In this document: piece by piece, positions 1 to 38,668 of the stretch
Numbering within the stretch: position 1 is the first letter of the stretch
How the letters are laid out: every line of letters begins with the position of its first letter
Origin: Natrialba chahannaoensis JCM 10990
GTDB lineage: Archaea; Halobacteriota; Halobacteria; Halobacteriales; Natrialbaceae
Length of the DNA: 38,668 nucleotides
Direction of reading: 5' to 3'
NCBI RefSeq assembly: GCF_000337135.1
Contig: NZ_AOIN01000008.1
Span: 61,320-99,987, forward strand
The notes under the pieces: generated by a model
The model's input: only the letters and a program-made list of their open reading frames with translations
Databases searched by the model: none
Told to the model about the DNA's origin: nothing
Program-made: the position numbers and the translations under genes

Positions 1-10
1 TAGCTCTCGC

Positions 11-58
11 TGAGCAGGTCTACGAGCATTGTTCCAAACTAACTCTACGACCTGCTCA
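11..58. repeat. Inverted repeat, 10-bp arms
   Basis: The arm TGAGCAGGTC (11-20) is repeated in inverted orientation at 49-58, separated by 28 bases. The right arm lies just beyond the point where the transposase remnant stops matching its family. It may be the end of a second mobile element or a hairpin. A possible ATG on the minus strand at 29 would open a reading frame (MLVDLLSES) that leaves the window, which would fit the first codons of another gene, but this is too short to identify. Confidence 0.4.
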
Positions 59-72
59 CTTCTCAAACTGGC

Positions 73-496
73 CTAACTAGACACTGCCGTCAGTGTCGTC
101 ACTTTCAGCGTCTGAACGCTATTCCCGGATCGCTGGCGGTAGTACGATGAAGCAGCGCGTCGATCGAAGAACGTACTGTCGAGAGCGACGTGTCCAGACT
201 GCGGGTGTTGTTGCGCTGAAACGCGCAGCAACGCCCGCCACACCCACATTTTCAGCCGATCGAACGACTTGTAGATCGTGCTGTAATCCGGCAGCTCGTC
301 CTGATCTAGGCCAAGTACGTCACGAACCTCAGACATGTACTTCAGCCGGTTCGGCGTTTCACGGTAGCTATGTCCTCTTCGAGCCGAAAACAGTGCAAAA
401 CGACATGTACCCAGCGGGCGAACCCGCGTGCTTCCCCAACGCTTGTTTGGCTAGGTCTCGACACTGCTCAACGAAGTCGAGGATATCGATTTCCAT
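73..496 (-). pseudogene. IS5-type haloarchaeal transposase, frameshifted and truncated
   Basis: Remnant of a DDE transposase of the IS5 group common in haloarchaea. The first codons (MEIDILDFVEQC) begin at 496. The next recognisable segment, FARWVHVVLHCFRLEE, is in a different frame, apparently after a small deletion near 425. A second 1-nt loss near 378 shifts into the frame of GHSYRETPNRLKYMSEVRDV. From there the protein runs through YSTIYKSFDRLKMWVWRALL and the segment ALDSTFFDRR, which should hold the first catalytic Asp. It diverges after KVTTLT and meets a stop a few codons later, so the other catalytic residues and the C-terminal half are absent. It cannot encode active transposase. 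Family assignment is from recognition of the conserved N-terminal half. Confidence 0.8.
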
Positions 497-572
497 ATCC
501 ACCTCGATTTCCTCGACTTCATCCTTCTAACCCGTGATATCAGCTGATTAGATCGCTCTTCAACAGAGGAAG

Positions 573-1520
573 TTAAGCAGATTTTTCATCAGTTTCCCAG
601 GCAATTTCACTTCCACTTGAGCCATAATTCTTGTCGAACATCTCTAATGCAAGGACTATCCAATCAGCAACAGCATCTATCTCGTCAGTGGCGAGTGAGA
701 TCACAATCTTGTCTTGTTGTGTGTCTACTGATATTTTTTCCTCGAATTCTCGCCGACCAAACATACTAAATGCAGCTGATAATAAATCCAAGTCAAATGT
801 CTCAAACTGAATTCCATCCTCATGGAAAACACGCAAAATAACCCATGATCTCCCGTCGATAACTCCGCCGACACCTGATGCTTTGCAGCCAGGAACTGCT
901 ATTTCTCGATCAATTTCAATTCTGGGCTCGTTATCTACTATCCTGTCCTCAAGTATTTTATATTTCGGATCGGGTAAATCAACAACTGGTTTTTCTTCTT
1001 CATCTAAGTTCGTAATATCGTCGTTAGACGTACTTGCATCGGCATCAATTACGTCTGTCCCAGGGATGTATTCAAAGCCATCTTCATTTTCTGTTTCATC
1101 TGTCTCATCTGTCTCATCTGTCTCATCTATCTCATCTATCTCATCTTCTTTGTCTGACTCATCTGTCCCATCTGTCTCGTCTGGCTCAGTTTGTGCTTCG
1201 TTCTCCAAACCTAGCGCTTCGTCTCCACCAGTATCTACATTACCGGTCCCAACCGTTTCGGATCCACCATCTGTTTTCCTGTTGTTGTGGTCATCTCGAG
1301 ACCTCTCTACTAAACGGTGTAGTAGGTTCGTCGACTCTCTTGTATTTCTTTCAATATTATCTAATTTGTTCCCGAGATTTTCATTTATCCTGGCCAACTC
1401 ATTTTCAATCCCGTTAAGACTAGTCGACATTCTATACAGGAATACGGAGATTATAGAAAGGAAACCTATGAACGCACTTATCGCGATCCCAACTAGAGCA
1501 TCTACACCAATCTCAACCAT
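573..1520 (-). CDS. Membrane-anchored acidic protein of unknown function
   Basis: A 315-residue protein I do not recognise. Residues about 8-30 form one hydrophobic transmembrane segment. Residues about 32-75 look like a short coiled coil (SLNGIENELARINENLGNKL). A long acidic low-complexity region at about 80-180 contains a Glu-Thr-Asp repeat. A folded C-terminal domain at about 185-305 contains VGGVIDGRSWVILRVFHEDG. The topology suggests a membrane-tethered protein with its bulk on one side, spaced by an acidic linker. The gene is visibly richer in A+T than the downstream chromosome and sits beside a transposase remnant, so recent acquisition is likely. No partner gene is evident. The start follows from the transmembrane segment and a TATA box about 60 nt upstream. 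Confidence 0.75.
   Translation of the reverse strand: MVEIGVDALVGIAISAFIGFLSIISVFLYRMSTSLNGIENELARINENLGNKLDNIERNTRESTNLLHRLVERSRDDHNNRKTDGGSETVGTGNVDTGGDEALGLENEAQTEPDETDGTDESDKEDEIDEIDETDETDETDETENEDGFEYIPGTDVIDADASTSNDDITNLDEEEKPVVDLPDPKYKILEDRIVDNEPRIEIDREIAVPGCKASGVGGVIDGRSWVILRVFHEDGIQFETFDLDLLSAAFSMFGRREFEEKISVDTQQDKIVISLATDEIDAVADWIVLALEMFDKNYGSSGSEIAWETDEKSA
1097..1141. repeat. 9-bp tandem repeat, five copies
   Basis: Three exact copies of CATCTGTCT are followed by two CATCTATCT variants. On the coding (minus) strand they encode Asp-Glu-Thr/Ile triplets in the acidic linker of the surrounding gene. Such short in-frame units expand and contract by slippage. Confidence 0.9.
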
Positions 1521-2037
1521 GTCTGTGTGGTAAGATGTGGTAGTTGCTAGGGGGACTAAATCCTTTCTGAAATGTTAATTATACACAAGTGAGAAGTAGA
1601 TCAGGAGCTGAGAATGTCACCAATCGCTACCTTTGCTTGCTCAGTTCTGCGGTGATCGCCGCCACCGTGCCACCAGAGTAACGGAAGGTCGCACGAACGA
1701 ACCATCTTATCCTGGAGGCTCGTCAGCCCCGATCGCCATGTGGTCGGTAGACGACGAAACAGTACCAGCCGTCGTGTCGCCGTGCGTCTCTCGACGGTCG
1801 TGCCGAAGTGGTTCGCTCGCTCCGAACGATTCACACGGACCACCGCTCGCGTGCCGATAGATTCCGTCTATGCGCCGCCACTGGTGGTGGACAGACTTGT
1901 TGTACACTTCCGCTAGTCTCGTCGTCCTCTCGAGAGATGAGACAGAGACAGTAGACGCTCTAAAGAGCACCTTCATCAGCTACGTATGTTTGAATGATAC
2001 GAGACCCAGACTTGGGAGAATCAGCAGGGAACAGTGT
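1521..2037. other. Intergenic stretch without a convincing gene
   Basis: About 0.5 kb between the acidic membrane protein gene and the 3' end of the SDR gene. Open frames here (for example an 89-codon frame on the minus strand) show no family resemblance, no convincing start context and no haloarchaeal acidic bias, so I treat them as chance. It may be decayed sequence belonging to the accessory zone. Confidence 0.5.
1574..1583 (-). promoter_or_regulatory. Putative TATA box of the acidic membrane protein gene
   Basis: On the minus strand this reads TATAATTAAC, the strongest TATA-like sequence upstream of the gene that starts at 1520. The spacing implies a leader of about 30 nt, unlike the leaderless genes elsewhere in the window. 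Confidence 0.4.
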
Positions 2038-2922
2038 TCATCTATCGCGTTGGGCATCGCGCTGGAGCACCGACTCGTAGTAGGCACCAAGCCGGTGACT
2101 TCCAGTCTCAGGCGCAATAACATCAGTCGTCATGACGTTCGTGAAGGCGTTACCTAAGCCGTAGTAACGGGAGTGGACCGGACGAACCACCGCCAGTGTC
2201 GCCCTTGTGAATCTCTCTGGGATGTGGATCACTCTGTTCGACTGTTCCAGTGCGTCAAACGCGACCGTTGCGATCTCGTTGTACGACATCGTCTCAGGAC
2301 CACCGGTGTGAATCGTTTCCTCGTCACTAGCTATGGCATCAGCACATACGGCTGCGAGGTCACTGCCGTGGATTGGGTTCACCTGCGCACGTCCGTCGCC
2401 AACAAGGACGACCAACCCTCGCTCGGCCATCCGAAGCACCGCCGTCATGTCTGAGAAGTAACCTGTCGGGCGGACGATCACGTGGGAGATTGATTCCGCT
2501 TCGAGTTCCGAAACTAGGCGTTCTCGGGGCTTGATCAACTCTTCCCACAGTTGCGGTTCCGCCACAGAAACGAATATAAATTGGTCGACACCAGCGTTCA
2601 TCGCCAGATCTAGTATCGTTCGGTTAGCCTTGTAGTCGACCGCCCACCGACTGGCCGACTGACGGGTTACCCCAAGCGAGGAGATCACGACGTCAATGTC
2701 GTCACAGAGCCCCGCGAGCGATCGGGGCTCGGTGGCCGAACCTACAAAAAGGTCGTCCACATGTGAGTCAACGGCCGGCTCAAGATGAGTGCCAGTGGAC
2801 GAAAGTTTTTCGACCGAACCGGGCCGCGATAGTGCTCGCACCCAGTGGCCGCGGTTCGTACATGTTTCAACAATGTGACGACCGAGATACCCGGTCGCTC
2901 CCGCAACGAGCACGCGCGTCAT
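2038..2922 (-). CDS. NmrA-like atypical short-chain dehydrogenase/reductase
   Basis: A 294-residue NAD(P)-binding Rossmann protein. The dinucleotide-binding motif GATGYLG is at residues 8-14, directly after the first strand (RVLVA). VISSLGVT at about 79-86 is the usual strand-4 position, and FIFVSVAEPQ at about 116-125 is the strand-5 position. There the classical catalytic Tyr-x3-Lys is not evident, as in atypical (NmrA/complex-I-like) SDRs. The middle IVRPTGYF and HTGGPETMSYNEIA segments resemble the divinyl-reductase/NmrA group, which bind nucleotide and either reduce a substrate or sense redox state. The substrate cannot be named. The gene stands alone, with the broken small gene about 50 bp upstream on the same strand. 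Codon use is less GC-extreme than the downstream core genes. Confidence 0.85.
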   Translation of the reverse strand: MTRVLVAGATGYLGRHIVETCTNRGHWVRALSRPGSVEKLSSTGTHLEPAVDSHVDDLFVGSATEPRSLAGLCDDIDVVISSLGVTRQSASRWAVDYKANRTILDLAMNAGVDQFIFVSVAEPQLWEELIKPRERLVSELEAESISHVIVRPTGYFSDMTAVLRMAERGLVVLVGDGRAQVNPIHGSDLAAVCADAIASDEETIHTGGPETMSYNEIATVAFDALEQSNRVIHIPERFTRATLAVVRPVHSRYYGLGNAFTNVMTTDVIAPETGSHRLGAYYESVLQRDAQRDR

Positions 2923-2974
2923 GGCGAGTTCACCACCGCCTGGACTGACGATACAGGCGTTGCACTGCTCCGGC

Positions 2975-3325
2975 TCATCCGTTCCTCAATACCTCTTCGT
3001 GGATGGAGGTACCGTTACCATCCTTTGGTTCCCACTCCCACCGATCTTCAACACGTATTCATCCATCAGGAAGAATCTCTGCTGTTCCAACTGAATGGCC
3101 AGTGGCGGTTTCGCCGTCCGTCGTAATCTGAACGTAGCGAATATTCCATTCTTGCTCATCAAACGTTCCAACTAAATGTCCGTCCGCGATCTGCCCACCA
3201 CAGTTATGAGCGTAGATACGTTCTCCGGTCTGTTCAAACTGAAAGACGGTGTCCGCACTTACCGCTCCGTCATCGTTTTCGATTCCGACTAGCTTTTTTC
3301 CGTCCAAGTTGATATGTTCTGGCAT
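2975..3325 (-). pseudogene. Small conserved protein (labelled N-acetylglutamate synthase-like), in-frame stop
   Basis: The reading frame starting MPEHINLDGKKLVGI matches a small family of about 110-120 residues usually labelled n-acetylglutamate synthase. Its hallmarks are a strand pattern DTVFQFEQTGERIYAHNCGG and the segment VGTAEILPDG. After DG an in-frame TGA (3059-3061) stops translation at 88 residues. If it is read through, the frame continues for 27 more residues with the expected family ending (IRVEDRWEWEPKDGNGTSI) and a natural TGA at 2975-2977. A single CGA-to-TGA change explains this, since DGR is the usual family sequence. The product is probably non-functional or shortened. The family name does not prove arginine biosynthesis activity. 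Confidence 0.75.
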
Positions 3326-3776
3326 GAATTGAGTGAAAACGGTAAGGCGTTCTGATGATTGCGTTTCGTTAGATAGCGTTCTAATACTTAGATTGTAACG
3401 CACAAATGTGGATTCGGGAACTGTGATCCTGCTTCTTCGGGTTGGGTGAGGTCTCAATGATAGAGGACAAGAATGCGTGCGCTCGGCGGATACGTTCCAA
3501 ACACCCGTTAGGCACTTCCCAAGTATACTAACAGCTGTCTGAGACTCTGACGGTTTGGACGGTCCCAACCAAGGCCAACATTAGTACCCACTACAACCGA
3601 GACACCCAGTGTGCAATCACACTCCAACTCGAGTTCGGTTCCCATCGCGTGAAGCGACACGAAGGGCATCGTGGCAGGTGGAAAGCGGCCAGCGCGGAGA
3701 AACCGCACCAGCGTTCAGCATTGACTCGCGAGGAGACGTTACTGCGTCTCTTGAACGGCATCAAATCGGAGCCAGC
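3326..3776. other. Intergenic stretch, no gene recognised
   Basis: About 450 bases between the small pseudogene and the 3' end of the methylthiotransferase. Open frames on both strands (66 to 109 codons) have no family resemblance. The frame upstream of 3325 that extends the pseudogene lacks acidic character and is not likely to be translated. The part nearest 3326-3450 is AT-richer and presumably holds the promoter of the pseudogene. Confidence 0.5.
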
Positions 3777-5030
3777 TCAGACCGGCGTTCCAAAGGCGTA
3801 CATCGTCTCGTGGGCCGTCACTTCGAGATCGACGAAGTCGCCGGGCTCGAGGCCGTACTCGCTCGCGTTCTGGACGATGATCTGCCGGTACGCGGCGTCA
3901 CGGCACTTCACGGAGTCCGCAGTGCCCTCCTCGACGACCAGCACGCCCTCGCGGATCTCGCCGACCATATCCCCGTAGGCCTCGCCAACGATGTCGCGCT
4001 TCGCCGCGCTCATCTCCTTCGACCGGTCCTTCTTGACCTGGCCGCCAAGGCCTTTCATTTCCGCCGCGTCGGTTCCCGGTCGCTTCGAGAACCGCGTGAC
4101 GTTGACCTTCTCCGGGCGTGTCTCGCGCAACAGCGCCATCGACTGCTCGTGGTCGTGTTCCGTCTCCGTCGGGAACCCCACGATGAAGTCCGTCGACAGC
4201 GTCCAGTACTCGAGTACATCGTCGAACGTCTCGATCACCTCGAGGTACTCGCTCACCTGGTGTTGGCGGCGCATGTCGCCGAGGACATCGTCGCTGCCGG
4301 ACTGGACGGGGGCGTGCAGGAAGTTGTAGAGTTCGTCGTTGGCGGCGAACACGTCGGCCAGTTCCTCGCGGATGCCGTGGACACCCTTCGGATTGGCCAT
4401 GCCGACGCGGACGCGGAAGTCGCCCTCGATGGCACAGATGTCTTCGAGCAGGCGGTGGAGCTTGCGCTCGCCCTCGTCCCAGCCGTAGACGCCGGTGTCC
4501 TGGCCGGTAATGCGAATTTCCTTCGCGCCGGCGTGGATGAGCGCGCGGGCCTTTTCGACGTTTTCCTCGATTGAGGGGGAGTCGATCTTGCCGGTCGCCT
4601 TCTTCGTGATACAGTAAGAGCAATCGGACATACAGCCCCGGGCGATGGGGAGGATGCCGACGACGCCGTCGAGAATCGGCTCGGCGTCGGGGGTCGTCGT
4701 CGGACACTCGCCGTTGGTGACGGCCTCGGGGACTTCGTCCCAGTGAAGCACCTGGCCGTCGACATCGGCCTGTGCGAACTCCTCGCCCTGCGCGAGGGCC
4801 ATACAGCCGGTGATGAAGAGGTCCGCCGTCTCCGCGGAGAGCTCCTCGGCACGGCGAAGCATGTTGCGCTCGGTCTTCTCGACGACGGTGCAGGTGTTCA
4901 GAATGGCGACGTCGGCGTCGTCTGGTCCGTCGACCCGGTAGTGGCCCGCATCGCGGAGCCGTCGCTCGATCTCGCGACTCTCTCCGCGATTGGACGTACA
5001 GCCGTACGTTTCGATGTGATACCGGGCCAT
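3777..5030 (-). CDS. tRNA N6-threonylcarbamoyladenosine (t6A37) methylthiotransferase
   Basis: Radical SAM methylthiotransferase of the archaeal/eukaryal MtaB (CDKAL1-like) type, converting t6A to ms2t6A at position 37 of ANN-decoding tRNAs. Order: N-terminal UPF0004 domain with three cluster-binding cysteines (C11 in ETYGCTSN, C47 in NTCTV, C76 in TGCMA). The radical SAM domain has the CxxxCxxC motif at C133, C137 and C140 (ARGCMSDCSYC). A C-terminal TRAM-like RNA-binding region covers about 350-417. The 417-residue length is normal for the family. The start MARYHIETYGC is chosen because the family begins there; an ATG 11 codons upstream adds a non-conserved stretch. The gene is divergent from the M48 protease gene, separated by about 135 bp. 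A TTTTGG box lies about 35 nt upstream of the start. Confidence 0.93.
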   Translation of the reverse strand: MARYHIETYGCTSNRGESREIERRLRDAGHYRVDGPDDADVAILNTCTVVEKTERNMLRRAEELSAETADLFITGCMALAQGEEFAQADVDGQVLHWDEVPEAVTNGECPTTTPDAEPILDGVVGILPIARGCMSDCSYCITKKATGKIDSPSIEENVEKARALIHAGAKEIRITGQDTGVYGWDEGERKLHRLLEDICAIEGDFRVRVGMANPKGVHGIREELADVFAANDELYNFLHAPVQSGSDDVLGDMRRQHQVSEYLEVIETFDDVLEYWTLSTDFIVGFPTETEHDHEQSMALLRETRPEKVNVTRFSKRPGTDAAEMKGLGGQVKKDRSKEMSAAKRDIVGEAYGDMVGEIREGVLVVEEGTADSVKCRDAAYRQIIVQNASEYGLEPGDFVDLEVTAHETMYAFGTPV

Positions 5031-5165
5031 CGTCGTACACCGGTATCGGATCCGGGCGGCCAAAAGCCCGACGGATCGCGGCCGCGGTGCACGCCGGTTC
5101 TAGGCAGAGATGACCGTCACACAACATTTTTGGTAATTCACTGCGAACCTACAGGAAATCCCTCC

Positions 5166-6299
5166 ATGCGCCTCCGCCTCCGGATCGCTGCCGTCCTCGG
5201 CGTCTTCGTCGCGGTAAACGCCCTCTTCGTCCTCGCAGTCGTGTGGGCGTACGGCGTCTTGCTCCCGGCGATCGTCGGCGGCACGTTTGTCCTCCTCTCC
5301 GACGGCCGTCTCGCCCTCTCACTACTCCAGTTTCCCGTCTCGTGGCCGACTGCCCTCCTCCTCGTCGGCCTCTTTCTCGCCGGCCAGCTCTACTACGGCT
5401 ACCGGCGAGTACTCGCACACGCCGGCCAACAAACCGGCGACAGCGGGGCTGGGACAAGCGAAACGGACGACCACAACGTCGACCGAATCGTCCGTCGACT
5501 CTCGATGACCGCCGACATCCCAGAACCCACGATCCGCGTCGTCGACGACGACACCCCCAGCTGCTACACCATCGGCCGGTTCACCGACGCGACCATCGTC
5601 GTCACGACGGGACTTGTCGCCCGGCTCGATGCAACTGAACTCGAGTCCGTTCTCGCACACGAAATCGGCCACATCGCAAACCGTGATGTGACCCTGATGA
5701 CGGTTACGACGCTATTTCTGGAGATCACGGACCGGGTCTATCACAGCTCGATGGTGGCACGGCGGGCGGTGTTGAACCCCGACAGCCTCTCAGGGCAGGA
5801 TCGGGCAGCGCTGACGTGGTTCCTGCCGCTCGTCGCGCTCACGTCGGTGTTCATCGCGCCGATTCTCTGGCTGTTTCCGCGGGTGGCCGACTGGGCGACG
5901 CGAACGCTCTCTCAGACACGGGAGTTCGCCGCCGACGCCGCAGCAGCCGAAATCGCAGGCAACCCGCTCGCGCTCGCGACTGCACTGATCGATCTTACGG
6001 ACGCATCGGAGACGCCCGCGGCGGACCTCCGGACAGCCAAAATCCGCGCGTTGTGTATCGTTCCCTCAGAGCTCGTGAACGGCCGCGAAACGTCGTCATT
6101 ACCGCCGATTTCGGCGGCGTCGGACGACGAAGATCGTGAACAGCGAGTTCGCTCGTGGCTCGACGGAACGACGCCGTCGTCGGTCGATGAGACGGCGGGT
6201 GAAACGCAGACGCACCCGCCGGTCGACGAGCGTGTTGAACGGCTCGCCGCGCTCGCAGCTGACGAAGAGCAGACACGAACGCGGGTGGGACGGGCGTGA
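5166..6299 (+). CDS. M48-family (HtpX-like) membrane metalloprotease
   Basis: A 377-residue zinc endopeptidase. Two hydrophobic segments at about 6-45 and 60-78 anchor the N-terminus. The zinc motif HEIGH is at 165-169, and the third ligand is expected in the REFAADAAAA segment at about 256-265. Another hydrophobic pair (FLPLVALTSVFIAPILWLF) lies between them, so the active site faces the cytoplasm by analogy to HtpX, which degrades damaged membrane proteins. It is the first gene of a five-gene operon; its stop overlaps the GTG start of the next gene by 4 nt. An AGGA at 5153-5156, about 9 nt before the ATG, could act as a weak ribosome-binding site. The start was chosen because the first transmembrane helix begins right there; upstream codons are antisense to the neighbouring gene. 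Confidence 0.9.
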   Translation: MRLRLRIAAVLGVFVAVNALFVLAVVWAYGVLLPAIVGGTFVLLSDGRLALSLLQFPVSWPTALLLVGLFLAGQLYYGYRRVLAHAGQQTGDSGAGTSETDDHNVDRIVRRLSMTADIPEPTIRVVDDDTPSCYTIGRFTDATIVVTTGLVARLDATELESVLAHEIGHIANRDVTLMTVTTLFLEITDRVYHSSMVARRAVLNPDSLSGQDRAALTWFLPLVALTSVFIAPILWLFPRVADWATRTLSQTREFAADAAAAEIAGNPLALATALIDLTDASETPAADLRTAKIRALCIVPSELVNGRETSSLPPISAASDDEDREQRVRSWLDGTTPSSVDETAGETQTHPPVDERVERLAALAADEEQTRTRVGRA

Positions 6300-8026
6300 G
6301 CGACGCCCGGCGACTCCTGTTCGTCGCGGGCTGTCTCGTCTGCCTGCTCGCGGCCGCCAGCGCGCTCCCGGCAGCCGATCCCCGACTCGATGCACCGGGG
6401 AGCGACGAGAACGTCTCGACGACCGGGAGTTGGGACACCCTCGCGGAGTCCGCTGATCCGATAGAGATGGTTACCAACGTCTCCGACACAGGGGACAGCT
6501 CATCGGAGTCAGCGCCCGAAGACGCTGGCCCATCACACGCGATTGAACTCAAAGGCGACCCCGAGCCAGGAGGGGAACTCACGGTCGTGATCGCGGATAG
6601 TAGTCCCGTCACTGACCGGACGATCGAAGTCGACGGCGAGCGCGCCGGCGAAACCGAACACGACGGCCGGGTCGATATCACCGTCCCATACGCCGAGGAG
6701 ATGACGATCGATGTCGTCGAGACGAACCAGTCGCGAACGGTCGACATCGAGACGGACGCGGCTATCGAGCCAGCGCCCGGTGCGGCACCGAACCGAGACC
6801 TCGAAATCGCGGCGGCTGTCGGGTCGACGCCGGTCGAGAGCGGAACGGTCTACCTCGATGACGAGCAGATTGGAACGACCGCCGAAAACGGAACGGCGAC
6901 CGTGCCACTGCCAGAAACCGCGGAGCCAACGACGGTGCGCGTCGAACGTGGCCCCGTGAGTGGCGAGCGAACGATCGACGTCCAGGAACCGACCGTCGAG
7001 TTCGCCTCACCGCTGTTGCTTCCCGGGATGCCGGCCCCGGTGCAGGTCTCCGCGGACGGCACCGGCGTCCCGAACGCGAGTGTCGTCACTGAGTCGGGCA
7101 GTTCGGCGACGACCGGTGACGATGGGACAGCGCGGATCCGCCTCCCGTTCGACGACGAGGCGACCGTGACCAGCACAGTCGGTGCGGAGACCGCGACGGC
7201 GAGCGTCGACGACCTCTATCTCCGGCTAACGACCCTCGTCGTGATCGTCCCCGGATTCGTTCTCGGTGCGGTCGTGACGTACGTCCGCGTCGTTCCGTCC
7301 AAGCACAAGCACAACCGACAGCAGCTCTCGGCACTCTTCGTCGGCCTCGCGGGCATATTCGACGATCTCGCAACCGTCGTTGGCAAGATCTCTCACAGTC
7401 TGCGAAACGCCTCCCTGCCCAGGGTAGGTCCCACTTTGAAACGCCTCCTCTCACTGCGGCACCTCGGCCGGTCACTGCCGCGTCTCGTCCCGTCCCTCCC
7501 GTCTACCCCGTCAGTCGGCAGTCTGCTGCCGTCGATCTGGTCGCTCAGCTGGGGTCGTTCGTCCGATCGGAAGCGCCGACTTGGCTCGATTCTCAGTCGC
7601 AGGCGTGACACTGACGACGCCGACAACGACACTGCCGACGACCACACCGACACCGAGTCAGCCGCTACCGGGTCCCTGTACAGCGAGGAACCACTCGAGC
7701 CCCGCTCTCCTCGGTCCGAAGTGCGCGCCATCTGGCACGCCGTCCTCGACCGACTCAGGGTGCACAATCGCGAAACCCAGACGCCCGGCGAGGTCACCCG
7801 CGATGCCCTCGAGCGAGGATATCCCAGCGTGAGCATGCGCCGACTTGCTACCGTCTTCCGGGAACTCGAGTACGGTGACCGCGAGCCGTCAGCCGATCGC
7901 GTGCTGAGTGCGCGCGCTGCGGCGGCGAACGTGATGGAGTCCGATCCCGACGAGACCGCCGCGTCTGCCGACACGACGGGGGCAGAGGAGACGGACAGCG
8001 CTAACGAGGAGGGGGAAGACCAATGA
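6296..8026 (+). CDS. Exported DUF4129 membrane protein of the MoxR/DUF58 operon
   Basis: A 576-residue protein with a GTG start overlapping the upstream stop by 4 nt. Residues about 5-26 are a cleavable signal peptide (LLFVAGCLVCLLAAASALPA). An extracellular part of about 280 residues has repeated Ig-like/carboxypeptidase-regulatory-like beta modules (two GTVYLDDEQIGTT-type and STVGAETATASV-type units). One transmembrane helix at about 311-332 follows. A cytoplasmic basic region contains many RLLSLRHLGRSLPRLVPSLP-like stretches, and DUF4129 lies at about 475-540 (PGEVTRDALERGYP). Such proteins accompany MoxR and DUF58 and are thought to take part in envelope protein assembly. The actual activity is unknown. 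The architecture (outer beta domains, inner DUF4129) is that of haloarchaeal members. Confidence 0.85.
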   Translation: MSDARRLLFVAGCLVCLLAAASALPAADPRLDAPGSDENVSTTGSWDTLAESADPIEMVTNVSDTGDSSSESAPEDAGPSHAIELKGDPEPGGELTVVIADSSPVTDRTIEVDGERAGETEHDGRVDITVPYAEEMTIDVVETNQSRTVDIETDAAIEPAPGAAPNRDLEIAAAVGSTPVESGTVYLDDEQIGTTAENGTATVPLPETAEPTTVRVERGPVSGERTIDVQEPTVEFASPLLLPGMPAPVQVSADGTGVPNASVVTESGSSATTGDDGTARIRLPFDDEATVTSTVGAETATASVDDLYLRLTTLVVIVPGFVLGAVVTYVRVVPSKHKHNRQQLSALFVGLAGIFDDLATVVGKISHSLRNASLPRVGPTLKRLLSLRHLGRSLPRLVPSLPSTPSVGSLLPSIWSLSWGRSSDRKRRLGSILSRRRDTDDADNDTADDHTDTESAATGSLYSEEPLEPRSPRSEVRAIWHAVLDRLRVHNRETQTPGEVTRDALERGYPSVSMRRLATVFRELEYGDREPSADRVLSARAAAANVMESDPDETAASADTTGAEETDSANEEGEDQ

Positions 8027-8736
8027 GTCGGAGTCGGCTGCGAAGGCGAGCGAGTGCGATCGATACTGATCGACTCGCGATCGGACTCGTCGGCGTCGGC
8101 AGTCTGGGGACGATCGCAGTAATCGCACTTGGTGGGTACCTTCCGGGAGTCGGCTCACAGTTCGTTGGGCTACTGTATCCGTTCGCGCTGTTGTTCCCCG
8201 CGTTCGGACTGGGTGTGCTCGTGCTCACGCTCTGGTGGGTGTGGAACACGAGCTACGTGTCGCCACAACCGATTCACCGCGGTCCGGCTCCCGAACAGGG
8301 AGAGACGGGACACCTCGAGCCGGTCGGCCGCAGCACGGAACACAGCCTCGAGATCGCCGCAACGGCCCAGTATCGCTGTAGTGCATCCAGTTCTGCCTAC
8401 GAGATCCGGACGCGACTCACCGAGAACGCAGTTCGCATCGTGCGGACGAGACGCGGGCTCGATCGCGAGACAGCCCGCGAGCGGGTCGAAAACGGGACGT
8501 GGACCGACGACCGGGTCGCTGCAGCGTTCCTCTCGGCGGATCAGCCACAGCCACTCGGCGAGCAGTTCCGAAATGCGGTCGATCCTGGCACCGCCTACTA
8601 CCGCCGGGTCGATCGAACAATTGCGGCAATCAGTGCAATCAGCCACGACGACGGCGCTGTAACGACCGACCGTTCCGGCACAGCGACCGCGATCACGACG
8701 GACGAGGAGTTCGAGGACGGCGAGGTGAACCGATGA
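8023..8736 (+). CDS. DUF7269-like small membrane protein of the MoxR operon
   Basis: A 237-residue protein. Two transmembrane helices occupy about 18-40 and 45-72 (LLYPFALLFPAFGLGVLVLTLWWVW). They are followed by a cytoplasmic helical domain with ALxEYRCS-like and TRRGLDRETARERV segments, and an acidic tail. In haloarchaeal genomes a protein of this kind (annotated DUF7269) sits between DUF4129 and DUF58 genes, exactly as here. ATGA overlaps couple it to both neighbours. No enzymatic motif is visible, so a scaffold role in the MoxR-linked membrane complex is inference. Confidence 0.75.
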   Translation: MSRSRLRRRASAIDTDRLAIGLVGVGSLGTIAVIALGGYLPGVGSQFVGLLYPFALLFPAFGLGVLVLTLWWVWNTSYVSPQPIHRGPAPEQGETGHLEPVGRSTEHSLEIAATAQYRCSASSSAYEIRTRLTENAVRIVRTRRGLDRETARERVENGTWTDDRVAAAFLSADQPQPLGEQFRNAVDPGTAYYRRVDRTIAAISAISHDDGAVTTDRSGTATAITTDEEFEDGEVNR

Positions 8737-10340
8737 GCGAGACTGAAGCGACGGTCGAAGACGATGCGCGTGAGATGGAGAATGAGCATGGACGGAAAGC
8801 GGAGACCGACCGTGATGAGCGTGAGACGAGTATCGACAACGATGGACGCAGGAACGAGACCGAACACAATCGGGAGATGAAAGACACAGACCGCCAGAGA
8901 CGTGGACGCGGGCCTACCCGCGGGTCCACACACGATCGCACACGTGAGCAATATCGTGTTGACCGCGGTGAGTGGGCGCTGTTCGCTGTGCTCGCACTCG
9001 CAGGGACGGGGCTGCTCCTGGGTGCACAGGTGCTCGTCGCCGCGGCGACGGTGCCGCTTTGCTACGTTGCGGCGGCGGTGTTTCGGACGCGACAGGATCT
9101 CTCTGTTCGGATGCATCGAACGTTCCATACGGCAACCAGTGCCGACGGCGGCGTCCCTGTCGCTACCGAGAGCGACACCGCCGACACCACCCTCACCAGC
9201 GGTCCCGGCGACACCATCACCGTCCGGACCACCGTCGAAAACGCCAGCGACGCATCGCTCGTCGACCTCCGAGTCGTCGACGGCGTTCCCGGCGCTCTCC
9301 CCGTCGTCGACGGCACGCCGCGACTGGCGACGACACTCGAACCCGGGGCGACAGCGACACTCGAGTACGATGTCGAACTGCGCAGGGGTGAACACGAGTT
9401 CGGTGCCGCGGCGATACGGGCGCGTGATCTAACGGGGACGGTCGCAGCGACGCGAACGAAGTCGGTCGCGGGTGGCACGCGAATGCGATGCTGGCCGACG
9501 GTCGCGGACGTGCCCCTGACGAGCGGGATCGACGAGTACGCGGGTGAAGTGCCGACGAACGAGAGCGGGAGCGGTGTCGAGTTCCACTCGGTTCGAGAGT
9601 ACGCCGCAGGCGATCCGGCACGGTCGATCGACTGGCGACGGTACGGACGGACGCGGGAGTTGGCGACAGTCGAGTACCGGGCAGAGCGGACGGCACGGGT
9701 TGTCTGTGTCGTCGACGACCGGACGAGTCAACGGCGAGCATCGGTGGTGAGCGAGCTGTCGGCCGCCGAGCTGTCGGCGAGTGCGGCAGAACGGACAAGT
9801 GAGTCGTTGCTCGATGCGGGGTATCCGACCGGCCTGGCGACGCTACACGTTCGACGGGTGTTCGGCGTCTCGCCTGGGACCAGTGCGGAGACACGACGGC
9901 GGGTCACAGGGCACCTACAGAACGTTCGGACACAACAGACGAGCAAGGCCGACTGGATACAGTCACTGTTCGGGTCGCCGGTCGAGACCCTTCCGCGGGT
10001 GCTCCCTGGTGAGGCACAGGTGGTGTTCTTCTCGTCGTTCGTCGACGACGACGCACTCGCGGTCGTCGAGCGGCTGCGGACGGTCGGATACGAGGTGCGA
10101 GTTGTGAGTCCAGATGTGATGGGGAGTGTGGTGGATAGTACGGACGAGAAAGACGAGACTCCCAACGAGAGCGGACCAACGGACACGAAACGCGAGACTG
10201 GAGCCCGACTCGAAGCGCTCGACCGCAACGCCAGACTCGCCCAGGCGCGGGCAACGGGTGCTCGTGTCGTCGACTGGGACCTGGAGCGGCCGATCGGGCT
10301 CGTCCTGCAGGAGACACTCGCGGAGGTGCAGCCCCGATGA
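8733..10340 (+). CDS. DUF58 domain protein with charged N-terminal extension
   Basis: A 535-residue protein. Residues 1-75 are a strongly charged, disordered extension (Glu, Asp, Arg, Asn). Two transmembrane helices follow at about 80-115 (WALFAVLALAGTGLLLGAQV). A beta-rich domain spans about 140-250 and the DUF58 core begins at about 270, with the family signature REYAAGDPARSIDWRRYGRT. The C-terminal part has an integrin-I/VWA-like fold pattern (VVCVVDDRTS, then AQVVFFSSFVDDD, then VRVVSPDV). DUF58 proteins are the usual clients or partners of MoxR ATPases. The start ATG overlaps the previous stop (ATGA). The N-terminal extension is longer and more repetitive than is usual for the family. 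Confidence 0.88.
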   Translation: MSETEATVEDDAREMENEHGRKAETDRDERETSIDNDGRRNETEHNREMKDTDRQRRGRGPTRGSTHDRTREQYRVDRGEWALFAVLALAGTGLLLGAQVLVAAATVPLCYVAAAVFRTRQDLSVRMHRTFHTATSADGGVPVATESDTADTTLTSGPGDTITVRTTVENASDASLVDLRVVDGVPGALPVVDGTPRLATTLEPGATATLEYDVELRRGEHEFGAAAIRARDLTGTVAATRTKSVAGGTRMRCWPTVADVPLTSGIDEYAGEVPTNESGSGVEFHSVREYAAGDPARSIDWRRYGRTRELATVEYRAERTARVVCVVDDRTSQRRASVVSELSAAELSASAAERTSESLLDAGYPTGLATLHVRRVFGVSPGTSAETRRRVTGHLQNVRTQQTSKADWIQSLFGSPVETLPRVLPGEAQVVFFSSFVDDDALAVVERLRTVGYEVRVVSPDVMGSVVDSTDEKDETPNESGPTDTKRETGARLEALDRNARLAQARATGARVVDWDLERPIGLVLQETLAEVQPR

Positions 10341-11740
10341 GCGCGCCCACGCGCCTCCCACAGACGACTGCACGCGCGATTGCGGTCATTGCCGCTGGGG
10401 GGACCGCCGCGCTGGCGAGTGTCGAACCGGCGGTCGCCGTCGCCGCCCTCTGTGGACTGGCCCTCAGCGGGACGGTTGTGCGATTCGAAGGGGCACACCG
10501 CCAGATCACACTCGCTGCAGCGTTGGTGCCTGCACTCGCGCTAGTGACTACCGCGGTCGTCGTCCAGCCGGGCACGCGAGCAGCCGTCGCGCTCACCGTC
10601 ATTGGCGTCTTCCTCGGGGCCGGCGTCGGCGGAACGCTCTTCGGATCGTCCTCGACCGTCGCACGAGACCGCGTTGCAGTCGCAATGGTCCTCGCCGCTG
10701 CGCTCACCGCCATCGCCGCACTCGCCGTCTTCGCGATTCAGAGCATCGGTAGCTGGCAGGGTGTACTCGAGTCCCTCCTCTGGCAAACCGGTGACGGAGT
10801 GGGTGGGCTGTTCATTGCATTCGTCGTGACAGCGCTCGCGGGCGTCGCTGCCGTCGCGGCGCTTCCGGACGCAGTGTTCACGACCGCACGACGGCGCGAC
10901 GAGGCGACCGCGATACGGTATGCACTGACGAGTTCGATCGGTGTGCTTCTGGTCGCGACGCTCGTGGGCGGGACGGCGCTGGTCGTTATCGGCTGGTATT
11001 TGCCACCGGTCGGCTGGCTGGTCGAACGGGTGCTTGCCAGTGATCTCGTTCGTGGGGTACTCTTCGCCCTCACGCTCGTCGGTGTCACCATCGCGGCACT
11101 CGGAGGCGTCGTCCGCCGGTTCTGGGACCAGACAACTGGTGCGAGCGAGACGTCTGCGATCGTGCCGGTCGTCGTGGGAACCACGGTCGGAACAGGACTG
11201 ACCGTCCTGCTCGCAGGTGGCGTCGGGATACGACTGGGATCGACAGCGGTCGAGACGGTCGGCGCGTTGTTCGCCGTCACGATGATCGTGCTGGCGATTG
11301 TGAGTGTCATCGTCTGGCACGCAGGGGCGCTGGGTAACGGATCACTGTCGAAGTCGCCGTACGTCGTCGCGACAACGCTCGCGGCGGGCGGTCTCATCCT
11401 CGGCGTGCTCGCCGAACAGGAGCTGACGGGGACCGGACTAGCTGCCGTCCGGGCCGGACTGCCGACGTTCGTCGTGATCGGCGCAGCGCTGCTGTGTTAC
11501 GATCTCGGCCGCCACGGACGGAGTCTCGCGCGAGAAATCGGTCCCATCGGTGCGTCACCGACACCCCAACTCGTCCGAATCGGCTGGAGTGGCGCTGTCG
11601 CAAGCGGTGGCGTCGTGGCGGCCGTGTGTGGGTTCTGGCTCGCGACGATGTTCCAGCCGACGCTATCCGTGCCAGCGACGGTCGGCGTCGTCGTCGGCTT
11701 CGGTGTGCTCGTCGTCGGCGCTCGTGTCCTACTGCGCTGA
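10337..11740 (+). CDS. DUF7519-like multipass membrane protein
   Basis: A 467-residue, almost wholly hydrophobic protein with about twelve predicted membrane segments, for example ALVPALALVTTAVVV, VAVAMVLAAALTAIAALAVF and VFVVTAL-type helices. The short loops carry Arg and Asp. It closes the operon of M48, DUF4129, DUF7269-like and DUF58 genes by an ATGA overlap, the position in which haloarchaea carry the protein annotated DUF7519. No transporter motif is seen. Its final 12 bp overlap the 3' end of the convergent MoxR gene, so the two transcripts must overlap and could pair. Confidence 0.78.
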   Translation: MSAPTRLPQTTARAIAVIAAGGTAALASVEPAVAVAALCGLALSGTVVRFEGAHRQITLAAALVPALALVTTAVVVQPGTRAAVALTVIGVFLGAGVGGTLFGSSSTVARDRVAVAMVLAAALTAIAALAVFAIQSIGSWQGVLESLLWQTGDGVGGLFIAFVVTALAGVAAVAALPDAVFTTARRRDEATAIRYALTSSIGVLLVATLVGGTALVVIGWYLPPVGWLVERVLASDLVRGVLFALTLVGVTIAALGGVVRRFWDQTTGASETSAIVPVVVGTTVGTGLTVLLAGGVGIRLGSTAVETVGALFAVTMIVLAIVSVIVWHAGALGNGSLSKSPYVVATTLAAGGLILGVLAEQELTGTGLAAVRAGLPTFVVIGAALLCYDLGRHGRSLAREIGPIGASPTPQLVRIGWSGAVASGGVVAAVCGFWLATMFQPTLSVPATVGVVVGFGVLVVGARVLLR

Positions 11741-12739
11741 CGGCGTTTCCGTACCCTCTACTGCGGTCTCTGTATCGACATCTGCCTCCATGGCCGGCAC
11801 CTCGACGGTATCGAGTACGCTGTCAATAACGGCACGGCGGCTCAGGCCCTGCATGCTCGCCTCCGGGTCGAGGACGAGACGATGGGCCAACGAGGGAGCG
11901 GCGATGCGCTTGACATCGTCGGGAACGACGTACTCGCGACCGGCGAGCACGGCGCGAGCACGGCTCACTTCGAACAGTCGCTGGACGCCACGTGGGGAGA
12001 CGCCGACATCGACGCGGCCGTCGGTTCGCGTCGCTCGACAGAGGCTCCCGATGTACTCTCGGAGCGGCCCCTCGACGGTGACGGTTTCGGGCACCTGCTG
12101 GAGCGAGCGAACTGCCTCGCGGTCGACAACCGGTTCGACAGTCGGATCTGGCCGGTCACGGTCGGCACGGCGGTCGATCAGCTCCCGTGTCCCGTCGGCG
12201 TCGGGATAGCCAAGCGAGGTCTTGATCATGAAACGGTCGCGCTGGGCCTCCGGCAGTTCGAAGGTCCCCTCCTGCTCGACAGGGTTCTGCGTCGCGATGA
12301 CGATGAAGGGGTCTGGAAGCTCGTGGGTCTCGCCGTCGACCGTTACCTGCCCTTCTTCCATCGCCTCGAGCAACGCTGACTGCGTCTTCGGTGGCGCGCG
12401 GTTGATCTCGTCGGCAAGGACGACATTTGCGAACACCGGCCCCGGCGTGAAGTGAAAGTCCGCGGTCTCCTCCTCGAAGACGTACGAACCGGTGACGTCC
12501 GCGGGCATGAGGTCCGGCGTGAACTGAATCCGAGAGAACTCGAGTCCGAGTGCCGTTGCGAACGAGCGGGCGGTGAGGGTCTTTCCGGTACCCGGAACGT
12601 CTTCCAAGAGCACGTGGCCGCGGGTGAGCACGCCAGCGACAATGTCTTCGAGCACGGTGCGGTCGGCGACAACGGCGGAGAGGATTTCCTCGACGACGGT
12701 GTCGGCCGTCGTCGCGGCATCGGGGACTGACTGCGTCAT
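11729..12739 (-). CDS. MoxR family AAA+ ATPase
   Basis: A 336-residue MoxR ATPase, a chaperone-like AAA+ protein that hydrolyses ATP to remodel partner (VWA/DUF58) proteins. Walker A (EDVPGTGKT) is at residues 46-54, Walker B (VVLADEINR) at 106-114, and sensor I (VIATQNPVEQEGTFELPEAQ) a little further on. The C-terminal lid carries the VSPRGVQRL segment. The gene lies at the 3' side of the DUF58 operon but on the opposite strand, so it has its own promoter. The start MTQSVPD fits a TATA box 30 nt upstream (leaderless). A second in-frame ATG 9 nt earlier is too close to that box. The length is typical. Confidence 0.93.
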   Translation of the reverse strand: MTQSVPDAATTADTVVEEILSAVVADRTVLEDIVAGVLTRGHVLLEDVPGTGKTLTARSFATALGLEFSRIQFTPDLMPADVTGSYVFEEETADFHFTPGPVFANVVLADEINRAPPKTQSALLEAMEEGQVTVDGETHELPDPFIVIATQNPVEQEGTFELPEAQRDRFMIKTSLGYPDADGTRELIDRRADRDRPDPTVEPVVDREAVRSLQQVPETVTVEGPLREYIGSLCRATRTDGRVDVGVSPRGVQRLFEVSRARAVLAGREYVVPDDVKRIAAPSLAHRLVLDPEASMQGLSRRAVIDSVLDTVEVPAMEADVDTETAVEGTETPSAQ

Positions 12740-12763
12740 ACCGAGCATCGGTGCGCCCGGAAA

Positions 12764-12769
12764 CTTATA
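12764..12769 (-). promoter_or_regulatory. TATA box of the MoxR gene
   Basis: TATAAG on the minus strand, beginning 30 nt before the chosen ATG. This spacing is what haloarchaeal leaderless promoters show, and it decides between two in-frame ATGs. Confidence 0.65.
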
Positions 12770-12862
12770 CCTCCCGACACGTCTGCTGGAGGCTGGGTGG
12801 AGACGGTGACACGCACGGCGTTTCCAGTCACGGCCCACAAGTCACAGCCCACAGTCACGGCG

Positions 12863-13882
12863 TCACGTCATCCCGTGCTCTTCCTCGAGCCGGTCGTAAT
12901 CCTCGTCCAGCACTTCGAGGACAGTGATTAACGCACCGACGACAACCGGCCCGAAGAACAGCCCCATGATGCCGAAGGCGTAAATCCCGCCGAGAACGCC
13001 GAGAATGATCACCGCCGGGCTAATCTCGGCGTAGCGGTCGACGACAACCGGTCGGAGATAGTCGTCTGCGATACCAACGACGATCGCGCTGTAGATCGCC
13101 AACCCGGCCGCGAGCAGCGGCTCGCCGATCACCACGAGGTAGATCGAGGCGGGAATCCACACGAGCGGCGCACCGATCAGCGGCACCAGCGACAGGATCA
13201 CCATGATGAACGTCCAGAACGCGGCGTTTGGAATGCCCACGACGAACAGGGCGAGACCCGCGATCACGCCCTCGATAATCGCGATCAGGACGTGGCCGAC
13301 GAGGACCGCCCACATTACGTCGTTCAACTCACCGTAGAGGTCGTCCTGCACGTCCATCGGTAGCGGCGTCATTTTGCGGATCCACTCGAGTAGGTTGTCG
13401 CCGTTCTTGAGCAGGTAGTAGAGCAAGAACAGGGCCAATCCGAGTCCGATGAGAGCGTGTATGAGTGCACTGAACCACGCGGTCGCCTGCTCGAGGACCA
13501 TGGTGCCAACCTCCTGTGCGGAGTCGGCAGCCGTTTCCAGCAGGTCCACCTCGATTCCGGTCTGGTCTTCGATGGCTGACTCAAGTGCGCTCACCTGCAG
13601 CGTCTCTGCGTCGAGCGATTGCAGCAAGTTTGCCGCGTCGTCCGCGATGACGGCGGCGACGAGGAGAAACGGGACGATGAAGCCGACGATGGCGAGGAGA
13701 ACGAGCGCCAGTGCGGCGAGCATCGGCGAAATGTACGATTCGAGCCGTTGCTGGAGCGGAAACAGGAGGAACGCGAGGAGGACCGCGAGCAGGACGTACT
13801 GCAGGAAGGGGACGACCAGCTGCCAGGAGAGATACGCGAAGATGAGCACGAGCGTCAGGAGATAGCCCTTGCTGATGTTCAC
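12863..13882 (-). CDS. AI-2E family transporter (PerM-like)
   Basis: A 339-residue multipass protein. Eight helices are visible, arranged as the family has them: two N-terminal, a pair flanking the extended cytoplasmic or periplasmic helix (LLQSLDAETLQVSALESAIE), and a C-terminal block with the family motif GIPNAAFWTFIMVILSLVPL followed by GAPLVWIPASIYL and VGIADDYLRPVVVD. Family members export small molecules or ions (AI-2, or Na+/H+ antiport in some); the substrate here is unknown. The GTG start VNISKGYLL is favoured: a TATA-like TTTATC lies 30 nt upstream, and the length then equals the family's. The ATG 29 codons upstream gives a basic stretch without conservation. The gene is divergent from the next one. 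Confidence 0.9.
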   Translation of the reverse strand: MNISKGYLLTLVLIFAYLSWQLVVPFLQYVLLAVLLAFLLFPLQQRLESYISPMLAALALVLLAIVGFIVPFLLVAAVIADDAANLLQSLDAETLQVSALESAIEDQTGIEVDLLETAADSAQEVGTMVLEQATAWFSALIHALIGLGLALFLLYYLLKNGDNLLEWIRKMTPLPMDVQDDLYGELNDVMWAVLVGHVLIAIIEGVIAGLALFVVGIPNAAFWTFIMVILSLVPLIGAPLVWIPASIYLVVIGEPLLAAGLAIYSAIVVGIADDYLRPVVVDRYAEISPAVIILGVLGGIYAFGIMGLFFGPVVVGALITVLEVLDEDYDRLEEEHGMT

Positions 13883-13906
13883 GGGCAAACAGACCACGAG
13901 CGGCGA

Positions 13907-13912
13907 GATAAA
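13907..13912 (-). promoter_or_regulatory. TATA-like box of the AI-2E transporter gene
   Basis: TTTATC on the minus strand, 30 nt before the GTG start. This supports the leaderless GTG start over the upstream ATG. The same short region must also carry the promoter of the rightward gene at 13952. Confidence 0.5.
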
Positions 13913-13951
13913 ACCGGACCCGGCATCGGTCAGAACGCGACGACGACGGAC

Positions 13952-15016
13952 ATGCAACGAAGCCACCAATACGTGACACAGGACACACGACAGACGACGA
14001 ACGATACCCCACCGGCAGACGACGGCACCACGACCACAGCCAACAGCGACATCTACAAGACGCTCGCTTCAGTATCTGACACCAATCCAATGAGTTCTGG
14101 TCCCCGCCAACGCGTACTCGAGTGGCTCACGGACGAGCAGTTGCGAGTGGCAACGCTCGTCGGGTTGCTCGCGATTCCGTTCATCGTCGCCCTCTCCTTG
14201 GAGACGGTGAACGATCCAACCAGGGCCGCTGGAGGATCGATTTCGGGAACACCGATCCTCCTGGCCGGGTTCATCGTCGGCTACTACTACAGTGACCGGC
14301 CAACGCCAACCCGGGAAGCAAGTGTTCGAACCGGGCTCATGAGTTCGATTGGTGTTCTGGTCATCCATCTCGGGACGGCGTACACGACGATGCTCACGGA
14401 GCCGGTCGAGATTGTCATCGTCGCATCGATCCTCACACCGATTCTGGGATTGCTCGGTGTCGGGATTACGGTCGTGCTGACAGTAGTTGCGGCGGTTCTC
14501 GGCGAATGGTTCGCAAACAGGGGTGCGCCCGGACCGAACCCAGAGCAGATAGACGCCGACGCGACAGCGCCGATGACGACGACCAAGTCCGGCCACATCA
14601 CCCAGCGATCGCGCTCGTGGCTATTTGTCGCCGCCTACGGCGTAATCGTCCCGCCGGCCCTTGTCTACACGCTAGTCGTGAACCCCGAAGCCGGGCCGGG
14701 AGTTGCGGTCGTCGGGCTCTCGATGTTCGCGATGGTGTTCGGCTCGGTGGGAACGATGCTCGCACTCGCGAAGGATATCGGAACGCTCGGCCCGTCGAGA
14801 ACGGCCAACTGGGCTGACTGGCGACTGCACGTCCTTGGAGCAGGCGGCCCAACCGCGGTTGTCTATGCCGCGGCATACTACCAGGGCGTCTCGTATCCGC
14901 CCGGCTACGCCATCTTCACGTTCATCGGTGCAGTCTGGCTCGTTGCAGTCACCTACCTGATCTGCCGGCATCGATACACTGGGAAGCGGCCGAGGAGCGG
15001 CTCTCCGGCAGGATAA
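13952..15016 (+). CDS. Multipass membrane protein, possibly DUF5518-like
   Basis: A 354-residue protein. A hydrophilic N-terminal stretch of about 70 residues (Thr, Asp, Asn rich) is followed by about eight transmembrane segments, in two blocks separated by a hydrophilic loop (ANRGAPGPNPEQIDADA). The first block contains SGTPILLAGFIVGYYYSDRP, in which a glycine-rich turn precedes a charged loop, resembling DUF5518 proteins of haloarchaea; this match is weak. The start at 13952 lies in a sensible divergent-promoter position. An alternative ATG at 14090 would remove most of the hydrophilic head and give 308 residues. No function can be assigned, and it is not in an operon with a recognisable gene. 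Confidence 0.65.
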   Translation: MQRSHQYVTQDTRQTTNDTPPADDGTTTTANSDIYKTLASVSDTNPMSSGPRQRVLEWLTDEQLRVATLVGLLAIPFIVALSLETVNDPTRAAGGSISGTPILLAGFIVGYYYSDRPTPTREASVRTGLMSSIGVLVIHLGTAYTTMLTEPVEIVIVASILTPILGLLGVGITVVLTVVAAVLGEWFANRGAPGPNPEQIDADATAPMTTTKSGHITQRSRSWLFVAAYGVIVPPALVYTLVVNPEAGPGVAVVGLSMFAMVFGSVGTMLALAKDIGTLGPSRTANWADWRLHVLGAGGPTAVVYAAAYYQGVSYPPGYAIFTFIGAVWLVAVTYLICRHRYTGKRPRSGSPAG

Positions 15017-15108
15017 CGGTTTGTCGGTCGTGTTGCCGTCTGATTCGGTCCGATTCCGAACCGCTCGCCAGATTCTGTCCTGTCACGACCTCACCCCTCA
15101 CGCTCCGA

Positions 15109-15864
15109 TCACTCGTCAGTCTCGACCACCGTCGCCGTCGGAACCGCCCGCCGAACCCCACGAACCGCACGCTCGGCGTTCGCCCGAGAGGTGTACCCCT
15201 CGCCGCTGTCTGCGATAATGTTGCCGTTCCAGTGCACTAGCCGCCACCGCCACTCATCAGCGCGATCCTGATACACTTCGAAGCGACTCGTTCGACTGCG
15301 TTCGGCTGTCGACTCTGAACCGGTCTCGTCAATCGCCTCGCTGTCGTCGGGCGAGCCGGTAGCCTCAGTCGGGGAGAGAACGACCGACTCCGGTTCAGAT
15401 TCTCGCTCCTGCTCTGCTCCTTCTTCCTTCTCGTCCTCTGTCTCCTCTGCTGCCTCCAGTGATTCAACCCGCACACTCAGATCGTCGACTGGCTCGTCCC
15501 ACTCGAGTTCGATCTCGAGTTCGTTGGTGACAGTGTGGGGGGTGTCGGTGTCGTCGGCTTCGGTGGGTGCGTCGGTTTCTGTGTCTGTGTCAGCATCGCC
15601 GGCTGCGTCCTCATCTTTGTCTGCATCTTCTGCAACCGACTCGTACTCGCGTTCGACTTCGATTTCGAGGTCGACGTGCGAGGGGATCGTCACGGAGACG
15701 GTCTGGTCGTCGTTGTCGAGGAAGTGGAGCGGCCGCTCGTGGTCGAGCGCGACGGCGAGGTCCTGAAAGAGGGCGACGAGTGCGTCGCGGTCGACAGTGC
15801 GTTCGTGTTCGATCTCTACCTCGTCCGGTACGGGGTCGGACGTCTGTGTCTCGTCGGAGTCCAT
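15109..15864 (-). CDS. Amphi-Trp domain protein fused to a DUF1508 (HVO_2922-type) domain
   Basis: A 251-residue acidic protein with two recognisable parts. Residues about 15-125 form an amphi-Trp type domain, beginning with a helix (DRDALVALFQDLAVALD) and two beta hairpins (HVDLEIEVEREYE and ELEIELEW). They are separated by an acidic linker of about 35 residues. Residues about 125-190 are an acidic spacer. Residues 193-248 are a DUF1508 unit (RFEVYQDRADEWRWRLVHWN, then ADSGEGYTSRANAERAV), the fold of the small protein HVO_2922. The biochemical role of both domains is unknown. The start MDSDETQ is chosen because upstream codons lie under the divergent neighbour. It faces away from the HNH-like gene, with about 140 bp between starts. 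Confidence 0.82.
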   Translation of the reverse strand: MDSDETQTSDPVPDEVEIEHERTVDRDALVALFQDLAVALDHERPLHFLDNDDQTVSVTIPSHVDLEIEVEREYESVAEDADKDEDAAGDADTDTETDAPTEADDTDTPHTVTNELEIELEWDEPVDDLSVRVESLEAAEETEDEKEEGAEQERESEPESVVLSPTEATGSPDDSEAIDETGSESTAERSRTSRFEVYQDRADEWRWRLVHWNGNIIADSGEGYTSRANAERAVRGVRRAVPTATVVETDE

Positions 15865-15972
15865 AGGGACGCTACAACGGCTATCGGCGTAACGGTTGCC
15901 GGCGATGTGCCGGGGACGGGTTGAGTCGCCATCGAAATCGAATCCGAACTCAAGCGTAGGGAGGCCGGAGCG

Positions 15973-15978
15973 TTTTTG
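15973..15978 (+). promoter_or_regulatory. Putative promoter box of the HNH-like gene
   Basis: T-rich box (TTTTTG) 30 nt before the GTG at 16003, the same spacing as the other leaderless genes here. It is the main reason for preferring that GTG to the TTG that lies inside the box. Confidence 0.35.
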
Positions 15979-16002
15979 TCGGCGCGCTGTCTTCGCTCGC
16001 TC

Positions 16003-17079
16003 GTGACTTCCCGCGAGCGCCGCGTTGATCAGAACCAGGGCCAGGACCAGGACCAGAGCCGAAGCATCGTGTTCGACCGAGACGAATACACCTGTCAGCA
16101 CTGCGGACAGGCGAGCGACGACGCATCGTTGCGGGCACTTGCGGTCGACGACCTGGTGACGGGATCGGCGACCAAGACCGATCCCAACGTGGCTACGGAG
16201 TCGGGACACGTCAGTACGTTCACGACCGTCTGCGCCCCGTGTGCAGCGGTACTCGACGGTGACGGCACAACCGAAGGAGCGGTCGAACAGACCCAGGAAA
16301 TCGAGAAGGCGATCAGCGCCGACACAGAAGCCCCCATGACGAGCGAGCAACTATTCACCCTCGTCCGCGAGACGACGCAGCAACAGGGCGAAACCGTCTC
16401 CGATGTCGCCGCATTCGCCTCACTCACGACGACGCTCCCGGCGAAGATTGCAGACGCCGGTGCAGCAAACAACGAGTCCAAATCTGGCTCTACCGTCGAC
16501 GATAGCAGCGAAACCGATAGCGAAGATAGCGAGGACAGCGAAAACAGCGAAGACACCGAGCGTGTCGAGGCGAACCCAACAACAGCACTCGCCGAAACCG
16601 CACAGCAGTTCGTCGCAACCCGACGATCCCTGCTGCTCGCCATCGCCAGCGTCGACCAGCGACTCACACGACTGGACGAACTCGAGTACGACGCGGCAAC
16701 GGCAACTGGCGACACCAACCCTGGTGATCAGACGCCCGCGTTCGCGGCGTTTCTCGAGACGGCGACGGAGTTACAGGAGACACTTCGGGGACTCGTCTCG
16801 CTCGCCGAGCAGGTAACCGCGGGGCTGGGACGGTGTCACGGCTGTTTCGGGGGGCTCTCCGAGAGCGCAATTCCGGTGACGCCCACGGCCTGCCCGACAT
16901 GCGGGCGAACGAGTGCAGAGACGAGCGAGTGGCAGCAGTCGGCGGCCGATTCAACGACTGTCGACTTCGAGCGGCTCTTTTCGGCACTGAACGACGCGCT
17001 TCGGGAGGCGTCCGCGACAACCGAACGGCTCACTGATCGGACGACAGCGCTCGCGACTGAACTGGTTGCAGCACAGTAA
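16003..17079 (+). CDS. Degenerate HNH-type zinc-binding protein
   Basis: A 358-residue protein whose N-terminus resembles an HNH endonuclease zinc site: FDRDEYTCQHCGQ at residues about 23-35 and VCAPCAAVL about 45 residues later give two CxxC pairs. Where active HNH enzymes have the catalytic His-His, this protein reads LRALAVDDLV, and the final His is also missing, so nuclease activity is unlikely. A middle helical region contains an acidic low-complexity run (Ser-Asp-Glu) at about 165-185. A second Cys-rich patch, CHGCFGGL plus ACPTCGRTS, occupies about 278-308 and looks like another zinc ribbon. The C-terminus is helical. Both zinc motifs suggest nucleic-acid or protein binding. It is divergent from the amphi-Trp/DUF1508 gene. 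Confidence 0.75.
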   Translation: MTSRERRVDQNQGQDQDQSRSIVFDRDEYTCQHCGQASDDASLRALAVDDLVTGSATKTDPNVATESGHVSTFTTVCAPCAAVLDGDGTTEGAVEQTQEIEKAISADTEAPMTSEQLFTLVRETTQQQGETVSDVAAFASLTTTLPAKIADAGAANNESKSGSTVDDSSETDSEDSEDSENSEDTERVEANPTTALAETAQQFVATRRSLLLAIASVDQRLTRLDELEYDAATATGDTNPGDQTPAFAAFLETATELQETLRGLVSLAEQVTAGLGRCHGCFGGLSESAIPVTPTACPTCGRTSAETSEWQQSAADSTTVDFERLFSALNDALREASATTERLTDRTTALATELVAAQ

Positions 17080-17105
17080 CGCCAAAAGAGAGTCGTTACG
17101 ACCGG

Positions 17106-17834
17106 CTACAGTTCGGTGGCCGACTCGAGTGCGATGTCGATCGCGCGGGCGACGTTGTTCTTCGCCTTTGCTGGCAGTTCGTCGTCCTCGGTGTCGGTTC
17201 CCTTCTGGGTCCCTTCCACGAGGTTGCCGTCAACAGTACAGATTGCGCCGGCGCGCAGGCCCTTGCGGCGGGCGAGCGTGAAGATTGCGGCGGCTTCCAT
17301 CTCGACACAGAGCAGGCCGGCTGCCTCCCAGTCGTCGACTGCCTCGTCCGTTTCGGCGTAGTAGGCGTCGTCGGAGGCGATCGGGCCGACGTGGATGTCC
17401 TCGTCATTGGCTTCTGCGGCGTCGACGAGCGAGGAGAGTACGTCGTACGATGGGACGGCGGGGTACTCCACGTCCTCGTAGCGCTTCGAGGTGCCTTCGT
17501 TCTTCGCTGCGCCGCTGGCGACGACCATATCACCGATTTCGATGCCGGACTGGAGCGCACCGGTCGTGCCGACGCGGACGAACGTCTCGACGCCGACGTT
17601 TGCGAGTTCTTCGATCGCGATTGCCGCAGACGGGCAGCCGATTCCGGTCGAACAGATCGTCAGCTCTCGGCCCTCGTAGGTGGCGTTGACGACCTTGTAC
17701 TCGCGATTCTGTGCGACGGTTTCGGCCTCGTCACAGTGATCTGCGATGCGGTCGACACGGCCCGGGTCACCCGGAAGCAGTGCGATATCGGTCAGGTCTC
17801 CCTTGTCGACCAGCAGATGCGGTTGCGTTGCCAT
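17106..17834 (-). CDS. udp: Nucleoside phosphorylase, uridine phosphorylase type
   Basis: A 242-residue phosphorylase of the PNP/UDP family I, cleaving a nucleoside with phosphate to free base and (deoxy)ribose 1-phosphate. Motifs: LLPGDPGRVDR at residues 19-29 (phosphate binding), VRVGTTGALQ at 86-95 (phosphate and ribose site) and VEMEAAAIF at 177-185 (ribose-binding Glu and Met). These are the signatures of uridine phosphorylase, though purine nucleosides may also be accepted. The length is normal. A T-run 25-30 nt before the ATG fits a leaderless start. Upstream on the same strand come HalOD1, a PfkB kinase, DUF63 and ribose-1,5-bisphosphate isomerase. Together they suggest that its ribose 1-phosphate is fed to the kinase (see finding on the pentose bisphosphate route). 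Confidence 0.92.
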   Translation of the reverse strand: MATQPHLLVDKGDLTDIALLPGDPGRVDRIADHCDEAETVAQNREYKVVNATYEGRELTICSTGIGCPSAAIAIEELANVGVETFVRVGTTGALQSGIEIGDMVVASGAAKNEGTSKRYEDVEYPAVPSYDVLSSLVDAAEANDEDIHVGPIASDDAYYAETDEAVDDWEAAGLLCVEMEAAAIFTLARRKGLRAGAICTVDGNLVEGTQKGTDTEDDELPAKAKNNVARAIDIALESATEL

Positions 17835-17987
17835 ACCGTCGCCTTCCGCGGGTGGCGAGAAAAAAGGTTCGAGAATATGGCGTCTGTGGGCGGCAAACGT
17901 GAGTGACCAGCCGATAGTTCGAGCCGATTGCGGGCGGCGAGCGATCAGTGGAGGACCGAGTCGACTGTGGACGACGAACGACAACCG

Positions 17988-18287
17988 TCAGTTCGAAGCG
18001 ACGAGTACTTCGTCGGGATGAACCGTAACGACGGCATCACCGACGTGGAACGTCACCTGCTCGACGGTGCGTTCGCGACCCATGTTCGTCGACTCGAAAA
18101 GCGAATCGAGCGCTTCCGGATCGACGTAATCGTAGAGCCGCGTACTCGCCTCCGTCACGTCCTCGTCCTGGTACTGCGCCAGCGCCGTTGCGACGGCGAT
18201 ACTCGGTGGTTCCGATGCTGTGCGGTCATACCGGACGCGCCGACCGAGTTCGCATCCGTGGGACTTGGGTGGCCTGTGTTCTGTCAT
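17988..18287 (-). CDS. HalOD1 domain protein
   Basis: A 99-residue protein in which residues about 25-98 match the HalOD1 output domain of haloarchaea: PPSIAVATALAQYQD, then RLYDYVDPEALDSLFES, then VTFHVGDAVVTVHPDEV. HalOD1 is found alone or at the end of bacterio-opsin-activator and PAS proteins and is presumed a regulatory output module; its ligand is unknown. It lies between the nucleoside phosphorylase and the PfkB gene, all on the minus strand, with 150 bp on each side. It may therefore be regulated with them or may regulate them. A GGAG-like sequence upstream of the ATG suggests a leadered start. Confidence 0.85.
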   Translation of the reverse strand: MTEHRPPKSHGCELGRRVRYDRTASEPPSIAVATALAQYQDEDVTEASTRLYDYVDPEALDSLFESTNMGRERTVEQVTFHVGDAVVTVHPDEVLVASN

Positions 18288-18427
18288 GTCTCTCCGTCAC
18301 GTCTCCGTGACTATCTATTCAGGTGGCCAACGGCGCGGCCCATATAGCTACCGTCAGACAACATGGGGTGAGAACCGCATGACGGCACCACCACTGGTGT
18401 CAGACGCTCGTATGACGTATTTTGCGG

Positions 18428-19372
18428 TTAGAATCTCGTACTGAGAAACTCGGTCACCCGCGATAGCGTCGGTGCACTTCGGGCCCCTTCTTCGCTCGCC
18501 GTCAACGCGCCACAGGCGTTTGCGAACTCGAGTGCCCGTTCGATATCCACGCCAGACACCGTCGGCACCGGCGGCATCGACATATCGTCGGCAGTGAGCG
18601 ACTCACCCTCACACTGCTCGAGAAGCGTCGCAATGAACCCCGCGGCGAATGCATCGCCGGCACCGGCTGTGTCGACGGTGTCGACGTCGAATCCGGGGTG
18701 GACGTAGGAGCCGTCTGGCGTGTGGACTTTTGCGCCGTCCCCGCCGTGCTTGACGACGACGATCCGGTCGTCGAACGCCGAGCCGACGTACTCGTCTTCG
18801 AGGAGGCTGGCGATTTCCTGATCGTTCGCGAAGACGATGTCGGCGACGGCGAGCGCGTCGGTGTAGTCACGGTCACAGAGTCGCCGTCCCGGATCGAAGC
18901 TGACGCTGACGCCGGCCTCGTTCGCTGTCTGGGCGATCGCACCAGCGGTCTCGGGTCGTTGACTCGTGAGATGGACGTGGTCTGCGTCGCGAATCCGATC
19001 GTGGTCGAGATCTGCGGGCGTAACGGCCTCGTTGACGCCGTCGTTCCCGAGGACGGCGACCTCGCCCTCGTCGTCGACGAGCAAATACTTGACCGCAGTG
19101 TCCGCACCCTCGACGACCCGGAGCCCGTCGAGCGAGACGCCGACGGACTCGAGTTCCCGACTGGCCAGCAGGCCGTTGTCGTCGTCGCCGACGCTGCCGA
19201 TGAGACCGGTATCGAGAGAGAGGTTCGCGAGGGCGGCGGCGACGTTCGCGGCGCTGCCACCGCCGGAGCGGTGCTGGGATCGGATTACCGACTCACAGTC
19301 GGCTTCGGGGAGCCGATCGACACGAAGGGTCACATCCCAGTTAACGTGACCGGCAGTGAGCACCCTGACCAT
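18428..19372 (-). CDS. PfkB-family sugar kinase, candidate ribose-1-phosphate kinase
   Basis: A 314-residue ribokinase-like enzyme. The glycine-rich signature GGGSAANVA is at residues 37-45. The C-terminal signature DTAGAGDAF (235-242) contains the anion hole and catalytic base Asp240. The N-terminal lid begins with HVNWDVTLRVDRLPE. In halophilic archaea a PfkB enzyme phosphorylates ribose 1-phosphate at C5 to give ribose 1,5-bisphosphate. Its position between a nucleoside phosphorylase and a ribose-1,5-bisphosphate isomerase makes that substrate the leading hypothesis here. Ribokinase or another sugar kinase activity is the alternative. Only 32 bp separate it from the upstream DUF63 stop, but a CTTTTC box 30 nt before the ATG suggests it also has a start of its own. 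Confidence 0.88.
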   Translation of the reverse strand: MVRVLTAGHVNWDVTLRVDRLPEADCESVIRSQHRSGGGSAANVAAALANLSLDTGLIGSVGDDDNGLLASRELESVGVSLDGLRVVEGADTAVKYLLVDDEGEVAVLGNDGVNEAVTPADLDHDRIRDADHVHLTSQRPETAGAIAQTANEAGVSVSFDPGRRLCDRDYTDALAVADIVFANDQEIASLLEDEYVGSAFDDRIVVVKHGGDGAKVHTPDGSYVHPGFDVDTVDTAGAGDAFAAGFIATLLEQCEGESLTADDMSMPPVPTVSGVDIERALEFANACGALTASEEGARSAPTLSRVTEFLSTRF

Positions 19373-19404
19373 TCATCGGAACGACGACCGCGGGTGAGAA
19401 AAGT

Positions 19405-20226
19405 CTAGGCAACTGCGAACAGGAGCACGTTGTGTGCGCCCGGACCGAGGCCGACGGCGGCGATGAACGCGAGCACGAGTCGCGCCTGCCGTGGAGCCTC
19501 CTCGACGTACTCGCGGAAGAGACCGAGGATGACCATCGCGAGCGCGAGTTTGACGACGATGAACAGCCAGCCGCCACCGATGTACTCGGCTGTCGGCAGT
19601 GCGTGACCGGCGTTGAGGACAAGTTCCGAAAGTGGGACTTCCTCACCAGCGCCGAGAATGTCGTAGCCGATTGCGGTCGAGACGCCGTCGAGTGCGTGGC
19701 CGAAGACAACGAGCACGCCCGTCGCCCCCGTGATTGCTGCGACATCAGTGAACCAGAGGCCGAGAATTAGCCAAGCGAGCGCGGTGACGACGCCGGAGAT
19801 GACGATGGCGATCACGGGCCAGAACGGTTCGAACGTTCCGAGTTCGACGCTCTCGACCAGCAGAAACATCGTGAAGACGGCGAAGAATCCGGTTCCAATG
19901 GTCCCGAGCGGCCGCTCGATCGTCTCCTGCAGGCCGCCGCTGTAGAGGAAGATTGACAGCACCCAGGCAACTCCCGCAATCGTCGCCGTCACCAGATAGA
20001 CACTCGGCGCGGCAAACAGTACTTCTATCGAGTCAGGATACGCCTCGGTCCGGTGAAGAACGTGCAACGTCGACCCGAACAGCATCCACGGCGCAAACGC
20101 AAGCACCGTCCGGTCGGTGACTGGCGGCCCCAACGCCCACAGCAGCGCAACGACACCTCCGAGCACGGCGAGGAGTGGTACGAGAAGGTACCACGCCGGG
20201 AGGACGAAACCCTCAGGCAATACCAT
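19405..20226 (-). CDS. DUF63 family multipass membrane protein
   Basis: A 273-residue protein with about seven to eight transmembrane segments. It begins VLPEGFVLPAWYLLVPLLAV, as the archaeal DUF63 family does. Family-like polar intramembrane positions include GSTLHVLHRTEAYPDS (about 49-64), VFGHALDGVSTAIGYD (His and Asp inside a helix) and NAGHALPTAEYIGGGW. The function of DUF63 is unknown. Here it lies between the sugar kinase and the ribose-1,5-bisphosphate isomerase on the same strand, gaps 32 and 37 bp, so co-transcription is likely. This hints at a role in nucleoside or pentose-phosphate metabolism, such as uptake; that is inference. The start MVLPEGF is chosen by family, not the ATG 23 codons upstream. 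Confidence 0.87.
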   Translation of the reverse strand: MVLPEGFVLPAWYLLVPLLAVLGGVVALLWALGPPVTDRTVLAFAPWMLFGSTLHVLHRTEAYPDSIEVLFAAPSVYLVTATIAGVAWVLSIFLYSGGLQETIERPLGTIGTGFFAVFTMFLLVESVELGTFEPFWPVIAIVISGVVTALAWLILGLWFTDVAAITGATGVLVVFGHALDGVSTAIGYDILGAGEEVPLSELVLNAGHALPTAEYIGGGWLFIVVKLALAMVILGLFREYVEEAPRQARLVLAFIAAVGLGPGAHNVLLFAVA

Positions 20227-20263
20227 ATCCCTACTGTTGACACCAGTAACTAACACTTTCCGA

Positions 20264-21343
20264 TCAGTGATGGTCCGTCTGACGGGAGCAAACACACTCT
20301 TCCCAGGGTTCTGCCGTCGTCTCGCCGAACAACTCGCGCATCAGCGTGACAATACTCTCAGGTGGGAACTGCCCGCGTTCGGTGACGATAGCGTCGATGT
20401 ACCGCGGCGGCGTCACGTCGAACGCGGGGTTTTCGACAGTGAGATCGCTCTCGCTTTGGCTACTGTCTTTGTCGTCGTTCCCGTCTACGGCAGTCGATCG
20501 GGACTCGGCCCCCTCACTGGGAGACTCGATCTCCACCCGTTCCTCCAGCGAGAGCACCTCCTGCTCGTCGCGCATCTCGATCGCAACCGTATGCCCCGTC
20601 ATCGTATCCGGATGTAACTTGATCGTCTGAGCCGCCACCATCACCGGCACGCCGCGTTCGCGTGCGTTCACCGCCAGCCCACTTGTCCCGATCTTGTTGA
20701 TCACGCTTCCGTCCGCCGCGATGCTGTCGGCTCCGACCAGCACGTGATCCGCCTCGTCCAGATACCGCCGCGCCGCGTTGTCCACGATCAGCGTCACCGG
20801 AACACCCAGCTCGCGCAACTGGCGCGCCGTAATATGGCCCTGCTTTCTCGGTCGGGTTTCCTTGACTATTGCTTCGATATGCGTGCCGGACTCGAGTGCG
20901 GCCTCGATACACGACAGGGCGTCCGTCGAGTGACAGTGTGTCATTACCACGTCGCCGTCGCGGAGGCGGTTCGCGCCGATCTCGCCGAGCGTCGACTGGG
21001 CTTGCTCGAGTTCGGTGCGAAACGTGTCGGCGCGCTCGATGGTCGATTTGCGGAGGGCAGCGACGGTTTCGCCCTCCACCCCACGGAGGACGTATCGGAG
21101 GGCGTTTGGGAGGCTGACAGCGGTGGGGCGTGTTTCATAGAGTTCGCGTGCACCGGCGCGGAGGTTGCGCTCAAAGGCCGCCGGATCGGTTGCCGTGGAG
21201 CGTTCGGCCTGTGTCGCGAGCGCCGCGGCGGCCGCGTCTGCGATCGTCGCAGCGCCGCGAATCCGCATGGTTGCGATGTCGGCGGCCGTGTCGGTGACGG
21301 CCGGATCGACGGCGGGTTGGTTCGGGTCCGGATCCGATTCCAT
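20264..21343 (-). CDS. Ribose-1,5-bisphosphate isomerase (eIF2B-like)
   Basis: A 359-residue eIF2B-alpha-like isomerase converting ribose 1,5-bisphosphate to ribulose 1,5-bisphosphate. The candidate catalytic residues are Cys137 (MTHCHST) and Asp206 ([10 protein letters not shown]). They are 69 residues apart, the same spacing as the catalytic Cys133 and Asp202 of the Thermococcus kodakarensis enzyme. Other signatures: [11 protein letters not shown] at about 29-39, VNKIGT-type [11 protein letters not shown] at 215-225 and [18 protein letters not shown] at 305-322. Odd: an acidic insertion of about 30 residues (Glu, Ser, Asp) at about 272-302, just before the last conserved block, and a hydrophilic tail [12 protein letters not shown]. 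It is the first gene of the minus-strand cluster, divergent from deoC with a 71-bp shared promoter region. Confidence 0.9.
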
Positions 21344-21385
21344 GTCATGGAGTTACACGCCCCCGGCCAAAAGTAATCGGGCGGG

Positions 21386-21391
21386 TTTTTG
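21386..21391 (+). promoter_or_regulatory. Putative TATA-like box of deoC
   Basis: T-rich box 29 nt before the deoC ATG, within the 71-bp divergent region shared with the isomerase gene, whose own T-rich box (minus strand) lies about 28-30 nt from its start. One regulator here could control both transcripts. Confidence 0.45.
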
Positions 21392-21414
21392 ATCGTTCGA
21401 CGAGTCGGTCCGCT

Positions 21415-22116
21415 ATGGCTCCGGAACTGGATCGCGCCGAACTTGCGCCGTTGATCGACCACACCGTCCTCGGTCCCGAGACGACGACCGACGACGTGAC
21501 TGCCGTGCTGGAGGAGGCAGCTGAACACGGTATGAACGCCTGTATTCCGCCCTACGCGGTCGAGGACGCCGCTGCAGCCCACGAGGAGCTGACGATTGCA
21601 ACGGTCATCGGCTTCCCACACGGCCAGCAGACACACGAGATCAAGCGCCGCGAGGGCGTCGAGGCCTGGAAAGCCGGTGCGGACGAACTCGATGTCGTCA
21701 TCAACATCGGCCGGCTGAAAGCCGGCGAGGACGACGTGGTCCGAGCCGAACTGGCCGAACTCGTCGCCGCAGTCCCGATTCCGGTCAAGGTCATCATCGA
21801 AACCGCACTCCTCACCGAAGAGGAGAAACACCGGGCCTGCGAGGCCGCCGTGGCCGCAGACGCGACGATGGTGAAAACCTCGACTGGATTCGCGAGCGTT
21901 GATCCGGAGGATCAACGAGCGAACGGTGAAACCGTGAGCGGGGGCGCGACGATCGCGGACGTCGAACTGATGAGCGAGTACTTGCCAGTCAAGGCAAGCG
22001 GTGGCATCGGCAACTACGACGAGGCGATGTCGATGATCGAGGCCGGGGCCGAGCGGATCGGGGCCTCGAGTGGGATCGATATTTTGTCGGGTGCGCCGAC
22101 AGCAGAGAGGAAGTAG
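21415..22116 (+). CDS. deoC: Deoxyribose-phosphate aldolase
   Basis: A 233-residue class I aldolase splitting 2-deoxyribose 5-phosphate into glyceraldehyde 3-phosphate and acetaldehyde. Asp93 (ELDVVI) and the Schiff-base Lys154 (MVKTSTGF) are present, as is Lys193 (PVKASGGIG), the third member of the catalytic network. [12 protein letters not shown] at 13-24 is the usual N-terminal family start. The length is standard. It is transcribed away from the isomerase/DUF63/kinase/phosphorylase run, so the same neighbourhood covers both the ribose and the deoxyribose branches of nucleoside breakdown. A phosphopentomutase that would make deoxyribose 5-phosphate from the phosphorylase product is not in the window. 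Confidence 0.95.
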
Positions 22117-22201
22117 ACACCCGGCTACCCTGTGTTGTATTCAGCAGACGACGGTGGCCCAACAAAGAATCGCGCGTACGCTATGAGACGGCAGTAGAAA
22201 A

Positions 22202-22212
22202 TATTATTTTAC
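22202..22212 (+). promoter_or_regulatory. TATA-like box of the rhomboid gene
   Basis: AT-rich TATTATTTTAC centred about 30 nt before the ATG, in an otherwise GC-rich region; a leaderless start is likely. Confidence 0.5.
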
Positions 22213-22236
22213 CAACGTATGGAAACCCACAAATAG

Positions 22237-22872
22237 ATGTGGAGAACCCTTCGTCGCTCGCCGGCAACGGTTGCCTTTCTCGTCATCGCCTGGTCGCTGT
22301 ATGCTGGCCGACTGGTCGTTACACACCAGTTCGGTCAGGAGGCTGCCCACTCGCTGTTCGTCGTCCGAGACACCCACTTGCAGTACGTGTGGACGTGGCT
22401 AACGGCCCCATTTGGCCACGGAAACGTTGTGCATCTCGTCGTCAACAGTCTTTTCGCAGCCTCTATCGGTCCAACTGCGGAGCGGACGTTCGGGTCCAAA
22501 CTAACCAGTGTCGGGTTTCTGGTGAGCGGGTTGCTGGCAGCTTCGCTCGGAACAGTGCTGGTTGTCGCCGTTCGGAATCCGTTTCTTAGTGACCCCGTCA
22601 CCGCTGCCGCACTCGGCTCGAGTATGGGGCTGTTCGGACTGGTCGGCATGGTCTGTGAACGGTACCGGTCGCACGTCGTCCCACTTCCCGGATTGCAGCG
22701 GGCTGGCGTTCGCAACCAGACGTTTTTCTGGCTCCTGCTCGGTGTGAGCGTCCTCGGAATGCTGGTCGATCTCTGGACGTCGATGGCAGACGTGTCTGTC
22801 CCGGGACTCGGACACCACTTCCATCTCGTCGGCCTTCTCGTTGGCTGGGTGCTGAGCCGGGAAGTTCGGTAG
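22237..22872 (+). CDS. Rhomboid-family intramembrane serine protease
   Basis: A 211-residue protein with about six transmembrane helices. FGHGNVVHLVVNSLFA (59-74) is the conserved His/Asn region of rhomboids, His66 and Asn70 being the usual oxyanion partners. ALGSSMGLFGLVG (126-137) holds the predicted catalytic Ser129. HHFHLVGLLVGW (193-204) holds the catalytic His196. The motif around the serine reads GSSM where most rhomboids have GxSG, so Met130 replaces glycine. With Ser and His kept, the protein is likely active, but substrate choice may differ. It cleaves membrane-spanning proteins near their outer ends. It stands alone, and its 3' end is only 5 bp from the convergent ABC permease gene. 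Confidence 0.85.
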   Translation: MWRTLRRSPATVAFLVIAWSLYAGRLVVTHQFGQEAAHSLFVVRDTHLQYVWTWLTAPFGHGNVVHLVVNSLFAASIGPTAERTFGSKLTSVGFLVSGLLAASLGTVLVVAVRNPFLSDPVTAAALGSSMGLFGLVGMVCERYRSHVVPLPGLQRAGVRNQTFFWLLLGVSVLGMLVDLWTSMADVSVPGLGHHFHLVGLLVGWVLSREVR

Positions 22873-22877
22873 GACAG

Positions 22878-23717
22878 TCAGCTCACGTCTGCAGATTTAA
22901 ATCGCACGTATCCAATGGCGAGCGGTGCGACGATCCACGCACAGAGGACGACGGGTGCAAACTCCGGTTGGACGTAGAACGGCGCGTCGGCTGGCGGGAG
23001 ACTACCCGCCGCGATGTCAACGTCAATCGTCCGTGTGATCTGAAAGAGCGCTTCGCTGGGGAGGAGTTGCGAAACAAAACGGTACAGCATGGGCGCTTCG
23101 GCGAAGCCGAGTACGTCTACGTGGATCCGCCGTACCAGATACCCAGCCGAGACGAACAGTGTGAACACGTTGAGCGTGACGTACACGCCGAAGCCGGCGG
23201 CCGCTGCACGGGCCTTACTGGCGACCGACGCAGAGATACCGATCGCGATGGCGACGTAGATGACGGCGTAGAGGGCCACCATCCCCACCGTGGCGAGATA
23301 CGTCCCAACCGGGAAAACCGGATACAGCGCAAGCAGCGAGACAGCGACGACGAGCGAGGCACAGGCGACGCCGAGTACGATCACCGCACTTCGGCTCAGG
23401 AACTTGCCTACGACGACATCCCGGCGCGTGTTCGGCAACCCGAGCAGGAACGCGATACTGCCGGTCTCTCGCTCGCCGGCGATGGCAAGGTAGGCCACGA
23501 CCAGCGCGACGACGGGAATCAGGAGCGAGCCAATCGTAGCGACGCCGGCCAGAACCGAAACGACACCCTCGCGGGCAGTGTCGTGAAACCGTACCTGGCT
23601 TCTCTGTATGAACATGAAGAATCCGACAAACCCGACGTAGATGGCAACGGCGAGCCAGACGATCTTCGATCGACGGGCGTCCAGAAAGTCCTTCCGAGCA
23701 ACGTCGAGCGCACTCAT
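22878..23717 (-). CDS. ABC-2 type transporter permease
   Basis: A 279-residue permease with six membrane segments: one near 20-36, then a cluster beginning LLIPVVALVVAYLAIAGERE, and a last helix at about 253-272. The segment AGERETGSIAFLLGLPNTRRDVVVGKFL is the family's conserved cytoplasmic coupling region (NosY/ABC-2 like). The start ATG overlaps the stop of the ATPase gene by 4 nt, so they form one translation-coupled unit. The exported substrate is unknown. NatB-like and NosY-like permeases share this layout. Confidence 0.88.
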   Translation of the reverse strand: MSALDVARKDFLDARRSKIVWLAVAIYVGFVGFFMFIQRSQVRFHDTAREGVVSVLAGVATIGSLLIPVVALVVAYLAIAGERETGSIAFLLGLPNTRRDVVVGKFLSRSAVIVLGVACASLVVAVSLLALYPVFPVGTYLATVGMVALYAVIYVAIAIGISASVASKARAAAAGFGVYVTLNVFTLFVSAGYLVRRIHVDVLGFAEAPMLYRFVSQLLPSEALFQITRTIDVDIAAGSLPPADAPFYVQPEFAPVVLCAWIVAPLAIGYVRFKSADVS

Positions 23718-24760
23718 ACTGATACCTCCGTGGACGACTGGCGACCATCGCCAGTTCCGTCGTCAGTAGCGCCACTACCACCACCACCGCTGCCACCGAC
23801 ATCACCACTACCGCCACTACCACTACCGACATCACCACTGCCACCCCCGTCAGGAACATCTCCCGTGTAGCGATTGAACAACTCCTCCATCGAAGCCGGT
23901 TCAGAGATAATGTCCGCAACCGACGCCCGCTCGTCGACGTGCCTCACCACGTCCACCTTCGCAGCCGCATCGTGGCAGTCAACGCGGAGCTCCGATCCCT
24001 CGAGTGCAACCGTCTCGATGGCGGGCCGTTGAGCGAGGTCAGCGGTGATCGACTCCGGCACCGACTCGAGTACCAGCCGAATTTGCGACGATTGCTCCAG
24101 GTCGTCGCGGAGCGCCTCGATGTTGTCGAGGGCGACCAACCGCCCGCCGGACATGATGGCGACGCGATCACAGACAGCTTCGACCTCGGAGAGGACGTGA
24201 CTCGAAAAGAAGACGGTCGTCCCGTCGGCAGCGAGTTCCTGAATTATCGCACGCAACTCCTGAACCCCGGTTGGATCGAGTCCGGACGACGGCTCATCGA
24301 GGACGAGAAGATCCGGATCGCCGACGAGCGCCATCCCGAAAGCGAGTCGCTGGCACATGCCTTTCGAGAAGCCGCCGGCGCGACGGTCCGCTGCGTCGGC
24401 GATGCCGACCCGTTCGAGGATGGTGTGGGGGTCGTCGGCTGCGTCTTTCGTTCGGATGACCCACTCGAGATGCTCACGAGCGGTCAGCCTGTCGTAGAGG
24501 CTGTAGCCGTCGGGGAGGACGCCGATTCGTTTGCGGGTCGGTGCGAACTCGCCGCTGACATCCTGGCCGAGCACCGTGGCGCGACCGGCAGTCGGGGCAA
24601 CGTAGCCGAGGAGGATATTGATCGTCGTCGACTTTCCCGCGCCGTTGGGGCCGAGAAAGCCGAATATCTCGCCTTCGTCGACGCTGAAGGAGAGGTCATC
24701 GACGGCGAGGACGCCGCCCGCAAATTCTTTCCGAAGACTGTTTACTTCGAGAGGCGACAT
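23714..24760 (-). CDS. ABC transporter ATP-binding protein with Gly/Ser-rich tail
   Basis: A 348-residue ATPase. Walker A GPNGAGKS is at 37-44, the signature reads FSKGMCQRL at 131-139 (instead of LSGGQ, a common variant in ABC-2 ATPases), and Walker B LLVLDEP is at 151-157. The D-loop SSGLD and H-loop SSHVLSEVE follow. Residues about 215-300 are the usual accessory domain of ABC-2 exporters. Odd: the last about 45 residues are a Gly-Ser-Asp low-complexity tail (GSGGSGDVGGSG-like) that no family member needs. It was probably made by expansion of CCACCACCG-type DNA repeats and may be a flexible linker. The gene starts about 28 nt after a TATTTCC box and is divergent from the secreted-protein gene. 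Confidence 0.9.
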   Translation of the reverse strand: MSPLEVNSLRKEFAGGVLAVDDLSFSVDEGEIFGFLGPNGAGKSTTINILLGYVAPTAGRATVLGQDVSGEFAPTRKRIGVLPDGYSLYDRLTAREHLEWVIRTKDAADDPHTILERVGIADAADRRAGGFSKGMCQRLAFGMALVGDPDLLVLDEPSSGLDPTGVQELRAIIQELAADGTTVFFSSHVLSEVEAVCDRVAIMSGGRLVALDNIEALRDDLEQSSQIRLVLESVPESITADLAQRPAIETVALEGSELRVDCHDAAAKVDVVRHVDERASVADIISEPASMEELFNRYTGDVPDGGGSGDVGSGSGGSGDVGGSGGGGSGATDDGTGDGRQSSTEVSV

Positions 24761-24818
24761 ATCTCATCTTGTGCCCACAATGGAAATAGCTACCCGATAT
24801 ACCCACATCAAAAAGGCA

Positions 24819-24824
24819 TATATA
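24819..24824 (+). promoter_or_regulatory. TATA box of the small lipoprotein gene
   Basis: TATATA, 28 nt before the ATG. It is the clearest TATA box in the window and marks a leaderless transcript. The whole stretch is AT-rich. Confidence 0.65.
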
Positions 24825-24846
24825 GTTCGGGGTTAAAATAATTGTA

Positions 24847-25248
24847 ATGAATTCGTACCGAAGGCGGGATGTTATGTTTGGTGCTGGCATTAGTGTCTGT
24901 TTCCTGTCAGGGTGTGTTGGTAATCAAGAGTCAAATGGAAAGACATACACCCTTTCCACATCAAAACCGTTTAATACAGATTATATAGGGATCATAAATT
25001 ATAAAGTGGACGAGAACGTGGACGATTTTCAAATAACTTCCTTTTTAGAGACACATTCGGACGATTTAGATACTATATCCGTATATGATGAAAATGATTA
25101 TCGGGTTGGTAGCTTTGAAATCAGTGATGGAGAGACGCAAATCACTTGGACAGTTAGTGAACAGCCCACAGACACAACATTCAAATTGGTTGTATATGGT
25201 GACAATATGGAAATTGACCGGAGTATACTTCACACAGAGTATAAGTAG
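24847..25248 (+). CDS. Putative Tat/lipoprotein of unknown function
   Basis: A 133-residue protein. The N-terminus has a twin-arginine run (YRRRD), a hydrophobic stretch and a lipobox LSGC at about 20-23, so it is predicted to be exported and lipid-anchored on Cys23. The mature part (about 110 residues) is Asp/Thr/Tyr rich with beta-strand alternation (YIGIINYKVDENV, TISVYDENDYRVGSFEI), like a small beta-sandwich. No family recognised. The AT-rich composition contrasts with the ABC transporter genes to the left and the channel to the right, so it is part of an insert. Its neighbour on the other strand is another exported orphan. Confidence 0.7.
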   Translation: MNSYRRRDVMFGAGISVCFLSGCVGNQESNGKTYTLSTSKPFNTDYIGIINYKVDENVDDFQITSFLETHSDDLDTISVYDENDYRVGSFEISDGETQITWTVSEQPTDTTFKLVVYGDNMEIDRSILHTEYK

Positions 25249-25326
25249 ACAATCTTGTGACTTTCAATGATCTAATTGAATAGATCCCCCATACTAGAGG
25301 ATTTCAGAGGTTTATTTGTGACATCC

Positions 25327-26220
25327 CTAAAATATACAATTAGCCGAAGTATTTAATTTCGTATAGTAGCTCCAGTCTAAAGTATACTGCGAGATACTGC
25401 TAGCAGAGGTAGTGAGAAGTGTCAGTCCGTTCATTATCTCTGTACCGTTGTCTCCCGTGGTACACCCATCAAACTCAAGTTCATACTTTGATCCACTTCC
25501 TGTTGAAGTGTTATTTGTAGTTCGAACTGTTCCACCACCAACAGTAAGCGTTGTTCCTAATGACATGCTTCCGGCACCTCCAGCTGCGCCAATACTTACA
25601 TCAAGATCTTGACCTCCATCAGAAACAGTATCTTGGGGCTCGTACGTGTACAACGACCAATTGCTGGGTAGATCAATGAAATTTTCCATTTCCTCTACCT
25701 TTGTATTCCAGTCGTCAATATCTCCAAAGTCCGCTCTAGACATATGCCACAAGAAATACACATTGTCTCCGTCCGCAGACTCAAAGTCTCCTTTATACAC
25801 CGACACCTGATGGCGAGTTTCACCAATCTTAATACCAGCAGTACCAGTTATGTCTTCAACCCCCGTATCCCACGTATCCTCGTGCGTAATACGCTGTGGG
25901 TCATCAGGAGATGTTGCTTGAATACCGATCTCGTCAGAGTCTACCACATCATTAACAACACCTGGAGGAATAGTCGCTTTTGATCCCTCTGAACTTGCCT
26001 TATTCAGTTCTTCTTTTGTATACTCTTCAAGTTCTTTGTCACTCATCGAATTATCTTCATCAAGTTTAAGTGAGCCACTAAATTCTCCTGCACCCGCATG
26101 CTCTTTTTTGTCTGACTCAGCACCCACAGTACCAGTTGTTGCAAGGAGTCCAACGCTTCCTAGAACGGCTGAGTTTTTCAATACATTACGCCGATTGAAT
26201 CCTTCGTTTTCTGAAGTCAT
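25327..26220 (-). CDS. Tat-exported protein of unknown function
   Basis: A 297-residue protein with a textbook haloarchaeal Tat signal: NRRNVLKNSAVLGSVGLLATTG, cleaved after VGA near residue 34. The mature protein begins acidic (Asp, Glu, Lys). It has a middle region with YKGDFESADGDNVYFLWHM and a glycine-rich stretch (IGAAGGAGSMSLGTTLTVGGG) suggestive of beta structure. Only two cysteines are in the mature part, one in DGCTTGDNG and one three residues from the end (ANCIF), which could form a disulfide closing the C-terminus. No family recognised. AT-rich, with a TATATG box about 30 nt upstream. A secreted toxin, adhesin or surface component are all possible; none is supported. Confidence 0.75.
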   Translation of the reverse strand: MTSENEGFNRRNVLKNSAVLGSVGLLATTGTVGAESDKKEHAGAGEFSGSLKLDEDNSMSDKELEEYTKEELNKASSEGSKATIPPGVVNDVVDSDEIGIQATSPDDPQRITHEDTWDTGVEDITGTAGIKIGETRHQVSVYKGDFESADGDNVYFLWHMSRADFGDIDDWNTKVEEMENFIDLPSNWSLYTYEPQDTVSDGGQDLDVSIGAAGGAGSMSLGTTLTVGGGTVRTTNNTSTGSGSKYELEFDGCTTGDNGTEIMNGLTLLTTSASSISQYTLDWSYYTKLNTSANCIF

Positions 26221-26244
26221 CAGTCTACAATTAGTTCATTATAA

Positions 26245-26250
26245 CATATA
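26245..26250 (-). promoter_or_regulatory. TATA box of the Tat-exported protein gene
   Basis: TATATG on the minus strand, 30 nt before the ATG, with a second TATAAT 24 nt before it; consistent with a leaderless transcript in an AT-rich insert. Confidence 0.5.
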
Positions 26251-26392
26251 TCTATCGGTAATTAGTATTTCCAATATACGTAACAAATTATATCATAAGG
26301 ACCAGGTGCCATACGAGAAGGTGAGAGAATCCTATAATTTGATACGGGTCATTTACACGAATGTTGGAATGCTAATAGATACAAGATCACGC

Positions 26393-27571
26393 TTACTCCG
26401 TCTCGAGTAGCCGCGAAACCACGGGCGACTCATCGGACCCGAGCGCCGACCGGACGAGCAGGTGGCCGCCGAGTTCGGCGAGGCTGATGACATCGTCGGC
26501 ACCGGCGCGCTTGAGTTTTGCCGTGTTCTCGCGATCGGTTGCGGCAGTGACGATGCGAACATCCGGCCGGAGTTCGCGGGCGGTGAGAACCGCCAGCGCG
26601 TCTTCAGCATCGTTGTTCGTTGCGACGAGCACGGTGCGTGCGCTCTCGATTTTCGCCCGTTGAAGCGGCCCTTCGTCGCTTGGGTTCCCGGAAAGGACAC
26701 GGATATCGCGCTCTGTCAATTCGCTTGCAGCCGTTTCGTCTCTGGTGACGACGAGGAACTGTTCGTCCGCGTCGGCGAGTTTGTTGACGATCGGTTCGGT
26801 CAGGTCCCCGTAGCCGAGGACGAGCACGTGGTTCTCGAGGAGTTCGAGTTCTGAATCGGTCATAATTCCGAGTGTCTTTGAAATCCGGGCCTGGATTGCC
26901 GGGCCGACGAGCGCACCGATGGCGATACCGAAGCTTGCGACGCCGAGAACGACGACAGTCATAGTGAAGACGATGGCCATCTCAGTCTCGGGCCCGATAT
27001 CGCCGTAGCCGACGGTGCTCGACGTGATCAGGGTGAAGTAGAAGGCGTCGAGCAGCGTTTCGATGCCGTCGAACTCGTCGGCCAGCGCGTACGCGCCGAA
27101 GGTGCCGTAGGCCTGCACACCGACGAGCGCGCCGCCCGCAGCGAGTTGCGTCGTCGTCAGCGAGAGTGACCGGTCGAACCGCCGACGCGTCAACAACAGT
27201 GTCGGCATCGAGACGAGCGAGAGCACGACTAGCGGATAGGAGTACTGACTGGCCTGGAGCAGCCCCTGGGCTGCCGTCAGCGGCATGAGAAGCAGGGTCG
27301 CCCACCAGCCAGCACGCAGCCCCCGGCGAAGTGCGAGCGCGCTTCCGACCATCAAAAAGCCAGTCAACGCGCCGGTAAAGCCTGCGCCATCCTGCACGGA
27401 TTCTGGGACGTGCGGTGCGAGCGGTCCTGAGACGCCCCCCGTTTCGATGTTAATAATCCCGATGACGACGGAGAGCATCGCGACGAGCAAGGCGAGACCA
27501 ACGGCTGCGCGCGTCGTCACGATCCAGCGCCAGTTCTCCGGCAATCGTTCGGTCACCCACTCACCGACCAT
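26393..27571 (-). CDS. Potassium channel with RCK (TrkA-N) domain
   Basis: A 392-residue protein. Four or more N-terminal membrane helices cover about 20-160, and a pore module at about 170-225 carries the selectivity filter TVGYGD at 186-191, between an outer and an inner helix. A cytoplasmic RCK/TrkA-N domain at about 245-375 has the nucleotide-binding strand HVLVLGYGDLTEP, in which the third glycine of GxGxxG is replaced. It then runs through FLVVTRDE and TVLVATNNDAEDALAVLTARE. Such channels conduct K+ and are gated by ligand binding to RCK. Extra helices before the pore are seen in several haloarchaeal members. It stands alone and borders the AT-rich insert at its 3' end. Confidence 0.9.
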   Translation of the reverse strand: MVGEWVTERLPENWRWIVTTRAAVGLALLVAMLSVVIGIINIETGGVSGPLAPHVPESVQDGAGFTGALTGFLMVGSALALRRGLRAGWWATLLLMPLTAAQGLLQASQYSYPLVVLSLVSMPTLLLTRRRFDRSLSLTTTQLAAGGALVGVQAYGTFGAYALADEFDGIETLLDAFYFTLITSSTVGYGDIGPETEMAIVFTMTVVVLGVASFGIAIGALVGPAIQARISKTLGIMTDSELELLENHVLVLGYGDLTEPIVNKLADADEQFLVVTRDETAASELTERDIRVLSGNPSDEGPLQRAKIESARTVLVATNNDAEDALAVLTARELRPDVRIVTAATDRENTAKLKRAGADDVISLAELGGHLLVRSALGSDESPVVSRLLETE

Positions 27572-27726
27572 CTATACACACCGTTCCAGTCTGGGCATAG
27601 TTAAGCGTCTCCGTCCACCACAGGCGTCGAGCAACAGGACAGCACCACTGTGCACTGTGCACTGTACACTGAACATGTACACCGCGGAGCGGTAGCTACT
27701 TGCCTCCGGCACCGATATCGCCATCT

Positions 27727-28011
27727 ATGCCAACGGAGTGGAAACTGTTCGCAGACCTCGCCGAACGCGCTGGGGACAAACAGGTCACCGTCGATGCATC
27801 CGCCGGCGACACCGTCGACGACGCGCTCGTCGAACTGGTTGAGGACCGACCCGCTGTCGGCGACCGCGTCCTCACCGACGACGGCGACCTGCGATCGCAA
27901 ATCAACGTTATGCGAAACGGGACGAACGTGCTCGTCGAAGAGGAGGGACTCGAGACGGAACTCGAGGAGGGCGATGAACTTGCGCTGTTCCCGCCGGTCA
28001 GCGGTGGCTAA
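27727..28011 (+). CDS. samp1: SAMP1-like ubiquitin-like small archaeal modifier protein
   Basis: A 94-residue beta-grasp protein of the MoaD/ThiS type. It starts TEWKLFADLAERAG and ends DELALFPPVSGG, matching Haloferax SAMP1 closely. The C-terminal diglycine is the site of adenylation and thiolation, or of isopeptide linkage to lysines of target proteins. SAMP1 also supports molybdopterin synthesis, so both roles are possible. It stops exactly one base before the convergent GNAT stop codon. The start was chosen so the protein begins at the conserved EWKLF strand; an upstream in-frame ATG would add nine residues. Confidence 0.92.
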   Translation: MPTEWKLFADLAERAGDKQVTVDASAGDTVDDALVELVEDRPAVGDRVLTDDGDLRSQINVMRNGTNVLVEEEGLETELEEGDELALFPPVSGG

Positions 28012-28929
28012 CTAGAGCGGACCGCTGAGGACGAAGTCCGGTTCTTCGGAGATGGTCGCGCCCGCGTAGGAGGCGTCACTGACGACGGCAGCCGTCTCCG
28101 GGATCAGTACTCGTGTTCGATCAGCGCCGAGAGCGGCGGCGTCACGGCTGATGGCGGCGAACAGCGATCGGGCCGCGTCGACATCTTCCCAGGCACCGAC
28201 ACCGTACTCGGCCCACGTTTCGGACTCACCGTCGTCGTTTTCGCGCTCGTCGGTTCGGAGCCGGTAGGAGGCACCGACGTATCGACGGTCGCGTTCGACG
28301 GCGAAGACCTCGGTGTCGTTAGCTGCAGTATTCGCGAAGTCCAGAAAGTCCTGCCGTGTGAGTTCGCGCATAGCCCACGTCTCCTCCGGCGCGTAGCCAA
28401 GCCCGTTCAGGTGCTCGCATGCGTCGCTGTGCGTCCAGTACCGCCAGGCGGTAGCGGGGTCATTGGTTACCGTGTCTGGGCCCGAGGCGTCGGGGTCCGG
28501 TTTCGGGTGCGCAAATCGGAACTCCGTCGCTGGGCCGAGGCCGCTCTTTCGCGCCGCACCGAGCGAGGCCGCGTTCCACGAGAAAATCATTACGCGACCG
28601 ACGGTCGCGCCCTGCTCGCTCGCCCACTCGAAACAAGCGTTGTTGAGCCGGCCGCTCAAACCCTGACGCTGGTAATCGGGATTGACGCGCATTCCCTGAA
28701 ACCAGGCCTCGTCGGGCGAGATCATCACAGCCTGGACGATGCCTGCGACATCGTCGCCGGCGTCGGCGAGAAACGTCTTCTTGTGGTCCTCGTCGTCGTC
28801 CTCGAGCCAATCGTGGTAGATCTGTGGGATGTAGTCGCCGCCGCGCCCTTCCCAGAGATCCTCGGTAAAGGCCTTGACGCCCTCGTAATCGTCGTGCGTC
28901 GCTCGCCGGATGTGAATCCCTACCGACAT
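28012..28929 (-). CDS. GNAT-family N-acetyltransferase
   Basis: A 305-residue protein. The N-terminal half is a GNAT domain: HIRRATHDDYEGVKAF at the start, VNPDYQRQGLSGRLN at about 81-95 (the Q/R-x-x-G/A acetyl-CoA binding loop), and GRVMIFSWNAASLGAARKSGL. The C-terminal half continues with a second GNAT-like unit (WAMRELTRQDFLDFA, then VFAVERDRRYVGASYR, then ADRTRVLIPET), so it may be a tandem GNAT. The acyl acceptor is unknown. Five base pairs separate its ATG from the upstream gatD stop, so it is in one transcript with gatD. The start is set by the conserved IRRAT strand. Confidence 0.88.
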   Translation of the reverse strand: MSVGIHIRRATHDDYEGVKAFTEDLWEGRGGDYIPQIYHDWLEDDDEDHKKTFLADAGDDVAGIVQAVMISPDEAWFQGMRVNPDYQRQGLSGRLNNACFEWASEQGATVGRVMIFSWNAASLGAARKSGLGPATEFRFAHPKPDPDASGPDTVTNDPATAWRYWTHSDACEHLNGLGYAPEETWAMRELTRQDFLDFANTAANDTEVFAVERDRRYVGASYRLRTDERENDDGESETWAEYGVGAWEDVDAARSLFAAISRDAAALGADRTRVLIPETAAVVSDASYAGATISEEPDFVLSGPL

Positions 28930-28934
28930 CGAGA

Positions 28935-30206
28935 TCACTCCCAGGGGACCGACCGCTCTTGCAGTTCGCCGGCGATCGAGGTCTGCATCGTCTCTGTGAC
29001 CGATTCCTCGTTCGCGAGCGCCCACATCAGCTTCACTTTTGCCGTCCCTGGGAGGGTGTCACCAGCCTCGATGACACCGGCGTCAAGGAGGTCCCGACCC
29101 GTATCGTAGACACGGTCACAGACTCGCCCCTCGAGACACTGGCTGGTCATAACGACAGTCGTGCCGTCTGCGACCAGTTCCTCGATTCGCGGAATCAGGT
29201 CCGTGTGGACGTGTCCGAGCCCAGTTCCCTCGATGACCAGTCCGTCAGCACCCTCGACTACGTCGAGGAACGCCGGGTCCATTCCCGGCGTGAACTTCAG
29301 CAGTTCTACGTCGGACTCGAGTGCAGCCGAGAGTTCGAGGGCGACCTCGCCGCGTTGCTGGTAGTCGCGGCAGAAGCTAACGGTTTCACTGTCGTAGTCG
29401 ACGGTACCGAGTGGCTCTGCACCGATGGTTTCGAAGGCGTCGCGGCGGGAGGTGTGGTTCTTTCGGACGCGGGTGCCCCGGTGGAGCGCACAGATGTCGT
29501 CCGACTCGGAGCCATGCATACAGACGAGGACCTCCGCACAGTCGCTCTTTGCGGCTTCCACGGCCGAGACGGCGTTCATCACGTTATCTGAAGAGGGCCG
29601 ATCGGCCGAGCGCTGGCTGCCCGTAAAGACGATCGGAACCGGCGTCTCGAGCATAAAGGAGAGCGCCGAGGCGGAGTACTGCATCGTGTCCGTGCCGTGC
29701 ATGACGACGACGCCGTCCGCGCCGTTTTCGATTTCCTCCTGGACCGCCTGAGCGAGGTCCTGCCAGATCGGCGGCTCCATGTTCTCGGAGAGGATGTTCG
29801 CGACGACACGCCCGCGGTAGTTCGCGCGGCCAGCCAGGTCGGGAACGGCGCGTAGCACGTCCTCGGCGTCGAACTGGGCGGTCACCGCGCCAGTTCGGTA
29901 GTCGACCGTCGAGGCGATGGTGCCGCCGGTCGAGATGAGCGAGATGGTCGGGAGGTCGTCGTCGAACTCGACTTCGTCGCTGGCGTCTTCGTCAGCAGCG
30001 TCCTCCGCATCGTCAGCATCACTATCGCCGTCAATCTCGTACACATCTTCCGCGAGAACTGAAACGTCGGCATCGTCCCGGTCAACGCCGACGTTGTATC
30101 CGCCCTCGAGTTTCACCACGAGCTGCTCGTCCGTGCTAGAGGGAAGCAACACGCCTTCGTACGCGCGATCCGCGCGGTCGACGCGAACGCGATCGCCTGG
30201 ATTCAT
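28935..30206 (-). CDS. gatD: Glutamyl-tRNA(Gln) amidotransferase subunit D
   Basis: A 423-residue asparaginase-like subunit of the archaeal GatDE amidotransferase, which releases ammonia from glutamine or asparagine to convert Glu-tRNA(Gln) to Gln-tRNA(Gln). An N-terminal beta barrel covers about 1-55 (NPGDRVRVDRADRAYEGVLL), followed by an acidic linker at about 58-84. The catalytic TGGTIAS is at 93-99, HGTDTMQYSA at 170-179, and the conserved SMRDGD-type region reads GSQRSADRPSSDNVMNAV. The partner gatE is not in the window. The start matches the usual N-terminus and follows a TTCAAG box 30 nt upstream; an ATG 16 codons earlier gives a basic stretch. Confidence 0.93.
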   Translation of the reverse strand: MNPGDRVRVDRADRAYEGVLLPSSTDEQLVVKLEGGYNVGVDRDDADVSVLAEDVYEIDGDSDADDAEDAADEDASDEVEFDDDLPTISLISTGGTIASTVDYRTGAVTAQFDAEDVLRAVPDLAGRANYRGRVVANILSENMEPPIWQDLAQAVQEEIENGADGVVVMHGTDTMQYSASALSFMLETPVPIVFTGSQRSADRPSSDNVMNAVSAVEAAKSDCAEVLVCMHGSESDDICALHRGTRVRKNHTSRRDAFETIGAEPLGTVDYDSETVSFCRDYQQRGEVALELSAALESDVELLKFTPGMDPAFLDVVEGADGLVIEGTGLGHVHTDLIPRIEELVADGTTVVMTSQCLEGRVCDRVYDTGRDLLDAGVIEAGDTLPGTAKVKLMWALANEESVTETMQTSIAGELQERSVPWE

Positions 30207-30281
30207 ACAAACGCGTTGCGCGTCGGCGGACTTGAAGGCACGCTTTCCACCCAACGGTAACCGACTCTCGAACCGTAGCCG

Positions 30282-30506
30282 TTAGCCGGCGACACCGATG
30301 ACGATGAGTCCGAGTCCGGCGAGCAAGAGAACGCCCGCTATCATCGCCGTTAGCAATCGGACCGTCGCCAGCGCGTCCTCGGATAACTCGAGCCGGGGGT
30401 AGAAGTGACGAGCCGCAGAGAGGGCCCCCAGCCCGATCGCGATGGCGATGATCCCGAAGGCGACCAGATCGACGTTCACATTCCCCTCTACCAGCCCGTT
30501 CGTCAT
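30282..30506 (-). CDS. Small two-helix membrane protein
   Basis: A 74-residue protein with two hydrophobic helices (VDLVAFGIIAIAIGLGALSAARH and LLTAMIAGVLLLAGLGLIVIGVAG) around a short charged loop (PRLELSEDALATV). It is of a kind found in many haloarchaeal genomes without known function. Codon use and acidic/hydrophobic composition look native. It is on the same strand as gatD with about 75 bp between them and is divergent from the next gene. Confidence 0.7.
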   Translation of the reverse strand: MTNGLVEGNVNVDLVAFGIIAIAIGLGALSAARHFYPRLELSEDALATVRLLTAMIAGVLLLAGLGLIVIGVAG

Positions 30507-30672
30507 AAACGTCGTCCGTGTCGGTGACGACGGTCACGGCTGGGAACTGAAACTGAACCACTGGTGTGGCACGCACCACTCGAGTGGGTCGGTCACGAAC
30601 GGCGAGTGTGCCAGTCACGAAAGGTGACAGTACAGGGAAAAGACCATGGTGCCAGCCGCCCAGCGTTCGCAT

Positions 30673-31329
30673 ATGAACGACCGCTCGGACGAGGTGACCG
30701 AGCAGCGAGACGGTGATCCCCGCTCGACTGATGACCTTCTCTCGGAAACGGAGCGGCTGCTTTCGGAGACGGGTGGTGGCGGTGGTTCTGGCGGTACCGG
30801 TGGTTCTGATGATGTCGGTAGAACAGCCACCACAGACACCACATCGAGCAACACTGCCGATCCAGGAATGGACGATCTCGCGGGGTTTGGCTCCAGTCCG
30901 AAGGGGGAACCCGAACCCGAATCGCGCAAACGGGCGGAGACCGACTCAGGTGGCTCTCGCCTTGGCAAGCTCACAGGCGGGCGCTCGCTCGAGGAATACT
31001 TCTCCCCGAAGGCGTTTCTCGCCCTCGTGCTAACCCTCGGTGTTGGCCTGTTCGCCGGCGGGGCAGTGATCCCCGTTGCCGGACAGCTTATCGGTATCTT
31101 CGCCGCTGCCTTCCTGATCGGCGTAGTTACGTCCAAACGCCGGTATCTGGAGCTAACGAGCGCTGGTATCACTGCCGGGATGCTGACGACGCTGGACCCA
31201 GTCTACTTCGCACTCGGCTCCGGCCTGACACTGCTCGGAATCGGTGCGGCGATCGGGTTCGTCGCCTCCGTCGCCGGCTACTATTTCGGTCGCGACCTTC
31301 GCGATGGATTGGTCCGAGACGTGCCGTAA
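30673..31329 (+). CDS. Haloarchaeal membrane protein with hydrophilic head
   Basis: A 218-residue protein. Residues 1-105 are hydrophilic and low in complexity: SETERLLSETGGGGGSGGTGGS, then Asp/Thr/Ser-rich and Pro-Glu-Arg stretches ending in RSLEEYFSPKAF. The remaining 110 residues hold four transmembrane helices (ALVLTLGVGLFAGGAVIPVAG, FAAAFLIGVVTS, GLTLLGIGAAIGFVASVAGYY). The YLELTSAGITAGMLTTL segment resembles the DUF-type haloarchaeal membrane proteins, but I cannot name a family. The ATG at 30673 is preferred to one nine codons upstream. Confidence 0.75.
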   Translation: MNDRSDEVTEQRDGDPRSTDDLLSETERLLSETGGGGGSGGTGGSDDVGRTATTDTTSSNTADPGMDDLAGFGSSPKGEPEPESRKRAETDSGGSRLGKLTGGRSLEEYFSPKAFLALVLTLGVGLFAGGAVIPVAGQLIGIFAAAFLIGVVTSKRRYLELTSAGITAGMLTTLDPVYFALGSGLTLLGIGAAIGFVASVAGYYFGRDLRDGLVRDVP

Positions 31330-31375
31330 GCCGTCACTCGTATCCCTCTGCGTCAGGTTTCAGAAATCAACACAC

Positions 31376-31690
31376 ATGTCGCAGGAGTACGACAAACTCG
31401 TTCGGGACGACATTCCGGAGATAATCGTGGATAGTGGAGAAACGCCAGTCACACGAACCGCCAGCGACGCGGAGTACGAAACATACCTCTGCAAGAAACT
31501 GCGCGAAGAAGTCGAGGAGTACGTCACCGATCGGGACGTAGACGAGTTAGCCGACGTACTCGAGGTACTCCACGCGATACGGAAGTTCGAGGGTATCTCC
31601 GAACAGGAGCTGCACAATCGCAGAGAGCGAAAGGCCGATGACAGAGGCAGGTTCGACGAGCGACTCATTCTCGAGCGCGTGACGGAGTGA
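31376..31690 (+). CDS. MazG-like / PRA-PH-like small nucleotide pyrophosphohydrolase
   Basis: A 104-residue protein. It begins EYDKLVRDDIPEIIVDSGE, the typical opening of phosphoribosyl-ATP-pyrophosphohydrolase-like house-cleaning enzymes. The acidic metal motif LREEVEEYV followed by DELADVLEVLHAI fits the ExxE-(12-28)-ExxD pattern of MazG folds. Such enzymes hydrolyse non-canonical or excess NTPs to NMP and PPi. The substrate is unknown. It begins about 45 bp after the preceding membrane-protein gene on the same strand. The start is set by the conserved KLVRD. Confidence 0.82.
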   Translation: MSQEYDKLVRDDIPEIIVDSGETPVTRTASDAEYETYLCKKLREEVEEYVTDRDVDELADVLEVLHAIRKFEGISEQELHNRRERKADDRGRFDERLILERVTE

Positions 31691-31710
31691 GCACCCGTTA
31701 CCCGTTCCCG

Positions 31711-32370
31711 TTACCCGTTCGTCGTCAGCTCCCAGCCCCGCTCCGTCCGCTGAACGATTCCCTCATCGGCCATCGATTCTAGCAGCTCAGCGATGATCTC
31801 TCGCGGCGCATCGAGCTCCCGACCCAGCTCACCAACCGACTTCGGCTCCGTCCGGATCGTCGCCAGCAGGTCGGCATAAATCCGGCTCTCTGGACCATCT
31901 CCAACTGTTTCTGAAATCTGGTCGAGCACATCGTACAGCTGGCTTTGGACCCAGCGCTGGGCCAGCGACAGTTCGTTTTCGAGTCGCTCCAGGTCCTCGA
32001 GTGCACCGAGGAATTCGTCGAGTTCGTCGAGTTCGTCGCAAGCGACATCGAGGGAGAGGTGGCGACAGGTGGTGATGTCGAAGCTGTTGTTGGTCGGGTA
32101 GGCGCTCTTGCTGGCGAAGCCGTAGGGAGAGACGGTGACCTCGAGGCGGACGTTGCGGGCGATGTGGAAGTATTTCCGGCGCTGGTCGTCGACGTGGCTC
32201 TCGATCAGGCCGGCCTCCTCGAGTTTGCGGAGGTGTTCGATGACTGCCTTGGGACTGACGCCGATGTATTCGGAGATTTCAGTCACGTAACAGGGTTTGC
32301 GAGCGAGAAGACGGAGGATGCGCCTCCGATTCTCGTTTCCCAGTAGATCCAACAAGGCGGCGGAGTCCAT
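31711..32370 (-). CDS. ArsR-type winged-helix transcriptional regulator
   Basis: A 219-residue regulator. Residues 1-75 are a winged helix (LLDLLGNENRRRILRLLARK, the recognition helix YIGVSPKAVIEHLRKLEEAG, and the wing VDDQRRKYFHIAR). The middle region has TVSPYGFASKSAYPTNNSFD and a glutamate-rich coiled coil (DELDELDEFLGALEDLERLENELSL). A second C-terminal winged-helix-like module follows (EPKSVGELGRELDAPREIIAELLESM). Haloarchaeal ArsR proteins of this type lack metal-binding cysteines, as here, so a non-metal ligand is likely. The target is unknown; the convergent MazG-like gene and the downstream secreted protein are candidates only by proximity. Confidence 0.85.
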   Translation of the reverse strand: MDSAALLDLLGNENRRRILRLLARKPCYVTEISEYIGVSPKAVIEHLRKLEEAGLIESHVDDQRRKYFHIARNVRLEVTVSPYGFASKSAYPTNNSFDITTCRHLSLDVACDELDELDEFLGALEDLERLENELSLAQRWVQSQLYDVLDQISETVGDGPESRIYADLLATIRTEPKSVGELGRELDAPREIIAELLESMADEGIVQRTERGWELTTNG

Positions 32371-32579
32371 CGTGGGAGGGTATGGTATCACCGCTGAAAA
32401 GCGTGTCTGCTCGGGGGAGAAGGCGTGACGGACACCCACACGGAGAGGTCGGACGACGGTGGCGAGACACCGGTAGTGCCTGTCCCTGAAGCTATATTTG
32501 TGTCAGTGGCTGTCTGTACCTGTGGCTGTGACTGTGGTTGATCTGTAGCTCTGGCCGTATCAAATTCAGTAGTTTCTGC

Positions 32580-33722
32580 TCAGTTTGATGGACCGGGTTC
32601 GGACTCCGTCTGATCCGACGCCGACGATTGATTGCGTTCTGTCGGCTCCGCAGGTGAGACACCGTTCGACTCTGGGGCGGCGTTTTCGTTCGACGAGTCG
32701 TCGCCGCTACCGGTCGTGTCGCCTCCGGAACCGGGTTGAGAGCCGGGACTGTCATCTGACTGATCAGATGCTGTCTCCGAGCCCTGGCTGGTGTTCTGAT
32801 CCGATCCGTTCGTATGAGTGTCGTCCTGTCCATTTCCGTGTCCGACTCGCTGATCAGGGTGGTCAGAAGCAGCCGTTGGCGTTTCGTTGGCACCGTTCCC
32901 CTGGTTCTGATCCTGCCCTTGTCCCCGATCTGGGCCCTGACCGGGCCGCTGGTCCTGATCAGGATCGGGTCCGGAACCAGCGCCAGCTCCCTGATTCCCG
33001 GACGAACTGTCAGTGCCTTGCTGTCCGTCGGCGCTATCTGGACCCGCATGTGCCGGTGGACCGCCGCCTACGCCAGGATGATCCTCGAAACCGGGGAGTC
33101 CACGCGCAGTCGTCGCCACTTCCGGACCGGTGAGCGACGACGCGTTCTCCTGAAGGATTTCGAACCGCGTCGGATCGTGACCGACCGCGACGCCTTTCGG
33201 CTTCGTTCGCTCGATCGAGTCGTTTAACGAGGCAATTTCGACCGTCAGCCGCGTCAGTCGTGCCTGATACGCAGCCGACGAGAGGTCATCTTTCTGGTCG
33301 CGTAACTCCTCGCGTTCGGCTTCGAGTTGGGCGAGGCGATTGTCGAACGACGCCGCGCGCTCGTTGACCAACCGTGATTTCGACTCGTTGTCGGCCGTCT
33401 CGTACGTTACCTCGAACAACCCGTTGTCGACCGTGTGCTCGGCGTCTGCGGCCGTTGACTGCATGAAGTCGGCAACGGTCGTGTTGGCACTCGAGTTCGA
33501 ATTCTCGCTCGACTCCCCATCCGATTCCGACACCGATGCTTCCGCGTTACTCGTCTCGTTCTCGGCGGCTAGGTTCCAGACCGCGTCCGTCTGTGCATCC
33601 GTGTCCCCCATCTGGTCGGGCGTCGCAGGAACGACAGCCGCACCCGAAACGGGAGCAACCGTCAGTCCGATGACGGCAAGAAGGACGAAACCGACGACCC
33701 GAGTAGTACTCATCGTGTTCAC
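32580..33722 (-). CDS. Exported protein with coiled coil and Asp/Gln/Gly-rich tail
   Basis: A 380-residue protein. Signal peptide: MSTTRVVGFVLLAVIGLTVAPVSG. The mature protein has an acidic Ser-Asn-Glu stretch, then a coiled-coil helix at about 110-170 (FDNRLAQLEAEREELRDQKDD). A short conserved-looking segment follows (TRFEILQENASSLTGPEVATTARGLPGF). The last about 170 residues are low complexity (GPDPDQDQRPGQGPDRGQGQ and Ser/Asp/Gly runs). It is probably anchored in or under the S-layer as a flexible cell-surface protein; no enzyme motif. A CTTTTTAG box 28 nt before the GTG at 33722 supports a GTG start; the ATG three codons later is the alternative. Confidence 0.72.
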   Translation of the reverse strand: MNTMSTTRVVGFVLLAVIGLTVAPVSGAAVVPATPDQMGDTDAQTDAVWNLAAENETSNAEASVSESDGESSENSNSSANTTVADFMQSTAADAEHTVDNGLFEVTYETADNESKSRLVNERAASFDNRLAQLEAEREELRDQKDDLSSAAYQARLTRLTVEIASLNDSIERTKPKGVAVGHDPTRFEILQENASSLTGPEVATTARGLPGFEDHPGVGGGPPAHAGPDSADGQQGTDSSSGNQGAGAGSGPDPDQDQRPGQGPDRGQGQDQNQGNGANETPTAASDHPDQRVGHGNGQDDTHTNGSDQNTSQGSETASDQSDDSPGSQPGSGGDTTGSGDDSSNENAAPESNGVSPAEPTERNQSSASDQTESEPGPSN

Positions 33723-33845
33723 TAGCGTCTCTCTCGGAACGTCCTAAAAAGCCGAACCTTCGTTCGAACCGTTCAATCACCAACGGTGAGCAATACACTA
33801 CGTTCTGAACGGTTCACCGGTCGTCCACGTCGGGTTCTGAAGCCT

Positions 33846-33875
33846 CCGGTTTCGGCCAGCACGGGGCGAAACCGG
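33846..33875. repeat. Inverted repeat, 9-bp arms, 12-base loop
   Basis: CCGGTTTCG (33846-33854) pairs with CGAAACCGG (33867-33875); the loop is GCCAGCACGGGG. It lies upstream of both the exported-protein gene and the TnpB scar, not after a stop codon, so an operator or structural RNA element is as likely as a terminator. Confidence 0.5.
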
Positions 33876-33913
33876 TGGCTGAAACCGATGTGAAATGTGA
33901 AACAGTAGCCCAT

Positions 33914-33933
33914 GTGAACTACCCCACCCTACC
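33914..33933 (-). mobile_element. Putative right end of an IS200/IS605 (IS1341-type) element
   Basis: Directly after the stop of the TnpB tail the minus strand reads GGTGGGGTAGTTCAC, the kind of sequence that closes TnpB elements of haloarchaea. CCCTACC at 33927-33933 pairs with GGTAGGG at 33959-33965. A transposon-associated guide RNA would run through this hairpin and end at the element boundary. No left end is visible. Confidence 0.5.
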
Positions 33934-33994
33934 GCTCGCCTTTCGGCTCGCGCTTGAGGGTAGGGCTTCCTGTTTCCACGACGCGCTTTGTAAC
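33929..33994 (-). pseudogene. C-terminal remnant of a TnpB gene
   Basis: The frame ends VTKRVV followed by ETGSPTLKREPKGER and a TAG stop. ETGSPTLKREP-type endings are the hallmark of haloarchaeal TnpB (RNA-guided nuclease, Cas12 relative) proteins. Only this tail of about 21 codons is recognisable; the RuvC and zinc-finger parts are missing, so no nuclease is made. Weak resemblance may extend a few codons further upstream. Confidence 0.8.
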
Positions 33995-34084
33995 GGGTGG
34001 CGGACGTGAAAGAGCTCTGATAGCGGACCGGGATAAGCCTGTTCGCCAATAGTTATGTTACCTCGGACCATGGTTACTAGTGTC

Positions 34085-34501
34085 ATGTTCGAGGCCTTCT
34101 CGCGGAACTACTACCTCGGGCGTCTCTACGTGACCCCGACCGACGGGGATCGCGCACTCATGCACAGCGATCAGCACGAACAAATCAACGAAGCGGTGTA
34201 CGCGACCGGTGACGGCGTCGAGCCGCTCGATACACCGCTCGTGATGAAACTCGAGACACAACACTTCCCCGTCCACGGCGACGCTGCCGTCCCAGCGGAC
34301 ACATTGGCCCTCCCTGAATCGGTACTCGAGAACACCGAGATCAGAAACCCACCCTCGCTGCGAGAGGTACTCCTCGCGCGCCGTGAGTGTGCTACGCAGT
34401 TGCTGTCGCTCTTCCCAGGACTCGACCAAGCAGGGCTGAACCAGCACCGCGACGGGGCCGGATCGGGTCTCGAGGACGACTTCCCGGGTGCCGGAACCTA
34501 G
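34085..34501 (+). CDS. DUF5802 family protein
   Basis: A 138-residue protein of a haloarchaea-specific family: it begins MFEAFSRNYYLGRLYVTP, then HSDQHEQINEAVYATGDGV, TPLVMKLETQHFPVHGDAAVP and NPPSLREVLLARR. The function is unknown. The C-terminal about 35 residues are more variable (GLNQHRDGAGSGLEDDFP). An AT-rich box (ATAGTTATG) lies 38 nt upstream, in the intergenic region that holds the TnpB scar. ATGs at 34055 and 34070 are in frame, but the family starts at MFE. The next gene on the same strand begins 35 bp after the stop. Confidence 0.85.
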   Translation: MFEAFSRNYYLGRLYVTPTDGDRALMHSDQHEQINEAVYATGDGVEPLDTPLVMKLETQHFPVHGDAAVPADTLALPESVLENTEIRNPPSLREVLLARRECATQLLSLFPGLDQAGLNQHRDGAGSGLEDDFPGAGT

Positions 34502-34536
34502 GTTTAGAAGTACTCTCGGATCACCTGTTCGGTCAG

Positions 34537-35598
34537 ATGCTCGATGAGTTGCTCGGCCGCGCGTCGTTGAAGGAACGCATCGACGAACTCGAGGAGGAGC
34601 GTGACAATCTGGAAGCGCGCTACGAGGCCGAATCCGAGCGCCGAGCCGATGCTGCAACGGCCAGACAGGAGGCCGAAGCGGAGGTCAACCGGCTCGAAGA
34701 CCGCATCGCACAACTCGAGGGCGAACTCGAGCGCCTGGAGGACGATGACGCGGCGACGACGGGACTCGAGTACACCCGCCAGGAAACACTTCGCGGCGGG
34801 CGGCTTGAGGAGGTACTGGACCGGCTCGAGTCGGTGCGGACAGAGCCGGAAGGAGCGTTGACGGCGGTAGTATCGGGCGAGGACGACTTGCGGTCGACAG
34901 GGCAACGCGAGCGCCACGGGCCGCAGTTCGACAGCGATCTCGCGGCGGTGCTGGGTGAGCGAACGGTGCTCGTCGACGAGGCCGCGCCGTGTCTGCTCTG
35001 TGTCGACGATGCTGGGCTCGTTTCGGTGGTACTCGAGCCGCCGGTGCTGCCGGCCGAGTTCGGTTCGGGTGCTGGTGGTCGCAATAGCACTCGAAACAGC
35101 AATAGCAACAACAACGCCAACGCCAGCACCAGCGCCGCCACCACCGGTGACTTCGAGTCAGGCTGGCGAGACCACTTCGCACTCGAGCGCGAGTGGTTCC
35201 TACCGACGGGACGCTCGGTGCTCGCACTCGTCAGAACCGACCTGTTTGCGGTCGGTATCTACGACGGCGATGAGCGCGTCGCCTACCGCGGATTCGAGAG
35301 CGAGGTGAAAGGAAGTCACTCCAAAGGCGGCTTCTCACAGGCCCGTTTCGAACGGATTCGTGACGGACAGATCGACGACCACCTCGACGACTGCCGGGAC
35401 GCGCTCGCCGACATCCTCGCAGACGAACCCAACGCACGACTCTTTCTCACGGGTCAGCGCGGCGTCATCGAAACGCTGGCCGAGGAGTCGCAGTTCGAGC
35501 CGGACGCAACTGCAGCCGTCGACGCGACCGGCGATCCGAAGGATGCACTCGAGGACGCCTACGGCTCGTTCTGGACGACTGAACTGTCGATGCTGTAG
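34537..35598 (+). CDS. Vms1/Ankzf1-type (VLRF1) peptidyl-tRNA hydrolase
   Basis: A 353-residue eRF1-like protein predicted to cleave peptidyl-tRNA on stalled ribosomes. Residues 1-70 are a charged coiled coil (LKERIDELEEERDNLEARYE and further heptads). The VLRF1 core spans about 75-345 and holds the signature HSKGGFSQARF at 261-271, where Gln268 is the likely catalytic residue, in the place of the glutamine of eRF1 GGQ. An Asn/Ser-rich insertion at about 183-202 interrupts it. The length and the coiled-coil head match haloarchaeal members. The ATG chosen lies 34 nt after a TTTAGA box; the frame upstream overlaps DUF5802 and is not translated. It follows DUF5802 by 35 bp, so co-transcription is possible. 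Confidence 0.85.
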   Translation: MLDELLGRASLKERIDELEEERDNLEARYEAESERRADAATARQEAEAEVNRLEDRIAQLEGELERLEDDDAATTGLEYTRQETLRGGRLEEVLDRLESVRTEPEGALTAVVSGEDDLRSTGQRERHGPQFDSDLAAVLGERTVLVDEAAPCLLCVDDAGLVSVVLEPPVLPAEFGSGAGGRNSTRNSNSNNNANASTSAATTGDFESGWRDHFALEREWFLPTGRSVLALVRTDLFAVGIYDGDERVAYRGFESEVKGSHSKGGFSQARFERIRDGQIDDHLDDCRDALADILADEPNARLFLTGQRGVIETLAEESQFEPDATAAVDATGDPKDALEDAYGSFWTTELSML

Positions 35599-35734
35599 CG
35601 GTCAGTGGCCAGTCGAGCGTGGAGGCGGGTGCCCAGTCGAGTGTAGTGGTCGATTTCCTATCAAGTTGGACAAGCAACAGCTCACAGCGGACGTCACAGG
35701 AGAAAACAGTCATCGCCTGCTGCGAACTCCATCG

Positions 35735-35740
35735 TTAAGT
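35735..35740 (+). promoter_or_regulatory. TATA-like box of dgcN
   Basis: TTAAGT, 28 nt before the dgcN ATG, in a GC-rich background; consistent with leaderless transcription. Confidence 0.5.
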
Positions 35741-35762
35741 ACCCCCCAGTGCATTCGTCGGT

Positions 35763-36785
35763 ATGCGCGTCGCAATTCTCGCACACGAACAGTTCCCCGG
35801 GCAGGCCAAGACAGCGCTTGGCATCCTCCGATACGCCGACTACGACGTGGCCGCGGTCCTCGACCGCGACACGGCCGGCGATCGGGTGAACGACTATGTC
35901 CCTGACGTCCAGGACGCCCCAATCGTCGAAAGCATGGACGCCCTCGCGGACGACGACCTCGACGCTCTCATCATCGGTATCGCCCCTATCGGCGGCGGCC
36001 TCGAGGAGAGCTGGCGCGACGACATCCGGACCGCACTCGAGTCCGGCTGCGACGTTATCTCGGGACTACACCACTTCCTCTCGGAGGACGAGGAGTTCAG
36101 CACGCTCGCGGACGAGCACGGCTGTGAGTTGCAGGACGTGCGCAAGCCGCCCGAAGACCTGACCGTGAGCCAGGGCATCGCCGACGAGGTCGACGCAGAG
36201 GTCATTCTCACCGTCGGTACGGACTGTTCAGTCGGCAAGATGACCGTCTCGATGGAACTCGCTCGTGACGCTCGCGACGCCGGCTACGATGCTGCCATCA
36301 TCCCGACGGGCCAGACCGGTATCATGATCGAGGGCTGGGGGAACCCGATCGACCGCGTCGTCTCGGACTTCACCGCCGGCGCAGTCGAAGAGATGATCCT
36401 CGAGAAGGGTGACGAACACGACTACCTCTTCGTCGAGGGCCAAGGTAGCATCGTCCACCCGGCCTACTCGGCGGTCACCTGCGGCATTCTCCACGGCGCA
36501 ATGCCAGACAAGCTCATCCTCTGTGACGAGGCCGGCCGCGAGGCCATCCACGGCTACGAATCGGTCTCGCTCCCGCCGATCCAGACCTACGTCGACCTCT
36601 ACGAGGACCTCGCTGCTCCCGTCTCCGAGACAGAGACCGAAATCGTCGCCGGCGCACTCAACACGGCCGACCTCGACGACGAGGCAGCCCGCGAGGCCGT
36701 CGACGCCTACGCCGACGACCTCGGCGCACCCGCCGTCGACGTCATCCGTCAGGACACCGACGAGGTTCTGGAGGCGCTGCTATGA
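35763..36785 (+). CDS. dgcN: DgcN-like D-glutamate N-acetyltransferase (DUF1611)
   Basis: A 340-residue protein of the DUF1611 family. The N-terminal Rossmann-like half (VAILAHEQFPGQAKTALGIL, then LIIGIAPIGGGLEESW) is joined to a C-terminal P-loop domain: GTDCSVGKMT at residues 152-161 in the Walker A position, then TGQTGIMIEGWG and FVEGQGSIVHPAYSAV. In marine bacteria DgcN acetylates D-glutamate, using acetyl-CoA, and its partner DgcA then acts on the product. The dgcA-like gene follows immediately with a 4-nt ATGA overlap, the same gene order. The function is therefore assigned by family and pairing, not tested in haloarchaea. A leaderless start fits the box 28 nt upstream. Confidence 0.88.
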   Translation: MRVAILAHEQFPGQAKTALGILRYADYDVAAVLDRDTAGDRVNDYVPDVQDAPIVESMDALADDDLDALIIGIAPIGGGLEESWRDDIRTALESGCDVISGLHHFLSEDEEFSTLADEHGCELQDVRKPPEDLTVSQGIADEVDAEVILTVGTDCSVGKMTVSMELARDARDAGYDAAIIPTGQTGIMIEGWGNPIDRVVSDFTAGAVEEMILEKGDEHDYLFVEGQGSIVHPAYSAVTCGILHGAMPDKLILCDEAGREAIHGYESVSLPPIQTYVDLYEDLAAPVSETETEIVAGALNTADLDDEAAREAVDAYADDLGAPAVDVIRQDTDEVLEALL

Positions 36786-37822
36786 GTCTTCGCACAAGCT
36801 TCCAGCGGCGCACGCTGCCACTCGAGTACCCCTTCACCATTTCCCGCGGAACGAAGACGGAGACGGAGACCGTCACGGTTCACATCGAGGACGACGAGGG
36901 CAACGTGGGCATCGGCGGCGCAGGGCCGTCCGAACACTACGGTGAGACGCTCGATACGGTCGAGGCACTCCTGCCGGATCTGCTCGCGGTCGTCGAGGAC
37001 GAAGACGATCCCCAGCAACTCGCCCGCATCGAGCGCCGGCTGCGCGAAACCGTCGAACGCAATCCATCGGCCCGCTGTGCAGTCAGCATCGCGCTACACG
37101 ACCTCGTCGCGAAGCGCCACGACGAGCCGCTGTACCGGTACTGGGGACTGGATCCCGAGGAGACGATCCAGAGCTCCTACACCATCGGAATCGACGACAC
37201 GGAGACGATGCGCGAGAAGACCGAAACCGCCGTCGAGCGCGGCTATGGAACCCTGAAGGTCAAGCTCGGCACCGACCGAGACATCGAAATCATTCGGACG
37301 CTTCGCGAGGTCGCGCCGGACGCGCGCCTCTACGTCGACGCCAACGAGGCCTGGACGCCTCGCGAGGCCGTCTCGAAGATCGATCGTCTCGCCGAGTTCG
37401 ACCTCGAGTTCGTCGAGCAGCCGATTCCGGCCGAGAACGTCGAGGGCCAGCGCTTCGTCTACGAGAATGCGGCGCTCCCGATTGCAGCCGACGAGTCCTG
37501 TATCACGGTCGATGACGTGCCCCAGATCGCAGGCCGCTACGACATCGCGAACCTGAAACTGATGAAGTGTGGCGGCCTGCAGGAGGCAACGCGCATCATC
37601 CACACCGCTCGCGCCCACGGCATGCAGGTGATGTGTGGCTGTATGAACGAGTCGAACGCCTCCATCGCGGCGGCCTGCCACCTCGCGCCGATACTCGACT
37701 ACGCCGACCTCGACGGCTCGCTGCTGCTTGCAGAGGACCCCTACGACGGCGTTCCGATGCCGAACGGCACGATTGATCTCGCCGCACTCGACGTGCCGGG
37801 AACTGGTGCCCGACTCGAGTAG
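36782..37822 (+). CDS. dgcA: DgcA-like N-acetyl-D-glutamate racemase / dipeptide epimerase
   Basis: A 346-residue enolase-superfamily enzyme of the muconate-lactonizing subgroup. The KxK base pair is at Lys159/Lys161 (TLKVKLG). Metal ligands are Asp186 (DANEAW), Glu212 (VEQP) and Asp237 (ADES). The opposite base is in LKLMKCGG (Lys259 or Lys262). These residues fit racemization at an alpha carbon, as in L-Ala-D/L-Glu epimerases and DgcA. Coupled to dgcN by a 4-nt overlap, it would convert N-acetyl-D-glutamate to the L form, which a deacylase could turn into L-glutamate. The N-terminus (TLPLEYPFTISRG) is the usual start. Confidence 0.9.
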   Translation: MSLRTSFQRRTLPLEYPFTISRGTKTETETVTVHIEDDEGNVGIGGAGPSEHYGETLDTVEALLPDLLAVVEDEDDPQQLARIERRLRETVERNPSARCAVSIALHDLVAKRHDEPLYRYWGLDPEETIQSSYTIGIDDTETMREKTETAVERGYGTLKVKLGTDRDIEIIRTLREVAPDARLYVDANEAWTPREAVSKIDRLAEFDLEFVEQPIPAENVEGQRFVYENAALPIAADESCITVDDVPQIAGRYDIANLKLMKCGGLQEATRIIHTARAHGMQVMCGCMNESNASIAAACHLAPILDYADLDGSLLLAEDPYDGVPMPNGTIDLAALDVPGTGARLE

Positions 37823-37957
37823 AGCCCTCAACCAGTACACCGACAACCACGACGGCGCAGTCCCACCCATTTCTGCTGACACGCGTTTTCGAGAGAAAAG
37901 ACGGTCTTGCTGAGCGCCAACATGGTTTACAACGCCAGTTGCTGTGGTGATGTTGGC

Positions 37958-38668
37958 ATGAGTGAGGACGACAGCGAGCGGGTGCGTATCTCTCGGCGGA
38001 CAGTACTGCAAGCATCCGGGAGCGCCGTTGCACTTCCGGTTTTCGGCGCAAATCAGGTGAGCGCGGACGGCGCGAACGGAGCGGGCGAGGTCCACGTGGC
38101 GTTCGAGCGTTGCCCCGATGCCACGATCAGGCCGAGTATGGGTCACTGTGAGGGGGCGAGTATGGAGGGCTGTGCCGACGACCACCACGTGACGATCGAG
38201 CTACGGGAGGCGGTCCAGCAGACACTCGAAAGGGAGTATCCGGACGCGGGTGCGTTGCTCGACGCGGGGTTCAAACCGTACTTCGACACGCTCGACGTGG
38301 CCGACAAAGACGGCTGGTCCCACTGGCTTAATCCGGAGTTCATCGGCGATGACGACGTTCTGGACCCGGAGCGACCGGAGTCCGTCCTCGTCGATAACAG
38401 CTCCTGGCGCTCTATCGGGGTTATGTTCATCGCGACGCGGGACGGAGAGGCTGTTGAGCCGCCGGTGGTGTACGACGACGGCGGTGCTGGTCGGGATGAC
38501 GAGCGCGAGGACAACGACCACGAAGCACACCACGGGGACGGAAACGGGGTGGGTGATAGTCACGGTCACGGGGATGGACACGAGCACGAGCACGGGAACG
38601 GGCACGAACACGAGCACGAGCACGGGAACGGGCACGAACACGAGCACGAGCACGGGAACGGGCACGAA
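37958..38668 (+). CDS. Tat-exported protein with His-rich repeat, partial
   Basis: The reading frame is open from the ATG to the window end (237 codons seen), so the C-terminus is missing. The Tat signal is RISRRTVLQASGSAVALPVFG, followed by a cleavage region near ANQVSADG. The mature part has EVHVAFERCPDATIRPS, CEGASMEGCADDHHVTIEL and DGWSHWLNPEFIGDDDV, then VDNSSWRSIGVMFIATRDGE, giving several Cys and His. From about residue 195 the chain becomes an HEHEHGNG repeat, which could bind Zn, Ni or Cu outside the cell. The family resembles conserved haloarchaeal exported proteins with no known function. A TTTACAAC box 32 nt upstream supports this ATG over the in-frame ATG at 37922. Confidence 0.75.
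   Translation, partial: MSEDDSERVRISRRTVLQASGSAVALPVFGANQVSADGANGAGEVHVAFERCPDATIRPSMGHCEGASMEGCADDHHVTIELREAVQQTLEREYPDAGALLDAGFKPYFDTLDVADKDGWSHWLNPEFIGDDDVLDPERPESVLVDNSSWRSIGVMFIATRDGEAVEPPVVYDDGGAGRDDEREDNDHEAHHGDGNGVGDSHGHGDGHEHEHGNGHEHEHEHGNGHEHEHEHGNGHE
38581..38668 (+). repeat. Perfect 30-bp tandem repeat inside the His-rich gene
   Basis: CGAGCACGAGCACGGGAACG followed by GGCACGAACA makes a 30-bp unit at 38581-38610, repeated without change at 38611-38640 and for 28 bases at 38641-38668. The copies are identical base for base and keep frame, encoding His-Glu-His-Glu-His-Gly-Asn-Gly-His-Glu. The array leaves the window, so its length is unknown. Confidence 0.95.

Follow-up and report, generated by a model that had tools for sequence, protein, structure and literature searches.

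A DUF63 membrane protein within a putative haloarchaeal nucleoside-breakdown gene cluster

Haloarchaeal operons that encode ribose-1,5-bisphosphate (R15P) isomerase, ATP-dependent ribose-1-phosphate (R1P) kinase and guanosine phosphorylase have already been published (Sato et al. 2022, PMC9700705), and the block described here contains the same three enzymes. The published locus tags (Htur_0567, 0569 and 0571; VNG_1850, 1851 and 1853) are spaced so that exactly one tag falls in the slot that DUF63 occupies in our block, and the figure legend refers to further operon genes without naming them (PMC9700705); DUF63, transport and uptake all go unmentioned in the text of that paper. Judging from the Natrialbaceae and family-f2 loci, the gene in the tag gap is probably DUF63. 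The arrangement of DUF63, presented as new in a preliminary description of the locus, is thus new in part: the operon had been published, and a single gene separates kinase and isomerase in its tag numbering. The pentose bisphosphate pathway of Thermococcales (AMP phosphorylase, R15P isomerase and Rubisco) is similar in that R15P isomerase is followed by Rubisco, but its entry differs—entry here is through nucleoside phosphorylase and ATP-dependent R1P kinase, and the genome has no AMP phosphorylase above the cut-off (best score, 41.9 bits against 535).

Nearly all haloarchaea and related methanogens encode a member of DUF63, a domain-of-unknown-function family. Our literature search found no paper tying DUF63 to a nucleoside or RuBP pathway, no work on the locus tags presumed to be DUF63 in H. 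salinarum and others, and nothing useful on haloarchaeal nucleoside transport; in one DUF63 paper, HVO_2859 appears only in a table of OxsR-bound sites. We tentatively explain the present locus (probability of roughly 0.45) as a haloarchaeal nucleoside-breakdown cluster with a repurposed DUF63 paralog (DUF63-B), for which the best candidate role is that of a small membrane carrier of nucleosides or free bases. With a clear gene partner, changed conserved residues and a confident structural model, DUF63-B offers a concrete, testable handle on the family.

The gene block and the fate of RuBP

We analysed a window of 38,668 nucleotides from Natrialba chahannaoensis JCM 10990, in which the following genes form the block and its divergent neighbour.

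20264–21343, minus strand: R15P isomerase, which opens the block (TIGR00511, 451 bits; cut-off 314)
19405–20226, minus strand: DUF63 paralog B, 273 amino acids (PF01889, 66 bits; gathering cut-off 25)
18428–19372, minus strand: ATP-dependent R1P kinase (NF053626, 477 bits; cut-off 330), with a GAGD motif in DTAGAGDAFAAGF
17988–18287, minus strand: single-domain HalOD1 protein (PF18545, 69 bits)
17106–17834, minus strand: nucleoside phosphorylase (PF01048, 156 bits), with a likely ATG at 17834 in an ORF that opens at 17984
21415–22116, plus strand: deoC, deoxyribose-phosphate aldolase (TIGR00126, 183 bits; cut-off 117)

Family searches and coordinates place all of these genes, including the divergent deoC, where the preliminary description had them, and its gaps of 37 bp (isomerase–DUF63) and 32 bp (DUF63–kinase) are both correct. 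The gaps between kinase and HalOD1 (140 bp) and between HalOD1 and phosphorylase (~153 bp) are such that co-transcription of the latter two genes is not a given; both may have promoters of their own, and a T-rich stretch lies 5′ of the phosphorylase gene. The closest relatives found are other Natrialba, in which DUF63 is 94–95% identical, and deoC is a conserved divergent partner of the cluster. Around the block, a protein without a Pfam match but with CxxC-type motifs (15976–17079) is convergent with the phosphorylase gene and occupies the same place in other Natrialbaceae (L122, L123 and L130), and an ABC transporter ATPase (23714–24760) has a long Gly/Ser-rich C-terminal tail. A TrkA-type potassium channel gene lies at 26393–27571; in other families, its homologs are located past the phosphorylase gene, at the opposite end of the cluster, which suggests a rearrangement in Natrialbaceae.

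The enzymes would channel nucleosides towards RuBP—the phosphorylase would release R1P, which the kinase and isomerase would convert to RuBP. These three steps had been proposed in the preliminary description and are supported; the isomerase and the kinase both score above their cut-offs. The best PDB match of the isomerase is the ribose-1,5-bisphosphate isomerase 5yfj, and its THCHS and GADSI stretches are conserved. The phosphorylase scores 219 bits against TIGR01718 (uridine phosphorylase), under the cut-off of 280, and is putatively placed, by position and homology only, at the Urdpase1/guanosine phosphorylase position. A type III Rubisco is encoded elsewhere in the genome (contig C61; TIGR03326, 623 bits; cut-off 497). 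By contrast, the genome (96.8% complete) gave no match to PF00596 (Aldolase_II), the family of FucA-type aldolases, which is present in 12 of 14 control genomes. Given the type III Rubisco and the lack of both a FucA-type aldolase and an AMP phosphorylase, RuBP here most likely goes to Rubisco, which would yield 3-phosphoglycerate. The non-carboxylating pathway, which uses a HAD phosphatase and a FucA aldolase and occurs in genomes without Rubisco (PMC9700705), had been assigned to this locus and was rejected on the same findings; of its enzymes, R15P isomerase and ATP-dependent R1P kinase are present. Among the published routes, the genome instead matches the Rubisco-dependent one without NMP phosphorylase, having both R15P isomerase and Rubisco, and the RuBP route assigned to Natrialba chahannaoensis is corrected accordingly.

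Linkage of DUF63-B to phosphorylase and deoC

We surveyed 292 haloarchaeal genomes and read 60 neighbourhoods. DUF63 was detected in all 292 genomes, with a paralog-B match at E < 1e-30 in every genome except G218, G253 and G285, and the phosphorylase is as near-universal as DUF63-B (291 of 292 at E ≤ 1e-80). In 112 of 122 genomes, DUF63-B is encoded upstream of the phosphorylase gene at a distance of no more than 5 kb and on the same strand. This applies to every one of the 28 genomes that lack the kinase or have it at another place; these 28 come from few lineages and hence represent far fewer independent events. Where a genome lacks both kinase and isomerase or has them at another place, DUF63-B mostly still sits between the divergent deoC and the phosphorylase. 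A tally over 71 complete named loci gave 60 with the phosphorylase, 58 with deoC, 54 with the kinase and 43 with the isomerase; the 17 loci without kinase keep the phosphorylase in 13 cases and deoC in 12. The reverse also occurs, with the phosphorylase elsewhere and DUF63 beside the kinase in eight genomes (G043, G045, G071, G101, G123, G142, G239 and G265; the kinase place in G071 is taken from its congeners), and DUF63-B is apart from all block genes in three loci (L101, L102 and L105); both sets of cases count against our preferred explanation. On these counts, the eight reverse cases included, DUF63-B is a member of the entire nucleoside cluster rather than of its RuBP part. In the proposed history, an ancient archaeal family of membrane proteins would have supplied a copy that was repurposed and joined the deoC–phosphorylase core, not the RuBP enzymes.

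The main rival, which we consider somewhat unlikely, casts DUF63-B as a bystander: a membrane protein of essential or housekeeping function that merely keeps an ancestral place beside deoC and phosphorylase. Its near-universal presence in haloarchaea would fit such a role, as would the distribution of the wider family. Of the phylum's 148 genomes, 140 have a member; the related archaea searched mostly carry only one copy, and no block genes lie nearby (0 of 20 methanogen loci). The wider neighbourhood (MiaB-like gene, TrkA-type channel and HPP/Usp) is conserved too, and the persistence of the channel and MiaB-like genes, neither of which has a plausible nucleoside role, speaks against a functional linkage. 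Distance separates these genes from the cluster, however. Within 6.5 kb of DUF63-B in 47 loci, the phosphorylase (37) and deoC (39) are accompanied by the TrkA-type channel (31) and the MiaB-like gene (24); within 3.5 kb, the phosphorylase (34) and deoC (37) remain far above these controls (7 and 13, respectively). Ancestral gene order therefore explains the linkage in part but not wholly, given that unrelated neighbours are also kept but drop out at the shorter range. The short, same-strand spacing across families, the tendency of broken clusters to leave DUF63-B with one of their genes and residue changes that point to a new role (below) likewise argue against a bystander.

The DUF63 family and the DUF63-B model

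In a tree of the family, all 22 B copies form one clade (SH-aLRT 100) on a long stem (1.52), and the copies of the sister paralog DUF63-A cluster with those of methanogens. All 36 A and methanogen copies have Arg at position 55, Asp at 59 and Arg at 265; in B copies, positions 55 and 265 are His in 91% and 86%, respectively, Glu-Asp is gone at 58–59 and Leu replaces Arg at 269. Thus, unlike methanogen DUF63 and DUF63-A, with which it has H177, D180, K226, G259 and P262 in common, DUF63-B lacks R55, E58, D59, R265 and R269, has fixed W47 (100%) and W88 (96%), and stands in a different gene neighbourhood. These changes look like repurposing, and a charged site may have been replaced by one suiting an uncharged aromatic substrate.

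The AlphaFold2 model of DUF63-B consists of eight long hydrophobic helices (pLDDT 94.7, pTM 0.90). Under our preferred explanation, the protein would be a small carrier or carrier subunit, and its cargo, either a nucleoside or a free base, would be a substrate or product that every version of the cluster shares. The movement of nucleosides or bases suggested for DUF63 in the preliminary description may thus still be right. Against the carrier reading, there is no structural or sequence match, so nothing independent says carrier: Foldseek of the model against the PDB gave no match at E ≤ 0.001 (best E, 0.26), and a profile search found no solved relatives up to E of 1, results that argue neither for a known fold nor for a new one. 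We regard as rather unlikely the broader proposal that DUF63-B founds a new haloarchaeal nucleoside/nucleobase carrier family, in which an old membrane protein had its charged site swapped for an aromatic one. The fold of XPR1, a phosphate exporter, recurred in the VIA list for the model, with a best Z of 6.9 (rmsd 7.0 over 192 residues) that is under the trust threshold of the tool, and was not accepted given Z < 8, the rmsd of ~7 and the Foldseek E value.

The neighbourhoods of the other DUF63 copies are distinct. Methanogen loci (L183–L202) have a conserved context of a glycerol-1-phosphate-dehydrogenase (G1PDH)-type gene and UPF0179, then SpoIIM and prolyl-tRNA synthetase (ProS), the names G1PDH and ProS being putative readings of the sequence. 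The second DUF63 gene of the Natrialba genome (paralog A; L283:6821–8874) lies directly behind an inositol-monophosphatase-family (Inositol_P) gene, a pair that recurs in several haloarchaeal families. The head-to-head arrangement of methanogen DUF63 with the G1PDH-type gene (16 of 20 loci) and the Inositol_P pairing of DUF63-A could indicate that DUF63-B is a membrane enzyme or a lipid-related protein, as could the retention of H177, D180 and K226 in helices. We consider this improbable—the invariant charged residues common to A and methanogen copies are lost in B, and B loci have none of the genes that neighbour DUF63 in methanogens.

That DUF63-B serves as a membrane-bound sensor or regulator of the cluster, possibly in partnership with HalOD1, is very improbable. 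HalOD1 does lie within the same block in Natrialbaceae, occupying the same slot (41 of the 71 complete named loci), but the cluster lacks it in the majority of other families, and the DUF63-B model is almost all membrane helices, with no cytoplasmic signalling domain.

DUF63-B relative to the kinase and isomerase

In contrast to the near-universal DUF63-B, the kinase and isomerase are patchy in haloarchaea, scoring above their cut-offs in 228 and 190 of the 292 genomes, respectively. Among the 111 genomes common to the match lists of DUF63-B and the kinase, which comprise the best ~150 matches for each gene and so do not give full counts, 92 have DUF63-B immediately upstream of the kinase (same strand, <500 bp), 5 have it farther away at up to 5 kb and 14 have it at another place. 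No enzyme of the block was near DUF63-A, the sister paralog (0 of 17 loci), or near methanogen DUF63 (0 of 20), so that proximity is specific to paralog B, and the association noted in the preliminary description is indeed non-random. DUF63 and the kinase often occur together without the isomerase, and eight kinase–isomerase loci away from the cluster (L133–L138, L145 and L146) have no DUF63 adjoining. We therefore rejected the idea that DUF63 travels with kinase and isomerase. A dedicated role in the nucleoside-to-RuBP route, as proposed in the preliminary description, is strongly disfavoured despite the frequent position of DUF63-B next to the kinase, because DUF63-B is retained without kinase or isomerase, staying with phosphorylase and deoC, and relocated kinase–isomerase pairs lack it.

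The isomerase of the window carries an acidic Ser/Asp-rich insert of ~25–30 residues (about residues 269–299) between its two conserved parts, and its relatives in two genomes (G032 and G163) score under the family norm, as if split.
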